Assembly (NCBI RefSeq): GCF_002210295.1
Contig: NZ_MWQH01000006.1
Location: 62,001 to 126,000, forward strand
Direction of reading: 5' to 3'
Source of the DNA: Fibrobacter sp. UWB5
GTDB lineage: Bacteria > Fibrobacterota > Fibrobacteria > Fibrobacterales > Fibrobacteraceae
DNA: 64,000 nt
Part shown: positions 1 to 64,000 of the stretch, in pieces
Position numbering within the stretch: the stretch's first letter is position 1
Layout of the letters: each line of letters begins with the position of its first letter
Made by a program: the position numbers and the translations under genes
The notes under the pieces: generated by a model
What the model was told of the DNA's origin: nothing
Databases searched by the model: none
What the model saw: only the letters and a program-made list of their open reading frames with translations

Positions 1-1725
1 GGTTACCGCGGTTGGCGTTGCCCATTTTTGGTTTGCGCAAAGGTATTGGACGTTCTTGTAAACAGCAATGGCGCTGTCGTTTTCGGTTGTGCATTCACCG
101 AGGCTGTATTGGGCTTCTGTAATGGATTTCCAACTGCCGGAAGCGCATTCGTAGTAACTCGATCCGGACTTGATTCTTTCGCCGTTGTTCTTGGTGGTGC
201 ATAGGCCGATGCTCTTTTCAAGGGCGGTCTGTAAGCGCCATGAGCCGTTGTCGCAGACGTAGCCTTTCAATAAGCTGTCCTGGGTTGCCGCGGTGCATGC
301 GGCGTAGTCGTTAATCGTGAGTCTTGTCCAGCTGTATCCGGCGGTGGTTTCCTTGCATTCGTATCCGAGAGAATCCTTGTGCGGGATTTTCCTGACACCG
401 AGGCTATCCTTGCTGCACATTCCGTATACGTAAGAAAGCGAGTCGATCTTTTGCCATTCGTAGTTATTGCAAAGGTAGTAGGCCCTGGGGGTTGTGGTGG
501 TCCTATACATGGATCCGTCGTTTTTCTTGGTGCAGTAGGACATGCTGCTGACCGGAGGAGCCGGAAGTTCGTTCCACTTTTGGTTGAAGCAGGCGTAGGT
601 CTTGGAATTGTAGATGTATTGGGTGTCCTTGAGGGAGTCTGTGCAGGCGCCGTAGTATTCTTCGGCGGTCGCTATACGCCATTCGCCCTTGTCGCAAATG
701 TACGTGCTTTTCAATGTCCCTTGCATTTTGCTGTTGCAAAGTCCGTAGCTGTTTTCGATGTTGGTCGTTTTGCGCCAGGCCTTGTTTTCGCATACGTAAT
801 AATTACCGGACACGTTGTAAATGCTGTCCGTCTTGGACGTGTCGCATGCACCGATGATGTATTCAGGATCGGTGGTAGTTGTCCAGGAGTAGTCGTTGCA
901 AAGGTAATACGTGGTATCGTAGTAAGAAGATCTGGGCTTTACGCGTAGAATTTCGCCAAAGCGTTCCTTGCTGCACACGCCCGAATCCAGTTCGATTTGA
1001 ACCATCTTTTGCCAGGTCGTGCCGCGGCAAATGTAGCTTGTGTCGCCGTAAGTGGCGGTCTTGCCGTTGTTGGCGGAGGTGCATTCGCCCGTGGCTTCAG
1101 AAAGGGTCAAAACTTTCCAAAGAGTGCTGTCGCACTTGTAGGTCTTGTTGTCGGTGACCTTTGTCTTGCCGGCAAGAGCCTTGGTGCAAACGCCGAGCTT
1201 GGCTTCGATTGCGGTGAGTTCTCGCCAGTTCTCGTTAATGCAGATGTATGCAGCGTTCTTGTAGAAAGTCTCGTTTTCGTTTTTCTGGGTACATTCGGGA
1301 ACGCTCTTGATTTCTTTGAACCAAACCCCGAATGCGCAGCGGTACAGGCTGGAGTCCTTCACTACGGTTTTCTTTTCGCCGTCGATACAGGTGGAGTCCA
1401 GGTCGGCAACCGTTTTTACCATGGTGGTGGAGTCGAAGTAGCTGCTGCTCGAAAGGGCGACTATTTCGTAATCGCTACTGTAGCGGGCAGAAGAACTGTA
1501 ATACCTGTCGCTAGAGGAACTGTACCTGTCGTAACTGGAGGATTTCCCGTAACTTGAGGAATAGTAGTCGTCGTACAGGTCGGAATAATCCTTGTTGACG
1601 TCGTACTCGGAACCGTAACCGCTACACGACGTGACGGCATTCAACCCGGCAAACAGGGCGGCGCATACAAGGGCGGCCTGCAAACGAGAATATAGGGATG
1701 TGTTTTTGCGTAAAATTTTGCGCAT
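1..1725 (-). CDS. Secreted lipoprotein with at least 13 Cys-pair repeats (3' end outside window)
   Basis: The reading frame is open from an ATG at 1725 to the window edge, giving at least 575 residues with no stop. The ATG follows a strong ribosome binding site (AGGAGG). A signal peptide ends in a lipobox-like segment (AVTSC) near residue 34, followed by a Tyr/Ser-rich linker of about 60 residues. The rest consists of at least 13 repeats of about 32-43 residues with the pattern C-T-x(10-20)-Y-x-C-x(4)-W. The same Cys...Tyr-x-Cys...W/L motif occurs once in each FISUMP lipoprotein at 45208 and 46630, which links the families. Function is unknown. Paired cysteines in a probable surface lipoprotein suggest disulfide-stabilised small modules, possibly binding modules; this is inference. 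Confidence 0.85.
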   Translation of the reverse strand, partial: MRKILRKNTSLYSRLQAALVCAALFAGLNAVTSCSGYGSEYDVNKDYSDLYDDYYSSSYGKSSSYDRYSSSSDRYYSSSARYSSDYEIVALSSSSYFDSTTMVKTVADLDSTCIDGEKKTVVKDSSLYRCAFGVWFKEIKSVPECTQKNENETFYKNAAYICINENWRELTAIEAKLGVCTKALAGKTKVTDNKTYKCDSTLWKVLTLSEATGECTSANNGKTATYGDTSYICRGTTWQKMVQIELDSGVCSKERFGEILRVKPRSSYYDTTYYLCNDYSWTTTTDPEYIIGACDTSKTDSIYNVSGNYYVCENKAWRKTTNIENSYGLCNSKMQGTLKSTYICDKGEWRIATAEEYYGACTDSLKDTQYIYNSKTYACFNQKWNELPAPPVSSMSYCTKKNDGSMYRTTTTPRAYYLCNNYEWQKIDSLSYVYGMCSKDSLGVRKIPHKDSLGYECKETTAGYSWTRLTINDYAACTAATQDSLLKGYVCDNGSWRLQTALEKSIGLCTTKNNGERIKSGSSYYECASGSWKSITEAQYSLGECTTENDSAIAVYKNVQYLCANQKWATPTAVT

Positions 1726-1866
1726 AGATCCTCCTAGACAAAAAGAATTATAGAATATTTACATTGTCTTTAGGAGGGGGGAGTGGGTGAAAAAAACGCT
1801 TGGAAAACGAAAAAGCCTCTCTTTCGAGAGGTGGAATTTGGTTTGCTGAGCTTCGCCCAGCAAACG

Positions 1867-1896
1867 AAAAAGACACTCTAAAAGAGTGTCTTTTTT
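1867..1896 (-). terminator. Intrinsic terminator of tRNA-Asp
   Basis: GACACTCT and AGAGTGTC form an 8-bp stem with a 3-nt loop, flanked by A and T runs, so it can work in both directions. It lies directly after the tRNA-Asp 3' end. Two further hairpins follow on the same strand: GTTTGCTG/CAGCAAAC at 1841-1865 and CCTCTC/GAGAGG at 1816-1831, the latter with its own T-run. Confidence 0.8.
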
Positions 1897-1898
1897 CG

Positions 1899-1974
1899 CG
1901 GGATAGACGAGGCTTGAACTCGCAACCTCCGGCGTGACAGGCCGGTGCTCTAACCAAAATTGAGCTACCACCCC
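1899..1974 (-). tRNA. tRNA-Asp (GTC), copy 1
   Basis: The minus strand folds as a tRNA with acceptor GGGGTGG pairing CTATCCC (with G-U pairs), anticodon stem CCGGC/GCCGG and loop CTGTCAC, hence anticodon GTC (Asp), and a T-arm around GTTCAAG. The 3' CCA is not encoded. An identical copy lies at 18622-18697. Confidence 0.95.
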
Positions 1975-2013
1975 AGTGGTTTTGTTTAGCTAGTTTCCTA
2001 ACCGAACGAGCCA

Positions 2014-2042
2014 AATATAAAAAGGTTATTTGCGCTTGTCAA
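2014..2042 (-). promoter_or_regulatory. Promoter of tRNA-Asp copy 1
   Basis: On the minus strand TTGACA (2042-2037) is followed after 17 bp by TATATT (2019-2014), a near-consensus housekeeping promoter. The predicted start lies about 33 nt before the tRNA. The sequence around both boxes (TTGACAAGCGC and TATATTTGGC) recurs at 19025-19052. Confidence 0.75.
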
Positions 2043-2176
2043 GGGATATGGGCGAAAAAACTTGATTTTAATGAAAAAAATGGAGTGCGTATCATCACAC
2101 GCGGGTATTCAATCTCTTGAAATCGCTGTATGTATTACTTAATATTGTGTTGGTGTTTTTTATTGAGGTGCTTGTC

Positions 2177-2494
2177 ATGTTTGGACATCCAAAATTTGGT
2201 GTCGAAGTTTCTGAAAATAACGGAACTTTGACTCTTGCATTACATGGTGTAATCGAATCTTCGACAGCTGATATTTTTGAAGCCGAAATGGCGGCTGCAT
2301 GTTCCAAAAGCAAGAATCTTGTTGCTGATTTTGACAAGGTCAATTTCATTTCGTCTGCCGGTCTGCGAGTGCTTTTGTCTTCTCAAAAGAAGATGATTGC
2401 TGAAAATGGGAAAATTACGCTTATCAATTTGCATGAAAGCGTTCGTGAAGTATTGGAACTGACTGGGTTTACCAGTTTGCTGAATATTGCATAA
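2177..2494 (+). CDS. STAS-domain anti-anti-sigma-factor-like protein
   Basis: This 105-residue protein is a single STAS domain of the SpoIIAA/RsbV type, spanning almost its whole length. The segment FISSAGLRVLL holds the conserved serine that a partner kinase phosphorylates in this family. I start it at ATG 2177, preceded by GAGGTG at good spacing, and not at the upstream TTG at 2117. The TTG start would add a hydrophobic stretch not typical of the family. The partner anti-sigma kinase or phosphatase is not adjacent. Its likely job is partner switching that controls a sigma factor or another signalling output; which one cannot be told from here. Confidence 0.88.
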   Translation: MFGHPKFGVEVSENNGTLTLALHGVIESSTADIFEAEMAAACSKSKNLVADFDKVNFISSAGLRVLLSSQKKMIAENGKITLINLHESVREVLELTGFTSLLNIA

Positions 2495-2545
2495 TGATAA
2501 ATTAATCTCGCGCCCTTTGGTGTCGAAAATTTGAGTATAACAAAA

Positions 2546-2576
2546 CACCCCGCCACTTATCGTGACGGGGCGTTTT
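2546..2576. terminator. Bidirectional terminator between STAS gene and PFOR
   Basis: CCCCGCCA (2548-2555) and TGACGGGG (2563-2570) form an 8-bp stem, perfect with one G-U pair when read on the minus strand. T-rich sequence flanks it on both sides. It separates two convergent genes. Confidence 0.75.
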
Positions 2577-2593
2577 AATTGGTTGTTAGCCGA

Positions 2594-5500
2594 TTACAGG
2601 CTAATCAGACCTTCCGTATCCTTGGACATGGCGTCGTAGAATGCATAGCGGGCGTCAACTTCCTTCTGGAGGTCGTCGGCGAGCTTCTTGGCCACTTCCG
2701 GATTGTTACGGGTGAGCTGCTTGTAGCGGTTTTCGGTGTAGATGTATTCTGCAACCGGAATCGTCGGCTTCTTGGAGTCGAGGATAAGCGGGGCCTTTCC
2801 TTCGGCGGCGAGAGCCGGGTTGTAGCGGAGCAGAGTCCAGTAACCGGAATCCACGGCCATCTTCTGGTGCTGAAGCTGGCTGTTGAGATCGAAACCGTGG
2901 TTGATGCAGGGGCAGTAGCAGATGATCAGGGACGGACCATTGTGAGCTTCTGCTTCCTGGAGAACCTTCAGGGCCTGAGCATCGTTTGCGCCGAGAGCAA
3001 TGCGACCGACGTAAACGTTCTTGTAGCTCATGGCGATAAGGCCCAGGTCCTTCTTGCCGGCGCGCTTACCAGCGGCAGCGAAGAGGGCGACTGCGCCACG
3101 GTTCGTGGCCTTGGAAGCCTGTCCACCGGTGTTGGAGTACACTTCGGTATCGAGGACGCAGATGTTCACGTTTTCGCCCGTGGCCATCACGTGGTCGAGA
3201 CCACCGTAACCGATGTCGTATGCCCAACCGTCACCACCGAAGATCCACACGGACTTCTTCACGAGGTAGTCGGCGAATTCGTCGCGGAGGCTTACAGAAG
3301 CTTCGTCGGTAGCACCGGCGAGGGCAGCCTTCAGGGCGGCGACGTTTTCACGCTGGGCCTTGATGCCGGCTTCGTCGGACTGGTCCTGGGTCGTGAGCTT
3401 TTCCTTGAGTTCGGCAGGAACGTTCACGGCTTCGAGGAGGCTCAAAGCCTGCTTGGCATGCTTCGTGATAGCGAGGCGCATGCCGAGACCGAATTCAGCG
3501 TTGTCTTCGAAGAGGCTGTTGGCCCAAGCGGGACCGCGGCCTTCCTTGTTCTTTGCCCACGGAGTGGTCGGGAGGTTACCGCCGTAAATGGAGGAGCAAC
3601 CCGTAGCGTTGGCAACGACCATGCGGTCGCCGAAGAGCTGAGAAACGAGACGCACGTAAGCGGTTTCGCCGCAGCCTGCGCAAGAGCCGGAGAATTCGAA
3701 CAGCGGTTCGAGGAGCATTGCCTGCTTGACGAGGTTCTTGTTGACCTTGGTACGGTCGAATTCCGGGAGGTCGACGAAGAAGTCCCAGCACTTGCCTTCC
3801 TGAACCTTGATGGGCTCCTGCGGCACCATGTTGATAGCCTTCTTGGTTTCGTCGGTCTTGTCCTTACCGATACAGGCCTGCGTACAGACGCCGCAACCCG
3901 TACAGTCGTAGCTGGACACGGAAATAGCGAATACCGGCTTGTCGGAACCCTCCAACTTGAAGCCCTTGGCCGGGGTGTACTTGAAGCCTTCCGGAGCGTT
4001 CTTCACGGCAGCTTCGTCCACAACCTTCACGCGGATGGCTGCATGCGGGCAGACCATGGCGCACTTGCCGCACTGCACGCAAGCGTCCGGATTCCAGGAC
4101 GGGATGTTGAGGGCGAGGTCGCGCTTTTCGTATTTGGTGGTAGCGGTCGGGAACACGCCGTCGCAAGGCATCTTGGAAACGGGGAGGAGTTCGCCGTTGC
4201 CCTTGATGATTTCTGCGGTGACTTCGTTCACGAACTTCGGAGCGTTGCCGTGGATCGGAGCGCGGAATTCCTTGGTGCTGGTGACAGTAGCAGGAACCTT
4301 GACTTCGAACAGGTTAGCAAGAGAGGCGTCGATAGCGTCCCAGTTCTTCTGGACCACTTCCTGACCCTTCTTGGCGTAGGTCTTTTCGGCATACTTCTTG
4401 ATGTACTTGATGGCGGTTTCGGCATCGAGCACGTTACCGAGTTTGCTGAAGAAGCAGGTCTGCATCACGGTGTTGATGCGGCGGCCCATGCCGGTCTTCG
4501 CGGCAACGGCGTAGGCGTCGATCACATAGACCTTGAGGTGCTTCTTGATGATTTCTTCCTGCACCGGACGCGGGAAGGTATCCCACACGGTGTCGGCGGA
4601 GTGCGGGGTATTCACGAGGAAGGTAGCACCATCCTTCGCGTACTTCAGCATGTTCACGGATTCCAGGTGCGGAGTATGGTGGCATGCCACGAAGTCAGCT
4701 TCGTTTTCGCCAATCAGGTACGGGGCGTCGATGATGCTCTTACCAAAGCGGAGGTGAGAGGTGGTCATGGAGCCGGACTTCTTGGAGTCGTAAACGAAGT
4801 AGCCCTGGGCGTAGTTGTCGGTTTCGTTACCGATAATCTTGATGGAGTTCTTGTTGGCACCCACGGTACCGTCGGAACCCAGACCGAAGAACATGGCCTG
4901 GAAGAAGTCGCTTTCCAGCTTGAAGTTCGGGTCGATGGTGAGGCTCGTGTGGCAGACGTCATCGTTGATACCGACGGTGAAGCGTGCCTTCGGGTCGGCC
5001 TTGGCGAGTTCGTCGTAGATGGCCTTGACCATGGCCGGGGTGAATTCCTTGGAAGAGAGACCGTAGCGGCCGCCGATCATCTTCGGCATAGCCATCTTGC
5101 CAGCCATCACGGCTTCGGAGATAGCGGTCAGGGCGTCCTGGAAGAGCGGTTCGCCAGCGGAACCCGGTTCCTTGCAGCGGTCGAGGACGGCAATCTTCTT
5201 GACAGTCTTCGGGAGGGCTGCAACCACGGCTTCCATCGGGAACGGGCGGTACAGGCGGATGTTCACGAGACCGACCTTTTCGCCCTTGGAGTTGAGGTAC
5301 TTGACGGTGTCACCGATGGTGCAGGTCGAAGAACCCATGGAAATGATCACGCGGTCGGCATCGGGTGCACCGACGTAGTCCACGATGTGGTACTGGCGGC
5401 CAGTGTAGCTTGCGACCTTGTCCATGTACTTCTGGACAATTTCCGGAACCTTGGCGTAGAACGGGTTCACCGTTTCGCGGCCCTGGAAGTAGACGTCCGG

Positions 5501-6163
5501 GTTCTGGGCGGTACCGCGCATAGTCGGGCGGTCCGGAGTGAGGCAGCGTTCGCGGCAAGCCTTCACGTACTTTTCGTCGATGACGTTACGGATAACGCCG
5601 TCTTCGAGAGCTTCGATCTTCATCACTTCGTGGGAGGTGCGGAAACCGTCGAAGAAGTGCATAAACGGAACGCGGCTTTCGAGAGTGGAAGCGTGGGCCA
5701 CGAGAGCGAGGTCCTGGCATTCCTGCACGCAAGAGGAGGCGAGCATGGCAAAGCCGGTCTGGCGGCAGGCCATCACGTCGGAATGGTCACCGAAAATAGA
5801 AAGGCCCTGCATGGCAAGGGCACGGGCTGTCACATGGAAGACCGTGGGGGTCAGTTCGCCCGCAATCTTGTACATGTTCGGGATCATCAACAGAAGACCC
5901 TGGGAAGCGGTGAAGGTCGTGGTCAAAGCACCGGCCTGCAGAGCACCGTGAACGGTACCGGCAGCGCCACCTTCGGACTGCATTTCAAACACGCGGGGTA
6001 CCTGACCCCAAATATTCTTCTTGCCTGCAGCACTCCAGTTGTCGGCGTGCTCAGCCATAGGACTAGACGGTGTAATCGGGTAGATAGCCGCAACTTCGCT
6101 AACAGCAAACGCTACGCTAGCGGTGGCTTCGTTACCATCACACGCAATCATCTTTTTTGCCAT
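2594..6163 (-). CDS. nifJ: Pyruvate:ferredoxin (flavodoxin) oxidoreductase
   Basis: The 1189-residue protein is a full-length single-chain PFOR, which oxidatively decarboxylates pyruvate to acetyl-CoA while reducing ferredoxin or flavodoxin. The N-terminus carries the pyruvate-binding domain (AIYPITPSSPMAEHAD). Two 4Fe-4S motifs lie near residues 693 (CVQCGKCAMVCP) and 752 (CTGCGVCTQAC). Cysteines of the proximal cluster appear in CAGCGETAY (about 828) and ATGCSSIYGG (about 850). The thiamine-diphosphate site is GDGWAYDIGYGG near 978, followed by NTGGQASKA. I start at ATG 6163 because GGAG sits 6 nt upstream; the TTG four codons earlier overlaps that ribosome binding site. It is transcribed alone, divergent from the TenI-like gene, and is a hallmark of anaerobic fermentation. 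Confidence 0.97.
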   Translation of the reverse strand: MAKKMIACDGNEATASVAFAVSEVAAIYPITPSSPMAEHADNWSAAGKKNIWGQVPRVFEMQSEGGAAGTVHGALQAGALTTTFTASQGLLLMIPNMYKIAGELTPTVFHVTARALAMQGLSIFGDHSDVMACRQTGFAMLASSCVQECQDLALVAHASTLESRVPFMHFFDGFRTSHEVMKIEALEDGVIRNVIDEKYVKACRERCLTPDRPTMRGTAQNPDVYFQGRETVNPFYAKVPEIVQKYMDKVASYTGRQYHIVDYVGAPDADRVIISMGSSTCTIGDTVKYLNSKGEKVGLVNIRLYRPFPMEAVVAALPKTVKKIAVLDRCKEPGSAGEPLFQDALTAISEAVMAGKMAMPKMIGGRYGLSSKEFTPAMVKAIYDELAKADPKARFTVGINDDVCHTSLTIDPNFKLESDFFQAMFFGLGSDGTVGANKNSIKIIGNETDNYAQGYFVYDSKKSGSMTTSHLRFGKSIIDAPYLIGENEADFVACHHTPHLESVNMLKYAKDGATFLVNTPHSADTVWDTFPRPVQEEIIKKHLKVYVIDAYAVAAKTGMGRRINTVMQTCFFSKLGNVLDAETAIKYIKKYAEKTYAKKGQEVVQKNWDAIDASLANLFEVKVPATVTSTKEFRAPIHGNAPKFVNEVTAEIIKGNGELLPVSKMPCDGVFPTATTKYEKRDLALNIPSWNPDACVQCGKCAMVCPHAAIRVKVVDEAAVKNAPEGFKYTPAKGFKLEGSDKPVFAISVSSYDCTGCGVCTQACIGKDKTDETKKAINMVPQEPIKVQEGKCWDFFVDLPEFDRTKVNKNLVKQAMLLEPLFEFSGSCAGCGETAYVRLVSQLFGDRMVVANATGCSSIYGGNLPTTPWAKNKEGRGPAWANSLFEDNAEFGLGMRLAITKHAKQALSLLEAVNVPAELKEKLTTQDQSDEAGIKAQRENVAALKAALAGATDEASVSLRDEFADYLVKKSVWIFGGDGWAYDIGYGGLDHVMATGENVNICVLDTEVYSNTGGQASKATNRGAVALFAAAGKRAGKKDLGLIAMSYKNVYVGRIALGANDAQALKVLQEAEAHNGPSLIICYCPCINHGFDLNSQLQHQKMAVDSGYWTLLRYNPALAAEGKAPLILDSKKPTIPVAEYIYTENRYKQLTRNNPEVAKKLADDLQKEVDARYAFYDAMSKDTEGLISL

Positions 6164-6329
6164 GTGTGTCTCCAATTTTTAGGTTTTTTCGAAAAAATCT
6201 GATTTAAGTGCACTTTCGGCCCATTTGAAGCCAAAAGCGAAAAATCCAAGATGAAAAATATAAAGATTAAAGGGAATTGAACAAGGATTTTTTGAAAAAT
6301 TGCGTAAATCTAGGGGTGTTTCTTTATTG

Positions 6330-6335
6330 TATATT
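6330..6335 (+). promoter_or_regulatory. -10 box placed for a leaderless transcript
   Basis: TATATT ends 6 nt before the ATG at 6342 and no ribosome binding site is visible. Transcription would start at or next to the start codon. No clear -35 box is seen. Confidence 0.45.
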
Positions 6336-6341
6336 TGCACC

Positions 6342-6965
6342 ATGCGGCTTTGGCTTACGACATCTCCTGACGATTTTGCTTCGGAATTTGACGATATTGA
6401 GCAAATGTTTTCCCGCGGGCTTTCACGACTGATTTTGCAGAAGCGCGGGCGAGGGGGCTCTCCCTATGCCACCGAAAGCGATTACGAGCGCTGGCTTTTG
6501 TCGCTCCCGATGGATTGCCGTGACCGCATCTGGGTGCGGGGGACTCCCGATTTGGCGGAGCGCCTGGACGTGCGCGGATGCGTTGCCGAGGCGGGCTCGT
6601 TGCTGGGCGATGTTCCCGAAAACTGGAAACGCGTGAATACGGTTGCTTTTTGCCGGAGCTTGGATCAGCTGGAACAGCTGCCGGAATGGGTGTCTGGGGC
6701 ACTTGTGGGGCCCGTATTTCAGCCTCAGTCGGTGTATGAACCGGTCAAATTTCACGGAATTGAGCCTGTTTTGGGCAAATTAAATGATTTAGCCGGCTCT
6801 AAAATCCCGCAGGTGATTGCCTTTGGCGGCATTGACCACGAGACGCTCGATGAAATCAAAAAACTCCCGGTGCAGGGAGTCTCTGTTCTCGGCGGCATTT
6901 GGAATTATGCCGACCCGGTGAATGCTTTTATTAAATTAAGTCGTGCAGTAAATGCAAATGTGTAA
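6342..6965 (+). CDS. TenI/ThiE-like thiamine phosphate synthase family protein
   Basis: The 207-residue protein resembles the small beta/alpha-barrel TenI/ThiE proteins common in Bacteroidetes-type genomes. It opens with MRLWLTTSPDDF, shows the early strand SRLILQKRG where the family usually has HLRKP, and ends with strands such as VIAFGGI and GVSVLGGIW that fit the phosphate-binding end of the barrel. The HxRKP-like segment is degenerate, so it may not be a true thiamine phosphate synthase. No other thiamine gene is adjacent. I start at ATG 6342, right after a TATATT box, and not at the upstream TTG at 6300. The superfamily is likely; the exact reaction is uncertain. Confidence 0.7.
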   Translation: MRLWLTTSPDDFASEFDDIEQMFSRGLSRLILQKRGRGGSPYATESDYERWLLSLPMDCRDRIWVRGTPDLAERLDVRGCVAEAGSLLGDVPENWKRVNTVAFCRSLDQLEQLPEWVSGALVGPVFQPQSVYEPVKFHGIEPVLGKLNDLAGSKIPQVIAFGGIDHETLDEIKKLPVQGVSVLGGIWNYADPVNAFIKLSRAVNANV

Positions 6966-6980
6966 TGTGTGAGGTTTAAT

Positions 6981-7076
6981 TACTCATTTGTACTCTCGCT
7001 TCGCTCAAGTACCAAATGCTTGGCTCGGCCATGTTCAAGTAAACTTGACCGAGGCGCTCGCCTTATGCATTTGTCA
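6981..7076. repeat. Interspersed palindromic repeat, copy 1 (CAAATGC...GCATTTG)
   Basis: The core at 7013-7073 is 61 nt, begins CAAATGC and ends GCATTTG, and has an inner hairpin TCAAGT/ACTTGA. A homologous 61-nt core lies in inverted orientation at 36055-36115. The flank (6984-7012) also folds back on itself. It fills the gap between two convergent genes. Confidence 0.75.
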
Positions 7077-7086
7077 CATCCGTAAT

Positions 7087-8889
7087 CTATCTTTCTATAT
7101 AAATAGCGTTTCTCGGCTTGTTCTTGAGCTTGTTGCCTAGCAAGTCAAAGTAAACCGGATTACGGTTCAAACGCATGGATTTGCTGTTGTCACGGAACCT
7201 TTTAGAAACGATGGTCGTTGTGGTGTCCGGTTCCTTGTAGGGCTTGTCGGGGTCGTCTACGACCATCTTGATTTTGGCTTGGCTCTTGCAGCCGGTCTCG
7301 TTCGTATAAACGACGGTGTAGTAACCGCTAAAGTCGCCATCCACATTCTTGAGCGTGTTTTCGCGGGTGGTGGACTTGAATCCGTTCGGGCCTTCCCAGT
7401 TCCAGATCTTACCGTCCCACGGGTGCGGGCCAAATGTGACAGAAGCTCCCTTGGCAACCTTCAAGTCAAGCGATTCGTTCCAGCCGTCGTCGCCGACTTT
7501 GCTGTACGGGATAATCTTGGTGCCGCTGCACGGGCCTACCACCTTCTTCCCCTCGCACACGCCTATGGAATCGGGAATTTCAATCACCCGCGGTTCAAAG
7601 TCCGGAGTGGGGAAGGCCTTCATGAGTTTTGCAGTCTCTTCGGCGGTAACCGGGAGAATGGTTCCGTGGCGGGGCGTGAATGCGCCGCTCGTCTTGGTAT
7701 CCTGCACGAACTTGAAGTTTTCGAGGTCGGGGCTACTCGTGAACTGGTAATGCCCGTTCATGTAGCAGTCATACATGAGCACCCAGCTGTTCTGGTTGAT
7801 GAGCTTGAATACGCCCGCGCCCTCCACGGCCTCTGTAGTCTGTTGCAGGGCCTTGCTCGGCTTGCTCCACTGCGAACCGCTGGCGGCTCCACTCTTGGGC
7901 ATGAGCGAACTTGCGGTCACCTTGCAGATTCCGCCGTCGCCCTCGTTCTTGTAGAAGGCGTGGTAGAACTTGTCTACCGGGTTGTAGACGATGTCCATGT
8001 CGATGGTCGATTTTCCGCGGTCAAAGAAATGCTGCGGGTCGCCTTCCAAGTCGGTAAAGTCCTTGTTCGAGTAGGCATAGAAAACCTTGTCGTAGCTGAT
8101 GGTGCCATCGTTGGTCAACAGCGAAAAATACACGAGCGGGCGACCCTTGGTTCCGTCACCGTTGTCGTAGGTGTCGTCCCAGAATGTTTCGGGGGCCCAT
8201 ACGCGGGTTACGTTCGCAAAATTTTTGCCCTTGTATTTGTCCGGGAAATGCACCGTACTATGCTTCCAGTTAATCAAATCGCGGGACTTCATGAGCACCA
8301 TGCCGCGGTTGCTTGCCCAGCCTTCGGCGCTCTTCATGTCGGTATTCACCATGTAGAACCAGCCATCGGGTGCGCGCAGCACGTGCGGGTCGCGGAGCCC
8401 CTTCTTGATGCTAACCGTGTCGGCGGCCACCACACGTTTTCCGTTGTTCATGGCGGTAAAGCTGTAGCCGTCGTTGCTCAGTGCGTAATAGATGTTTTCG
8501 TTGTCATTGGCTGGAAAATACGCAAAAAGGTAGTTAGAGTAGGGTTCGTACCCGTGGATGGAAACCTTTAAAGACACGTCCTGCGTCTTTGCTCTCATGT
8601 CGTCATGGACGGTCGCCGTGAGGGTCACTTCTTTGTTTTCACCCACAAACCTGCCGTTGATATGGCCGTCGTGGCCCAAAAATAGCGTGTCGCTGCTTTC
8701 CCAGGTGATGGGGAAGATTTCTCCGGCAAGCTTTATGGTGTCGAGGAGGGAGAGGTCGGTATACAGGTCGTTGGCCGAGTTGCCAAAACTCTTGCTTACG
8801 CTGTCGACAGCGCGCCAGAAGGGGGCGACATCGACTTGTGCAAAAGACACTCCTGCTAAAGCGATTGCCAGCGGTATAATTTGCTTCAT
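7087..8889 (-). CDS. Secreted glycoside hydrolase family 43-like enzyme
   Basis: The 600-residue protein begins with a signal peptide (MKQIIPLAIALAGVSFAQ). After a short N-terminal beta domain (about 30-105), a five-bladed-propeller GH43-like catalytic domain follows from about 107 to 425, with DPHVLRAPDGWFYMVN near its start, VWAPETFWD in the middle and TPRHGTI near its end. An Ig/PKD-like domain (about 440-545) precedes a C-terminal tail ending in FDLLGNKLKNKPRNAIYIER, which resembles the sorting tails of other Fibrobacter secreted enzymes. GH43 enzymes act mostly as arabinofuranosidases, arabinanases or xylosidases; substrate cannot be assigned here. It stands alone, between an interspersed repeat and the signalling operon. 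Confidence 0.85.
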   Translation of the reverse strand: MKQIIPLAIALAGVSFAQVDVAPFWRAVDSVSKSFGNSANDLYTDLSLLDTIKLAGEIFPITWESSDTLFLGHDGHINGRFVGENKEVTLTATVHDDMRAKTQDVSLKVSIHGYEPYSNYLFAYFPANDNENIYYALSNDGYSFTAMNNGKRVVAADTVSIKKGLRDPHVLRAPDGWFYMVNTDMKSAEGWASNRGMVLMKSRDLINWKHSTVHFPDKYKGKNFANVTRVWAPETFWDDTYDNGDGTKGRPLVYFSLLTNDGTISYDKVFYAYSNKDFTDLEGDPQHFFDRGKSTIDMDIVYNPVDKFYHAFYKNEGDGGICKVTASSLMPKSGAASGSQWSKPSKALQQTTEAVEGAGVFKLINQNSWVLMYDCYMNGHYQFTSSPDLENFKFVQDTKTSGAFTPRHGTILPVTAEETAKLMKAFPTPDFEPRVIEIPDSIGVCEGKKVVGPCSGTKIIPYSKVGDDGWNESLDLKVAKGASVTFGPHPWDGKIWNWEGPNGFKSTTRENTLKNVDGDFSGYYTVVYTNETGCKSQAKIKMVVDDPDKPYKEPDTTTTIVSKRFRDNSKSMRLNRNPVYFDLLGNKLKNKPRNAIYIER

Positions 8890-9151
8890 CTCAAAAAATC
8901 TCCAAACCTGTAAAAGTATAGGCTAATGACCATCCATAAATATAATTCCACTTTTAGAGGGCGTTTTGTCAATTTTAATAAGAATGTTGACTTTTTTTCC
9001 ATGGTCCTTTTGTACATTATATCACATGTTGTAAGGGGGAAAACATATAAAAATGTTGCAAAAGGGCTTTTTCTCAAAAAAAATGGCATATTCCAAGTTG
9101 GAATAAGTTGAGTTGGTCTATTTGGACCACTAAACATTATATTAGGGTTAT
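8890..9151. other. Intergenic region between divergent genes
   Basis: This 262-bp AT-rich region has no credible gene. It must hold the promoters of the GH43 gene (minus) and the REC-HD-GYP gene (plus). It contains the palindrome at 9089-9105, a second inverted repeat (TGGTC/GGACCA, 9115-9130) and a possible -10 box TATATT at 9138. Confidence 0.6.
9089..9105. promoter_or_regulatory. Perfect palindrome, candidate operator
   Basis: TATTCCAA and TTGGAATA are separated by one base, an uninterrupted 8-bp inverted repeat of the kind bound by a dimeric regulator. It lies 47 bp before the REC-HD-GYP start codon. Confidence 0.45.
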
Positions 9152-10219
9152 ATGGAACGGAAGCGCGCAAAGATTTTGGTAATTGACGACACGAAGACGA
9201 ATATTGAGGTGCTCGAGGGAATTTTGTCCAGCGAGTACGACGTTTTTGTGGCCTTAGATGGCAAAAAAGGCCTTGTTTTGACCGAAAAAGTCAAACCGGA
9301 CCTGATTCTGCTCGACGTGATGATGCCAGAAATGGATGGCTACGAAACGCTCCGCCAGATGAACGAAAAGAATCTGGTCGAAAATACGCCGGTGTTGTTC
9401 CTGACAGCAAAAGCCGATTCCAAGAGTGAACAGACTGGCCTGGACCTCGGGGCCGTCGATTATATTACCAAGCCGTTCCATCCGAATTTGGTGCAGCTCC
9501 GAATCAAGAATCAATTGGAATTCAAGCACCAGCGCGATCATTTGCAAGAACTGGTCGAAGAAAAGACCCTAGATTTGCGTAAAACCCTCAAGGTCATGCT
9601 GACGAGCCTCGGTGCGCTTGCCGAATACCGCGACCCCGAAACGGGTGCCCATATTAAGCGTACGCAGGTGCTGGTGCAGATGCTTGCCGAAACCCTTCGC
9701 GAACATCCGCGTTTTAAAGAGGCGATTCCGAATAACGAATATATCGATTATTATGCGACAGCCGCTCCGCTCCACGACATTGGCAAAGTCGGCATTCCCG
9801 ACGAAATTTTGCGTAAACCGGCTCGTTTGAACGACGAAGAATGGGCGATTATGAGTACGCATGCGCAAAAGGGTTACGATGTGCTGGTGAATGCCACGCA
9901 TGAACTCAAGGACCATCCGCTGGTCAAGATTTGTGCCGATATCATCTTGAATCACCACGAACGCTTTGATGGAACGGGTTACCCGAACAAACTCAAGGGT
10001 GACGATATCCCGGTGGGGGCGCGCCTGATGTCGGTGGCAGACGTGTACGATGCGCTGGTCTCAAAGCGCCCGTACAAGGAAGCCTACCCGCACGATGTGG
10101 CGGTTAAGGAAATTTTGGCCGGTAAGGGGACTCAATTCGACCCCGATGTTGTCGATGCCTTTATGTCGCTGGAATCCAAATTGCCCGAGATTTACGATCA
10201 TTTTAAGGAAAATCCTTAA
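9152..10219 (+). CDS. Response regulator with HD-GYP phosphodiesterase output
   Basis: The 355-residue protein joins a receiver domain (residues 1-120; ILVIDDTKTN, phospho-acceptor Asp in LILLDVMMPEMDG near 53, switch segment FLTAKA, conserved Lys in YITKPF) to an HD-GYP domain (about 150-340). The HD motif is in PLHDIGKVG near 209 and the GYP signature in HHERFDGTGYP. HD-GYP proteins hydrolyse cyclic di-GMP. The gene ends 12 nt before the hybrid histidine kinase at 10232, so the two are almost certainly co-transcribed and the kinase is the likely phosphodonor. The phosphorylation-controlled output would be lower c-di-GMP; that link is inferred from order. Confidence 0.93.
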   Translation: MERKRAKILVIDDTKTNIEVLEGILSSEYDVFVALDGKKGLVLTEKVKPDLILLDVMMPEMDGYETLRQMNEKNLVENTPVLFLTAKADSKSEQTGLDLGAVDYITKPFHPNLVQLRIKNQLEFKHQRDHLQELVEEKTLDLRKTLKVMLTSLGALAEYRDPETGAHIKRTQVLVQMLAETLREHPRFKEAIPNNEYIDYYATAAPLHDIGKVGIPDEILRKPARLNDEEWAIMSTHAQKGYDVLVNATHELKDHPLVKICADIILNHHERFDGTGYPNKLKGDDIPVGARLMSVADVYDALVSKRPYKEAYPHDVAVKEILAGKGTQFDPDVVDAFMSLESKLPEIYDHFKENP

Positions 10220-10231
10220 AAAGGAGTCGTC

Positions 10232-13200
10232 TTGTCCCGTAACCCGCTGAACGCCCAACGTCGCCGTTTAAGAAACCGCATTTCCGTGGTTTATATGCTG
10301 CCGACATTGCTTGCGGCTGTGGCGATGGTCTTTATCTTTTCGCATGCGGTGCGTGCCATGCTGGTGGATTCTGCTGTCGCGAATACCGAGACGGCATTGC
10401 GCGAACGCGTGCAGACCGAAGTCGAAGCCTTCTTGAAGCTGCGCGAAGAAAAGTTCCTGGCTACGGTAAAGCGCGTACAAGGGGTAACGAAAGAAAAGTC
10501 AATCAGACCGATTTTGTACAAGCAGACCCAAAGTGCAGAAGGCATTGTTGACGTTTACTATGGAACGACTGTAGGCGACTTTATTTCGGGCCGAGGCATT
10601 AAGCTTGAAAGCGACCAGACGGAATTCCGCACCAAGGGCTGGTATCTGGAGGCTTCCCGCAAAAGGGGCCTTGCCTATACGGGCCCGACCATTCGAAAAA
10701 GCCTGAACCGTCAGGTGCTTTCGCTTTCTTATCCGATTTGGGACAATGACCACAAATTCAAGGGAGCCGTCGGCGAAGATATCAATCTTCACAAGGTGCG
10801 CCTGACCTTAGGTGCGCTTGCCAAGGAAGAAGGCGGCGTAACCATGCTGGTGGGCAGCGAAAACGACAATGTGTTCACCTATTTCCCGTACGAAACGAAC
10901 CGCGGTAAAGTCCTGCAGGACAGTGTCGAGGATCTATTGCAGTTGGTGTCCGACAAATTCAGTTCTGATACGTTGATGGACGGACGCATTTTACGCTTTG
11001 AAAAGACGAATGAACACCACCAGCAATTGATTTTTATGGTGACGCCCTTGAATCAGTTGCCGTTCTACTTGGTTCATGTAAGTCAGCATAACAAGATTGC
11101 CGCCAGTATTGACAATAACTCTTCGACGGTTCTTGGCGTTGTTGCCTTATTTGTCTTTGTGTTGATTGCGCTTGCGGCCATCGCTTCGCACTTGTTGTTC
11201 CGCCGCTACATTCAGCGGGACTTGAACGATAGCGTGAATTCCAGTACGCTTTTCGATACGCTCTTGTGGAAAGGCGACAACTTTACCATCATTCTTACCA
11301 ACGAAAACTTCGACATTCTGCATGCGAGCGCCTATGTGGTTGATTTCTTGAACAATGGCGAAGACATGAAAGAAGAAAGCCTGTTCAAGTTCTTCCCCTC
11401 GGATGCTTTCAAGAAATTCGCGCACCGTGTGGCCATGGGCGGGCAGATGCTTGCCAGCGAGCGCAAGACGATTGTGCGTGTACAGAATGCTGCCGGGGAA
11501 GTCGCATGGTGGGGCATGTCGTTCCAGGCGCTTGTCGAAGACAATGGTGCAACGCGATTCCTGATCATGATCAACGATGAAACGAGCGGAATCCAGAAAG
11601 ATACGATTCTGGATACGATCATGCTTTCGGGCGATCATTCGATCCTGATTATTTTCGACAAGAACCTGCATATTAAATATATGTCACGCCAACTGGCGGA
11701 ATTCTTGGGCAAGGAATGGCGCTCGTTTGTCGGAATTTCGATTAATGAATTAAAGGACATGGGCCTCCCGGAATCGATGATCGATGCGATGATCAAGTCT
11801 TACCAGAATGACGAAGTCTGGAAAGATTCCTTGATGCTCAAGCCCGAAAACGGCACCGAAGAAACCTGGTTCCGCGGCGAAGGCTGCACGCTGAAGGTTC
11901 AGGAAACGGTGGTGGGCTACATGCTTTCGATGATCGATATTTCGGAAGTGGTGGCCGCCCGCGAAATTGCGGAACAGGCGACTCAGGCCAAGAGCGAATT
12001 CCTCGCCAACATGAGTCATGAAATCCGCACGCCGATGAACGCCATTATCGGTATGGCGCACTTGATTTCGGAAACGAACCTGGATAACCACCAGCGCGGT
12101 TTTGTGGACCGCATTGGGCATGCCGCCAAGTCCTTGCTCGGAATTATTAACAATATTCTTGACTTCTCGAAGATCGAGGCGAAAAAGCAGGACTTGGAAA
12201 TCACGCAGCTTGTGCTGCAAGATGTCATTGACGAGGTGGCGGCGCTTGCCGAGGTGCGTATCGCTGGCCGCCCGATAGAACTGATTGTCGATATCGATCC
12301 GGATATTCCTGAAATCTTGATGGGTGACCCGCTTCGACTTTCTCAGATTTTCACGAACCTGATCAACAATGCGACCAAGTTTACCGAAAAGGGTGACATT
12401 ACCCTGAGCGTCAAACTGTTGCAGCAGGCGAACAACATGGTCAAGCTGTATATCTGTGTCAAGGATACGGGTATCGGCATGACGCCGGAACAGGTGTCGC
12501 GCCTGTTCAATGCCTTTACGCAGGCAGACGGTTCTACCACGCGCAAGTACGGCGGCACGGGTCTCGGACTTGTGATTTCCAAGTCGCTGGTGGAACTCAT
12601 GGGCGGGCAACTCCAGGTTTCAAGTGAATCGGGCGTTGGTTCGCAGTTCTTCTTTACCATCTCGCTCCCGATTGCACCGCAGGCGGGCGAGGAGCCCAAG
12701 TGGAAAAACGAAGATCGCTTTACCAATAAGAATGTGCTTTTGGTAGATGACTGCGCGAATCTACGCGTTATTTTAAGACATTACCTGAACAAGTTGCGTT
12801 GCGTGGTCGAAGAGGCGAGTTCCGTAGACGAAGCCCTGGACTTGATTCAGGCGCACGAAGAAGCGGGCGAGGCCCCGTACGATTTGTTCCTGGTCGATTA
12901 CAGCATGCCGATTTTGAACGGATTTGACTTTGTGCATGGCTTGACTGATAACATGAAGTCGATTCCGAAGGTGTTGATGCACCCGATTCATTTCGACGAA
13001 AACGAACTGAATACGGCCAAGAGTCTGGGCTTTAACAGCAACGTGTCTAAGCCGCTCCAGATTAGCACGCTCCTGAGCGCCCTGCAAGAAGCGTTCGGTT
13101 ACCCGCTGACCTACAAGAAGGTCGAAAAGAAGGAAAAGGGCAAGATTTACTTTAAGGAAGCGAAGATCCTGCTGGTCGAAGATAACCAGATGAACCAGGA

Positions 13201-14203
13201 ATTGGCTGTTTCGCTCTTGAATAGCGTTGGCCTTACCGCGATGATTGCGAATAACGGTAAAGAAGCGCTCGACATGCTCAAGAAAGACGCTTTCGACATG
13301 GTGCTCATGGATATCCAGATGCCGATTATGGATGGCCTTACCGCCACTAGGGAAATCCGTGCCCGCGAAGATGAATACTTCAAGAAGGTGCCGATTCTGG
13401 CCATGAGTGCCCGCGCTTTCCAGAAAGATACCGAAGAATGCCTTGAAGCGGGCATGAACGCGCACATTGTAAAGCCGATTGATCCGACGGTCTTGTACGA
13501 AGAAATGGCGAAGTTCTTGCCGGTGGCCGCTGAAACGCCGCATGCAAGCAACGGGCATGATTCCGACCTGTCGCAAGACGACAAGAATTTCATCTCTTAT
13601 TTCCAGAAAGTGCGCGACTTTGATGCGGAATCGGGCCTTTACCATGCCAACAATAACCGCAACATGTACCTCAAGATTTTGCAGGGATTTGTGCGCGACT
13701 ATGGCGGAAATTCGTTCAACCTGCGCTCGCTTATCGAAGAATTCCATTACGAAGAAGCGACCCGCATTGTGCATACCATCAAGGGTCTTTGCGGAACGAT
13801 TGGATCTACCCATGTGCAGAATCTGGCGGCCTCGCTCGAAGCGGAACTCGAACAGAAACAGTGTAATTTTGGCAATTACAACGTATTTGAAGAAAAACTG
13901 CATGCGCTCATTGAAGACTTGCAGATTGTGCTGACTGACATTGCCTCGGAACAGAATGCGACCGTGCAAAAGTCGCATGACCCCGAAGCCGCACAAAAGC
14001 TCATGGCTGCGGTCAAGGCGCTGAAGGATGCGGTGGATACTTGTTCTTCGACCCAGTGCAAGCGCATTCTCGACGGTATCGAGAATATTGCGTTTGAGCC
14101 GAACCAGGAAGTTCTGCTCCACAAGTTGAAGGAACTGTTGGACGATTACGACTTTAGCGAAGCGTCCGAAATTCTGGACTCTCTCGAAAAGACTCTAGTC
14201 TAG
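10232..14203 (+). CDS. Hybrid sensor histidine kinase with two receivers and an HPt domain
   Basis: The 1323-residue membrane kinase has a transmembrane helix near residues 18-40, a periplasmic Cache-like sensor region to about 295, and a second helix near 298-320. Two PAS-like regions follow (about 340-450 and 465-575). The HisKA domain carries HEIRTPMNAIIGMAHL with His near 596. The ATPase shows INNATKF, DTGIGM and GGTGLGL. Receiver 1 (about 832-955) has its Asp in FLVDYSMP near 888; receiver 2 (about 970-1090) has MVLMDIQMP near 1025; the HPt domain has RIVHTIKGLCG near 1180. The start is TTG 10232 with AGGAG just upstream. It contains all relay modules and sits 12 nt after the REC-HD-GYP gene, its likely target. 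Confidence 0.95.
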   Translation: MSRNPLNAQRRRLRNRISVVYMLPTLLAAVAMVFIFSHAVRAMLVDSAVANTETALRERVQTEVEAFLKLREEKFLATVKRVQGVTKEKSIRPILYKQTQSAEGIVDVYYGTTVGDFISGRGIKLESDQTEFRTKGWYLEASRKRGLAYTGPTIRKSLNRQVLSLSYPIWDNDHKFKGAVGEDINLHKVRLTLGALAKEEGGVTMLVGSENDNVFTYFPYETNRGKVLQDSVEDLLQLVSDKFSSDTLMDGRILRFEKTNEHHQQLIFMVTPLNQLPFYLVHVSQHNKIAASIDNNSSTVLGVVALFVFVLIALAAIASHLLFRRYIQRDLNDSVNSSTLFDTLLWKGDNFTIILTNENFDILHASAYVVDFLNNGEDMKEESLFKFFPSDAFKKFAHRVAMGGQMLASERKTIVRVQNAAGEVAWWGMSFQALVEDNGATRFLIMINDETSGIQKDTILDTIMLSGDHSILIIFDKNLHIKYMSRQLAEFLGKEWRSFVGISINELKDMGLPESMIDAMIKSYQNDEVWKDSLMLKPENGTEETWFRGEGCTLKVQETVVGYMLSMIDISEVVAAREIAEQATQAKSEFLANMSHEIRTPMNAIIGMAHLISETNLDNHQRGFVDRIGHAAKSLLGIINNILDFSKIEAKKQDLEITQLVLQDVIDEVAALAEVRIAGRPIELIVDIDPDIPEILMGDPLRLSQIFTNLINNATKFTEKGDITLSVKLLQQANNMVKLYICVKDTGIGMTPEQVSRLFNAFTQADGSTTRKYGGTGLGLVISKSLVELMGGQLQVSSESGVGSQFFFTISLPIAPQAGEEPKWKNEDRFTNKNVLLVDDCANLRVILRHYLNKLRCVVEEASSVDEALDLIQAHEEAGEAPYDLFLVDYSMPILNGFDFVHGLTDNMKSIPKVLMHPIHFDENELNTAKSLGFNSNVSKPLQISTLLSALQEAFGYPLTYKKVEKKEKGKIYFKEAKILLVEDNQMNQELAVSLLNSVGLTAMIANNGKEALDMLKKDAFDMVLMDIQMPIMDGLTATREIRAREDEYFKKVPILAMSARAFQKDTEECLEAGMNAHIVKPIDPTVLYEEMAKFLPVAAETPHASNGHDSDLSQDDKNFISYFQKVRDFDAESGLYHANNNRNMYLKILQGFVRDYGGNSFNLRSLIEEFHYEEATRIVHTIKGLCGTIGSTHVQNLAASLEAELEQKQCNFGNYNVFEEKLHALIEDLQIVLTDIASEQNATVQKSHDPEAAQKLMAAVKALKDAVDTCSSTQCKRILDGIENIAFEPNQEVLLHKLKELLDDYDFSEASEILDSLEKTLV

Positions 14204-14439
14204 TGCAGGACCATCGCCGCGATAAACGCGAGCGCGACGATTACTGCCGCCGCTATGGCGAGCGGGTTCGCCTTGTTCTTCTTTTCGCCGAATTCATTCT
14301 CGACAATTTCGTCGTAATCCGGAGTCTCGAGGTCGGTAAATTCCGCGCCCTCGGACCAGCCGGTATTCTTGTCGCTCCCGCAATGCGGGCAGAACGTGGC
14401 GTTATCTTTAATTTCTGAATGGCAATGAGGACAGAGCAT
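14200..14439 (-). CDS. Small zinc-ribbon protein with one C-terminal membrane helix
   Basis: The 79-residue protein starts with a zinc ribbon (CPHCHSE and, 14 residues on, CPHCGSD), continues with an acidic linker and ends in a hydrophobic helix (LAIAAAVIVALAFIAAMVL). I start at ATG 14439, where the zinc ribbon begins; no ribosome binding site is visible and a TATATT-like box lies just upstream, so the transcript may be leaderless. Its stop codon overlaps the stop of the convergent histidine kinase gene within the palindrome CTAG (14200-14203). Function is unknown; such proteins are often membrane-tethered accessory factors. Confidence 0.75.
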   Translation of the reverse strand: MLCPHCHSEIKDNATFCPHCGSDKNTGWSEGAEFTDLETPDYDEIVENEFGEKKNKANPLAIAAAVIVALAFIAAMVLH

Positions 14440-14453
14440 GGCTGTAATATAAT

Positions 14454-14480
14454 AAAAACCGCCAGGCGATTGCCTAGCGG
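14454..14480 (-). terminator. Terminator-like hairpin upstream of the zinc-ribbon gene
   Basis: Read on the minus strand, CCGCTAGGC and GCCTGGCGG form a 9-bp stem with a 4-nt loop followed by five T residues. It may be a second stop for aldolase transcripts. The zinc-ribbon gene's -10-like box lies immediately after the T-run. Confidence 0.6.
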
Positions 14481-14529
14481 TCTTTAAGCTTTTTACGCTA
14501 CGCGGCAAAGCCGCATTTCATCCGTGAGC

Positions 14530-14558
14530 AACAAAGCCCTCGGGTGTTAACCGAGGGC
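14530..14558 (-). terminator. Terminator of the aldolase gene
   Basis: GCCCTCGG and CCGAGGGC (14536-14558) form an 8-bp stem. On the minus strand it is followed by TTTGTT. It lies about 60 bp after the fba stop codon. Confidence 0.65.
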
Positions 14559-14616
14559 GGTTGCGAGAGCGAGGCGATATCACATTTTTAATCTGCGATA
14601 GAGCCGAGCGGTCTCA

Positions 14617-15618
14617 TTAGAGCTTGTTGTTGGAACCAAGAACGTCGACGATCTTGTGTTCGTACATCTTCTGCATGTTTTCGCGAGCCGGCTTGAGGTA
14701 CTGGCGCGGGTCGAAGTGTTCCGGATGTTCGTCGAAATACTTACGGATAGCGGCAGTCATGGCGAGGCGGCTGTCAGAGTCGATGTTGATCTTGCAAACA
14801 GCGGACTTGGAAGCTTCGCGGAGCTGTTCTTCCGGAATACCGACGGCATCCGGGAGCTTGCCACCGTGGGCGTTGATGGTATCGACTTCGTCCTGCGGCA
14901 CGGAAGAAGAACCGTGGAGCACGATCGGGAAGCCCGGGAGCTTCTTTTCGATGGCGTGGAGCACGTCGAATGCCAGAGGAGGCGGAACGAGCTTGCCAGT
15001 CTTCGGGTCGCGAGTGCACTGTTCCGGCTTGAACTTGTAAGCACCGTGGCTGGTACCGATGGAGATAGCGAGGGAGTCGCAGCCCGTACGGGTAGCGAAG
15101 TCGATCACTTCTTCCGGCTTGGTGTAGTGGGATTCTTCAGCCTGGACTTCGTCTTCCACACCGGCGAGCACGCCGAGTTCAGCTTCGACGGTCACGTCGT
15201 GCTGGTGAGCGTATTCAACAACCTTCTTGGTGAGGGCGATGTTGTCTTCGTACGGAAGAGCGGAACCGTCGATCATCACGGAAGAGAAACCGTTGTCGAT
15301 GCAGTCCTTGCAGAGTTCGAAAGAGTCACCGTGGTCGAGGTGGAGCACGATCTGCGGATTGGCGCAGCCGAGTTCCTTGGCGTATTCAACAGCACCCTGA
15401 GCCATGTAGCGGAGGATGGTGCCGTTTGCGTAGTTACGAGCACCCTTAGAGACCTGCATGATCACCGGAGACTTCTGCTTCACAGCAGCCTGCACGATGG
15501 CCTGCATCTGTTCCATGGTGTTGAAGTTGAAAGCCGGGATAGCGTAGCCACCCTTAACAGCCTTTGCAAACATTTCCTTGGTGTTCACCAAGCCGAGTTC
15601 CTTGTAAGAAACTGCCAT
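14617..15618 (-). CDS. fba: Class II fructose-bisphosphate aldolase
   Basis: The 333-residue cytoplasmic enzyme cleaves fructose-1,6-bisphosphate to glyceraldehyde-3-phosphate and dihydroxyacetone phosphate in glycolysis, and runs the reverse in gluconeogenesis. Zinc-site and catalytic segments are clear: LHLDHGDSFELC, the acidic segment VEAELGVLAGVED, ISIGTSHGAYKF, and IVLHGSSSVP before the phosphate-binding KINIDSDSRLA. Length and motifs match the class II family. The ATG at 15618 follows GAGGT. It appears monocistronic, with a terminator after it and the OmpA operon terminator upstream. Confidence 0.97.
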   Translation of the reverse strand: MAVSYKELGLVNTKEMFAKAVKGGYAIPAFNFNTMEQMQAIVQAAVKQKSPVIMQVSKGARNYANGTILRYMAQGAVEYAKELGCANPQIVLHLDHGDSFELCKDCIDNGFSSVMIDGSALPYEDNIALTKKVVEYAHQHDVTVEAELGVLAGVEDEVQAEESHYTKPEEVIDFATRTGCDSLAISIGTSHGAYKFKPEQCTRDPKTGKLVPPPLAFDVLHAIEKKLPGFPIVLHGSSSVPQDEVDTINAHGGKLPDAVGIPEEQLREASKSAVCKINIDSDSRLAMTAAIRKYFDEHPEHFDPRQYLKPARENMQKMYEHKIVDVLGSNNKL

Positions 15619-15713
15619 TTGTTTTACCTCTTGATTTGATTGGCGACTTGCATCGCCGGTTAAAAGTTACGGGGCTAAAAATAGCAAATTTAAACTGCTT
15701 TGTCACGCAAAAT

Positions 15714-15745
15714 GCAAAAAAAGAAACCCCGCACCAAGTGCGGGG
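15714..15745 (-). terminator. Terminator of the DUF4398-OmpA operon
   Basis: CCCCGCA and TGCGGGG (15727-15745) form a stem with a short loop, and the minus strand continues with a long T-rich run (TTTCTTTTTTT). It follows the OmpA gene. Confidence 0.85.
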
Positions 15746-15775
15746 TGACTTTAGTGGAAAAGTATTCCGTTAGGC

Positions 15776-16801
15776 TTACTTAGCTTCCTGCTGCTGCAGG
15801 GCCTTGTCCTGGATCACGAGGTCCACGCGGCGGTTCTTCTGACGACCTTCCTTGGTGGAGTTGTCAGCGACCGGCATGGTCATACCGAGACCCTTGGCCG
15901 TGAGTCGATCTTCGGCGATTCCCTGTTCAACGAGGAATGCCTTCACGTTATCGGCGCGCTGCTGGGAAAGCTTCATGTTGTGTTCTTCGGAACCGGTGTT
16001 GTCGGTGTTACCTTCGATGGACACGTTGAACTGCTGGTACACAGAAAGAATACCGGCCACCTTGGCGAGGCTCGTCTTCAAGTCGGCCTTGAGGTCGGCC
16101 TTGTTCACGGCGAACAAGATGTCGGACATGGAAAGGATAATGCCGCGGGCGGACTTGGTCACCTGAATCATCTGGGACTGCAGTTCGTTCAGCTTGTTCA
16201 TGGCTTCCTGCTGGCGAGCTTCGGCCTTGGCGCGTTCTTCGGCAAGTTCCTTCTGGAGGTCGGCTTCACGCTGGTTGGCAGCCTTCAAAGCGGCTTCCTG
16301 GGCTGCAGCTTCGGCCTGGAACTTTTCCTGGTTCTGCTGCATTTCGGCCTGGAGGCGGGCTTCCTGGTCCTTCATCTTGGCCTTTTCAGCTTCGAGGTCG
16401 TTTACCTTGCCGGTGCGGGCCTTGTTGATCTGTTCCTGAATGGCTTCGATAGAACGAGCGGTGGCGGCGCGCTTTTCCCACTTTTCAGCGGTGCTGTTGC
16501 GAACTTTCTGGGTTTCAGCCTGGGCTGCGATGGTCTTGGCGTAAGTGTCGCACTTGGCGGCGAGAGCCTTGGTCTGGTCCGATTCGGCATCGTCGTTGTA
16601 GGCGGCGTCAAGATCGATGAGATTGGACTTGGCGGCGGCGAGCGTGTACTTGGCAGAGGTGGCGTTGGCCGGAATATCCTTGGCGGCGTTATCAATTGCG
16701 GTCTGGCATGCTTCTACTGCATTCGGACCGGCGGCTTCTTCGGCAGCGAAGGAGAGAGCGGCTGCCATAGCGCTAATGACTAAAAGATTTCTCGTTTTCA
16801 T
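15776..16801 (-). CDS. OmpA-family outer-membrane/peptidoglycan-binding protein with coiled coil
   Basis: The 341-residue protein has a signal peptide (cleavage likely after ALSFA), an Ala-rich helical region, a long coiled coil (about 105-210) rich in Glu, Gln, Ala and Lys, and a C-terminal OmpA domain (about 220-335). The latter shows VSIEGNTDNTGSEEHNMKLS and NRRVDLVI, the peptidoglycan-binding signature. There is no N-terminal beta-barrel. Its ATG overlaps the last base of the upstream lipoprotein stop codon, so the two are translationally coupled. A role in anchoring the envelope to peptidoglycan is likely by family. Confidence 0.9.
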   Translation of the reverse strand: MKTRNLLVISAMAAALSFAAEEAAGPNAVEACQTAIDNAAKDIPANATSAKYTLAAAKSNLIDLDAAYNDDAESDQTKALAAKCDTYAKTIAAQAETQKVRNSTAEKWEKRAATARSIEAIQEQINKARTGKVNDLEAEKAKMKDQEARLQAEMQQNQEKFQAEAAAQEAALKAANQREADLQKELAEERAKAEARQQEAMNKLNELQSQMIQVTKSARGIILSMSDILFAVNKADLKADLKTSLAKVAGILSVYQQFNVSIEGNTDNTGSEEHNMKLSQQRADNVKAFLVEQGIAEDRLTAKGLGMTMPVADNSTKEGRQKNRRVDLVIQDKALQQQEAK

Positions 16802-17196
16802 TACTTGGCACCTCCGTTCTTGGTTTCCTGGTCAAGGATGTTCTGGTAAAGGAGCTTGCGTTCCACATCGCTTCTCAGTTCCTTTTCAACCTTTTCGTCT
16901 TCTTTCTTGGCGGCGTCAAGTTCGGCATTTGCAATAGCGAGCTTGTATTCAAGAGTGCTTTGTTCGGCGAGTGCGTAGGCTTCTTTTTCGTCACCGTCGG
17001 CCTGCAGGGCCTTGGCAGAATCGAGCTTTGCGTTGGCAGATTCGAGCTGGGCTGCATCGACCTTGGCTTCTTGAGCGATAGTCTTGTTGGAGTCGGCAAA
17101 TTCAATCGACTTGGTAGCATTTACGCCACCGGCACAACCGGAAAGTGCGGCGAGGGCTATAATGGCCATTCCCGCAACGAGCATTCTGGATTTCAT
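16801..17196 (-). CDS. DUF4398-like lipoprotein
   Basis: This 131-residue lipoprotein has a signal peptide with lipobox LSGC (Cys near residue 21), then a helical domain with the heptad-like pattern seen in DUF4398 proteins (LESANAKLDSAKALQADGD, then YALAEQSTLEYKLAIANAEL). Proteins of this type are commonly encoded next to OmpA-family proteins, as here, where the downstream OmpA start codon overlaps its stop by one base. It probably acts with that OmpA protein in the periplasm or outer membrane. The domain assignment is from memory of the pattern. Confidence 0.75.
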   Translation of the reverse strand: MKSRMLVAGMAIIALAALSGCAGGVNATKSIEFADSNKTIAQEAKVDAAQLESANAKLDSAKALQADGDEKEAYALAEQSTLEYKLAIANAELDAAKKEDEKVEKELRSDVERKLLYQNILDQETKNGGAK

Positions 17197-17259
17197 TAAA
17201 ATCTCCTTTTGGGGGTTAAAAGTCGGTTTTTAATATACAAAAAAAAGAACAAAGAGCTT

Positions 17260-17291
17260 AGAACTTAGAGCTTAGATTATCTCTAAGTTCT
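17260..17291. repeat. Inverted repeat in the divergent intergenic region
   Basis: AGAACTTAGAG (17260-17270) and CTCTAAGTTCT (17281-17291) form a perfect 11-bp stem with a 10-nt loop. It lies between the DUF4398-OmpA operon and the metalloprotease-like gene. Without a T-run it is more likely a repeat element or regulatory hairpin than a terminator. Confidence 0.6.
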
Positions 17292-17378
17292 ACCAACTTA
17301 AATCTTCCAACTAAAAATTTACTTGATTTGCCCTAACTTTGTATATAAATTTATACACGTGTTTGGATTGGAGCTTGC

Positions 17379-18536
17379 ATGAAATTTTTTAGCCCACTAT
17401 TATGTTCTTTTGCTTTGGTAGCTTGCCTTGCGGGCAATGCTTTTTCTGCTGTTGAATACACTTTGCACAAGTCGGCGAATCCGACTTCCGATGAGCAAGA
17501 TGCCTATAAGCGCATCACGACTGTCATGGATTCGGCCGTCAAGATGTATAACACTTATTCGAACCTCTCGAAGTTCATCAACGTCTATTACGCACCTGGC
17601 GTGCCCACGGCCGAGGCCAGCAGTAACGGAGACTTGCGCTTTGGCGAAAACCGTAGCTACATGGTGGTGCCCACAGCCATGCACGAGATGGCACACACGA
17701 TGGGTGTCGGAACCACGTCGGAATATGCGGCAACATGTGTAGACGGTGTCTTTAGGAATGACAAGGTTCAGGCGAAACTCCGTGAAATGGATGGCCCGAA
17801 CGCGGAACTCCATTGCGATCGTCAGCATATTTGGCCCTACGGCCTGAACCAGGCGAGCGAAGCCAAGTCCGAGCAGGACCTGATCAACCATGTGATTCTC
17901 GTGGAAACCATTTACCAGCAACTGTTCAAGGTGGCGTTTTTCAAAGAGGGGAGAATCAAGTCTCTCGGCGATACAAAGAAATGCATGGGGATTACCTCGA
18001 GCAATGCGCTTGAACTTATGGATTGCTCCGATACCGCTACCTTCGTGAAGATTTTCTCCGTGGGAGACAACCCGGTTACATACTATATCCAGTTGGGGAG
18101 CCGCGTCATCGACATTCCGAATGAATCTACGGCGGCTGGCATTAGAGCGGCTACCTACGGTTATAATGGCGGTGCTCACCAGCGGTATGTATTTGAAGGC
18201 GCTCCGGTCAATACGCCGAATGCATTCTACCTCAAGAATTACAAGAGCGGACATTATCTGCAGTCGGTGAGTAATACCGTCGTGCAGAATCCGAAACAGC
18301 AGAACGATTCGTTCATATGGCAGATTCAGGAAACGTTCGAGGAAGATACTTCGGCTGCAGATACCTCTGTCGCAGACACGAGCAAGAAGGATACTTCCAA
18401 GACGGATATTGCCGCAAAGCAAATTGTCCGCACACAGCAGCTCCGGTTGCCGACGAGAACCTTCGACCTCAAGGGCCGCGCTGTTCGCAAGCAGGCGCTA
18501 AGCTGCGGTCGCGGGACGATTTTATTTGACAGGTGA
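17379..18536 (+). CDS. Secreted metalloprotease-like protein with beta-trefoil-like region and C-terminal tail
   Basis: The 385-residue protein has a signal peptide (MKFFSPLLCSFALVACLAGNAFSA). A catalytic-like domain contains HEMAHTMGVG near residue 101, an HExxH zinc signature with a following Gly, but no third His at the metzincin position. From about 195 to 320 lies a region with repeated short strands (DTKKCMGITS, YYIQLGSRVIDI, YLKNYKSGHYLQ) that resembles ricin-type beta-trefoil carbohydrate-binding domains. A Thr/Ser/Asp linker (about 325-350) precedes a tail ending in FDLKGRAVRKQ, like other secreted proteins in this window. ATG 17379 is preceded by TTGGAG. It is probably a surface or secreted peptidase aimed at glycoproteins or cell walls; activity is unproven. 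Confidence 0.75.
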   Translation: MKFFSPLLCSFALVACLAGNAFSAVEYTLHKSANPTSDEQDAYKRITTVMDSAVKMYNTYSNLSKFINVYYAPGVPTAEASSNGDLRFGENRSYMVVPTAMHEMAHTMGVGTTSEYAATCVDGVFRNDKVQAKLREMDGPNAELHCDRQHIWPYGLNQASEAKSEQDLINHVILVETIYQQLFKVAFFKEGRIKSLGDTKKCMGITSSNALELMDCSDTATFVKIFSVGDNPVTYYIQLGSRVIDIPNESTAAGIRAATYGYNGGAHQRYVFEGAPVNTPNAFYLKNYKSGHYLQSVSNTVVQNPKQQNDSFIWQIQETFEEDTSAADTSVADTSKKDTSKTDIAAKQIVRTQQLRLPTRTFDLKGRAVRKQALSCGRGTILFDR

Positions 18537-18588
18537 AATCAATTTTAAAAGCAGATTCCGAACCAATTTCGGGGAATATTTGAAAACG

Positions 18589-18619
18589 AAAAAGACCTTC
18601 TTTTCAGAAGGTCTTTTTT
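18589..18619 (-). terminator. Terminator of the DUF3098-tRNA-Val-tRNA-Asp unit
   Basis: GACCTTC and GAAGGTC form a stem flanked by A and T runs, immediately after tRNA-Asp copy 2 on the minus strand. It has the same placement as the terminator after copy 1. Confidence 0.8.
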
Positions 18620-18621
18620 CG

Positions 18622-18697
18622 CGGGATAGACGAGGCTTGAACTCGCAACCTCCGGCGTGACAGGCCGGTGCTCTAACCAAAATTGAGCTACCACCCC
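18622..18697 (-). tRNA. tRNA-Asp (GTC), copy 2
   Basis: The sequence is identical over the whole tRNA to copy 1 at 1899-1974, with anticodon GTC and no encoded CCA. It lies 23 nt after tRNA-Val on the same strand, and a terminator follows. Confidence 0.95.
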
Positions 18698-18720
18698 AAA
18701 TCGTTTCCGATTTTCGGTAG

Positions 18721-18795
18721 TGGGCGATAACGGATTCGAACCGCTGACATTCTGCTTGTAAGGCAGACGCTCTGAACCAACTGAGCTAATCGCCC
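18721..18795 (-). tRNA. tRNA-Val (TAC)
   Basis: Acceptor GGGCGAT pairs fully with ATCGCCC, the anticodon loop is CTTACAA (anticodon TAC, Val), and the T-arm carries GGTTCGAATCC. The discriminator base is A and CCA is not encoded. It begins 8 nt after the stop codon of the DUF3098-like gene. Confidence 0.95.
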
Positions 18796-18803
18796 GAAAG
18801 GGA

Positions 18804-18992
18804 TTACTTGTCTTGCTTTTTGCCTTTCCAGAGGATTCCGACCGGAATGACCACGAGGTAGGCGGCAACCAAGATAAGCGGTGCAACCGTGAGAGAAACC
18901 GGATTGTCTGCAGGGCCAGTGGCGAGGCAAATAAAGCCGATAGCGAGGAGCAACACACCGACTGCAATCAGAATGATATTCTTTTTATCCAT
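18804..18992 (-). CDS. Small two-helix membrane protein, DUF3098-like
   Basis: The 62-residue protein has two hydrophobic helices (IILIAVGVLLLAIGFICLA and LTVAPLILVAAYLVVIPVGI) joined by a short loop with TGPADNP, then a basic tail. That arrangement matches DUF3098 membrane proteins. AGAGGA precedes the ATG. A promoter lies at 19025-19052 and tRNA-Val begins 8 nt after the stop, so mRNA and two tRNAs are likely made as one precursor. Function is unknown. Confidence 0.75.
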   Translation of the reverse strand: MDKKNIILIAVGVLLLAIGFICLATGPADNPVSLTVAPLILVAAYLVVIPVGILWKGKKQDK

Positions 18993-19024
18993 CAGTAAGT
19001 CCTCTTCTCAAGATTACGAAGCCA

Positions 19025-19052
19025 AATATACAAAGTTTATGGCGCTTGTCAA
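19025..19052 (-). promoter_or_regulatory. Promoter of the DUF3098-tRNA unit
   Basis: On the minus strand TTGACA (19052-19047) is followed after 16 bp by TATATT (19030-19025). The boxes share the extended forms TTGACAAGCGC and TATATTTGGC with the tRNA-Asp promoter at 2014-2042. Confidence 0.75.
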
Positions 19053-19105
19053 CCGATTTTGCCCTAAAAAACGCACTTTTTTTATGCGTTTGGGCGCGTG
19101 CGGTC

Positions 19106-21391
19106 TTATTTCTGTCCCGGGTACTTTACGCGGGTGTGGTACGTTCCATCCAAACTATCCAGGAATGCCCGTTCGAGCTTGAACAGTTCGCGAATGGACA
19201 GGTTACATTCGTTGAACTGGCCTTCGGTGAAGCGGCTTTCGATGGTCTTGTGGATCATGGCGGCCAAGGCTTCGGGGCTCGTATCCGTCATGGAGCGGCT
19301 GGTCGCTTCGATGATGTCGGCGAGCATCAGGATTGCGGTTTCCTTGCTCTGCGGCTTGGGACCCTTGTAGCTGTAATCTTCGACCTTGACTTCTTCGCCG
19401 GTTTCCTTGGCGTTTTCGAGAGCCTTGTGGTAGAAGTACTGGATAATCGAAGAACCGTGGTGTTCGCGGATGCCTGCGGCCACGAGCGACGGAATGTTGT
19501 ATTCGTTGGCAAGGGCCGTACCCTGTTCCACGTGTCCGGTAATGATCTTGACGGACTGCAATGGATCGATGTTATTGTGCGGGTTGATTCCTTGCTTCTG
19601 GTTTTCGGTAAAGTATTCCGGGCGCATGGTCTTGCCGATGTCATGGTAAAGCGCCATCACGCGCACAAGCAGGGAGTTGGCTCCGATGCTGTCTGCCACG
19701 TGTTCGGCAAGGTTAGACACCTGGATACTGTGGTGGAAGGTACCGGGGGCGTATTCCGAAATGCGCTTCAGTGCCGGGCGGTTAAAGTCCGACATTTCCA
19801 TAAGCGTGAGCACCGTAGTGATACCGAAGATGCGTTCCATCAAGTGGATGAGAGCAACTGATGTGAGGGCGTAGCAAAGCACGATGTTGATACTTGCTGC
19901 AATCAGGTTCTGGTAGAATGCTTCAAACGAAAGTCTGTTGCGCAACAGGAACATCACGCTGATGGCGGCTGCCATCGCCACGACGCCGACGATAATTCCA
20001 TACACGAACTGCACCCTATAGCGCATGCGGGCAATCGGGGCTGTCGCGACAAAGGTCACGGCAATAGCGCAAGTCATGGCCGCCAAATCGTAGCCGTTCA
20101 AAATGCCGAAAATCATGGCAGAGAAGGCGGTAAAGGCAAGACCGATGTGGCGGTCGTAAAGCACGGTCGCCGTAATCGGGGCAAAGGCGAACGGGTAAAG
20201 CCACATGAAGTCCAGGTTCTCGGGAACAATCGAAATTTCTACGCTGTTGATGCTTCCGGACAGGTGGTGGAAGACCCAGTAGGCGATAATCTGGAGAAGG
20301 GCGAGGGCAATCAAACTCCAGAGCTGGCGTGCGTTCTTGAACATGCCTCTGGAGGGCGTATTGTAGAGGAACATGAAGAAGAACGTGATAATCAAGATGA
20401 AGATAAGGGCGTTACCGTAAATAGCGGTAAAGGTCTTGGAATTTTCTTCTTTTTGCTGGGCGCGCTGCAAGGCATCGATCTTTTCGAGGATTTCCTTGGT
20501 AATGGGGGCGCCCTGTGCCACGATTTCCATGCCACGCGGCACCATGCCCTTGATGAGCGTCACCTTGTTGCGGGCGTCTTCGCGGCTAGCAATGGTTTCT
20601 TTTTCGAGGTAGAAAACGTTCGGCATCATGAACACGAACAGAGTTTCGTAGAAGGCGCTCAAGAGCCCCTGCTCGTTCGGGAAACTCATCTGGAGTTGGG
20701 CGAAAGCTTCATCGATACGGCGACGGAGCGGCTGGATATTGCTTGCTTCGACAGTCGTCTTTTCGTTGTCCTTGATGAGCGTGATGTTCGGCTTCGTGTA
20801 AACGATGTACTTGAAATCTTGCAGGTTGTAGTTATCGCGGTAAAGCTGTGCGGCCGTTTCGGTGCTTGCAATGAACGTGTTCGAAACACCTGCCTGGAGC
20901 ATGCGGTTGAATACGGTCAGGAGCGAGTCGCGGGCCTTGGAATTGAGGCTCAGGGGCTTGATGGCCGAGGTCGAAATACGCTGCTTCAAGACTTCGTAAA
21001 TGCGTGAAGCTTGTACCACCTTGGACTGCAGGGTGGAGTCGCTTTCGCCGCTGGCGGTAAGCTGGTTAATCTGAATTTGCAGGGAACCGTATTGGGCGAG
21101 CTTGTGCAAGAACGACTTGAGGTCTTCGTAGACGCGGTTGGTTTCGTCGCTGTTGTAGCCGAAGATCGCATTCACCTTTTCGGCGGCGCGGGTCTTTTCG
21201 GCTTCGATTTCCTGTTCAGACTTGGGAACTTCGAAGTTGATGGGCGCGACAATCGTGCGCGTACTCACCTGGCCCAAGTGCGGGCGTTCGGACTGGAGCG
21301 CGATGTTCTTGTCGGGGAACATGAAAATTGCCGCGGCGACAACAAGAACCCAGCCGATGATAAAGTGAAGTCTAGTCTGTTTCTTTTTCAT
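19106..21391 (-). CDS. pgpH: 7TM-HD phosphodiesterase (PgpH/YqfF family)
   Basis: The 761-residue membrane protein begins with a basic N-terminus and a transmembrane helix ([18 protein letters not shown]), followed by a large extracytoplasmic domain (about 40-315) of the 7TMR-HDED type. Seven hydrophobic helices span roughly 320-525. A cytoplasmic HD domain (about 540-715) contains [18 protein letters not shown] and [14 protein letters not shown]. Characterised PgpH proteins hydrolyse cyclic di-AMP. It is the last gene of the operon lipoprotein-phoH-pgpH, 48 nt after phoH, the order seen in many bacteria. Whether this organism uses c-di-AMP is not shown here. Confidence 0.9.
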
Positions 21392-21439
21392 ATCAAGCCA
21401 ATTGTCTTTGGTGAATTCTCTATAGAAAATAGATTATTC

Positions 21440-22393
21440 TCAGCGTTCTTTTTCGTACGCATTCAAGATGTCTTTGACGAGCGGGTGACGGAGCACGTCG
21501 GTGGCCTCGAATTCCACTTGCGCAATGCCGCGAATGCCCTTGAGCAGCTTCATGGCATGTACAAGACCCGACTTTTGTCCCTTGCTCAAGTCGACCTGGG
21601 TGGCATCGCCGGTGATGATCGCCTTGCTGTGTTGGCCGAGGCGCGTGAGGAACATCTTCATCTGTTCCGGCGTGGTGTTCTGGGCTTCGTCTAGAATAAT
21701 AAAGGCGCGCTTGAGGGTGCGGCCGCGCATGTAGGCGAGCGGGGCGACTTCGATAGCGCCTGTTTCTTCGTACTTGCGGAGTTTTTCCACTGGCAGGAGC
21801 TCGGCGAGGCTGTCGTGAATGGGGCGCAGGTATGGCGCGATTTTTTCTTTGAGGTCGCCGGGCAGGTAGCCCAAGGATTCGCCGGCTTCGACTGCCGGGC
21901 GAACCAGACAGATGCGTTCTGCTTCGTGGCGTTCCAGGCTTGCGACGGCAAGCGTTACCGCCAAGAAAGTCTTGCCGGTGCCAGCAGGGCCCTTGGCAAA
22001 AATGATGTCATTCTGTTCGACCGCCCGTACCAGTTCGGCCTGCGCTTTGGTCTTTGCGAATACAGAAACGCCCATGCGGTTTCTGAAAATCGGGGTGGCA
22101 GGGATGGTATCCGGGTTGTTGAAATCGCTGATGGCGGCGTCTGCCGGATCGATCAACTTTTCAAGTTGTCGCGCCGTCAGGACCTTGCCGTTCTTGGCGG
22201 CCATCTTGAGCTGGTCGAGTACAGCAAAGACCCCCGTCGTATCGCCATTTTCTTTGGGAATAATGCGGAGTCCAGGGAGTCTTGTCTGTATTTCAACACA
22301 AAAACGGCTCTCCAATAAGCGGAAAACCGTTTCGTTCTCGCCTGAAATCGTTCGTTTCAGGTCGTCCGATAAAGAATAGCGTAATTCGTTCAT
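21440..22393 (-). CDS. phoH: PhoH-like ATPase
   Basis: The 317-residue cytoplasmic protein has the PhoH/YbeZ ATPase core. Walker A is GPAGTGKT, Walker B is FIILDEAQN, and sensor-like segments include AIITGDATQVDL. The N-terminal 110 residues match the KH-like extension of YbeZ-type proteins. The family is linked to RNA metabolism and ribosome maturation, usually beside ybeY. It lies between a small lipoprotein gene (21 nt upstream) and pgpH, and is probably co-transcribed with both. No ybeY is seen in the window. Confidence 0.93.
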   Translation of the reverse strand: MNELRYSLSDDLKRTISGENETVFRLLESRFCVEIQTRLPGLRIIPKENGDTTGVFAVLDQLKMAAKNGKVLTARQLEKLIDPADAAISDFNNPDTIPATPIFRNRMGVSVFAKTKAQAELVRAVEQNDIIFAKGPAGTGKTFLAVTLAVASLERHEAERICLVRPAVEAGESLGYLPGDLKEKIAPYLRPIHDSLAELLPVEKLRKYEETGAIEVAPLAYMRGRTLKRAFIILDEAQNTTPEQMKMFLTRLGQHSKAIITGDATQVDLSKGQKSGLVHAMKLLKGIRGIAQVEFEATDVLRHPLVKDILNAYEKER

Positions 22394-22414
22394 CGAGAAC
22401 GTGTCAGCTATAAA

Positions 22415-22708
22415 TTATTCCTCGGAAGCAGGAGCTGTAGAAATACCGAGCTTGTTCTTGGCTTCGAAGATTTCCTTGCGGAGCTTGTGGTTTTCTTCGG
22501 TAATGGCGACAGCTTCGTCTTCGGTCTTTTTCAGCTTGTTTTCGTCAATCTTTTCCTTAGGAGCAGATCTCTGGGCAGACGGAGAACCGCTATCGTCGCC
22601 GTAATCGTCGTCGCTAGAAGAACCACCACCGGAAGAACCGGCGCAAGCGGTGAACAGTGCTACAGTTGATGCTGCAAGGATCAATTTCCAATTTTTAAAA
22701 AGAGACAT
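22415..22708 (-). CDS. Small lipoprotein with coiled-coil tail
   Basis: The 97-residue lipoprotein has a signal peptide with lipobox FTAC, a Gly/Ser/Asp-rich linker (GSSGGGSSSDDDYGDDSGS) and a charged helix (about 55-90) with a coiled-coil pattern. TGGAG lies upstream of the ATG. It is the first gene of the phoH-pgpH operon. I do not recognise the family; the tether-plus-helix layout suggests a periplasmic partner or spacer protein. Confidence 0.75.
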   Translation of the reverse strand: MSLFKNWKLILAASTVALFTACAGSSGGGSSSDDDYGDDSGSPSAQRSAPKEKIDENKLKKTEDEAVAITEENHKLRKEIFEAKNKLGISTAPASEE

Positions 22709-22820
22709 TTAATCAGGCTCCATTCTAGTCTGTGATGCCTCAAATGTATATAATTTAAAGCAAAAGCGGTGCGAAAAAGGTAAATTTATACCGAAATTTT
22801 ACCTATTTAGAGGCAAAAAA

Positions 22821-24182
22821 ATGGTCGAAAAGTCAATTTCTAAGCCCTATTCGCAAGTTTTTATATCGTCTGACTGCTACAATTCCAAGAATTTGTACAG
22901 AAAACGCCGCAAGGCCATGCTCAAGGAGCTCGATTCGTTCTGTGTTTTTGCAGGAATTCCCATGGACCCCGGAACCGAAGAAGCCTACGTGCAAATCTGG
23001 AATAAAATGGTGCAGGAACCGGCATTCATGTTCCTGACGGGAATCAACCAGGCAGGCTGCTACCTGCTGCTCGACCCCAAAACAGAAGAAGAAATCCTTT
23101 TTGTGCCGCCCAAGGACCCGTTCAAGGAATTCTGGAATGGCAAGCGTCTCGGCTTTTTGGAAGGCGATAACGAAGTGGCCCGTATTACGGGAATCCAGGA
23201 TGTTCGCCCCGTAGATGAACTCATGGATACGGTGGTCGCCCGCGCGAAAAAGCTTCCGAAGGGGAGCTACGCATACGCTTACTATTTTGAAAAGTTCAAG
23301 GAAGACCACAACGACCGGTTCAGGCACCAGCTGCTCAAGGCGCTCAAGCCTACTGGCATCAAGCTCAAGAGTGCCGCGGCCTTGCACTGGTCGCTGAGAT
23401 TCCCGCTGGAACCTGAACGCATTATGGATGCCGAGGCGGCGCAAGCGGTCACGAATAACGCCTTCCGCAAGATACTCGCCGAAATGAAGACTTTCAAGAA
23501 CGAACGCGATTTGGGCTTGAAGCTGGATTATGAAATGCAGCGTGAAAGCGATGGCGATTTGGCGTTCCCGACGATTGTGGCGGGCGGTGCAAACGCTTGC
23601 TGCTTGCATTACGTGAAGAAAGATGAACCGCTGAAGGCGGGGGAACTGGTACTCTTGGACTTTGGCATTCGCATCGGAAGCCTGCATAGCGATATTTCCC
23701 GCACCATTCCGGTGTCCGGCAAGTTTAGCCCGTTGCAGAAATTGCTGTACCAGATTGTACTCGATTCGGCGCTGGAATACCAGAAGCATGTGCGTCCGGG
23801 TGTTTCGCTCAAGGAAATCGGGACTGTTCCTTGGGATTATATTATGCAGGAACTGGAAACCCGCTTGGTCAAGGGTGCGAAGGGTTCGTACAAATTATTG
23901 TATGATAAACGCCCGCACGGGGTAAGCCACTTTATCGGCGAACAGATTCACGAAGGCGAACCGGGAACCCGCTCCTTGGATACGGTCTTAAGGCCTGGAA
24001 TGCTCATTTCTTGCGAACCGGGGCTCTACGGCGAATTCAAGGCGACCATTGGCGGCAAGACTTTCCGCGAAAAAATCGGTATCCGCATTGAAGACGATCT
24101 ACTGATTACCAAGGACGGCTTTAGGAACATTTCTAAAGATATCCCGAAAACGGTCGATGATTTGGAACGGCTGATGAAGTAG
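22821..24182 (+). CDS. pepP: Xaa-Pro aminopeptidase (M24 family)
   Basis: The 453-residue protein has an N-terminal creatinase-like domain (about 35-200) and a pita-bread metallopeptidase domain (about 215-450). The dimetal ligands appear in order: the two Asp in LLDFGIRIGSLHSDISRT, the His in PHGVSHFIGEQIHEG, the Glu in ISCEPGLYGE and the Glu in GIRIEDDLLIT. The family removes an N-terminal residue that precedes proline. It lies 64 bp before proS in the same direction; a shared theme of proline handling is attractive but unproven. No signal peptide is present. Confidence 0.92.
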   Translation: MVEKSISKPYSQVFISSDCYNSKNLYRKRRKAMLKELDSFCVFAGIPMDPGTEEAYVQIWNKMVQEPAFMFLTGINQAGCYLLLDPKTEEEILFVPPKDPFKEFWNGKRLGFLEGDNEVARITGIQDVRPVDELMDTVVARAKKLPKGSYAYAYYFEKFKEDHNDRFRHQLLKALKPTGIKLKSAAALHWSLRFPLEPERIMDAEAAQAVTNNAFRKILAEMKTFKNERDLGLKLDYEMQRESDGDLAFPTIVAGGANACCLHYVKKDEPLKAGELVLLDFGIRIGSLHSDISRTIPVSGKFSPLQKLLYQIVLDSALEYQKHVRPGVSLKEIGTVPWDYIMQELETRLVKGAKGSYKLLYDKRPHGVSHFIGEQIHEGEPGTRSLDTVLRPGMLISCEPGLYGEFKATIGGKTFREKIGIRIEDDLLITKDGFRNISKDIPKTVDDLERLMK

Positions 24183-24246
24183 GCTTGTTGCTAAAACCAT
24201 TGTATTTTCCTAAATTTTCGCCGAAAAAATTTAAAAGGTTACAACC

Positions 24247-25941
24247 ATGAAACTCTCCAAGTACTTTTACGTGACGCTCCGCGAAACGCCGAGCGACGCC
24301 ACCATGCCCAGCCACATCTTTTTGATGCGCGGCGGCTACATCAAGCCCGTCTCTACCGGTATCTACTCCATGATGCCGATGGGCTTCCGCGTGATCCAGA
24401 AAATCGTGAACATAATCCGCGAAGAAATGAACAAGATCGGCGGTATCGAAGTGGACCTGCCGGTGGTGCAGACCGCTGAACTCTGGAGCGAATCGGGCCG
24501 TTACCAGGCTATTGGCGAAGAACTCCTGCGCTTCAAGGACCGCAACAACCACAACATGGTGCTCGCCATGACGCACGAAGAAGCAATGACCGACTTGGTG
24601 CGCTACGTGCTCAACAGCTACAAGCAGCTTCCGGTGATGCTCTACCAGTTCAAGACCAAGTACCGTGACGAAGCCCGTGCCCGCGGCGGTCTTATCCGCG
24701 TCCGCGAATTCTTGATGAAGGATGCCTACAGCTTCCACACCAGCCAAGAAGACCTGGACCGTCACTACCAGGAAGAATACGACGCCTACCTCCGCATCTA
24801 CCGTCGCGTGGGCATTGAACCGGTGGTGGTGCAGAGCGATACGGGTATCATGGGTGGTAAGGTCGCTCACGAATTCATGCTCGATACTCCGAACGGCGAA
24901 GACTACTTGATTCTTTGTAAGAAGTGCGGCTACCAGGCCAACCGCGAAATCGCGAAATTCCAGCGCGTGCCGTTCAAGGGCGACGAAAATGCAACACTTG
25001 AAAAGGTTGCTACGCCGAACAGCGAAAGCATCGACGAACTCACCAAGTTCCTGAACGTCCCGGCCGAATCTACCGCCAAGTGCGTGTTCTTCGACTTCGA
25101 AGGCAAGCTCATCACGGTGGTGGTTCCGGGCAACCTCGACGTTTCCGAAATCAAGCTCCACAACTTGCTCAAGGCCAAGGAACTCTATCCGGCCGAAGAC
25201 AGCCTCATCAAATCTTGCGGCATGGTTCCGGGCTTTGCTTCCCCGATTAACGCACACGACACGCGCATCATCGTGGACGAAGCCATTGCCGATTCCTTCG
25301 ACCTCGTGACCGGCGCCAACGAAGAAGGCTTCCACTTCAAACATTGCAACCCGAAGCGCGACTTCCCGAAGTTCGAAGTGGCCGACATTGCCGAAGCGAG
25401 CGAAGTCTGCAAGTGCCCCTGCTGCGGCGAACTTCTCACCGAGACCCGCGGTATCGAAATGGGCAACATCTTCAAGCTGGGCACCAAGTTCTCCGAATCC
25501 ATGGGCGCCAAGTTCCTCACCGCCGAAAAGACCACCGCTCCCGCCATCATGGGCTGCTACGGCATCGGCGTGGGTCGCTTGATGGCCTCTGTGGTGGAAA
25601 ACAGCCACGATGACTTCGGACCGATTTGGCCCAAGTCCATCGCCCCGTTCCAGGTGGAAATCGTCCCCATCGGCAAGGAACCTGAACTCGTTGAACTCGC
25701 CGAAAAGTTCGAAAAGGAACTCGAAGCCGCCGGCATCGACGTTCTCGTGGACGACCGCGACGAACGCCCGGGCGTCAAATTCAAGGACGCCGACCTGTGG
25801 GGTTCTCCGGTGCGCATCGCCATCGGCAAGAAGGGACTTGCCAACGGCGAAGTCGAATGGAAGTTCCGTAACGAAAAGGAATTCACCATGGTCAAGGTCG
25901 AAGACGTTGTCGCCAAGGCCAAGGCTTACTTCGCTGAGTAA
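24247..25941 (+). CDS. proS: Prolyl-tRNA synthetase, bacterial type with editing insertion
   Basis: The 564-residue class II synthetase charges tRNA-Pro. Motif 2 is visible in TKYRDEARARGGLIRVREF near 145, motif 3 in GCYGIGVGRLMASVVE near 440, and the anticodon-binding domain covers about 465-560. The segment from about 225 to 385 is the YbaK-like insertion domain that hydrolyses mischarged alanyl-tRNA-Pro, so this is the bacterial-type enzyme with editing. Codon use is typical of a highly expressed gene. Hairpins follow at 25947 and 25996. Confidence 0.97.
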   Translation: MKLSKYFYVTLRETPSDATMPSHIFLMRGGYIKPVSTGIYSMMPMGFRVIQKIVNIIREEMNKIGGIEVDLPVVQTAELWSESGRYQAIGEELLRFKDRNNHNMVLAMTHEEAMTDLVRYVLNSYKQLPVMLYQFKTKYRDEARARGGLIRVREFLMKDAYSFHTSQEDLDRHYQEEYDAYLRIYRRVGIEPVVVQSDTGIMGGKVAHEFMLDTPNGEDYLILCKKCGYQANREIAKFQRVPFKGDENATLEKVATPNSESIDELTKFLNVPAESTAKCVFFDFEGKLITVVVPGNLDVSEIKLHNLLKAKELYPAEDSLIKSCGMVPGFASPINAHDTRIIVDEAIADSFDLVTGANEEGFHFKHCNPKRDFPKFEVADIAEASEVCKCPCCGELLTETRGIEMGNIFKLGTKFSESMGAKFLTAEKTTAPAIMGCYGIGVGRLMASVVENSHDDFGPIWPKSIAPFQVEIVPIGKEPELVELAEKFEKELEAAGIDVLVDDRDERPGVKFKDADLWGSPVRIAIGKKGLANGEVEWKFRNEKEFTMVKVEDVVAKAKAYFAE

Positions 25942-25946
25942 TGACA

Positions 25947-25967
25947 AGGGAGGGTTTTACCCTCCCT
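25947..25967 (+). terminator. Hairpin after proS
   Basis: AGGGAGGG and CCCTCCCT form a perfect 8-bp stem 6 nt after the proS stop codon. No T-run follows, so it may be an mRNA-stabilising hairpin; the true terminator is probably the one at 25996. Confidence 0.5.
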
Positions 25968-25995
25968 AAGACCCTCCCTTCGGTGCAAGGATTAT

Positions 25996-26026
25996 AAGTG
26001 CGGCTGATTTGCTCGCACTTTTTTAT
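25996..26026 (+). terminator. Intrinsic terminator after proS
   Basis: AAGTGCG and CGCACTT form a 7-bp stem with an 11-nt loop, followed by TTTTTATTT. Confidence 0.7.
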
Positions 26027-26123
26027 TTGCAGTGAAAAGTGTATCATGAAAATACAGGTTTTGAATATCCTAATAAAAATGTCAAAATTCTGCTAAAATA
26101 TTTGATTTTTGTATCATAAACTA

Positions 26124-26152
26124 TTGACTTTCGTAAAAAATGGATTTATATT
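26124..26152 (+). promoter_or_regulatory. Promoter of the TIGR02147-lipoprotein operon, apparently leaderless
   Basis: TTGACT (26124-26129), a 17-bp spacer and TATATT (26147-26152) form a near-consensus promoter whose start site falls at or next to the ATG at 26160. Two copies of TGTATCAT followed by A-rich sequence lie upstream at about 26040 and 26110 and are candidate operator half-sites. Confidence 0.65.
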
Positions 26153-26159
26153 TAAAGGC

Positions 26160-26993
26160 ATGAAACCGATTACGGAATACCAAGATTACCGCCTCTATAT
26201 GCAGGATTATTACGACGAGAAAAAACGCTTGTCGGCATTTTCTTGGCGTGAATTTTCTCATGCGGCGGGCTTTTCGTCGCCGACTTATTTGAAGCTGGTG
26301 TGCGAGGGCAAAACGCGGCTTTCGCCTGCGGGCGCGACCAATGTGGGGTCCGCGATGAATCTTGCCGGTTTCGAATTGAAATATTTTGAGCGCATGGTGG
26401 ATTATGGTCACGCAAAGACGGATCATGAAAAAAAGATGGCCTATGAATCCATGTTGGAACTCGCCAAGAACAACAAGGCGAAAATTGTTGATGGTGAGGC
26501 GTTCCGTTATTTTGAATCTTGGGTGCATCCGGTGGTGAGGGAACTTGCTCCGGCCATGCACGGAGCGACTCCGGGCGACATCGCCAAGCGATGCTGTCAG
26601 GGGGTTACTGCAGGAGAAGTCCGTGAGTCGCTTGATTTTATGGTAAAGACGGGTTTGTTGAAAAAGAATGGCTCGGACTATGAACAGTCGGATAAGCATT
26701 TGAAAGGCTCGTCAGAGGTGATGCCGGTGGCATTGCGTTCCATGCACCGTGAAATGGCCGACTTTGCGAAAGAGGCAATAGACAAGTTTCCGCCTTCGGA
26801 ACGCAACTTTACGGGGCTTACCATGGGCGTGTCTGCCGAAGACTACAAACTGATTTTAAAAGAACTTGAAGCGTGCCGTAAGAGGATCGCTCAAATTGCC
26901 CTGCAAAGCAAGGCGGTTGAACGGGTTTATCGCTTGAATTTACAGTTTTTCCCACTGACGTGGGGGGAGGACAAAGATGAAGAAGGTCGCTAA
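26160..26993 (+). CDS. TIGR02147-family (DUF4423-like) regulator
   Basis: The 277-residue protein begins MKPITEYQDYRLYMQDYY and shows the N-terminal helix-turn-helix-like region (FSWREFSHAAGFSSPTYLKL, then CEGKTRLSP) and long helical C-terminal part of the TIGR02147 family, described from Fibrobacter succinogenes where many paralogues exist. I start at ATG 26160. The next gene, a lipoprotein, starts 17 nt before this stop, and its ribosome binding site lies in this coding sequence. Members are thought to be DNA-binding regulators; control of the coupled lipoprotein gene or itself is inference. Confidence 0.85.
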   Translation: MKPITEYQDYRLYMQDYYDEKKRLSAFSWREFSHAAGFSSPTYLKLVCEGKTRLSPAGATNVGSAMNLAGFELKYFERMVDYGHAKTDHEKKMAYESMLELAKNNKAKIVDGEAFRYFESWVHPVVRELAPAMHGATPGDIAKRCCQGVTAGEVRESLDFMVKTGLLKKNGSDYEQSDKHLKGSSEVMPVALRSMHREMADFAKEAIDKFPPSERNFTGLTMGVSAEDYKLILKELEACRKRIAQIALQSKAVERVYRLNLQFFPLTWGEDKDEEGR

Positions 26994-28443
26994 AATTTTG
27001 GCGGGCACGATTGTGCTCAGCCTTGTCGCCTGTTCCGAAGGAAACAAGACTTCGGGAGTGACCGAAGAGGATAACGCCGTTGCTCACAACGAAAGCAGTT
27101 CTTCTGTGGTGCAATCTAGCAGCTCTGTTGAGCAGGGCTTTTCGAGCTGTGCTGCTGTGGTTGTGCCGGATCTCTGGAATGGCGCGAATTGGTTCAGTTT
27201 TGCCGATAGAGAATGGGGTGGCATGTCTAGGGTTCAGTATCCGGTCAATGTCGGATACGAGTCTAGCATGGAAGAACTCGTGGCGTATTGCGGAGGCATT
27301 TGCGCGACAATTGAACTGAAGGCGGCATCGATGCCGATGGCCGGTGTCGGCTTTATGGTGGCCGAAAACGGTGCTGCGACGGACATCTCGGAATGGGATG
27401 GCGTTTGCGTAACCTATTCGTCGGACTTTGCGATGAATGTTTCGCTGAGTGTTACCGGTGCTGATGATACGCTGAATCTGGAAGCACCGTTTGTTACGCT
27501 CCCGAAAACGATCAAGAACGTTCCTACACTTGACCAGTTGCTCAGTGCCGATAAGGTCGTGACACGTTGCGCCAAGTGGAGCGATTTCGTGGCCCCGGCA
27601 TGGGTCCCGGAAAGTTCAAAACTTTCAGGCGAAGCGGCTGCAAAGCAAATCAAGGCGATTGTGTTCGTTTACAAGGGCAATTCCGAAGAGGTGGGTAAAT
27701 TCAACATCAAGGAAATCGGCAAATACGATGCGACCTTGCCTCAATGGAGCGAACCCGTGAATGCGACGGATTTTGTGCCAAGCAGTTCAAGTGGTGAAGC
27801 CGGAAACGATGGCTCGCAATGCCTGTGGAACGGTGCTACCGACGGTTATCGTGTAAATACCGGATTTGGCGATGGCTCCGAAACGAGCATGGCCGGGTAT
27901 TGGTATATTTTCGATGATGCCGAACAGGGGGGGGCCTCTCGATTCGAATGGAACGACGCGGATTGTTCTATGAATCAGGCTGGTTGTATGGAATATCTGA
28001 TTGATGCTTGTGGTGGTTTTTGCGGGAAATTGTATGTCAACAAGGGTTCAGCTCGAGAGGCGCATATTGGCATGGCGTTCCATTTAGATGACTATGAACC
28101 TGGTGAGACACTCCCGAAACCAGTCGATATCACTGACTGGGGTGGACTTTGTGTCACATACTGGTCTAAAATTGGATTTAACCTGATTGTGGGTATCGAT
28201 TCTGTGGAGCACATTTATTTTGATTTAGACAAAACGGAGGAATTGGTGGAAAGATGCATGACTTGGGACGATTTCGATGAATACGAAAACGAAATTCCGG
28301 GTGCAGAAGCCGCAAAACAGGCTCGCTTCATCAGTCTTGAACAATGGAGCGGTGAATCAATGACTGGAGAGTTCAACATCGTGGCCATAGGCAAATATTC
28401 TGAAACAGGAGCCTGCGGAGTAGGAAAACTGGTGATAGAATAA
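26977..28443 (+). CDS. Lipoprotein with two tandem copies of a beta-sandwich-like domain
   Basis: The 488-residue protein has a signal peptide with lipobox LVAC, a Ser-rich linker (about 35-55) and two homologous halves (about 60-262 and 280-480). Each half begins LWNGA, contains a CGG(I/F)C motif (YCGGICATIEL; ACGGFCGKLYV), then ISEWDGVCVTY or ITDWGGLCVTYW, and closes with KFNIKEIGKY or EFNIVAIGKY. The fold looks like a galactose-binding or CBM-type jelly roll, so carbohydrate binding at the cell surface is plausible. The gene overlaps the TIGR02147 regulator by 17 nt and is probably translationally coupled. Confidence 0.8.
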   Translation: MKKVAKILAGTIVLSLVACSEGNKTSGVTEEDNAVAHNESSSSVVQSSSSVEQGFSSCAAVVVPDLWNGANWFSFADREWGGMSRVQYPVNVGYESSMEELVAYCGGICATIELKAASMPMAGVGFMVAENGAATDISEWDGVCVTYSSDFAMNVSLSVTGADDTLNLEAPFVTLPKTIKNVPTLDQLLSADKVVTRCAKWSDFVAPAWVPESSKLSGEAAAKQIKAIVFVYKGNSEEVGKFNIKEIGKYDATLPQWSEPVNATDFVPSSSSGEAGNDGSQCLWNGATDGYRVNTGFGDGSETSMAGYWYIFDDAEQGGASRFEWNDADCSMNQAGCMEYLIDACGGFCGKLYVNKGSAREAHIGMAFHLDDYEPGETLPKPVDITDWGGLCVTYWSKIGFNLIVGIDSVEHIYFDLDKTEELVERCMTWDDFDEYENEIPGAEAAKQARFISLEQWSGESMTGEFNIVAIGKYSETGACGVGKLVIE

Positions 28444-28465
28444 CCCTATTTTATACGCAAACAAA

Positions 28466-28497
28466 CCCCTGTAGTAGCCTGCTACAGGGGATTTTTC
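28466..28497 (+). terminator. Terminator of the TIGR02147-lipoprotein operon
   Basis: CCCCTGTAG and CTACAGGGG (28466-28490) form a 9-bp stem followed by ATTTTTCT. Confidence 0.85.
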
Positions 28498-28537
28498 TAT
28501 ATTTTCGCTCGGAAAAATTTCTCTAAGGAGATTCAAT

Positions 28538-29824
28538 ATGGACATGAAGAAAATTGCTCTTGGTTCTGCGGCATTGGCTGCATTCGGTCTTATGGCTTGC
28601 AACGGCGAAAAGGCTATTGAAAAGGGCCCTGCCGCTATTACCGCCAATTCAACCGATGACGAAAAGTTTGCCTATATGCTGGGTGCCCAGTTCGGTGGCC
28701 AGAACTTTACGATTATTCCGCGTCAGATGGGTGAAGAACTTTACGAAGACGCTGTGATCCAGGCTATCCGCGACGATGTGAAGTCTAGCAAAGACACGAA
28801 CTTCAAGCCCCAGATGATTCCTGATTCCCTGCAGGCTATTAGCCAGCGCTACTCTGCAATCGCCCGTAAGCGTTACGAAGAAACTCGCCCAGATAGCGCT
28901 ATGATGGCCGAAGGTAATAATGAAAAGATCAAGGCTTACATTGATTCTGTGGCCCGTGCTCAGCCGATTGCAAAGGCTCCGGCTTCTACCGGTGCTGAAG
29001 TGACCATTAATGGCGATTCTCCAGACAACACCAAGTTCTCTTACCTGCTCGGTCTTCAGTTTGCCCACCAGTTTATTGGTATCGGCAACCAGTTCCAGAC
29101 CGAATTCGACGTGGACTACTTTATTTTGGGCGTCAAGGAATCTGCCGCCAAGGTTGCTGATTCTACTTACACGCTCCAGCTCCCGCAGGATTCGCTCAAT
29201 GCCATTGGCCAACGCTACCAGCAGAAGTTGCAGGACCTGCGTGCTGAAGCTATTAAGAAGCAGCAGGAAGAAGAAGCCAAGCTTAAAGAAGAAATTGCAC
29301 CGCTCCGTGGCGACACCCTTGCTAACGGTATGCCGCAGAAGTTCAACCTGAAGGTGAAGGCCACCAAGATTGCCGTGGACAAGGCCATTGCTACAGACCT
29401 CGAAAACCTTGAACCGTTTGCAAACAAGCCGCTCCTGGTTATGTATTTCTCTGCTACTTGCGGTCACTGTGCTCACGCAGCACCCGAAGTTCTTGCCATG
29501 GCTAAGGAATTTGCCCCGAAGGGCTTGATTACGCTCGCTGTGGCAAGCGGTGGCAACCAGAAGGTTGGCATCCGCAAGTTCATGGATAACGCCAAGTGGG
29601 ACGAATCCATTAACGTGGTTTGGGACGAATCTCGCCAGTTCGGCGAACTCTATAGCGACGGCTACGTTCCGAAGGTCTACGTTGTGAACCCGGACGGCAC
29701 GTACAAGATGTACGCTGCATTCGAAAGCGAAAAGGAACAGCTCAAGAAGGACCTCGCTGATCTTGTCTCTGGCAAGAAGGTTGAATGGAATCCTGAAGCT
29801 CCGAAGACTGAAGAAAAGAAGTAA
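28538..29824 (+). CDS. Lipoprotein fusing two FKBP_N-like regions to a thioredoxin domain (CGHC)
   Basis: The 428-residue protein has a lipoprotein signal (lipobox LMAC), then two repeats resembling the N-terminal dimerisation region of FKBP-type prolyl isomerases. The first is at about 40-125 (DDEKFAYMLGAQFGGQNF), the second at about 158-245 (DNTKFSYLLGLQFAHQF). The FKBP catalytic domain is missing; in its place is a TlpA/PDI-like thioredoxin domain (about 285-410) with active site CGHC near 306. CGHC is the dithiol motif of protein disulfide isomerases. AAGGAG lies 7 nt before the ATG. A role as an envelope-anchored thiol oxidoreductase or disulfide isomerase is likely, with the FKBP_N arms probably giving dimerisation or substrate contact. 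Confidence 0.85.
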   Translation: MDMKKIALGSAALAAFGLMACNGEKAIEKGPAAITANSTDDEKFAYMLGAQFGGQNFTIIPRQMGEELYEDAVIQAIRDDVKSSKDTNFKPQMIPDSLQAISQRYSAIARKRYEETRPDSAMMAEGNNEKIKAYIDSVARAQPIAKAPASTGAEVTINGDSPDNTKFSYLLGLQFAHQFIGIGNQFQTEFDVDYFILGVKESAAKVADSTYTLQLPQDSLNAIGQRYQQKLQDLRAEAIKKQQEEEAKLKEEIAPLRGDTLANGMPQKFNLKVKATKIAVDKAIATDLENLEPFANKPLLVMYFSATCGHCAHAAPEVLAMAKEFAPKGLITLAVASGGNQKVGIRKFMDNAKWDESINVVWDESRQFGELYSDGYVPKVYVVNPDGTYKMYAAFESEKEQLKKDLADLVSGKKVEWNPEAPKTEEKK

Positions 29825-29833
29825 TCGCTTCTA

Positions 29834-31759
29834 ATGTCTCTCGTTGCTGAATTTGACGTAGTCGTTGTCGGTGGTGGGCACGCTGGAATTGAAGCGACCC
29901 ACGCCGCTTGGAAACTCGGTGTAAAGACCGCCATGCTCACGATGGATATCAACGCCATCGGTCGTATGAGCTGTAACCCGGCCGTAGGCGGGGTGGCCAA
30001 AGGTCAGATTGTCCGCGACATCGATGCGCTCGGTGGCCTGATGGGCCTACTCACCGACAAGGCGGGCATCCAGTTTCGCATGCTCAATATGAGCAAGGGG
30101 CCGGCCGTGTGGGGCCCGCGTGCCCAGTGCGACATGAAGTACTACAGCGAAGTGGCCCGCGAAGTCATTACAAGCCTTCCGGGGCTTTCGGTGATTCAGG
30201 GTGAACTCGCTGCCTTTACGCGCATGGCCGACGGTCGCCTGGAACTCACGCTCTTGAACGGCGAACGCTATATTACCCGTTCGCTCGTGATTACGAGCGG
30301 AACCTTCCTTGCTTCCAAGATGTTTACCGGGCTCGAAACGAGCATCGGTGGGCGAGTGGGCGAACCCAGTGCAGATAAACTGTCGGAATGCCTTGCCCGC
30401 GAAGGGATTGCGCTCCGTCGCCTTAAGACGGGTACGCCGAGCCGCCTGGACCCCGATTCCATCGACTTTAACGAATGCGACGTGCAACGCGGAGACGATA
30501 CTCCGTGGCCCATGAGCGACCGCCATTTGGCAGAAACCGTTCCCGGTCGCGATGCAAATTATTTCTGGGGCGATGTTGCGAACAAGTTTGTGCGCAATGA
30601 CTGCGTGTGCTGGATTACGCGTACGAACTTGAAAACGCATGACATTCTGCGCAGTGGCTTTAAGGATAGCCCCATGTTCAGCGGTCGCATTCACGGCAAG
30701 GGCCCGCGCTACTGCCCGAGTATCGAAGACAAGATTAACCGCTTTGGCGACCGTGACGGCCACCAGCTGTTCCTTGAACCGGAACAGGCGGATATCGGTC
30801 GCGTCTATATCAACGGCTTTAGTTCTAGCTTGCCGGCTGACATCCAGCTGGCAGCCATCCATACGATTCCGGGACTGACACGCGCCCGCGTGCTGCAGAT
30901 TGGCTATGCGGTGGAATACGATTCTGTCGATGCCACGCAATTGTTCCCGACGTTTGAGTGCAAGAAGGTGCCCGGACTTTATTTTGCAGGCCAGGTCTGC
31001 GGCACCAGCGGTTATGAAGAAGCTGCCGGTCAGGGACTTTTGGCTGGCATTAACGCCGCCCTCAAGATTAAGGGCGAAGAACCTTTGATTCTAGGCCGTT
31101 CGGATAGTTATCTGGGCGTGATGGCCGATGACTTGGTGAATATCCTGCTTGACGAGCCTTACCGCATGTTCACGAGCCGCGCCGAATACAGATTGTTCCT
31201 CCGTAGCGATAACGCAGAAACTCGCTTGAAGGAACGCGCCCACAAGATTGGCATGATTTCGGACAGCGATTACGCCGACTGGATGCGCCGTCAGGAACTG
31301 ATGGCGACCGCCCGCACCCGCATGACCGAGGAATCGGCAACGCCCGACCAGGCAAACCCGATTCTTGAAGCCGGTGGCCAGGCTCTTTCGACCGAGCGTA
31401 CCCGCTGGATTAACGTGTTGCGCCGTCCGGGAATCGACCCCGAGCAATTGTTCCGGACCGCGCTGCCCGACTTGAATCTGACCCGTCGCGACCAGTGGTT
31501 CATGTATGCCGAAGAAATCTATGCAGGATTCTTCGACCGGCAGGCCCGCGAAATCGACGACCAGAAGAAGATGGAATCCGTGCGCCTGCCCGTCGACTTC
31601 GATTACATGCAGGTGACCGCCGTGAGTATCGAAAGTCGCCAACGCTTGAACGCCCACAAGCCGCTGACGCTTGGCCAGGCTAGCCGTATTCCCGGCGTCC
31701 GCCCGGCCGACATTACCGTGCTTGCCCATTGGCTTGAAAACAAGAAACTGAACGGCTAG
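29834..31759 (+). CDS. mnmG: tRNA uridine-5-carboxymethylaminomethyl synthesis protein MnmG (GidA)
   Basis: The 641-residue flavoprotein works with MnmE to install cmnm5 at U34 of tRNAs. The FAD-binding motif VVVGGGHAGIEA is at residue 10, the GidA signature 1 appears as GPRYCPSIEDKI and signature 2 as FAGQVCGTSGYEEAAGQG. Length matches the family. It starts 9 nt after the FKBP_N-thioredoxin gene, with no visible ribosome binding site, so it may be read through or translationally coupled. mnmE is not in the window. Confidence 0.97.
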   Translation: MSLVAEFDVVVVGGGHAGIEATHAAWKLGVKTAMLTMDINAIGRMSCNPAVGGVAKGQIVRDIDALGGLMGLLTDKAGIQFRMLNMSKGPAVWGPRAQCDMKYYSEVAREVITSLPGLSVIQGELAAFTRMADGRLELTLLNGERYITRSLVITSGTFLASKMFTGLETSIGGRVGEPSADKLSECLAREGIALRRLKTGTPSRLDPDSIDFNECDVQRGDDTPWPMSDRHLAETVPGRDANYFWGDVANKFVRNDCVCWITRTNLKTHDILRSGFKDSPMFSGRIHGKGPRYCPSIEDKINRFGDRDGHQLFLEPEQADIGRVYINGFSSSLPADIQLAAIHTIPGLTRARVLQIGYAVEYDSVDATQLFPTFECKKVPGLYFAGQVCGTSGYEEAAGQGLLAGINAALKIKGEEPLILGRSDSYLGVMADDLVNILLDEPYRMFTSRAEYRLFLRSDNAETRLKERAHKIGMISDSDYADWMRRQELMATARTRMTEESATPDQANPILEAGGQALSTERTRWINVLRRPGIDPEQLFRTALPDLNLTRRDQWFMYAEEIYAGFFDRQAREIDDQKKMESVRLPVDFDYMQVTAVSIESRQRLNAHKPLTLGQASRIPGVRPADITVLAHWLENKKLNG

Positions 31760-31883
31760 TGGTAGTCCAAAATCGCCTTTTTTAGCTTAAAAAAGCATAA
31801 TTTTTAATTGCAAAACCTAGGAACAGGCGATTTTTTTACTATTTTTGCGCCGTCAAATTAACAATATTTCCAAGAGGTCTATT

Positions 31884-32171
31884 ATGTCAGAAGAAACTGA
31901 AGTCAAATCCACAGAAGAAGTCAAGCCTCAGGAAACAAAATCCCAAGAAAAGAAGGCCCCGGCCAAGAAGAAGCGCCCCCTGAACGCCAAGCGTAAGGGT
32001 CCTGCCGCTCCCAAGAAACCGGCTGTCTTTAGCGATTCCCTGGAAGAACGTTTCCCCGCCCTCGCCGCCAAGCTCAAGAAGCAGATTGAAGACGGTATCA
32101 AGCAGAAGATCAAGGATGCCCAGAACGACCCGAAGGTCAAGGCCGCCTCTAAGAAATTCGCTGATAAGTAA
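31884..32171 (+). CDS. Small Lys/Pro/Glu-rich protein of unknown function
   Basis: The 95-residue protein has an acidic N-terminus (about 1-28), a very basic Ala-Lys-Pro segment (KKAPAKKKRPLNAKRKG) and a helical C-terminus (RFPALAAKLKKQIEDGIKQ). I start at ATG 31884, preceded by AAGAGG, not at the upstream candidate 31845. The basic Ala/Lys/Pro stretch resembles nucleic-acid-binding tails, but I do not recognise the family. A clear terminator follows. Confidence 0.7.
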   Translation: MSEETEVKSTEEVKPQETKSQEKKAPAKKKRPLNAKRKGPAAPKKPAVFSDSLEERFPALAAKLKKQIEDGIKQKIKDAQNDPKVKAASKKFADK

Positions 32172-32199
32172 TTCCGGATTTTCTTCGACAATTTAAAAG

Positions 32200-32229
32200 T
32201 ACCGCAGATTTCGCTCTGCGGTATTTTTT
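32200..32229 (+). terminator. Intrinsic terminator
   Basis: TACCGCAGA and TCTGCGGTA (32200-32223) form a 9-bp stem with a 6-nt loop, followed by TTTTTT. Confidence 0.9.
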
Positions 32230-32344
32230 ATTCTGTCTAGCGAATTTGGCCGTTCATCTTCTTTATTTTTATAGTTGGGCTTCTTTTATAGACAAATAAA
32301 AAGAAAGATTGTACATTTGTAAAAAATTTTCAAGGAGAAATCTA

Positions 32345-32950
32345 ATGCGTAAATTGTTTGCTATTCTCGCTCTCGGTTGCAGCCTCTGCATGGTCGCTTG
32401 CAGCAGCGGTGGCAAGACTGTCACTCGTATCGATACCAATTCTACGACCGACCTTTCGGGTAAGTGGAACGACACGGACTCCCGCCTGGTGGCTGACGAA
32501 ATGATTCTCAGCTGCTTGCAGAGCCCGAAGATTGAAAAGATTATCGGCGAAATGGGCCGTACCCCGACCGTCGTAATCGGTAAGGTCCGTAACAAGAGCC
32601 ACGAACACATCAGCGTCGAAACCTTTATCAAGGACATGGAACGCGCCCTCTTGAATTCCGGTGCAGCTGACTTCGTCGCCAACTCTGCCGAACGTGCCGA
32701 ACTTCGCTCTGAAGTTGCTGACCAGCAGGGTAACGCTACCGAAGAAACCGCCAAGGAACTCCACCAGGAAACCGGTGCTGACTGGATGCTGACCGGCACC
32801 ATCAACACCATCGTGGACCAGGAAGGCGGCCAGTCCGTTATCTTCTACCAGGTGGACCTCGAACTCACCGATTTGCAGAGCCACAAGAAGCTCTGGATGG
32901 GCGACAAGAAGATCAAGAAGTTCATCTCTAAGGATTCCGTGAAGCTTTAA
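32345..32950 (+). CDS. LpoB-like penicillin-binding-protein activator lipoprotein
   Basis: The 201-residue lipoprotein has a signal peptide with lipobox MVAC and a domain matching LpoB: TPTVVIGKVRNKSHEHIS near 79, FIKDMERALLNSG, and the later DWMLTGTINTIVDQEGG with YQVDLELTD. In proteobacteria LpoB is an outer-membrane lipoprotein that stimulates PBP1B. Here the general role of an envelope lipoprotein tuning peptidoglycan synthesis is inferred by homology. I start at ATG 32345, with AAGGAG upstream, rather than at 32309. It is flanked by terminators and appears monocistronic. Confidence 0.85.
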   Translation: MRKLFAILALGCSLCMVACSSGGKTVTRIDTNSTTDLSGKWNDTDSRLVADEMILSCLQSPKIEKIIGEMGRTPTVVIGKVRNKSHEHISVETFIKDMERALLNSGAADFVANSAERAELRSEVADQQGNATEETAKELHQETGADWMLTGTINTIVDQEGGQSVIFYQVDLELTDLQSHKKLWMGDKKIKKFISKDSVKL

Positions 32951-32982
32951 TCGCGACGCGACTCTTAACAGAGAAAGCTTTT

Positions 32983-33013
32983 AATAACCTCGGGCAACCG
33001 GGGTTATTTTTCT
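32983..33013 (+). terminator. Terminator of the LpoB-like gene
   Basis: AATAACCTCGG and CCGGGGTTATT (32983-33008) form an 11-bp stem with one mismatch and a GCAA loop, followed by TTTTTC. Confidence 0.85.
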
Positions 33014-33045
33014 ATCTTTAGGTCATTCCCAAAAAGATTTAGACT

Positions 33046-34221
33046 ATGATCAGTATTACCAAGCTTTTGATGGATACGCCGAATTACGGCGACCAGCTGC
33101 GTTACGAACCCAAGGCCCATGAATGCAAGAACGGCGTTGCGCCGGGACGCGGCCCTGTGGTAGTGTGGAACTGCACCAAGACTTGCAACCTGAGCTGCGT
33201 GCACTGCTACGCCCGCTCCGAGGCAATCAAGTACCAGAACGAACTGACCCACGAAGAAGGCTTGGCTTTAATTGACCAGTTGGCCGATTTCAAGGTCCCG
33301 GTGATTTTGTTCAGCGGTGGAGAACCGTTACTCCGTCCGGATTTCTTTGAACTGGCGAATTATGCCGCCAGCAAGGGAATCCGTCCGACCATCAGCACGA
33401 ACGGCACCTGCATTACTCCTGACGTGGCCCAAAAGCTTAAAGATATGGGCGTCGGCTATGTGGGCATTAGCCTGGACGGTTGCGAAACAACGCACGACAA
33501 GTTCCGCGGCAAGGAAGGCGCATACAAGCTCGCTTTGCGCGGCATCCGCAACTGTGTGGCGACTGGCCAGAAGGTGGGCCTGCGCTTTACCATTACGCGC
33601 TATAACGTGCAAGACCTGAATGCCATTTTTGACTTGCTCGAAGCCGAAAATATCGACCGCGTGTGCTTCTATCACTTGGTATACAGCGGTCGTGGTTCTG
33701 CCATGGTTGCAAACGACTTGAATCATGAAGAAAGCCGCAAGGCGATGGACTTGATTATCGACCGCACGCTCGACTTTAAGAAGCGTGGAATCGACAAGGA
33801 AATCTTGACGGTGGACAACCACGCTGATGCTGTCTACCTGTACCGCCGTATGTTGCGTGAAGATCCTGCCCGCGCCGAAAAGGTTCTGGAACTTATCCAG
33901 CGCAATGGCGGAAACCGCAGCGGTATGGCCTTCGGTAATATCGATAGCATCGGTAACGTTCATCCGGACCAGTTCACGCAATACATTACGCTGGGTAACG
34001 TGCGCGAACGTAGCTTTGGCGAAATCTGGAGCGATGAATCGAACCCGATTATGGCCGGCCTCAAGAACCGCAAGCCGATTCTGAAGGGACGTTGCCCCAA
34101 GTGCGCTTACCTGAACCTTTGCAACGGCAACTTCCGTACTCGCGCCGAAGCTGTAACCGGAGACTTCTGGGAACAGGATCCGGCCTGCTACTTGACCGAC
34201 GAAGAAATTTCAAATGTGTAA
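33046..34221 (+). CDS. ahbC: Radical SAM heme-biosynthesis protein AhbC (NirJ-like)
   Basis: The 391-residue protein has the radical SAM cluster motif CNLSCVHC near residue 48, the SAM-binding FSGGEPLLRPDFF, and a C-terminal SPASM-like Cys region (CPKCAYLNLC, then DPACYL) for an extra iron-sulfur cluster. Length and the motif FYHLVYSGRG match AhbC/NirJ proteins. AhbC turns 12,18-didecarboxysiroheme into Fe-coproporphyrin in the siroheme-dependent heme pathway; NirJ acts similarly in heme d1 synthesis. The next gene is a fused AhbA-AhbB-like siroheme decarboxylase, and hemA and hemC lie 3-6 kb downstream. That context favours AhbC over another radical SAM role. Confidence 0.88.
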   Translation: MISITKLLMDTPNYGDQLRYEPKAHECKNGVAPGRGPVVVWNCTKTCNLSCVHCYARSEAIKYQNELTHEEGLALIDQLADFKVPVILFSGGEPLLRPDFFELANYAASKGIRPTISTNGTCITPDVAQKLKDMGVGYVGISLDGCETTHDKFRGKEGAYKLALRGIRNCVATGQKVGLRFTITRYNVQDLNAIFDLLEAENIDRVCFYHLVYSGRGSAMVANDLNHEESRKAMDLIIDRTLDFKKRGIDKEILTVDNHADAVYLYRRMLREDPARAEKVLELIQRNGGNRSGMAFGNIDSIGNVHPDQFTQYITLGNVRERSFGEIWSDESNPIMAGLKNRKPILKGRCPKCAYLNLCNGNFRTRAEAVTGDFWEQDPACYLTDEEISNV

Positions 34222-34275
34222 TGTGGAATGAGTAATTGATCATTTCACATCACTCATCGCACATTTCGCATTCGT
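34214..34275. repeat. Imperfect palindromic intergenic repeat (ATGTGGAATGAGTAAT family), copy 1
   Basis: The ahbC-ahbAB gap is filled by a fold-back sequence in which AATGTG/ATGAGT on the left pairs with ACTCAT/CACATT on the right. A related block with the same 16-nt string ATGTGGAATGAGTAAT lies at 55726-55803, also directly after a stop codon. Related sequence occurs near 6958-6990. Confidence 0.65.
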
Positions 34276-35193
34276 ATGACCGAACTTGAGCAAAACCTTC
34301 TCGCCATCATCCAAGACGCTTTTCCGCTGGAAGAACGTCCGTACCTGGTGCTGGCGGAACAGCTTGGTTCCGATGAACAGAGCGTTTTTGCTGCAGTTGA
34401 GAATTTACGACAGTCGGGCATTATCCGCCGTATCGGGGGAGTGTACGATTCCAAGGCGCTCGGCTTTATTTCCCGCCTTTGCGCAGGGAAGGTAACGGAG
34501 TCCGCCTTAGAGGCGTTTGCTACCACCGTTAATGAAATTCCTGCGATAACTCATAATTATCAGCGCAGCCACGAATACAATGTGTGGTTTACCGTCATTG
34601 CCCAGTCCGAAGCAGAAATCCAGAAGATTGTCGAAGACGTTTGTTCGAAAACGGAACTGCACGATGTTCATGTACTCTTGGCGACTAAGAAGTTCAAGAT
34701 TAATACGGTGATGGGCGGTTCTGCAGCGCCGGTAATCCGTAAAAATACTTGTGTCAGGTCGAAACTGATGGCAGGCGCAGATCGTGCACGAATCCGCATT
34801 GCCTGCGAAGATATTCCGCATACGCTCACCCCGTTCAAGGATTGGGGAATTTCGTGTGAAGAACTCCGCGAAGACCTGGATTTGAGACGCATGCGCCGCT
34901 TTGGTGCGATCCTTCGTCATCAAGAAGCGGGCTTTGCCGACAACGCCATGGTCTGCTTTAATGCGACTAATGGCGGCGACATTCTTGCGCAAAAGCCCTA
35001 TATTTCGCATTGCTACAATCGTCCGGCTTTCGAAGGATTCCCGTACACGCTCTACGCCATGATGCATGCCCAGTCAGCCGAGGAACTGGACCGCCAAATT
35101 AAAGAGGCTGCCGAATCCATCGGCAACCCAGATTACGTCGTTTTGCGTTCGGTGCGTGAACTCAAGAAAACGAGTTTTAAATTTTTCGTTTAA
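34276..35193 (+). CDS. ahbAB: Fused AhbA-AhbB-like siroheme decarboxylase (Lrp/AsnC-type)
   Basis: The 305-residue protein contains two Lrp/AsnC-like units. The first (about 1-155) has a winged-helix part (RPYLVLAEQLGSDEQSVF, then GIIRRIGGVYDSKALGF) and the segment SHEYNVWFTV. The second (about 165-305) has RRFGAILRHQEAGF and SHCYNRPAFEGFPYTLYAMM, the signatures of AhbB/NirD-L-H-G siroheme decarboxylases. These enzymes remove two acetate carboxyls from siroheme, normally as an AhbA/AhbB pair; here both lie on one chain, as in NirDL proteins. Position straight after ahbC supports this over an ordinary AsnC regulator. No ribosome binding site is seen. Confidence 0.85.
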   Translation: MTELEQNLLAIIQDAFPLEERPYLVLAEQLGSDEQSVFAAVENLRQSGIIRRIGGVYDSKALGFISRLCAGKVTESALEAFATTVNEIPAITHNYQRSHEYNVWFTVIAQSEAEIQKIVEDVCSKTELHDVHVLLATKKFKINTVMGGSAAPVIRKNTCVRSKLMAGADRARIRIACEDIPHTLTPFKDWGISCEELREDLDLRRMRRFGAILRHQEAGFADNAMVCFNATNGGDILAQKPYISHCYNRPAFEGFPYTLYAMMHAQSAEELDRQIKEAAESIGNPDYVVLRSVRELKKTSFKFFV

Positions 35194-35202
35194 AAATCCC
35201 GT

Positions 35203-35991
35203 TTATCGGATTTTCATTTCAATTCCGACGCGGTGCCCGGTTTCAAAGCCGAATAACGTGCCTTCGTGAATTTCGTAATTCAGCCCGAATCCGGTAGAAA
35301 TCCCAGCGATGTTGAAGTAGCGCATAGCGTCAAACTTCATTTTCATGCCGCGGTATTTGTCCTTCATGTTGCGATAGCGCTTGTCCAGGTTCCTGTTTTC
35401 AGACTCTTCGATTCGCGCTTGGTAAAGGAAGACTTCGCTAAATTCCCAGCGGGCTGGCGTCCAGACAAGTGATGCCTTGAACCCGATTTCGTCACCGGGC
35501 TTGAAGTTTTGGTCTTCGAGGAAGGTATTGTATCGAAAAGCTGTGCCTATGGTTAGATTCTTAGAAACCTGCAGCAGGCTGAAGGGCTCTACATTCAGGC
35601 GGTGAAAGCGGTTCTTTTGGGAACCTTCGCCGGGCGGGAATTGCCAGCCGAGATTCAGCCCTAAGTAGGGGAGAATTAGCCCTTTTGCGCCCACGTAGGT
35701 CTCGTTAAAGCCATTTACGTGCAGATTGCAGTAATTGTGAATGTAGCCTTCGGTGGAATATTCGTAGCTATAGCTTAAAAAACGGAATGCGCCGTCCACA
35801 TAAAGGCTTAGGCGCGGGTGTACGGCGTATTCTGCCGAGACTTCCATGTCGCCGCTGTAAATGTCTTCGTCTAATTCGACTGTCCCTTGAACGCCCAATT
35901 GGGTTGCGGGAGCCATAACCGGATGCAGGCTTTCTGTGGCAAAACTTGCCGCAAAAGCAATTGACAAAATGCACCCGAAGACTTTATTCAT
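35203..35991 (-). CDS. Predicted outer-membrane beta-barrel protein
   Basis: The 262-residue protein has a signal peptide (MNKVFGCILSIAFAASFATES) followed by alternating hydrophobic/aromatic strands typical of a small beta-barrel (LSLYVDGAFRFLSYSYEYS; YVGAKGLILPYLGLNLGWQF; ISTGFGLNYEIHEG) and ends in a charged strand rather than a terminal Phe. I start at ATG 35991; the longer open frame upstream runs through a palindromic repeat and is unlikely to be translated. It is convergent with ahbAB (9 bp apart). The family is not recognised and the function unknown. Confidence 0.7.
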   Translation of the reverse strand: MNKVFGCILSIAFAASFATESLHPVMAPATQLGVQGTVELDEDIYSGDMEVSAEYAVHPRLSLYVDGAFRFLSYSYEYSTEGYIHNYCNLHVNGFNETYVGAKGLILPYLGLNLGWQFPPGEGSQKNRFHRLNVEPFSLLQVSKNLTIGTAFRYNTFLEDQNFKPGDEIGFKASLVWTPARWEFSEVFLYQARIEESENRNLDKRYRNMKDKYRGMKMKFDAMRYFNIAGISTGFGLNYEIHEGTLFGFETGHRVGIEMKIR

Positions 35992-36054
35992 GTCAAGAAA
36001 TATATAAAAGTTTGAATCAATCAATAAAACGGATTTCACGTTAGTGAAACTAAA

Positions 36055-36115
36055 CAAATGCATAAGCCGAGTGTCGTGACAAGACTTGATTTGGCATGAC
36101 CGAGGCGAGCATTTG
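36055..36115. repeat. Interspersed palindromic repeat, copy 2 (CAAATGC...GCATTTG)
   Basis: This 61-nt element starts CAAATGC and ends GCATTTG. Its reverse complement aligns without gaps to 7013-7073, sharing CAAATGCT at one end and CTTATGCATTTG at the other plus CTCGG and CATG inside. It sits between divergent genes. Confidence 0.75.
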
Positions 36116-36175
36116 CTACAGGAACGTAGTGACTGTGTATCCGTGTGGTAATTAAAAGAATTATATTTTTTGCGA

Positions 36176-37438
36176 ATGATCTTGTCGACCACAAATAACA
36201 TCGCTTTGAAGCTGCTTGCAGCATTTTTTTGCTGCATCTGCCTTGCAGCCTGTTATTGGGCCGAAACCGAAAGCAATCCCGAAAGTCTTCCCATAGACGA
36301 TTCGATGTACCCTTATGCAGGGCTTCCGCGAATCGTGATTGAGACCAAGGACTTTGCAGGCATTCGAGACCGCGAAACCGAGATTCCCTCGCATTTGCAA
36401 ATTTACGGCGAAAAAGCTCCCGAAAGCGAAGTCTACGAGCTCACCGTGCGTGGCCGAGGCAATTCTAGTTTTAAAATGCCCAAGTATGGCCTGAAATTGG
36501 AATTCAAAGACAAGGTGAAACTCTTTGGAATGCCCAAGAATCGCGACTGGGCGTTGATTGCAAATTACGGCGACAAGACCCATTTGCGCAATTACATGAT
36601 TACGCGCCTTTCGGAATGGCTCGGTGCCAAGTATACGCCTAGAATGCAGTTTGTCGAGGTTTATCTTAACCGCAAGTACATGGGGCTTTATTTGCTCTCT
36701 GAAACAATCAAGGTCGCCAAGAATCGCGTGAACATTGACGAAAACGATACGACCTTCTTGGTCGAAAAAGAAGATTCTAAAAAGTTTGATCCGCCTTACG
36801 TTCAGAGTGATAACGGTTATTATTACCACATCAAATCTCCGAAAAATCCGTCGCCTGAAACAGAACAGCTTTTGCTGGATCATATAAACGCATTCGAAAA
36901 TTTTGCGATGCGCCCTTATAGATACAATAGCGATGAAATCGTAGATTGGATTGATCTTGATGACTACCTCCTTTTTTACTGGGTTCATGAATTTTCGAAG
37001 AACGAAGATGGCAACTTTGCCCGTAGCGTACACTTCACTTGGAAAAAAGGCGAACCGATTCACTTTGGTCCCTTGTGGGATTTTGACTTGGCTTTTGGAA
37101 ATGCCTCCCGTGAACAGAACAAGGCGCCCGAAGAATGGTACATTCGCAGGTACCGCTTGAATTACTACCTTCTCCAGAATTCCTTGATTGATAGCGCTGC
37201 CGTTGATTATTGGAAAGAACACCGCGAAACATTTAAGGAATTGATTGACAGTGTTCCGTTGTACCGCACCATTATTGACAAGGCTATTGAAAATGAATAC
37301 CGTCGCTGGCCGGTCATGCAAAACACCGAAAACTGGGCTCTTAAAGATCCGTATGGTTCCTACGACGAAGCGGTTGAAACCATGATAGAATGGATGAATC
37401 AGCGCTACCGTTGGATTGACAACGAAATTGGCTATTGA
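36176..37438 (+). CDS. CotH-like kinase family lipoprotein
   Basis: The protein (about 420 residues) has a hydrophobic signal with lipobox CLAAC, then a CotH-type domain. Typical segments are RGRGNSSFKMPKYGLKLEF near 100, KNRDWALIANYGDK, FVEVYLNRKYMGLYLLSE, and the metal-site segment HFGPLWDFDLAFGN near 305. CotH proteins are atypical kinases; bacterial secreted homologues are often linked to surface or polysaccharide-degrading functions. ATG 36176 is preceded by TATATT 8 nt upstream and no ribosome binding site, so the transcript may be leaderless. hemA starts 20 nt downstream. Confidence 0.85.
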   Translation: MILSTTNNIALKLLAAFFCCICLAACYWAETESNPESLPIDDSMYPYAGLPRIVIETKDFAGIRDRETEIPSHLQIYGEKAPESEVYELTVRGRGNSSFKMPKYGLKLEFKDKVKLFGMPKNRDWALIANYGDKTHLRNYMITRLSEWLGAKYTPRMQFVEVYLNRKYMGLYLLSETIKVAKNRVNIDENDTTFLVEKEDSKKFDPPYVQSDNGYYYHIKSPKNPSPETEQLLLDHINAFENFAMRPYRYNSDEIVDWIDLDDYLLFYWVHEFSKNEDGNFARSVHFTWKKGEPIHFGPLWDFDLAFGNASREQNKAPEEWYIRRYRLNYYLLQNSLIDSAAVDYWKEHRETFKELIDSVPLYRTIIDKAIENEYRRWPVMQNTENWALKDPYGSYDEAVETMIEWMNQRYRWIDNEIGY

Positions 37439-37458
37439 GATTTTTCTAAATTTAGCGT

Positions 37459-38841
37459 ATGCGCAAAATTTATATGGCAGGCATGAGCCACAAGGTGGCT
37501 GAGATCGCAATTCGCGAAAAGTTTTACATCCCGATGGATGTCAAAACCGAAGCGTTGAGCCATTCCCCGTTTGATGAACTTTTGATACTTGCCACTTGTA
37601 ACCGTACTGAGGTTTACGTGGCGTCTGACTGCGAATTGAGTGATGTTGAATTGGTGAAGTACGTTTGTGGACTTGCCGGACAGAATTACGACGATTTTGC
37701 GAAATTCTTTTATTTTAAGTCGGGCGACGAGGTGGCGCACCACGTAATGAACGTGTGTGCGGGTCTTGATTCGGTGGCAATGGGTGAAGACCAAATCTTA
37801 CACCAGATTGGCCGCGCCTACGAAACGGCGCACCAATTGTATGCAACGGGGAATACCCTGAACAAGCTCTTTCAGAGTGCCATTCATACCACCAAACGCA
37901 TCAAGACCGAGACCAACTTGAGTAAGCTCAGCTGCAACATTCCGTTCTTGGCCATGAAACAGGTGCAGCACACTTTCGATGACCTCGAAAACCGTACTGT
38001 GTACATTGTGGGCCTCGGCGAAATGGGTTCCTTGATGCTCAAGTATGTGCAAGAAAATACCACCAAGATTTTTGCGAGCAGCAAGACCTTTGCAAATGCC
38101 GAAAAATTTGCAGACGTGCTCACGCCGGTCAAGTTTGAAGACCGCTACCAGGTGCTCGGCAAGTGTGACGTGGTGATTCTTTGCAGCGCTTGCCAAGAGC
38201 CTATCATTACGAAAGACGAATATGCGAAGGCAATTGGAGCCGTAGAGGCTCCCGACGGCAATAATACTCCTAAAGGCGTGCTCGATGTCGTATTCGAACG
38301 CCGTTGCAGCAAGGTGGCTGAACACCCGGGCGTAAGCGCTAATGCCAAGCGCCTGGTGATTGATTTGGGCAACCCGCGCAATGCGGAAGCTAGCGTTGGT
38401 GAACTCGCTGGTGTGCAATACGTTTGCGTCGATGACCTCGAGAAGGTGGTCTCTGAAAATCGCCGCCTGCGCATGATTGAGCTTGAAGCTGCCCAGAAGA
38501 TTTTGAAAGAAGGCATCGACGAATTCTTGCAGTGGATGCGCATGGACGAAGTCTCGAAGCAGATTAGTGTGCATGCTGAAAGAATGCTGAAGTCGGCGAA
38601 TGAAGAATCTGACAAATTGCTCCGTTCGATGCCTGACTTGTCGGAAGAAGATCGTCACCGCGTGCAAATGATGTACGAACGTTTTGCCAAAAAGATGGCC
38701 AACGATTTCTTGTACAAGGTAAAGGCTGAAAATTCGCCCGAAGATGTTCGTGTATTTCTTAATTGTTTGGACCAGACCCAATCATGTCATTCCGCACTTG
38801 ATGCGGAATCTCCATTGAAGAAGGAGACTTTCAGTGGCTGA
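37459..38841 (+). CDS. hemA: Glutamyl-tRNA reductase with a repeat-derived C-terminal extension
   Basis: The 460-residue NADPH-dependent enzyme makes glutamate-1-semialdehyde, the first committed step of tetrapyrrole synthesis. The catalytic Cys lies in LATCNRTEVYV near 49, the family segment AGLDSVAMGEDQILHQI near 105, the NADPH-binding loop GLGEMGSLM near 190, and a C-terminal helical dimerisation domain follows. The last 20 residues (from QSCHSALDAESP) come from an interspersed palindrome (38786-38812) that has been read in frame. The stop overlaps the hemC start by 8 nt. No ribosome binding site is seen, and TAAATT lies 7 nt before the ATG, pointing to a leaderless start. Confidence 0.96.
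   Translation: MRKIYMAGMSHKVAEIAIREKFYIPMDVKTEALSHSPFDELLILATCNRTEVYVASDCELSDVELVKYVCGLAGQNYDDFAKFFYFKSGDEVAHHVMNVCAGLDSVAMGEDQILHQIGRAYETAHQLYATGNTLNKLFQSAIHTTKRIKTETNLSKLSCNIPFLAMKQVQHTFDDLENRTVYIVGLGEMGSLMLKYVQENTTKIFASSKTFANAEKFADVLTPVKFEDRYQVLGKCDVVILCSACQEPIITKDEYAKAIGAVEAPDGNNTPKGVLDVVFERRCSKVAEHPGVSANAKRLVIDLGNPRNAEASVGELAGVQYVCVDDLEKVVSENRRLRMIELEAAQKILKEGIDEFLQWMRMDEVSKQISVHAERMLKSANEESDKLLRSMPDLSEEDRHRVQMMYERFAKKMANDFLYKVKAENSPEDVRVFLNCLDQTQSCHSALDAESPLKKETFSG
38786..38812. repeat. Palindromic element inside the hemA 3' end
   Basis: ATTCCGCA (38789-38796) and TGCGGAAT (38802-38809) form a perfect 8-bp stem within GTCATTCCGCACTTGATGCG and its continuation. The element is read as CHSALDAESP in the hemA frame and lies just upstream of the hemC ribosome binding site. 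Confidence 0.8.
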
Positions 38842-39763
38842 TTTCAAACTCCGTGTTGCAACCCGCAAGAGTGCGCTTGCCTTGGCGCAAACGACCATGG
38901 CAGCCGATGCCATTGTGGCGGTGAATCCGGGTCTGACCTACGAACTTGTCTCAATGACGACCGAAGGCGACCGCCGTCTTGATAAATCTTTAGCTAGCTT
39001 TGGCGGCAAGGGCGTTTTTATTAAGGAACTTGAAGTTGCTCTTTTAGAAGGTCGCGCCGACATTGCCGTACACAGCTTAAAGGACATGCCGGCAGAAGTT
39101 TTGCCCGAATTCAAGCTTGCAGCGGTATTGAAACGCGAAGACCCGCGCGATGCATTTATTGCCCGTGGGGGAGCCGCTGGCACCAAGTTCATGGATTTGC
39201 CCGCAGGTGCCCGCGTCGGCACCGGTAGCATTCGCCGTGTGGTGCAATTGAAGGCGCTTCGCCCGGATTTGGAATACGTACCTATTCGCGGGAACATCCA
39301 GACTCGCCTCGGTAAGCTTGCGGAATTGGACGCTGTTGTGCTCGCCGCCGCTGGCCTCAAGCGCATGGGGCTTGCCGACCAGGTGACTGAATACTTTAGC
39401 ACCGAGCAGATTCTCCCGGCTTCCGGCCAAGGCATCCTCGCCATCGAAACGCTTTGCTCGCCGTCCGACGAACTTGCCGGCCAGCTAGCCCGTGTCAACG
39501 ACGCCGAATCGTATGCCATCGCCGTCGCCGAAATGGCCTACCTTAAGGCGCTCAACGCCGGCTGTCAATTCCCGGTTGCAAGTTTCGCCGAATTTAGCGA
39601 TGCAGGCACTCTCGCGCTCCGCGGCATTTACTGGGATGAATCCAGCAAACGCCTGCTCCGCGTTCAAGTTTCGCGGCCCCTTGACGCCCGCGCCGCCGAC
39701 TCTGTTGCACAGGCCCGCGCCGCCGGCTTCGCCCTCGCTCAAAAAATCCGCGAACAGTTTTAA
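38834..39763 (+). CDS. hemC: Porphobilinogen deaminase (hydroxymethylbilane synthase)
   Basis: The 309-residue enzyme joins four porphobilinogen units into hydroxymethylbilane. ATRKSALALAQT near the N-terminus, HSLKDMPAEVLPEF, and GTGSIRRVVQLKALRPDL are the family segments, and NAGCQFPVA near 241 holds the Cys that carries the dipyrromethane cofactor. The start is GTG 38834 with AGAAGGAG 8 nt upstream, inside the hemA tail. Order hemA-hemC-tgt with overlap or short gaps indicates one operon. Confidence 0.96.
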   Translation: MADFKLRVATRKSALALAQTTMAADAIVAVNPGLTYELVSMTTEGDRRLDKSLASFGGKGVFIKELEVALLEGRADIAVHSLKDMPAEVLPEFKLAAVLKREDPRDAFIARGGAAGTKFMDLPAGARVGTGSIRRVVQLKALRPDLEYVPIRGNIQTRLGKLAELDAVVLAAAGLKRMGLADQVTEYFSTEQILPASGQGILAIETLCSPSDELAGQLARVNDAESYAIAVAEMAYLKALNAGCQFPVASFAEFSDAGTLALRGIYWDESSKRLLRVQVSRPLDARAADSVAQARAAGFALAQKIREQF

Positions 39764-40915
<1,152 letters not shown>

Positions 40916-40941
40916 AACAGCCCGATTGCGTTTTCACGCCT

Positions 40942-41526
40942 TTAATGCGAACCTAAAGACAAGGCGATTTTCTTGCACTTGGCAATTTCTTTGGGCGTAA
41001 GGCCGGGCCTTTTGTGGGTTGCGCCTTTTTGAATCACGCTTGCGATTTTGAAGCCGCTCCAGCAAAGCACTTCTTTCAGGGCGCGGACGGTGCCGGCTGA
41101 CTGCTTGAAAATCAGGTTGAATGGCCATGGGGTGGTGCAAGTCGTAACGATGACAGCCTTCTTTCCTTTTAACAGTGGAATCGGATAATCGCGTTCGCTG
41201 TGGTCCATCATTCCATAAACCCAGCGGTCAAATAGCATTTTGAGTTGCCCGGTCATGTTGCCCCAGTAGCAAGGCGAACCGACCACAAGGGCGTCGCTTT
41301 CTTGCACCAGGCGCAGAATCCGTTTTGCATCGTCTTCTGGCATGACGCAATCATGCGTGCTACGGCATTTCATGCAGCCGATACACGGGCGAAATTCCAG
41401 CTTGCAGACATCAATGATGTTGACTTCGGTGCCTTTTTTGAACAAGGTATCACCCATGATATTCAGCATTTGGCTGATGTTTCCGTCTTTGCGCGGACTC
41501 GCGTTCAAAATGACCACTTTTCTCAT
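40942..41526 (-). CDS. Flavodoxin-like NAD(P)H-dependent FMN reductase family protein
   Basis: The 194-residue protein begins MRKVVILNASPRKDGNISQM, the FMN-phosphate-binding loop of iron-sulfur flavoprotein/FMN reductases. It then has CIGCMKCRSTHDC, a Cys-rich segment seen in that family, and VVGSPCYWGNMTGQLKMLFD for the flavin pocket. I start at ATG 41526 with GGAG 6 nt upstream rather than at 41580. It is an isolated gene, convergent with tgt. Reaction: flavin- or iron-sulfur-linked electron transfer; substrate unknown. Confidence 0.88.
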   Translation of the reverse strand: MRKVVILNASPRKDGNISQMLNIMGDTLFKKGTEVNIIDVCKLEFRPCIGCMKCRSTHDCVMPEDDAKRILRLVQESDALVVGSPCYWGNMTGQLKMLFDRWVYGMMDHSERDYPIPLLKGKKAVIVTTCTTPWPFNLIFKQSAGTVRALKEVLCWSGFKIASVIQKGATHKRPGLTPKEIAKCKKIALSLGSH

Positions 41527-41610
41527 TGTGTCTCCATCCAAAAGAAACGTTCTTCTATAAAACTTTCTCCTGTTAAACACCCCACAATCTACAAAATGTC
41601 ACTTTATAAA

Positions 41611-41638
41611 TAAAAATCCCGGGCATTGCTGCTCGGGA
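41611..41638 (-). terminator. Terminator of dnaJ
   Basis: TCCCGGGCA and TGCTCGGGA (41617-41638) form a 9-bp stem with a 4-nt loop and one mismatch; the minus strand continues ATTTTTATTT. Confidence 0.8.
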
Positions 41639-41649
41639 GTATTTCTGAG

Positions 41650-41714
41650 ATCCTTCGACTACGGGCATTGCCCGAAGTTTACCCTGAGCTTGCCGAATGG
41701 GCTCAGGATGACAT
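41650..41714. repeat. Interspersed repeat (CCTTCGAC...CTCAGGATGACA type)
   Basis: The stretch starts GATCCTTCGACTACG and ends GGGCTCAGGATGACA, and holds an inner palindrome GGGCATTGCCC. Sequences of this form are scattered in many bacterial genomes. It lies between the dnaJ stop and its terminator. Confidence 0.55.
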
Positions 41715-41720
41715 TGCGCG

Positions 41721-42863
41721 TCACTTGAACAGATTCTTCATCTTCTCAAGGAAACTCTCTTCCTGTGCGGTTTCCTTGTCGTGGCGCAGTTCCGCGAGTT
41801 TCTGGTAGAGTTCCTTCTCTTCGCGGCTCAAGTCCTTCGGGATTTCCACGCCGATATTCACGTAGAGGCTTCCACGGTCGCCACGCTTGTTCAGCGGGTA
41901 CAGGCCCTGTTCGCGCAGGCGCAAGATGCTCCCGGCCTGAGTGCCGGCCGCAATCTTGATCTGCACCTCTTTACCGTCAAGCGTCGGAATGCGCTGAGTC
42001 CCGCCAAGGACCAGTTTGTGGATAGGCACCTTGACTTCGCAGTGCAAGTCGTCGCCTTCGCGGCTGAAGAAGTCATCGGGCTTTTCGGCAATCACCACCA
42101 GCAAGTCGCCGCAGGCACCGCCACGGGGGCCGCAGTTGCCTTCGCCGCGCAGGTTCAGGTACTGGCCCTCGGCAACGCCCGCCGGAATCTTGATGGAAAT
42201 CTCTTCCGTTTCCTGCACACGGCCTTCGCCATGGCAGTTGCTACACGGTTTCGCGATAACTTCACCCATGCCGTTACAGGTGGGGCAGGCGCTCTCGGTA
42301 ATCATCTGGAAAAATCCGCCCGTAGAGCGGCGCACACGACCCGTTCCATGGCAGGTGCTGCATTCCTTGATGTCCTGGCCGCCATTGCCGTTACATTCCG
42401 TGCACGGCGTGTAGCGTTTCAGGCGAACCTTCTTGGTGCAGCCCTCGAAGATTTCCTTGTAGCTGAGCGCCACCTTGATCTGCAAATCGTTTCCGCGCGG
42501 AGGCCCGGCCTTGCGACCGCCACGACGGCTGCCGCCAAAACCACCGAATCCGCCACCGAAAATATCGCCAAAGTTCGAGAAAATATCCTCGAAACTGAAT
42601 CCCTGACCGCCGAATCCGCCGCCACCAAAACCGCCACCGGGGGCGTTAAAGCCGAACTGGTCGTACTGTTTACGCTTTTCGGGGTTGCTGAGCACGTCGT
42701 AGGCCTCGGCAGCCTCCTTGAACTTCTCTTCGGCTTCCTTGTCGCCCGGGTTCTTGTCCGGGTGGTACTTGATGGCAAGTTTCTTGTAGGCGTGCTTGAT
42801 TTCGTCAGCACTTGCGTCCTTGCCGACGCCTAGAACTTCGTAATAATCTCTTTTTTCAGCCAT
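41721..42863 (-). CDS. dnaJ: Chaperone protein DnaJ
   Basis: The 380-residue co-chaperone has the J domain (HPD in [10 protein letters not shown] near 33), a Gly/Phe-rich linker (about 75-115), four zinc-binding repeats ([32 protein letters not shown]) and the C-terminal substrate-binding domains. It stimulates DnaK ATPase and delivers unfolded proteins. It lies downstream of dnaK, separated by 110 bp with a terminator-like hairpin, so it may have its own promoter. grpE is about 8 kb away. Confidence 0.97.
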
Positions 42864-42885
42864 TTTTGCGCTCGCTCATTTTACG

Positions 42886-42922
42886 CAAAAAGGATTGCTC
42901 CCTAAAAGAGAGCCAATCCTTT
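42886..42922 (-). terminator. Terminator-like hairpin between dnaK and dnaJ
   Basis: AAAGGATTGCTC (42889-42900) and GAGCCAATCCTTT (42910-42922) pair with one bulge. On the minus strand the stem ends in TTTTT. It probably attenuates dnaK readthrough into dnaJ. Confidence 0.65.
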
Positions 42923-42973
42923 CTGTATGAGGCCGATAACCGGCGACACACCGATTACCTGCCGTACGCTTAA

Positions 42974-45207
<2,234 letters not shown>

Positions 45208-46311
45208 ATGATATTTCGAAAGATCGTAGTGACCGCAGCAATCGCTTGCCTAGTTCTTGCTTTTACCGCCTGCTGCGACGACGACAGCAGCAGCTTCGTT
45301 GAACCGGAAAAGGAATCTTCCTCTAGCGAAATCCTGAGCAGCGGCGACGATAGCGTCTCGTCCTCATCGACGAACAGTTCGTCTTCTGCGAAATCGAGTT
45401 CGTCTACAGATGCCAAGAGCAGTTCTTCTGTAACGTCGAGCAGTTCGGGAACGTCGGCAGGGACGAACAGTAGCTCTGGCGAAGAAAAAAGGCCTTGCTC
45501 TGAGGAGGGCAAAACTCAAAGGGCGAATGGGGTAAAGGTTATTTGTCATGACGGTTTTTGGGTTCCGGAATCCTCCAGTTCGGCGGAGCCTACTAGCAGC
45601 TACTTCGATATGACGGAACAATTCAATCCGGATGTTGAGTACGGAGAATTCACAGACCCTCGCGACGGACACAAGTATCGTACGGTGAGCATGTATGATG
45701 ATTCTTTTGAGAGAACCTATGTTATCTTTGCCGAAAACCTGAATTATGGCAAGATGGTGTCGGGCGGTACGGTGCAGGGCGATTCCACGAAGTACTGCTA
45801 CGATGACGACTCGTGGTACTGCGAAAATGGCTGGGGCGGACTCTATACCTGGAGCAATGCAATGGGCTTTCCTGCCGTATGCGACAGTGTATCCATCAGT
45901 GCGGAGGCCTGCTCGCAAAAATTTGTTTATCCCAGTGGATATGGGCAACCCCAGAACTACGTCCAGCATCAGGGAATTTGCCCGGAGGGCTGGCATATTA
46001 TGAATTCTGGCGAATGGGCGCATTTAGACCAAAGAACGGGGGGCAGTGTCGCCCACTATATGGGCTCGAATGTTGCCGGCTTCGGCAACGAGAATTTGTA
46101 CGGAATGTCCTTGCTGCCTGCAGGGTATTGGAATCCTGTAGCTCTAGAGTATGGATACATTTCAAATTCTGCGTTATATTGGCTGCCGCAACAATATCCA
46201 GAATATGATGATTGTTCATATCGAGTTGCGATTCAAACGAATGAGTTTAATAGAACCTTTAGAGGTTTAAAAACGCAGGGCTTTTCTGTCCGCTGTGTAA
46301 AAAACTACTAA
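45208..46311 (+). CDS. FISUMP-domain lipoprotein 1
   Basis: The 367-residue protein has a lipoprotein signal (lipobox FTAC), a long Ser-rich linker (about 25-95), a short Cys module (CSEEGKTQRANGVKVICHDG with FWVP after it), and a C-terminal FISUMP domain (about 140-367). That domain shows EFTDPRDGHKYRTV, FAENLNYG, CYDDDSWYCENGWGGLYTWS, GICPEGWHIMNSGEW and a final GFSVRCVKNY. FISUMP is the major paralogous domain of Fibrobacter succinogenes and is usually extracellular; its function is not established. It is followed 60 nt later by a LEPR-XLL mini-ORF, an arrangement repeated at 46630-47989. Confidence 0.9.
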   Translation: MIFRKIVVTAAIACLVLAFTACCDDDSSSFVEPEKESSSSEILSSGDDSVSSSSTNSSSSAKSSSSTDAKSSSSVTSSSSGTSAGTNSSSGEEKRPCSEEGKTQRANGVKVICHDGFWVPESSSSAEPTSSYFDMTEQFNPDVEYGEFTDPRDGHKYRTVSMYDDSFERTYVIFAENLNYGKMVSGGTVQGDSTKYCYDDDSWYCENGWGGLYTWSNAMGFPAVCDSVSISAEACSQKFVYPSGYGQPQNYVQHQGICPEGWHIMNSGEWAHLDQRTGGSVAHYMGSNVAGFGNENLYGMSLLPAGYWNPVALEYGYISNSALYWLPQQYPEYDDCSYRVAIQTNEFNRTFRGLKTQGFSVRCVKNY

Positions 46312-46340
46312 TTATAACAAGATTTTAAACAAATTAACTA

Positions 46341-46359
46341 GGCTTTTCCTTGAAAAGCC
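46341..46359 (+). promoter_or_regulatory. Hairpin before LEPR-XLL mini-ORF 1
   Basis: GGCTTTTC and GAAAAGCC form a perfect 8-bp stem with a 3-nt loop, 12 nt before the mini-ORF start codon. A similar hairpin (GGCTTT/AAAGCC) stands at the same place before mini-ORF 2. There is no T-run after it. Confidence 0.5.
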
Positions 46360-46371
46360 AATGGGGTCTAT

Positions 46372-46620
46372 ATGTCCAAGTCCAAAAAGAACAACAAGAA
46401 AATTGCCAAGAAAGTTTCTCGCAACAGCTATAAAATCGAGTCTCTCGAACCGAGACTCTTGATGGACGCTGCGCCGAATGCGAATGATTGGATTAAGGAA
46501 GCCGATGCTGCTAATATGAATTTTGGCGAATATTCGATTAGCGCCGGTTCCATGGAAATGGAAAATATTCTTATTCAGTTATATTTGCGCGCGGAAAATA
46601 TAAACAGAATACCGAGGTAA
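46372..46620 (+). CDS. LEPR-XLL mini-ORF 1 (truncated large secreted protein or small peptide)
   Basis: The 82-residue product starts with a Lys-rich stretch (MSKSKKNNKKIAKKVSRNSY) and then KIESLEPRLLMDAA, the LEPR-XLL motif known from the N-termini of very large repetitive surface or secreted proteins. After it comes an acidic segment (NANDWIKEADAANMNFGEYS) and an abrupt end. It is far shorter than usual carriers, so it may be the 5' remnant of a deleted giant gene, or a genuine short protein. The next lipoprotein starts 10 nt after its stop, so the two are likely co-transcribed. Confidence 0.6.
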   Translation: MSKSKKNNKKIAKKVSRNSYKIESLEPRLLMDAAPNANDWIKEADAANMNFGEYSISAGSMEMENILIQLYLRAENINRIPR

Positions 46621-46629
46621 CGGAGTAAT

Positions 46630-47814
46630 ATGAAAAATTGTAGAAAAGTGATTGCGACGAAGTGGTTGAAGCATATCATAAACACTAATAATGTCATTGC
46701 GAGCACGGAGTGCGCGGCAATCTCTATTATACTTGCTTTGTTTTTAGCCGCCTGTGATGACAGTTCCAGCGGAGCCGGACCGGACCCGGTAGCGGAAGTT
46801 TCGTCCTCTAGTGGCGATGATGCAATCTCCTCGAGTTCCGTTACGGACAAAGGAACATCTTCCGGTGGCAGTTCGAGGTCCTCTAGTTCTGTAAGTGGCA
46901 AGAATAGTAGCTCCTCAGTGGTGAAGTCTAGTAGTTCTTTTTCTATTGTTGATTGGCATATACCTTGTGAAGGTGGATCCGGTATTTGGGAAATTGACGA
47001 TGAAAAGTATGTATGTGAAGAAGGTTTTCTTGTCCCTTACATTCCGCCTTCTAGTAGTAGTTCTTCTAGTGCAAAGACTTATCCGTACAAGGATAAATTC
47101 AAAGAAGACAGTGTCTTTAACGAAGAGAAATCGTATGGAACTTTCAAAGACCCGCGTGATGGGCAGGAATATAGGACCATCGTTATAAAAACTAAGTCTG
47201 CGACATCACCTGAGTTTGAAGTGTTTGCTCAAAATTTGAATTATGGTACCCAGGTGAATCTTGGAACGACTGTTTTTGATGATAATGAGGTTGAAAAATT
47301 CTGCTATGACGATGATCCCTGGTATTGCGAGCATTATTTTGGAGGCTTATATTCTTGGAGCGAAACATTTGGACTCCCTAGGGCGTGTGATAGTGTGTGG
47401 ACTGGAACGACGCCGAATTGTCCTGATTCCATTGCGACGGGAATAAAATCTGTTTATGATTGGAATTATCTTCAAATTCAAGGAATATGTCCGGAGGGTT
47501 GGCATGTGATGAATGAAAATGAATGGCGTGCCATGATTCGAGGTGAAGAATCTGCATATAGATCTATATCGTTAGCTTCAGAGGGTGTAAATAGTAATGG
47601 CTTTTCTGCTTTGTTTGGGGGTGGTGGATATAACGACCAAAAAGGATGTCGGTATGATCATGTTGGAGAATATGGTCGCTATTGGTTACCCAAGGAAAAT
47701 TCTGATCAGGTGGCTTTCGAGATTTTTTTGGATAAATCAGAATGGAATATAGCTCGGTTAGGAAAAGTTTATGGCCTATCTGTTCGCTGTGTGAAGGACT
47801 ATTCCTCATTGTAG
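46630..47814 (+). CDS. FISUMP-domain lipoprotein 2, signal peptide containing a palindromic element
   Basis: The 394-residue protein has the same plan as the one at 45208: lipobox LAAC, Ser-rich linker (about 45-105), Cys module (CEGGSGIWEIDDEKYVCEEG), and a FISUMP domain (about 160-394) with TFKDPRDGQEYRTI, FAQNLNYG, CYDDDPWYCEHYFGGLYSWS, GICPEGWHVMNENEW and GLSVRCVKDY. The N-region is unusually long (about 40 residues before the lipobox) because a palindrome (46693-46723) is read in frame as IASTECAAI. CGGAG precedes the ATG. The 3' half uses more A/T-rich codons than its neighbour, suggesting separate ages. Confidence 0.88.
   Translation: MKNCRKVIATKWLKHIINTNNVIASTECAAISIILALFLAACDDSSSGAGPDPVAEVSSSSGDDAISSSSVTDKGTSSGGSSRSSSSVSGKNSSSSVVKSSSSFSIVDWHIPCEGGSGIWEIDDEKYVCEEGFLVPYIPPSSSSSSSAKTYPYKDKFKEDSVFNEEKSYGTFKDPRDGQEYRTIVIKTKSATSPEFEVFAQNLNYGTQVNLGTTVFDDNEVEKFCYDDDPWYCEHYFGGLYSWSETFGLPRACDSVWTGTTPNCPDSIATGIKSVYDWNYLQIQGICPEGWHVMNENEWRAMIRGEESAYRSISLASEGVNSNGFSALFGGGGYNDQKGCRYDHVGEYGRYWLPKENSDQVAFEIFLDKSEWNIARLGKVYGLSVRCVKDYSSL
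46693..46723. repeat. GTCATTGCGAGC...GCGGCAATCT palindromic element within a signal peptide
   Basis: ATTGC/GCAAT and GCAC/GTGC pair around a short centre, giving the common interspersed palindrome GTCATTGCGAGC...GGCAATCT. It lies entirely inside the coding sequence of the FISUMP lipoprotein at 46630. Confidence 0.75.
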
Positions 47815-47861
47815 ATAAACTAAAATCTGAATTTATAATCTGAAAAATTTAACAAAAAAAA

Positions 47862-47878
47862 GGCTTTGGGGAAAAGCC
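47862..47878 (+). promoter_or_regulatory. Hairpin before LEPR-XLL mini-ORF 2
   Basis: GGCTTT and AAAGCC form a 6-bp stem with loop GGGGA, directly before AAGGGAG and the start codon at 47894. It matches the hairpin at 46341-46359 in place and sequence. Read on the minus strand it is followed by seven T residues. Confidence 0.5.
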
Positions 47879-47893
47879 CTAAGGGAGTTATTT

Positions 47894-47989
47894 ATGTCAA
47901 AGAAGAACATCAAGAGTAATAAGAAAAAGTCCGTTCGTGGCAATTATAAAATTGAGGCGTTAGAACCTCGTTTGATGATGGACGCTTAA
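47894..47989 (+). CDS. LEPR-XLL mini-ORF 2 (31 residues)
   Basis: ATG 47894 has a clear ribosome binding site (AAGGGAG). The product is a Lys-rich start (MSKKNIKSNKKKSVRGNY) followed by KIEALEPRLMMDA and a stop. It therefore encodes the LEPR-XLL motif and nothing else, ending exactly where the motif ends. It is the counterpart of the 82-residue ORF at 46372 and follows a FISUMP lipoprotein in the same way. It may be a remnant truncated by a stop codon, or a real peptide. Confidence 0.55.
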   Translation: MSKKNIKSNKKKSVRGNYKIEALEPRLMMDA

Positions 47990-48089
47990 CCCCACCCCAA
48001 AATCAACCACCCCGCACCCCAACACGCCGACATCTCAAGAAAAATGCTATAAAAATGCGCTTTTACAATGAATTCGGCATTTTTCTTCC

Positions 48090-48158
48090 AAAAATACAAA
48101 ACAGAATTGAACAAAAATACAAAACAAAACTTGACAATTTTACAAAACGAATTGTCTT
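48090..48158. repeat. Tandem repeat, 3 x 23 nt
   Basis: Units begin at 48090, 48113 and 48136. The first two share AAAAATACAAAACA and a TTGAC-like end; the third is diverged (AATTTTACAAAACG). Confidence 0.6.
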
Positions 48159-48184
48159 AATTGGCAACCTTAGTGATCAACTAA

Positions 48185-48230
48185 TTTTTTTTTGGGGGGG
48201 GGGGCTTCCCAAAATTGATTCGCAGGGTGT
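48185..48230 (-). pseudogene. Homopolymer tract plus remnant of a secreted-enzyme 3' end
   Basis: Nine T and eleven G residues (48185-48204) abut a copy of the 3' coding end of the GH43 gene. On the minus strand 48230-48207 reads TLRINFGK, the same ending as the enzyme at 48488. In this copy the reading frame continues into the G tract instead of stopping. Confidence 0.55.
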
Positions 48231-48443
48231 TACCTTTTTCCATAAAAAATGCCCCAAAAATTGCTTTTTTTCAAAAATCAAGTATTGAAACGCTATGTGT
48301 TTATTGTGGAAAAATTTCAAAAGTATATAGACGATTTTATAGAAGGTTTGAGCAAGGAGCCTTTGCCTCCTAAATACAATTTTTCGTCATTAACCTTTTA
48401 TCGAAGTTATTTGATAAAAACGGCCAAATAGAGCAAAAAATGA

Positions 48444-48470
48444 AAAAATCCTCCGCAGGGGAGGATTTTT
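48444..48470. terminator. Bidirectional terminator after the GH43-CBM6 gene
   Basis: AAAATCCTCC and GGAGGATTTT pair with a 5-nt loop, with A and T runs on both sides. It serves the minus-strand GH43 gene. Confidence 0.8.
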
Positions 48471-48487
48471 AATGCGGGGGGAGGAGG

Positions 48488-50596
48488 TTATTTCCCGAAA
48501 TTGATTCGCAGGGTCTGTCCGGCGGCATTCCTAATCACATAGGCTCCGCCCTGGTAGCCGGCAGTCTTGAGTCCGGCCTTAAGGTCCGTGAGCGTTGCGC
48601 CAGCGTTCAGGCGGATGTTCCCGAGTTCGGAGCCCATCAGGTCGAACACCCTGTAGCTGCCTGCGGCCCTTGCGAAAGCATTTACCATGCCCGCGGCTCC
48701 GGCGGCGATTTTCGGCACAATGCCCGTGGTTCCGTTCCTGATGTCCTCAGCGCTGCCTTCGCTTTCGCCAAAAGCAATCCAGTCGAGGTTCACGTAGTCG
48801 CTTGTCACCATCAACTTGAGCACGTGTTCGCCCGTGGTGAGTTCCTTGGTGGTCGTTCCCTTGAAGGTGCCGTAGGTGTCGAAATCCCCGGTGCCCGTGA
48901 GCGCGAGGGTGTCGGTAATCGGCTCGTCATCCATGAACAGGCGCACGCCGGTGTTGTCCATGCCGCTAGCGTAACTGAGCTCGAAGGGGAGCTTCCCGCC
49001 GGCCTGCACGTTCACGGTGTATTCCAGCCATTCGCCCTTCTGCGTGTAGCCCACGGCAAATCCGTCGCCGTTCTTCACGATGTCCACGCGGTCTTCGCGG
49101 TATTCGCCGCCCTGGTTCTTGGTGTCCATGTCGTAGTAAGCCTTGCCCGCACCGCCCACATCGTAGTTCTCGAAGTCGATGAAGTTGGCCGTGCCCTCGA
49201 CCTTCGCGCCCACAACCGGCAAATTGCATTTTGCCTCGGGGTCGTTGAGTTTCGCCTTGCAGAACGGCCCCTGAGGAACTGCGGTCTTGCTGTCTTCAAA
49301 TTCCCAGTAATCGGCTTCGAAATCACCTGCGAACATGAAGAATACATCATGCTTGCCAACTGCACCTTCGGCAGGCACGGTCACCAGACCGTCCTTACTG
49401 AATTCAGCCTTGGCAACCACGGGGCCATCCACCTTGTCCAGGCGAACCGTAACGGAGGATGCCCTCTTAACGCTCAAAACGGAAGCCGAGAAGGATTCTG
49501 CGCCGACGTCACCGAATTCCACGCCGCTAATCTTGGTGTACTTGCCTTCGGTAAGGTTGGTGATGACCGTATTGCCGGCGGTACCGCTCTTACGGACCCT
49601 CACGTCTTCGCCCCACGACATGGTTTCCGCTTCCACGCGCTTGTACGGGTCAAAATCTTCCAGCTGGGCCACGCCATTGTCCGGCCACCACTCAATCTTC
49701 TGGATGGTTCCGTCGGCATTATACTTCATCTCGGCAACGCCAACAGAACGGCGTTCCTTGTGCTGGAACTTAAGGCCCATTTTATCGGATTTCTGGTGCC
49801 AAAGCTGGTAATGATGGCCAAAAACGTATGATTTCCCCTTGTAATCCACAATTCCCGGGTGGTTTCCATTACTGCGGGAGGAATGAGGCATAATGTCGCC
49901 CTTGTAGGTCCAGGGGCCCGTGGGGGAGTCGCTCATGGCGTAACCGATGCCTTCGGCACAGCAGGTGGAAGCAAAAGCCATATAGTAATGTTTATCGTGC
50001 TTGTAGAGCCAAGGGCCTTCCTGGTAATCCTTGATCTTGGGGTAGGTAACAATATTGCCGGAAGTACTGATCATGTCTTCGTTAAGCTTGATCATATAGA
50101 GGTCGGGATTTCCCCAGTACAAATAGGCCTGGCCGTCATCATCCACCCATACGGTGGGGTCGATGTCGTTCCAATGTTGCCGCTGCCAAACCAAGGCCTT
50201 GTTCAGAGGTTCCTTGAAGGGGCCGTAGGGACTATCTGCCACCAAGACGGAAATGCCGTTGCCGTGAATGGGGACGTACATGTACCATTTGCCATTGCGA
50301 AACACAACCTGCTCGGCCCAAGCGCCATTGGTCTTAGTACTCCACTGGATATCGTTCAGGGAGGCCACAGCCCCGTGGCTAGTCCAGTTGACCATGTCTG
50401 TAGACGTGTGTAACAGCCAGTCGTACATGACGAACCCTTCGGCATTGTCCTCGTCGTGGGTCGTGTACAGGTAAACCGTATCCCCATGGACATAGGGCGC
50501 CGGGTCACACGTGTAGTTGGTTGTAATGATTGGTTGCTGGGCAAAGGCCATTCCAGCCAAAGCCAATACAGAAGTAACGGATAAAATATTTTTCAT
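48488..50596 (-). CDS. Secreted GH43 glycosidase with CBM6 and C-terminal tail
   Basis: The 702-residue protein has a signal peptide (MKNILSVTSVLALAGMAFAQ). The GH43 five-bladed propeller (about 22-325) shows the catalytic-base region CDPAPYVHGDTVYLYTTHDE, DIDPTVWVDDDGQAYLYWGN and the acid region YQEGPWLYKHDKHYYMAFA. A CBM6-like beta-sandwich (about 330-440) and a second one (about 470-605, ending YVNLDWIAFGE) follow. The C-terminal tail (FDLMGSELGNIRLNAG ... LRINFGK) resembles type IX-like sorting domains. This architecture is typical of arabinofuranosidase/xylosidase enzymes acting on arabinoxylan. GGAG precedes ATG 50596. It lies in the accessory DNA between dnaK and grpE. Confidence 0.93.
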   Translation of the reverse strand: MKNILSVTSVLALAGMAFAQQPIITTNYTCDPAPYVHGDTVYLYTTHDEDNAEGFVMYDWLLHTSTDMVNWTSHGAVASLNDIQWSTKTNGAWAEQVVFRNGKWYMYVPIHGNGISVLVADSPYGPFKEPLNKALVWQRQHWNDIDPTVWVDDDGQAYLYWGNPDLYMIKLNEDMISTSGNIVTYPKIKDYQEGPWLYKHDKHYYMAFASTCCAEGIGYAMSDSPTGPWTYKGDIMPHSSRSNGNHPGIVDYKGKSYVFGHHYQLWHQKSDKMGLKFQHKERRSVGVAEMKYNADGTIQKIEWWPDNGVAQLEDFDPYKRVEAETMSWGEDVRVRKSGTAGNTVITNLTEGKYTKISGVEFGDVGAESFSASVLSVKRASSVTVRLDKVDGPVVAKAEFSKDGLVTVPAEGAVGKHDVFFMFAGDFEADYWEFEDSKTAVPQGPFCKAKLNDPEAKCNLPVVGAKVEGTANFIDFENYDVGGAGKAYYDMDTKNQGGEYREDRVDIVKNGDGFAVGYTQKGEWLEYTVNVQAGGKLPFELSYASGMDNTGVRLFMDDEPITDTLALTGTGDFDTYGTFKGTTTKELTTGEHVLKLMVTSDYVNLDWIAFGESEGSAEDIRNGTTGIVPKIAAGAAGMVNAFARAAGSYRVFDLMGSELGNIRLNAGATLTDLKAGLKTAGYQGGAYVIRNAAGQTLRINFGK

Positions 50597-50643
50597 CTTA
50601 ATCTCCAAACATGTTTTACACCAGAGATAAAGATATATCGCGA

Positions 50644-50667
50644 AAAGCCCCGCGGAATACCACGGGG
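50644..50667 (-). terminator. Terminator of grpE
   Basis: CCCCGCGG and CCACGGGG (50648-50667) form an 8-bp stem with one mismatch; the minus strand continues CTTTTCG. Confidence 0.6.
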
Positions 50668-50718
50668 TTAATTTGTCATTGACATTTTTTCAAAAGGGGG
50701 CGGGGGAGTCTCGTGGAA

Positions 50719-51396
50719 TTACTTGCCGGACGAGACAATCACCTTCGCGGTCTTCAAGATTTTGTTCTTGAGCTTGTAGCCCTTCTGGAACACGGTGACC
50801 ACGTGGCCTTCGGGCACGGTCTCGCTGGGCTGCTGCATCAGGGCTTCGTGCATGTTCGGGTCGAATTCCGCGCCTGTCGGGTCGATTTGCTCGAGGCCCG
50901 CGTCGGTCAAAATCTTTGCGAACTGGTTGTAGATCATCTGCATGCCTTTTTCGAAGGCTTCCAAATCCTGGGCCTTGTTTTCGCTGGCGAAGGCGCGCTC
51001 GAAGTTGTCCTGCACTTCGGAGAGTTTTTCCAGGAGCTTGCCGTTCGCGGTCTCGATGAGTTCGAGCTGTTCCTTGGCGGTGCGGCGGCGGTAGTTGTCG
51101 AATTCGGCCATCAGGCGCAAGTTGCGGTCGTTTGCATCGGCAAGGGCGGCCTTGAGGGCTGCAGTCGGGTCTTCGGCAGAGGGGGCGGCTTCGGCAGGTT
51201 CTGCCGGCTGTTCGGCAGAGGCTTCGGCGGGCTTGTCAGCGGCTGCTTCGTCCTGGGCTTCGCCAGCAGCCTGGTCCGCGGCCTTGTTGGCCTCGGCTTC
51301 CATCTTCATGGCTTCTTCGGCGGCCTTGAGCACGTCTGCTTCGAATTTTGCCTTTTCTTCTGCGGTCGGTTCCTGCTGATTCAAATCTTCTGCCAT
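50719..51396 (-). CDS. grpE: Nucleotide exchange factor GrpE
   Basis: The 225-residue protein has a long Ala/Glu/Pro-rich acidic N-terminus (about 1-80), then the GrpE coiled coil (AEFDNYRRRTAKEQLELIE) and the C-terminal beta domain with NPxxHEALMQ-like FDPNMHEALMQQPSETVPEG and VFQKGYKLKNKILKTAKV. It exchanges ADP for ATP on DnaK. The N-terminal extension is longer than in most homologues. It is on the same strand as dnaK and dnaJ but separated from them by about 5.8 kb of accessory genes. Confidence 0.96.
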   Translation of the reverse strand: MAEDLNQQEPTAEEKAKFEADVLKAAEEAMKMEAEANKAADQAAGEAQDEAAADKPAEASAEQPAEPAEAAPSAEDPTAALKAALADANDRNLRLMAEFDNYRRRTAKEQLELIETANGKLLEKLSEVQDNFERAFASENKAQDLEAFEKGMQMIYNQFAKILTDAGLEQIDPTGAEFDPNMHEALMQQPSETVPEGHVVTVFQKGYKLKNKILKTAKVIVSSGK

Positions 51397-51614
51397 TTCT
51401 AAAAAATCCTTTTAAAATGCCTCACATTGATATGGTGGGGCGCTGTTTTACATTTTCCGTGCCATATTTAGCAATTTTCATGCCAAGTGCAAAGATTAGA
51501 AAGTTGTTTTGTTTTGAAACGTACAACGACTTTTTTACAATTATTTGAACAAAAATGCTTTTTCATGAAAAAAGAGTATATCTTTGTAAATAAAAGTTAT
51601 AAGAAGGACTCCTT

Positions 51615-52151
51615 ATGAATACAGAAACACCGAATCGTGGCCCAAATCCGGCCCAAATGAAGGCTGTTGGCTTGAAAATTTCATTCATGATGGCCTTATG
51701 GATGAGCTTTACGCTCAGCATATTTGGTACCGCTACGGCTGAACGCCCTGCCGGCATGCCTTTGGCCCCTATTATTATAGGTTGGTTCGGCAGCTTTGTC
51801 TTGAGCTTTGTGGTGAGCTTCGGCATCGGTTTTATTGTTCCGATGGGTAAGATTAACGCCGCTCTTGGCCGGAAATTCCACCTGACTCCGCATAAAATGA
51901 CGACTCACATCATTGAAACTTTTGTTTCTAACCTGATTTATACGCCGCTCATGACCGCCGTCATGGTGACTTTTGCATTCTTTGTGCTCATGCCGCCCGA
52001 TCATAAGCCGCCCTTTTTGCCCATGTTCGTAGGTTCTCAAATTGCCTGTTTTGTATTCGGCTATCTCATGATATTCATTGCCATGCCGTTTATTGCCAAA
52101 AAGGCCTTCAAATCGGCAGGAATTGGCATGCCGCCCAAGCCTCAGCAATGA
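51615..52151 (+). CDS. Four-helix membrane protein, possibly duplicated DUF2798
   Basis: The 178-residue protein has four hydrophobic helices arranged as two similar pairs (about 18-80 and 105-165). Each pair has a first helix with MxxxMxxxFxF, then a loop, and a second helix ending in FI-P or MPFI (SFGIGFIVPMG; IFIAMPFIAKKAF), a pattern like DUF2798 membrane proteins. AAGGACT precedes the ATG. Function is unknown. Confidence 0.65.
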   Translation: MNTETPNRGPNPAQMKAVGLKISFMMALWMSFTLSIFGTATAERPAGMPLAPIIIGWFGSFVLSFVVSFGIGFIVPMGKINAALGRKFHLTPHKMTTHIIETFVSNLIYTPLMTAVMVTFAFFVLMPPDHKPPFLPMFVGSQIACFVFGYLMIFIAMPFIAKKAFKSAGIGMPPKPQQ

Positions 52152-52201
52152 GTTAAATATTGGTTACATAGCTAACTTGCAAATAGATTATTTCGGATAT
52201 T

Positions 52202-52229
52202 CCCTAGTGTAATAAACTAGGGATTTTTT
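52202..52229 (+). terminator. Terminator after the membrane protein
   Basis: CCCTAGT and ACTAGGG form a 7-bp stem with a 7-nt loop, followed by ATTTTTTT. Confidence 0.85.
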
Positions 52230-52293
52230 TAAATTTCACTTTGGAAGTTTTATTCATCCTTTTTATAAGGTTTAATTTTTCAGAAGGCATAAT

Positions 52294-55200
52294 ATGTGGA
52301 AAACTAAGGGTGCGATCCGATATTTTTTGTCCATCCTTGCGATGACCTTTGTTCAGATGGGTGTGTTCATTTACGCCCAGAAGATTTTGTCCGGGTCTTT
52401 CACCAACGTAGAATCGGGGCAGACATGGCAAGCGTTCATGCTGCAAATTTTCTTCCTCGCTCCGTACATCTTGATGGTTTTCTTTGCGGGCTTTTTCACC
52501 AATAAGTTCTCGAAGAACAAGGTGCTTGCCTGGTCGGCGCTATTCATGACGGTATTCGTGATTGCGCAGGCGATACTCGTTTCTTGCAATTGCCCGCGCG
52601 TGGCGTTCTGGCTGTCTATTGGCCTGAGCTGTGGTTTTGCGGTGCATAGTGCCGCCAAATACGGTATTCTAAAGGAAATGTTCGGCGTTCGCAACCTGAG
52701 TTTTGCGAATGCTTTTTTGCAGATTTTTGGTCTGGGAGGCATCATTTGCGCCTCTTGGCTTGCCGTGGTGGGCGTGAACCTGATTAACCTGGAGTCGCTG
52801 CATTCTTATGCGGCCGTGAATTTCATTACCAGCAAGTCCATTGTAATTCCCTGGATTTTGGCCAGTGTAGCCGTCCTCGGTACGGTGGCCAGTTTCTTGG
52901 TGCCCAAGGTCAAGTACGAAAACCCGAACGTGAATATCGAAAACGTCAAGAAGCACTTGAGCTTGGGTTGGCGCGTGCCGACACTCCGTGCCTCGATTAT
53001 CGCACTTTCGATGTTCTGGGCCTTGGCCCAGGTGTTCGTGCTCATGTATCAGGACGTTTCGGGTTCCAACGATATCGATACGATCCAGAATTACCTGGCA
53101 TTTGCAATTGCCGGTTTGATGGTGGGCTCCATTATTGCCGCCACCAAATCCCGCGACTTTATTGAAACGGGCTTTATCCCGATGGGCATGATTGGCGTGT
53201 CCGTGTGCATGTTCCTGGTGCCGTTCTTTGTGCACCCGGTGGCTCTTGTGGTGCTTTATTCATTGACTGGTGTGTTCGGAGGCCTGTTCCTGGTGCCGGT
53301 GAATGCCCTGTTGCAATATAATACGCGCCCAAACAACTCGGGCTCGGTGCTTGCGCTAGCGAACATGATCCAGGCAATCGTGCTGATTGTATTCCTGTTC
53401 CTATTCTCGGCTTTCGTGCGTTACACCGATATCGAACCGCAGCGTTACTTCCTTGGTATCGCCATTATTTCGATGCTCGTGTTCGTATGGACGATTTCGA
53501 ACTTGCCGCAGGCATTGCTCCGTTCGATGCTGAAGCTCGTGTTCAACCGCTACAAAATCCGCGTTTTGGGCGTGCAGAACATTCCGAACGAAGGTCCGGT
53601 GCTTTTGGTAGGCAACCATCACAGCTTTATTGACTGGGCCATGCTCCAGATGGCATCTCCGCGAGCTCTTTGCATTGCAAGCAACAAGGACCACTTTGAA
53701 AGATGGTATTTGCGTGCCGTGTTGAAGCGCTTGGGCATGATCCGTATTGACAACAATAATCCCAAAGAGGCAATGGACAAAATCCACGAAGCCCTCTTGG
53801 CGGGCAAGGCCGTGGTGATTTTCCCGACGGGCGAAGTGTCCAAGTCCCCGCATGTGGAACCGTTCACTATCGACTATTCGTCGGCCGTAGACGATACCCA
53901 CGCCATGATTATCCCGTTCTATATTCAGGGCCTGTGGGGGTCAAACTATAGTTACAGTGGCTCCGATATGTATGGAGCCTCTGCTGAACGTGCGGTAACA
54001 GTTGCCTTTGGCAAGGCGATTCCCGCCAATACGCCGCCTAACGAAATTCGTGCCATTGTCCGTCAAATCTCGATTGATGCCTGGAAATATGCGGTCAAGT
54101 TCGTGCGCCCGATTGCGGCCTCTTGGATTCGCACCTGCAAGCGCTATGTGAAGCATGGTCCGGCAATCTATAATACCGATGGCGGCCACTTCTCGGGTTA
54201 CAAGTTGATGGGTGCCGTGATGGCATTCCGCGGGCTATTGAAGCATAAGCTGGACAAGGACGAACAGAACATCGGCATTATGCTTCCGCCGAGCCCTGCC
54301 GGCGTGATTGTGAACCTGGTGCTCTGGGTCATGGGCAAGACGAACGTGAACCTGAATTACACTTCGTCTGTAGATAACGTGAAGTATTGCTGCGAAAAGG
54401 CTGATGTCAAGACCGTTATTTCGAGTAAGCAGTTTATCCAGAAGCTCAAGGGTCGCGGAAACGACTATTCTAAAGTTGCCTCGGACAAGGTCCGTATTCT
54501 TTACGCTGAAGACCTGATGAAAGAAATCCCGAAGGCAAAGATTGCTGCCCTCCTGGTGACCTGCATTATATTGCCCTCTTGGCTTATCCGCTGTATTTTC
54601 TGCAAGCGCACAAGCATCGACGATACCGCCGTAATCGTGTTCAGTTCGGGTTCCGAAGGTACGCCGAAGGGGGTATTGCTGAGCCACCGCAACCTGATGG
54701 GTAATATCCAGCAGCTCGCTTGTATTTTGAATGTGAGCCGTGGCGACGTGATGCTTTCGGAACTTCCGCTGTTCCATAGCTTTGGTTTGACAGTCACGAC
54801 ACTTTTGAACCTGACCGAAGGTTGCCCGATTGTAGCCGTGGCAGACCCGACGGACGTGAAGACGATGGCCCGCGTGTGTGCCGAATTCCATGTGACCTGC
54901 ATGGTGGCGACCCCGACCTTCTTGCGAGCATTCACCGTAAGCCGCTATGTGCATCCGCTCGTGTTCAAGTACGTGCGCGTGATTATTGCCGGTGCTGAAG
55001 CCTTGCGCCCCGAACTTGCAACCGCATTCCGCCTCAAGTTCGGTAAGGAAATCTACGAAGGCTACGGCTGTACCGAAACGGCTCCGGTGGCCTCGGTAAA
55101 TACTGAAAATACGCTTCGTAACGACTATATGACGCTCCAAGTGAACAACAAGCCTGGTACGGTGGGACCGGCCCTGCCTGGAACCCAATTCCTGATTGTT

Positions 55201-55722
55201 GACCCCGATACGAACATTCCGCTCCCGACAGGCGAGGCGGGCATGATTTTGATCGGTGGCTGCCAGGTGATGCAGGGTTACTTGAAGGACCAGGAACGTA
55301 CCGACAGCGTCATCGTGAAGATTAACGGTATCCGTTACTACCGCACTGGCGACAAGGGCTACCTCGACGAAGACGGATTCTTAACGATTGTGGACCGCTA
55401 CAGCCGATTTGCAAAGCTCGGTGGCGAAATGGTAAGCCTCGGTGCCGTCGAAAAGAAGATTCAGGATACACCGGTCTTGGAAGGCTGCGATTACCTCGTG
55501 ACAACGATTCCGGACTCGGCAAAGGGCGAAAAGATTGTGCTCCTTTACCAGGGCGAAAAAGACCCGAAGGACGTGCTTTCGGAACTGCGCGCAAGCAACT
55601 TCCCGCCGATTATGTTGCCTTCGCTTGCATTCCAGGTCGAAAAAGTGCCTAAGCTCGGTACGGGCAAGGCCGACTTTACTACCGCGAAAAAGCTCGCCAA
55701 GGAACTTGCTGGTGTAAAATAA
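52294..55722 (+). CDS. MFS transporter - PlsC acyltransferase - acyl-CoA/ACP ligase fusion (LplT-Aas type)
   Basis: The 1142-residue protein joins three modules. Residues 1-405 are an MFS-type transporter with about 12 helices, like the lysophospholipid flippase LplT. Residues about 415-620 are a PlsC acyltransferase with GNHHSFIDW (HxxxxD motif) near 440 and FPTGEVSK where most family members have FPEGT. Residues about 640-1142 are an AMP-forming ligase with VFSSGSEGTPKGVLLSH near 780, GYGCTETAPVASVNTE, YRTGDKGYLDEDGF and the C-terminal Lys in LGTGKADF. Such fusions import and re-acylate lysophospholipids. AGAAGG precedes the ATG. Confidence 0.93.
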   Translation: MWKTKGAIRYFLSILAMTFVQMGVFIYAQKILSGSFTNVESGQTWQAFMLQIFFLAPYILMVFFAGFFTNKFSKNKVLAWSALFMTVFVIAQAILVSCNCPRVAFWLSIGLSCGFAVHSAAKYGILKEMFGVRNLSFANAFLQIFGLGGIICASWLAVVGVNLINLESLHSYAAVNFITSKSIVIPWILASVAVLGTVASFLVPKVKYENPNVNIENVKKHLSLGWRVPTLRASIIALSMFWALAQVFVLMYQDVSGSNDIDTIQNYLAFAIAGLMVGSIIAATKSRDFIETGFIPMGMIGVSVCMFLVPFFVHPVALVVLYSLTGVFGGLFLVPVNALLQYNTRPNNSGSVLALANMIQAIVLIVFLFLFSAFVRYTDIEPQRYFLGIAIISMLVFVWTISNLPQALLRSMLKLVFNRYKIRVLGVQNIPNEGPVLLVGNHHSFIDWAMLQMASPRALCIASNKDHFERWYLRAVLKRLGMIRIDNNNPKEAMDKIHEALLAGKAVVIFPTGEVSKSPHVEPFTIDYSSAVDDTHAMIIPFYIQGLWGSNYSYSGSDMYGASAERAVTVAFGKAIPANTPPNEIRAIVRQISIDAWKYAVKFVRPIAASWIRTCKRYVKHGPAIYNTDGGHFSGYKLMGAVMAFRGLLKHKLDKDEQNIGIMLPPSPAGVIVNLVLWVMGKTNVNLNYTSSVDNVKYCCEKADVKTVISSKQFIQKLKGRGNDYSKVASDKVRILYAEDLMKEIPKAKIAALLVTCIILPSWLIRCIFCKRTSIDDTAVIVFSSGSEGTPKGVLLSHRNLMGNIQQLACILNVSRGDVMLSELPLFHSFGLTVTTLLNLTEGCPIVAVADPTDVKTMARVCAEFHVTCMVATPTFLRAFTVSRYVHPLVFKYVRVIIAGAEALRPELATAFRLKFGKEIYEGYGCTETAPVASVNTENTLRNDYMTLQVNNKPGTVGPALPGTQFLIVDPDTNIPLPTGEAGMILIGGCQVMQGYLKDQERTDSVIVKINGIRYYRTGDKGYLDEDGFLTIVDRYSRFAKLGGEMVSLGAVEKKIQDTPVLEGCDYLVTTIPDSAKGEKIVLLYQGEKDPKDVLSELRASNFPPIMLPSLAFQVEKVPKLGTGKADFTTAKKLAKELAGVK

Positions 55723-55725
55723 TGC

Positions 55726-55803
55726 GAACAAATGTGAAATGTGGAATGAGTAATGGATAATTTTGTAATTTAACATCACACATCTCACATCACACATCAT
55801 AAA
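55726..55803. repeat. ATGTGGAATGAGTAAT-family intergenic repeat, copy 2
   Basis: The block contains ATGTGGAATGAGTAAT, as at 34214-34275, followed by several CACATC strings that can pair back with it. It begins just after the stop codon of the MFS-PlsC-ligase gene and ends just before the next start codon. Confidence 0.65.
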
Positions 55804-55809
55804 TCGCTT

Positions 55810-56793
55810 ATGAATTTTGAACAGAAAAACACTGGTTTAACCCCGATTCGTACAGCACGAGTGATTTCATCACTGATTGCCCTGGTGGGTATGGTTTTCC
55901 TGTTCTTGGAACGAATGCTTTCTGCGGTGCTGGAAATGGCGTCCGAAGGCGTTCAGCTCGGCCTTACTCGCTATGACAGCTTTACTGGCCGAATGGCGCT
56001 CCAGAATTTTGCCGAAGACCGCCAACTGTTCAAAATGCTTCAAGATGTTCAGGAATTGCTTCCTTCGGCGGAATCTGCCCTGGCCGTTTTCTTGTTTATT
56101 GCAATCGTGTTGCTCGCCATCGCATTGGTGGGACTCGCTTTGCCTAGGCTGTTGGTGCATGTTCTTGTGGCCATCAAGCTCCTTAAATGGGAATCTGATG
56201 GTACCGAAGAAGAAGGCGAAGAGACGTCTTTCCGTGAAATTTTGACCAAAATCGGTGAAATCCCGCTCAAAAAGCTTGCGATTCCTGCCGCCGTGATTGT
56301 CGTTTTGGTGGGCGGTTTCGCAGGGATTCGTAGTTGCCAGGAATCTGCAAAGCTTGCTTCTGTCGATTCCGCTGTCGAAGACTTGGAACAGCATACCCTA
56401 GACTATATCAAGGCACAAAAGGCCTATTTTGGCAGGACCAAGACTGTTGGAGGGCCAAAGGCCTTGCAATTGCCGGACACCTCGTCTTCGGACTACTTTG
56501 AATACAAAGTGACTGGTGCGCGCTATACCGCCATTTCGAGAGTGCCTATCGAGAATTGCCCTGCAGGCACCAAATGGAGCGTGTATTCCGAAGCAAAGGG
56601 CGTTTTTACCAAGGAATTGGCACTTTACAGGCAACCTCCCAAGGTTCCGGCCTGCATAAGCATTACGCCGAACTACAAGAATATTGGCCGCCCCGAAAAG
56701 AACAAGAAAGTCGAAGATCCGAAGGCAAAAGACCAGAAAACCAAGGATTCGACTGCCAAAGACCAAAAGGCAAAAGAACCCGAAAAGAAGTAA
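55810..56793 (+). CDS. Membrane protein with pseudopilin-like C-terminal domain
   Basis: The 327-residue protein has three hydrophobic helices (about 17-35, 92-120 and 155-177), the first two flanking a soluble loop. After the last helix comes a domain (about 185-285) with the look of a type IV pilin/pseudopilin globular domain: an amphipathic start (VEDLEQHTLDYIKAQKAYFG), then YKVTGARYTAISRV and a Cys pair (NCPAGTKWSVY; PACISITP). The end is a Lys/Asp-rich low-complexity tail. No ribosome binding site is visible. The function is unknown; the pilin likeness is tentative. Confidence 0.65.
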   Translation: MNFEQKNTGLTPIRTARVISSLIALVGMVFLFLERMLSAVLEMASEGVQLGLTRYDSFTGRMALQNFAEDRQLFKMLQDVQELLPSAESALAVFLFIAIVLLAIALVGLALPRLLVHVLVAIKLLKWESDGTEEEGEETSFREILTKIGEIPLKKLAIPAAVIVVLVGGFAGIRSCQESAKLASVDSAVEDLEQHTLDYIKAQKAYFGRTKTVGGPKALQLPDTSSSDYFEYKVTGARYTAISRVPIENCPAGTKWSVYSEAKGVFTKELALYRQPPKVPACISITPNYKNIGRPEKNKKVEDPKAKDQKTKDSTAKDQKAKEPEKK

Positions 56794-56915
56794 TTCTGGC
56801 GTTGAACCTTGTTCACCGACATAATGTTTAATTTCATATACAAAGGCTCGTTTTAGTTAAACGAGCTTATATTTATTTATATCGCCCATGTGGGTGTGTT
56901 GTTTGGGAAAAATGT

Positions 56916-59195
56916 ATGAAAATCAATCATGGTATAAATTTTGCCATGGCGGTATTTTGCGCAGGTGCCGTAAGCGCGAACGCCGCCATTGAATGGGTAA
57001 ACCAGTGCACCAGTAACGGCTTTACGCTGATTGCCGAATCGGATCATTTTGAGGTCTGCAAGAAGCCTACGACTGACGATGGCCAAGCGAACAACGTCTC
57101 GATTCCGAATGCGGATGCGCAGGGCGTGCTCACGTCGCTCGAAAAAGTTTATTCTTTCTATATCGATTCGCTCGGCTGGATGCTTCCGTTCCCGAAAAGC
57201 CCCGATAAAAAACTCAAGAGCAACATTTATGTGTTCGACAATTCCGTGATGGCGGCGCTCTACGGCGGGCAGGACTACGTGAAAGGCTTGAACAATGAAT
57301 TCGGCCCCGGAATGTGGATTGGCGTGGGCTCGCTGAAGGATTACTGGGGCACGTCGCATGAGTTCGCACATGGCCTGCAAGGGGTTGCGGGCTGGATGGG
57401 TAACAATAGCCATTCGGGCTGGTTTGCCGAAAGCCATGCGAACTGGATGGCGCACCAGTACAATCCGAATGACGCCCATTGCTCGGAATACCTGATTAAT
57501 TATCCGTACCTGTATTACGGTTCTACGCGTGACCGCTACTGCAACTGGCAGTTCCTGGAACACCTCAAGGAAGAATTCGGCGGCGGTCACAAGGGTGCCC
57601 ACGAGGTGAACCGTATTTGGATGGAATCGATCCGCGATGGCGAAGACGGCCGCATGGAGCAGACGCCGTTTAGTGCGATGATGATGGTTTACGGTTGGAC
57701 GCTCGATAGCTTGAACCAGCAGTTCGGCAAGTTCGCGATGAAGAACGCGACGCTCGAGTATGCACCCGCAAAGAAGGCTTTGTATAAAAAATCCTATGGC
57801 GACTATGAATTCAAGACGCGTCGTGACGCCAGTTGGGGCGACAATTACCGCAGGCACACGCGCGTGACCATGTTGAACAAGATGGAATGCGTGGCGGGCG
57901 AGGAGTGCGCGGACCGCTACATTTCGCCGAGTTATTGGGCGCCACAGCGCTGGGGCTACAACCTAGTGCGAATCTATCCGGATTCTGCAGGAAAGGTAAC
58001 GGTCAAATTCCGCGGAATCGCGCAGGACAAGCCGGCCGTGAATGGCTACACTTGCTTTGGCGATAATACGGACTACTACAAGGGCAAAACGTACAAATGG
58101 TGCAATTACGCGCCCGACAAGCTGCCGGACCCGGCCTCGGGCTGGACGGTCGGGCTAGTCGCGGAGGGCGCGGACGGAACGCCCCGTTACAGCGAGATGA
58201 AGCACGGGACCGGATTCAATCTCGACATCGAGACGAAGGCAAACGACAAGGCATTGTGGCTTGCCGTGACGGCGACTCCGACCGAGATGCAGACGATTTT
58301 GTGGGACCAGTTCTACTACAGCGTTTACCGCTACCCGTACATGATCGAGGTGGTAAACGGTGCTCCCGAAGGCTACAATAAGGACTTCTGGAAACCCGCA
58401 AATTCAAGCGGATATACGAAACACAGCAACGGCGGCGGCCTCGTGAGTAGCAAGGCGAAAGTAGACGCCTCCGTGTACGTGGGTCCCGATGCGGTCGTGA
58501 ACGGTGGCACCGTTTCTGGAAACGCCCGCATCGAAGACTTCGCGGTCGTAGACGGTGGAACCATTAGCGGGAATGCCGTAGTCCGCGGGCGCGCACTCGT
58601 GACTGCAGGTACCATTGGCGACGATGCCGTGCTCGAAGAAGACGCGTGGCTTGTAAGCGGGAGCATTAGCGGCAAGGCAAAGGTCGGCGCGCTTTCGATT
58701 ATCGTGAATACGACCGTGACCGACAATGCTCAAGTCTATGGCGTGATGTGGGCATTAAACGGCAAAAAGTTGAGCGGAACTGCTCAACTCCGCGGCGACC
58801 TCGAAAACAACTTCGACAAGGAACTCACGAAGGGGATCTTCTACGGCATGGTCGACAACGGAATGCTTAACAATGCAAACTACGGCGCAAACCTTACGAC
58901 TCCGCCAACCGACGCAACCGCAAGCCTGGATAAGGCCGTATGGTATGCCGTGGCCGACGATTCGACTGAAACGGGTCCTTCTAAATTAATCAATACTCAA
59001 AGCCTGCGCCTGAATCTCGCGGACAATGCTTTCGATGTGTTCAATTTGAACGGCAAGCACCTGGGTGTCGTTAAAAACGGAACTCAAGGTCAAATTTCGC
59101 TGCAAGAATCTTTGCGCAAGGCGGGCCTGAACGCGGGCACATACCTTATTCGCGGCAAGGAATCTAATAAAATGCTCCGCGTGAACTTGCGTTAA
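56916..59195 (+). CDS. Secreted DUF6055-like metalloprotein with left-handed beta-helix and C-terminal tail
   Basis: The 759-residue protein has a signal peptide (about 1-24). The next domain (about 25-300) contains TSHEFAHGLQG near 146, an HExxH zinc motif, and GWFAESHANWMAHQ, which matches the DUF6055 family. A beta-sandwich region follows (about 330-490). From about 505 to 615 lies a run of hexapeptide-like repeats (VYVGPDAVVNGGTVSGNAR, then ISGNAVVRGRALV), the signature of a left-handed beta-helix. The tail (FDVFNLNGKHLGVV ... LRVNLR) resembles sorting tails of other secreted proteins here. It is likely a surface or secreted hydrolase; the substrate is unknown. Confidence 0.8.
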   Translation: MKINHGINFAMAVFCAGAVSANAAIEWVNQCTSNGFTLIAESDHFEVCKKPTTDDGQANNVSIPNADAQGVLTSLEKVYSFYIDSLGWMLPFPKSPDKKLKSNIYVFDNSVMAALYGGQDYVKGLNNEFGPGMWIGVGSLKDYWGTSHEFAHGLQGVAGWMGNNSHSGWFAESHANWMAHQYNPNDAHCSEYLINYPYLYYGSTRDRYCNWQFLEHLKEEFGGGHKGAHEVNRIWMESIRDGEDGRMEQTPFSAMMMVYGWTLDSLNQQFGKFAMKNATLEYAPAKKALYKKSYGDYEFKTRRDASWGDNYRRHTRVTMLNKMECVAGEECADRYISPSYWAPQRWGYNLVRIYPDSAGKVTVKFRGIAQDKPAVNGYTCFGDNTDYYKGKTYKWCNYAPDKLPDPASGWTVGLVAEGADGTPRYSEMKHGTGFNLDIETKANDKALWLAVTATPTEMQTILWDQFYYSVYRYPYMIEVVNGAPEGYNKDFWKPANSSGYTKHSNGGGLVSSKAKVDASVYVGPDAVVNGGTVSGNARIEDFAVVDGGTISGNAVVRGRALVTAGTIGDDAVLEEDAWLVSGSISGKAKVGALSIIVNTTVTDNAQVYGVMWALNGKKLSGTAQLRGDLENNFDKELTKGIFYGMVDNGMLNNANYGANLTTPPTDATASLDKAVWYAVADDSTETGPSKLINTQSLRLNLADNAFDVFNLNGKHLGVVKNGTQGQISLQESLRKAGLNAGTYLIRGKESNKMLRVNLR

Positions 59196-59197
59196 AC

Positions 59198-59275
59198 GGG
59201 GTTTTAGGGGTGCCCCCTAGGAGAGGAGGGTAGCGAACAACGCAGTGTGAGCGAGGGGGGAGTCTTTCCCCTTTG
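59198..59275. repeat. GGGGTTTTAGGGG-type interspersed repeat, copy 2
   Basis: The plus strand runs GGGGTTTTAGGGGTG, CCCCCTAGGAGAGGAGGGT, GAACAACGCAGTGTGAGCGA and GGGGGGAG. This matches the reverse complement of 45070-45160 in order. Confidence 0.7.
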
Positions 59276-59322
59276 TTCATTTTTTGTTATAATAATGGTT
59301 AGCATAAGAAGGGGAGCGTCGA

Positions 59323-60324
59323 ATGCTAAAAATTGTCCTCATAGCACTGGCTTTGTTCAGTGCGGCGAGCTTTGCGCAGGATCCAAACCTGCACATTTAT
59401 CTCGCATATGGACAATCCAATATGCAAGGTGTAGCACCCTACATCGATGCCGATTTTGAAACAAATCCCCGTTTTTTGGTACTTCGTGCCGCTGATTTTT
59501 CGGACCAGAAGGTTGGCGAATTTTATTTGGCAAAGCCTCCTATGGGAAACAGCCAATCTATGGTTGGTATTTCTGATTTCTTTGGCCGCAAGATGGTCGA
59601 GGAACTCCCGGATTCTATCACCGTAGCCGTCGCAAATGTCGCTATTGGCGGACAAAGTATTGACTTGTTCGACAAAGACCGCAGTTCGGCCTATTTAGAG
59701 AAAATGAGAAGTCAAGGAACCACTTGGTGGTGGATTCCGCTTTTGAACGAATATGGGGGAGACGTTTACAAGCGCCTTGTCGAAGTGGGTAAAATTGCAA
59801 AAGAGAAAGGCGTTATCAAGGGATTCCTTTTCCACCAGGGCGAAGCGGATTACAACGTGCCCGATTGGCCTCATAGAGTAAAAAAGGTTTATTACGACCT
59901 CCTTTACGATTTGAATCTTGACCCTAAAAAGACGCCCATTTTGATTGGCGAACTTGCACCCACAGGCGATTTTGGATGGCGGAACATTACCGTAAAAATG
60001 GCGGCAGGAATGATTCCGAACGGACATTTGATTTCGGCTGAAGGTTGCTCCGTTCAAAAGGAAACCGACCCCGTAACGCATGAAACCTTCCTATTGCATT
60101 ATACCCGCGAAGGGTACAAAATCCTAGGTGAACGTTACGCTGAAAAAATGCTTGAACTCCTTGAGGAACAAGCGGTATCCGATTCCCTTGAAAAAATGTA
60201 CCATAAGGAATTCGTGAAACCGAAATTGTACTACGATGTCAGGAAGCATGCGGTTTTTATCCACCTTAAAAAACATGGGAAAAATTATAGCTATAAACTA
60301 ATGGGGCGTAGAAAGAACGAATAA
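59323..60324 (+). CDS. Secreted carbohydrate esterase (CE6/SASA-like), copy 1
   Basis: The 333-residue protein has a signal peptide (MLKIVLIALALFSAASFAQ) and an SGNH-hydrolase domain of the SASA/CE6 type: catalytic Ser in IYLAYGQSNMQG near 31, ANVAIGGQSIDLFDKD, GFLFHQGEADYNVPDWP, and a late His in LLHYTREGYKILG. CE6 enzymes deacetylate xylan. GGGGAG precedes the ATG. A short C-terminal tail (KPKLYYDVRKHAVFIHLKKH) follows the catalytic domain. It is a tandem paralogue of the gene at 60411. Confidence 0.88.
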   Translation: MLKIVLIALALFSAASFAQDPNLHIYLAYGQSNMQGVAPYIDADFETNPRFLVLRAADFSDQKVGEFYLAKPPMGNSQSMVGISDFFGRKMVEELPDSITVAVANVAIGGQSIDLFDKDRSSAYLEKMRSQGTTWWWIPLLNEYGGDVYKRLVEVGKIAKEKGVIKGFLFHQGEADYNVPDWPHRVKKVYYDLLYDLNLDPKKTPILIGELAPTGDFGWRNITVKMAAGMIPNGHLISAEGCSVQKETDPVTHETFLLHYTREGYKILGERYAEKMLELLEEQAVSDSLEKMYHKEFVKPKLYYDVRKHAVFIHLKKHGKNYSYKLMGRRKNE

Positions 60325-60336
60325 ATGCATTTTTGT

Positions 60337-60370
60337 ACAAATGCAAACTCCATTTTTCATTTGCATTTGT
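60337..60370. repeat. Inverted repeat between the esterase genes
   Basis: ACAAATGCAAA (60337-60347) and TTTGCATTTGT (60360-60370) form a perfect 11-bp stem with a 12-nt loop. The ends resemble the CAAATGC...GCATTTG element at 7013 and 36055, so it may be a reduced relative or a terminator. Confidence 0.6.
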
Positions 60371-60410
60371 TATCTTGGTTTTGTTTGGTGTGGAAAAAAA
60401 AGAGGTTTAC

Positions 60411-61496
60411 ATGTTTGGAAAATCCCTGTTTTTGACGACGGCGCTTTGTGTCGCCGCCTTGGCTCAAGACCCTAATCTGCATATCTACCTGGCCTACGGA
60501 CAATCGAATATGTCGGGGCAGGCAACAGTGACCGATGCGGATCGTCAAACAAATCCGCGGTTCCAGGTACTGCGTGCAGGAAACCATTCCGGGCAAACCG
60601 TGGGCGAGTTTTACCCGGCGGCACCCCCGATGGGGCATAGCGGTTCCAAGGTCGGCATTGTCGATTTCTTTGGTCGCAAAATGATCAAGGAATTGCCAGA
60701 TAGCATTACGGTGGCGGTTGCGAATGTGGCGATTGGCGGACAGAGCATTGACTTGTTCGATAAGGACCGTAATGCAGCTTATGTGCAGAATGCCAAGAAC
60801 AAAAACGATACTTGGTGGATTCAGTATCTGAATGAATACGGTGGCGATGTGCACAAGCGTATTGTCGAGATGGGAAAAATCGCAAAGCAGAAAGGAGTCA
60901 TCAAAGGGTTTCTCTTCCATCAGGGAGAAGCGGATTACCAGATGAACGACTGGCCGAAACGCGTCAAGAAGGTTTATGACCAGTTCATTGAAGAACTGGA
61001 ACTCGACCCGGAAAAGACTCCGATTCTGATTGGCGAACTCGCTCCTACGGGTGACCTCGGTTGGCGTAACGACGCTGTAAAGCAGGCGGCAGACCTTATC
61101 CCGAACGGGCACTTGATTTCTGCCCAGGGGTGCCCGGCACTTAAGGAAGCCAGCTATACGCTGCACTTTACGCGCGAAGGTTACCAGACGTTTGGCGAAC
61201 GCTATGCCGAAAAAATGCTGGAACTTTTGAAGGCTCAAGAACCCGAGCCCGATACGACCTCAAAAGATACCGTGAAGACGGACTCCACGCTACAAGATTC
61301 TTCCAAGATTGATTCCGTCAAAACAGATTCGACGGCGCAAGACAGTACGATTGCAATCCGTAGTATGCCGCGCCTGCAGGCTGTAGAATCGAATCAGCCG
61401 AAGCTCTATTACGACAAAAAGGAACAGGCTCTGTTCGTTCGCTTCAAGAAGAACGGGCGAGAATTCCGCTACCGCGTCACTGGCAGCAAGAACTAG
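60411..61496 (+). CDS. Secreted carbohydrate esterase (CE6/SASA-like), copy 2
   Basis: The 361-residue protein matches copy 1 over the catalytic domain: signal peptide (MFGKSLFLTTALCVAALAQ), IYLAYGQSNMSGQ near 28, ANVAIGGQSIDLFDKD, GFLFHQGEADYQMNDWP and LHFTREGYQTFG. It differs by a Thr/Ser/Asp-rich linker (about 282-320) before the shared end KLYYDKKEQALFVRFKKNGR. I start at ATG 60411, preceded by AGAGG; the longer frame from 60333 crosses the inverted repeat. Acetylxylan esterase activity fits the nearby GH43 genes. Confidence 0.9.
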   Translation: MFGKSLFLTTALCVAALAQDPNLHIYLAYGQSNMSGQATVTDADRQTNPRFQVLRAGNHSGQTVGEFYPAAPPMGHSGSKVGIVDFFGRKMIKELPDSITVAVANVAIGGQSIDLFDKDRNAAYVQNAKNKNDTWWIQYLNEYGGDVHKRIVEMGKIAKQKGVIKGFLFHQGEADYQMNDWPKRVKKVYDQFIEELELDPEKTPILIGELAPTGDLGWRNDAVKQAADLIPNGHLISAQGCPALKEASYTLHFTREGYQTFGERYAEKMLELLKAQEPEPDTTSKDTVKTDSTLQDSSKIDSVKTDSTAQDSTIAIRSMPRLQAVESNQPKLYYDKKEQALFVRFKKNGREFRYRVTGSKN

Positions 61497-61520
61497 GACT
61501 GAACGATTAAAGATATAAGC

Positions 61521-61551
61521 AAAAAGCCCCGGATTGAATCCGGGGCTTTTT
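61521..61551. terminator. Bidirectional terminator
   Basis: AAAAAGCCCCGGATT and AATCCGGGGCTTTTT are near-perfect mirror arms, so the same hairpin terminates both the esterase gene (plus) and trpB (minus). Confidence 0.9.
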
Positions 61552-61570
61552 AAACGATTGTCGAACGGAA

Positions 61571-62956
61571 TTAGCCGTTTACCTGCGGAAGCTGGGCGAG
61601 GCTCTTGGCGATGTCTTCATCCGTCGGGATGTAGTCGCTCATTTCGCCGTCGTTGAACTTCTGGTAGGCAACCATGTCGAAGTAACCCGTACCGGTGAGG
61701 CCGAACACGATGTTCTTGGCCTGGCCAGATTCCTTGCACTTGAGGGCTTCGTCAATCGTTGCGCGGATAGCGTGGCTGGATTCCGGAGCCGGGAGAATGC
61801 CTTCGGTCTGGGCGAAGAGCTTGGCGGCTTCGAACACCTTGGTCTGTTCCACAGACGTTGCACGCATCAGGCCCTGATCGTAGAGTTCAGAGAGGATGCT
61901 GCTCATGCCGTGGTAGCGGAGACCACCGGCGTGGTTGGCAGACGGGATGAAACTGGAGCCGAGGGTGTACATCTTGGCCAGCGGGCAAACCTTACCGGTA
62001 TCGCAGAAGTCGTAAGCGTACTTACCGCGAGTGAAGCTCGGGCAGCTTGCCGGTTCCACAGCGAGAATATCGTAGTCGGCTTCGCCACGGAGCTTTTCAC
62101 CGATGAACGGGCTCACGAGACCACCGAGGTTAGAACCACCGCCAGCGCAACCGATGATGAGGTCGGCCTTCACGCCGAGCTTGTCGAGAGCTGCCTTCGT
62201 TTCGAGACCGATCACGGACTGGTGGAGGAGCACCTGGTTCAGCACGGAACCAAGAACGTAGCGGTAACCCGGCTGCTTCACGGCGGCTTCCACGGCTTCA
62301 GAAATGGCGCAGCCGAGGCTGCCCGTGGTGCCCGGGAATTCGGCGTTGATCTTCTTACCGATTTCGGTGGTCATGGAAGGCGACGGGGTGACGCTTGCAC
62401 CGTAGGTGCGCATGACTTCGCGGCGGAACGGCTTCTGTTCGTAAGAAACCTTCACCATGTAAACCTGGCAGTCCAGTCCGAAGAAGGCACTGGACATCGA
62501 AAGGGCGGTGCCCCACTGGCCTGCACCCGTTTCAGTCGTCACGCCCTTGAGGCCCTGCTTCTTGGCGTAGTAGGCCTGAGCGATGGCGGAATTGAGCTTG
62601 TGAGAACCCGAGGTGTTGTTGCCTTCGAACTTGTAGTAGATGTGGGCCGGAGTGCCGAGAGCCTGTTCGAGGAAGTAAGCGCGAACGAGCGGAGACGGAC
62701 GGTACATCTTGTAGAACGTGCGGATGTCTTCCGGAATTTCGATGTACGGAGTATCGTTATCGAGTTCCTGCTTGATGAGTTCGTCGCAGAAAACCGGCTG
62801 AAGGTCTTCGAAGGTCACCGGCTTGCCGGTACCCGGGTTCAGGAGAGGAGCGGGCTTCTTCTTCATGTCGGCACGGACGTTGTACCATGCCTTCGGGAGT
62901 TCATCTTCTTTAAGGTAAGTCTTGACCTGACCTTCGATTTTGAGCGAGTTTCTCAT
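61571..62956 (-). CDS. trpB: Tryptophan synthase beta chain, TrpB2 type
   Basis: The 461-residue PLP enzyme condenses indole with serine. PLP Lys lies in NTSGSHKLNSA near 117, the phosphate loop in GCAGGGSNLGGLV, and TETGAGQWGTALS is the active-site loop with the catalytic Glu region. The longer N-terminus (about 90 residues before the core) and the sequence RPSPLVRAYFLEQ mark it as TrpB2, the stand-alone paralogue, not the TrpA-partner TrpB1. I start at ATG 62956 after AAAGGAAC. No other trp gene is nearby, which fits a stand-alone indole-salvage role. Confidence 0.94.
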   Translation of the reverse strand: MRNSLKIEGQVKTYLKEDELPKAWYNVRADMKKKPAPLLNPGTGKPVTFEDLQPVFCDELIKQELDNDTPYIEIPEDIRTFYKMYRPSPLVRAYFLEQALGTPAHIYYKFEGNNTSGSHKLNSAIAQAYYAKKQGLKGVTTETGAGQWGTALSMSSAFFGLDCQVYMVKVSYEQKPFRREVMRTYGASVTPSPSMTTEIGKKINAEFPGTTGSLGCAISEAVEAAVKQPGYRYVLGSVLNQVLLHQSVIGLETKAALDKLGVKADLIIGCAGGGSNLGGLVSPFIGEKLRGEADYDILAVEPASCPSFTRGKYAYDFCDTGKVCPLAKMYTLGSSFIPSANHAGGLRYHGMSSILSELYDQGLMRATSVEQTKVFEAAKLFAQTEGILPAPESSHAIRATIDEALKCKESGQAKNIVFGLTGTGYFDMVAYQKFNDGEMSDYIPTDEDIAKSLAQLPQVNG

Positions 62957-63074
62957 ATATGTTCCTTTTTTGCGGTCCGCCAGGGGCGCAACCAAAATTT
63001 TGCCCTAACAATATAAAAAAAAACGAATGTAGCCCAATGAGGTTGTTCTCGCCAAGTAGTTTAATTTGGAATAG

Positions 63075-63102
63075 TTGACAGATAAAATTTTTTTAGTAAA
63101 TT
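63075..63102 (+). promoter_or_regulatory. Promoter of the 58-codon ORF, leaderless
   Basis: TTGACA (63075-63080), 16 bp and TAAATT (63097-63102) form a promoter whose start site would be at about the ATG 63109. No ribosome binding site precedes that ATG. Confidence 0.6.
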
Positions 63103-63108
63103 CAAAGT

Positions 63109-63285
63109 ATGGCTATCAATCATAACCTATTTACTGGGCAGACGGAACTAGCAGGGGAGGTCCGCGTGTCGCATGCTGGCGAGGGCGCAAAAACGCTCCC
63201 GGTCCACAGCGGTAAGAAATTCATTAGACTCCGCCCGCATTCCCGTAAACCTAAAGCACAAAATAAACAGACCAAAGAAGTTTGA
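63109..63285 (+). CDS. Small basic protein, 58 residues, unknown function
   Basis: ATG 63109 opens a frame of 58 codons (MAINHNLFTGQTELAGEVRV ... KPKAQNKQTKEV). The C-terminal half is basic (KKFIRLRPHSRKPKAQNKQ). A good promoter lies directly upstream with the predicted start at the ATG. The last codons and the stop lie inside the first of three hairpins (63270-63316). I do not recognise the protein. Promoter fit and amino-acid composition favour a real gene; the evidence is limited. Confidence 0.55.
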   Translation: MAINHNLFTGQTELAGEVRVSHAGEGAKTLPVHSGKKFIRLRPHSRKPKAQNKQTKEV

Positions 63286-63418
63286 GAACTCCAAAAGGTT
63301 AGTCAGTCTTTGGTCTTCCTTCGCTTTGATAACAGTTTAATACCTGTTACCAAAGCTCGGCATAATAAACAGACCAAAGAAGTATGAGAACTCCAAAAGA
63401 GTTTGCCAGTCTTTGGTT
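63269..63418 (+). ncRNA. Array of three hairpins, two being direct repeats
   Basis: Hairpin 1 (GACCAAAG at 63270 with CTTTGGTC at 63308) and hairpin 3 (GACCAAAG at 63372 with CTTTGGTT at 63411) are near-identical repeats over about 45 nt, both containing TGAGAACTCCAAAA. Hairpin 2 (63323-63356) has a 13-bp stem, GCTTTGATAACAG with CTGTTACCAAAGC, with one mismatch. The set resembles a structured RNA or a repeat-flanked insertion. No known RNA family is recognised. Confidence 0.45.
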
Positions 63419-63428
63419 AACATCGTTT

Positions 63429-63459
63429 AAAAAGCACCTCGGTTCTCCGGGGTGTTTTT
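63429..63459. terminator. Terminator hairpin between the hairpin array and ogt
   Basis: GCACCTCGG and CCGGGGTG pair with a 4-nt loop, with an A-run before and TTTTTC after, so it can act for both strands. Confidence 0.65.
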
Positions 63460-63490
63460 CTTTACAAATTATGAAAAGACGCGAGAATGC

Positions 63491-64000
63491 CTATTCTAGC
63501 AACAGTTCCTGCGGGATTGCGCCTTCGATAACGAGGAGCCTTCGCTTGAGATCGAGCCCCAGGGCGTAGCCGACAAGGCTTCCGCCCTTGCCCACCACGC
63601 GATGGCAGGGAAGGATAATCTGTAATGGGTTCGCGCGGAGGGCGGCGCCCACGGCACGTGTGGCGCGGGGCTCTCCAACCGCTTCGGCCACCTGCTGGTA
63701 GGTGCGAGTTTCTCCGTAAGGAATCTGGGTGATGGCATCCCAGACTTTCATCTGGAAATCGGTGCCGTACACCTTGAGCGGGAGCGAAAATTCCTGAAGC
63801 TTTCCGGCCAGGTACAGATTCAATTGCTGTACGGCCTTGCGGTAGGCGCGGGCCACCGTCGACGATAAAGTCTGAACCACATCCGGCTCGGCATAGGCGC
63901 AGGCTTGAACCGAACTTGGAACGCCTTCGCCCGTATAGCGCAGGCTGCACAACTTGGATTTTTCGAACACGAATGTCCACTGCCCCCACAAATTGCGGTG
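63491..64000 (-). CDS. ogt: Methylated-DNA-protein-cysteine methyltransferase (5' end at or beyond window edge)
   Basis: At least 166 residues are visible. The C-terminal domain has the helix-turn-helix region (TRTYQQVAEAVGEPRATRAVG), the asparagine hinge region RANPLQIILPCHRVVG with the acceptor Cys in PCHRV, and GSLVGYALGLDLKRRLL. The protein repairs O6-alkylguanine in DNA by transferring the alkyl group to that Cys. The frame stays open through the last bases of the window (… NLWGQW), so the true start is not visible; a TTG at 63991 is possible but unsupported. Confidence 0.93.
   Translation of the reverse strand, partial: HRNLWGQWTFVFEKSKLCSLRYTGEGVPSSVQACAYAEPDVVQTLSSTVARAYRKAVQQLNLYLAGKLQEFSLPLKVYGTDFQMKVWDAITQIPYGETRTYQQVAEAVGEPRATRAVGAALRANPLQIILPCHRVVGKGGSLVGYALGLDLKRRLLVIEGAIPQELLLE

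Follow-up and report, generated by a model that had tools for sequence, protein, structure and literature searches.

Layout of the locus

The window, by which we mean the whole 64,000-nucleotide stretch of Fibrobacter sp. UWB5 DNA that was analysed, contains a locus flanked by dnaK and a GH43 gene, in which a FISUMP lipoprotein gene is followed by a hairpin and then by a LEPR-XLL open reading frame, twice in tandem (45208-47989; Table 1). This order had been described in an earlier sequence-only reading, and is confirmed by the coordinates and HMM scores of all four genes: both LEPR ORFs score above the curated cut-off of the LEPR-8K model (NF012209 of NCBIfam; 17 bits), and both lipoproteins above that for FISUMP (TIGR02145; 41.65 bits). 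The first lipoprotein is built from a lipoprotein-type N-terminus, a Ser-rich linker and a C-terminal FISUMP domain; the second starts 10 nt past the stop codon of ORF1. The hairpins pair 46341-46348 with 46352-46359 and 47862-47867 with 47873-47878, with the Shine-Dalgarno-like sequence AAGGGAG directly 3' of the second, ahead of ORF2. A Lys-rich ‘head’ precedes the LEPR residues in both ORFs (25-28 in ORF1, 23-26 in ORF2).

Table 1. Features of the two tandem units (window coordinates).
Feature	Position	Strand	Evidence
FISUMP lipoprotein 1 (367 aa)	45208..46311	+	TIGR02145 89.4 bits, PF09603 63.2 bits
Leader 1: TTTTAAACAAA box and hairpin	46319..46359	+	Sequence; leader model R1 57.2 bits, E 4.4e-15; cross-species covariation
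Shine-Dalgarno-like AATGGGG 5' of ORF1	46360..46371	+	Sequence
LEPR ORF1 (82 aa): head with the beginning of a giant body, ended by a stop	46372..46620	+	LEPR-8K 22.8 bits
FISUMP lipoprotein 2 (394 aa)	46630..47814	+	TIGR02145 88.9 bits
Leader 2: ATTTAACAAA box and hairpin	47843..47878	+	Sequence; R1 48.8 bits, E 1.8e-12
LEPR ORF2 (31 aa, MSKKNIKSNKKKSVRGNYKIEALEPRLMMDA, then stop; ends LEPRLMMDA)	47894..47989	+	LEPR-8K 21.1 bits; junction recurs in five other species
C-rich flank (ACCCCACCCCAAAATCAACCACCCCG...), which meets ORF2 at MDA	47988..48030	+	Sequence comparison between loci

ORF1 and ORF2, at just 82 and 31 aa, are the sole LEPR-8K matches above cut-off in the 3.36 Mb genome to which the window belongs, and the same search found no giant LEPR protein there. 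FISUMP domains are plentiful by comparison, with 67 matches, only four of which carry a leader and LEPR head; two of these four units are intact (those of the window) and two, on other contigs, have broken heads (G000:C5:208186 and G000:C9:16971, loci L186 and L187), destroyed by dispersed repeats and stop codons.

FISUMP has no sequence relative in the PDB, and the AlphaFold prediction of its fold (pLDDT 65) was too weak to use and gave no PDB match with E below 1. At mini-ORF junctions of the dnaK type (window 46630-47811, L061, L054, L052 and L040) the FISUMP domains are 37-56% identical between species, and so this domain appears either to diverge fast or to be exchanged fast.

The shared hairpin, on which the sequence-only reading had remarked, is borne out as no accident. 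It is present in 16/16 of the short LEPR ORFs (‘minis’) of ORF2's tail class and upstream of 6/12 giants, whilst being rare in minis with the FAV and AAVE tails described below; in almost every folded leader its 3' end lies 11-14 nt from the start codon, and five of the six core stem pairs show changes on both sides. The arms were chosen by folding, which biases the percentage paired, and the covariation is seen with hand-registered arms; RNAalifold on a MAFFT alignment gave no consensus pair, because MAFFT misaligned the stem arms. No Rfam family matched the leader hairpin. The hairpin is thus not due to chance, and is a feature of one operon lineage; as to its action, we can only guess at insulation or stabilisation of the downstream message.

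The FISUMP-LEPR operon across the Fibrobacteraceae

In a comparison between species, with one genome per species, LEPR-8K matches above cut-off were found in 35 of the 80 Fibrobacter genomes searched. Some are giants (open frames mostly of 4,000-8,000 aa) and some are truncated; many others are minis of ~27-40 aa with recurring ends (...MMDA, ...MMDFAV or ...MAAVE, each then stop). The claim that the LEPR motif stands at the start of giant secreted proteins therefore holds true, in other Fibrobacter genomes. Minis are found in further genera of the family, too. One truncated form, of 146 aa (MMMNADVVL..., with a tail of 127 aa), is equally long in several species, as well as in a second genus (L035, L046, L062, L077, L018, L259), and often sits within FISUMP arrays.

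A FISUMP gene lies on the same strand, no more than 420 nt upstream, at 81 of the 86 LEPR sites in the fetched loci, the other five being at a contig or locus edge. That FISUMP genes precede LEPR ORFs, a check suggested by the sequence-only reading, hence holds at 81/81 assessable sites as against 13/434 control ORFs, and the order is far above chance. Could the small ORFs themselves be chance frames, or artefacts of assembly? ORF2 has only 31 codons, and several contigs of related genomes end beside mini-ORFs, but the HMM scores exceed the curated cut-off and the same junctions are found in independent genomes, including the closed, single-contig genome G150 of another genus, which has the FAV linker; this recurrence refutes the explanation, and we give it next to no credence.

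In the parent operon, FISUMP comes first and a giant LEPR/RTX protein (4-8 thousand aa) second; an M50/HlyD-like membrane protein and, last, a SecA-like ATPase follow. A giant fragment that was tested has RTX repeats (HemolysinCabind matches), and 3' of the giants in many genomes lies an M50-like protein of ~720 aa with an RND_mfp-like stretch, followed by the SecA-like ATPase (partner matches: M50, RND_mfp-like and SecA_DEAD). We propose this pair, from its sequence and position, as a candidate secretion set for LEPR proteins. The M50-like protein at L100, L102, L103 and L112 also scores 163 bits against a daptide metalloprotease model, below that model's cut-off of 300. The M50 gene is present in 23/80 genomes and absent from the window genome and from G044, G039, G003 and G074; minis are nonetheless present in these last four, G044 having 11 LEPR matches and no giant.

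Aligned over 68 aa, ORF1 is 72% identical to the N-termini of giants L033 and L197 (E 9e-29, in a small local set), and is most likely a truncated giant, judging by that alignment. ORF2 is most likely a head stub, cut at the seam described below, and one of dozens of minis that end at or just after the motif. The suggestion that such ORFs are ‘remnants of giants’ is accordingly well supported, both in general and for ORF1 in particular. We also considered whether the mini tails might be the C-termini of deleted giants; neither ORF1 nor any mini tail matched these significantly, and none of the giants examined had an FAV or AAVE end.

Joins and breaks at the LEPR codons

When all sites were compared, 18 pairs had long homology (at least 700 nt of shared upstream DNA, comprising FISUMP, leader and head), and in 14 of these the similarity ends no more than 30 nt from where the LEPR codons begin, much as a silent-cassette system would have one recombination boundary for its expressed and stored copies. 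The same FISUMP and head lead into a giant body in L084 but into FAV and a stop in L042, and further pairs of giant and FAV mini with the same FISUMP and head are L088 with L081 and L089 with L038. The FAV tail itself (38 nt, 0-1 mismatches) was found 21 times in 12 Fibrobacter genomes, and also in a second genus; all 21 are fused in frame at one codon, to heads that differ and of which ~18 are intact, and past the tail identity drops off within ~160-240 nt, inside the next FISUMP gene. The junction of ORF2 (MDA, stop, C-rich flank) is similarly common to six species, that of the window included. As judged by these comparisons, the LEPR codons are a recurrent recombination seam, and the window pair exemplifies a pattern found throughout the family, with a junction in common. 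The C-rich flank by itself also adjoins unrelated sequence elsewhere, its 25-nt element 3' of ORF2 (ACCCCRCCCCAAAA...) following a different conserved sequence at other loci (L270-L286).

One way to read such a seam is as the 3' edge of a cassette, such that units of FISUMP, leader and LEPR head are stored in arrays and exchanged, allowing different lipoproteins to be put ahead of giants; the mini-ORFs would then be in-frame donor ends, and not peptide genes, the seam being inside coding sequence. The constancy of the FAV linker across 12 genomes, amid variable FISUMP domains and heads, speaks for this, as does an array order in which first-unit, interior FAV and terminal AAVE tails each have constant 5' ends of their own; one head is found at array loci and giant loci of different species, and the heads at the nifJ and larC array loci differ between species. 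Against it, none of ten array-locus proteins checked is a recombinase, no within-genome pair of sites shares 500 nt or more upstream, as recent copying would give, and arrays persist where there is no giant recipient (G044, G039, G003). On this balance we hold active shuffling to be unlikely, although it is the alternative to which we would give most weight.

The FISUMP arrays near nifJ (L038, L043, L053, L062, L066) adjoin an ORF of 399 aa, the L053 copy of which is an AAA_14/DUF4143 ATPase. A mobile-element reading of this neighbour was set aside, the protein being an ATPase and not a recombinase.

An alternative raised by the sequence-only reading is that the mini-ORFs encode a small, basic peptide, functional and co-produced with the lipoprotein. 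Its ribosome-binding site and hairpin are conserved, minis are retained in genomes without giants, and six independent mini-mini pairs give a pN/pS of ~0.17, albeit biased by motif-based detection and giant ancestry; the G016/G058 minis differ by seven synonymous as against two nonsynonymous changes. However, low pN/pS is no proof of a peptide, because minis were found via the motif, which censors nonsynonymous changes, and their heads may be giant-derived, or refreshed from giants; intact heads show 0.13-0.17 on giants and minis alike, and very recent mini-mini pairs lack a synonymous excess (1 S : 3 N).

Heads were also surveyed by the leader model R1 alone, without the motif, and so covering the hairpin lineage only. 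This search found 70 leaders in 19 genomes, plus one weaker leader in the window genome. After correction for GTG starts, and for one head positioned further downstream, the heads with their own body were all intact (16/16; a lone ‘broken’ head with a body had matched the body of the next unit), whereas ~31 of the 55 without a body were broken and 24 intact (Fisher p 2e-4, an optimistic value as cases share ancestry). A conserved peptide should keep its ORF intact independent of any giant body, and these heads do not. Heads are broken by dispersed repeats, which were joined or inserted at a few points (following MSK(K), inside LEPRL, at MMDA), and by a 27-nt in-frame deletion through which IEALEPRLM is lost. 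Palindromic REP/MITE-like elements of roughly 85 nt were observed within LEPR heads (L191, L192, L216, L220, L054), and in one case inside the loop of the leader hairpin (G016:C124:6627).

Of the claim for a small LEPR peptide made with the lipoprotein, there thus stands the low pN/pS (0.1-0.2, biased as above); the claim is weakened because about half of the body-less heads are broken and because they persist without the secretion genes. A peptide function is disfavoured, and we think it improbable.

Proposed origin of the window units and comparison with known systems

Synthesising these observations, we think it probable that the two tandem units of the window are 5' stubs of a Fibrobacteraceae operon that joins FISUMP to giant LEPR proteins, and in which the LEPR codons form a recurring junction. 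In its full form, this operon would begin with the FISUMP surface lipoprotein, followed, in one lineage, by the covarying hairpin ahead of the ribosome-binding site, then by a giant RTX-repeat protein starting with the lysine-rich head and LEPRxxMDA, and finally by the M50/HlyD-like membrane protein and the SecA-like ATPase. At the motif codons, one and the same FISUMP and head is seen to run into a giant body, a short constant tail, another FISUMP unit or a dispersed repeat. We suggest that the head may serve as the giant's export signal, recognised by the M50/SecA pair, and that crossovers or breaks could fall at the LEPR codons whenever a body is lost or exchanged, since this stretch is common to otherwise different giants. 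The FISUMP genes would be retained and diversify, with the little ORFs mostly by-products; that minis are mainly operon stubs is argued by the varied continuations of an identical FISUMP and head, and by the breakage of heads that have no body.

Several points sit less easily with a stub origin. Many minis end exactly at the motif, which is more regular than random deletion would give; the 21 FAV tails share one in-frame fusion codon across 12 genomes, mostly behind intact heads; and none of the six minis that have the junction of the window is broken, their amino-acid changes being few. Furthermore, no giant, nor any long LEPR gene of the kind that the sequence-only reading had proposed to look for, lies at the dnaK-GH43-grpE locus in any of the ~40 genomes that have it, the states there being nothing, FISUMP alone, FISUMP with a mini, or FISUMP with a truncated form; the same FISUMP and head are, however, found before giants at other loci.

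Should the stub reading hold, a single operon would link giant secreted proteins to a large family of surface paralogues in a gut genus that degrades cellulose. A candidate secretion pair for LEPR-XLL proteins, M50/HlyD-like plus SecA-like, can be named, together with the prediction that LEPR is an export signal. Small LEPR proteins in databases would best be read with caution, as stubs; and if shuffling is active, rumen bacteria would have a novel means of varying their surface.

A literature search returned LEPR-XLL in incidental mentions only, and no match for FISUMP. FISUMP proteins (TIGR02145/PF09603) number dozens per Fibrobacteraceae genome, with 54 in F. succinogenes S85 (PMC4704652), and in human microbiomes diversity-generating retroelements have been reported to target the domain (PMC4159848). 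The window lipoproteins share with the family a lipoprotein-like N-terminus, the Ser-rich linker and the C-terminal FISUMP domain. As in LEPR-XLL/LEPR-8K proteins (NF012209), the window ORFs have a basic N-terminal head and LEPRLxMDA, and the same head starts proteins of 4,000-8,000 aa in other Fibrobacter genomes; unlike them, they stop 0 to ~50 residues past the motif, in a genome without a giant. Silent-cassette systems of antigenic variation (of the vls or pilS type) have constant ends round variable segments, arrays, and a seam in coding sequence. The Fibrobacter loci resemble these in the constant ends round variable lipoprotein segments, the arrays and the coding-sequence seam, but differ in having no within-genome donor copies and no recombinase among ten proteins, and are known here from one genome per species. 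Finally, like giant RTX adhesin secretion operons, the Fibrobacter operon has RTX repeats, an HlyD-like part and a secretion ATPase; unlike them, its ATPase is SecA-like, the partner is M50-like, and a FISUMP lipoprotein comes first.
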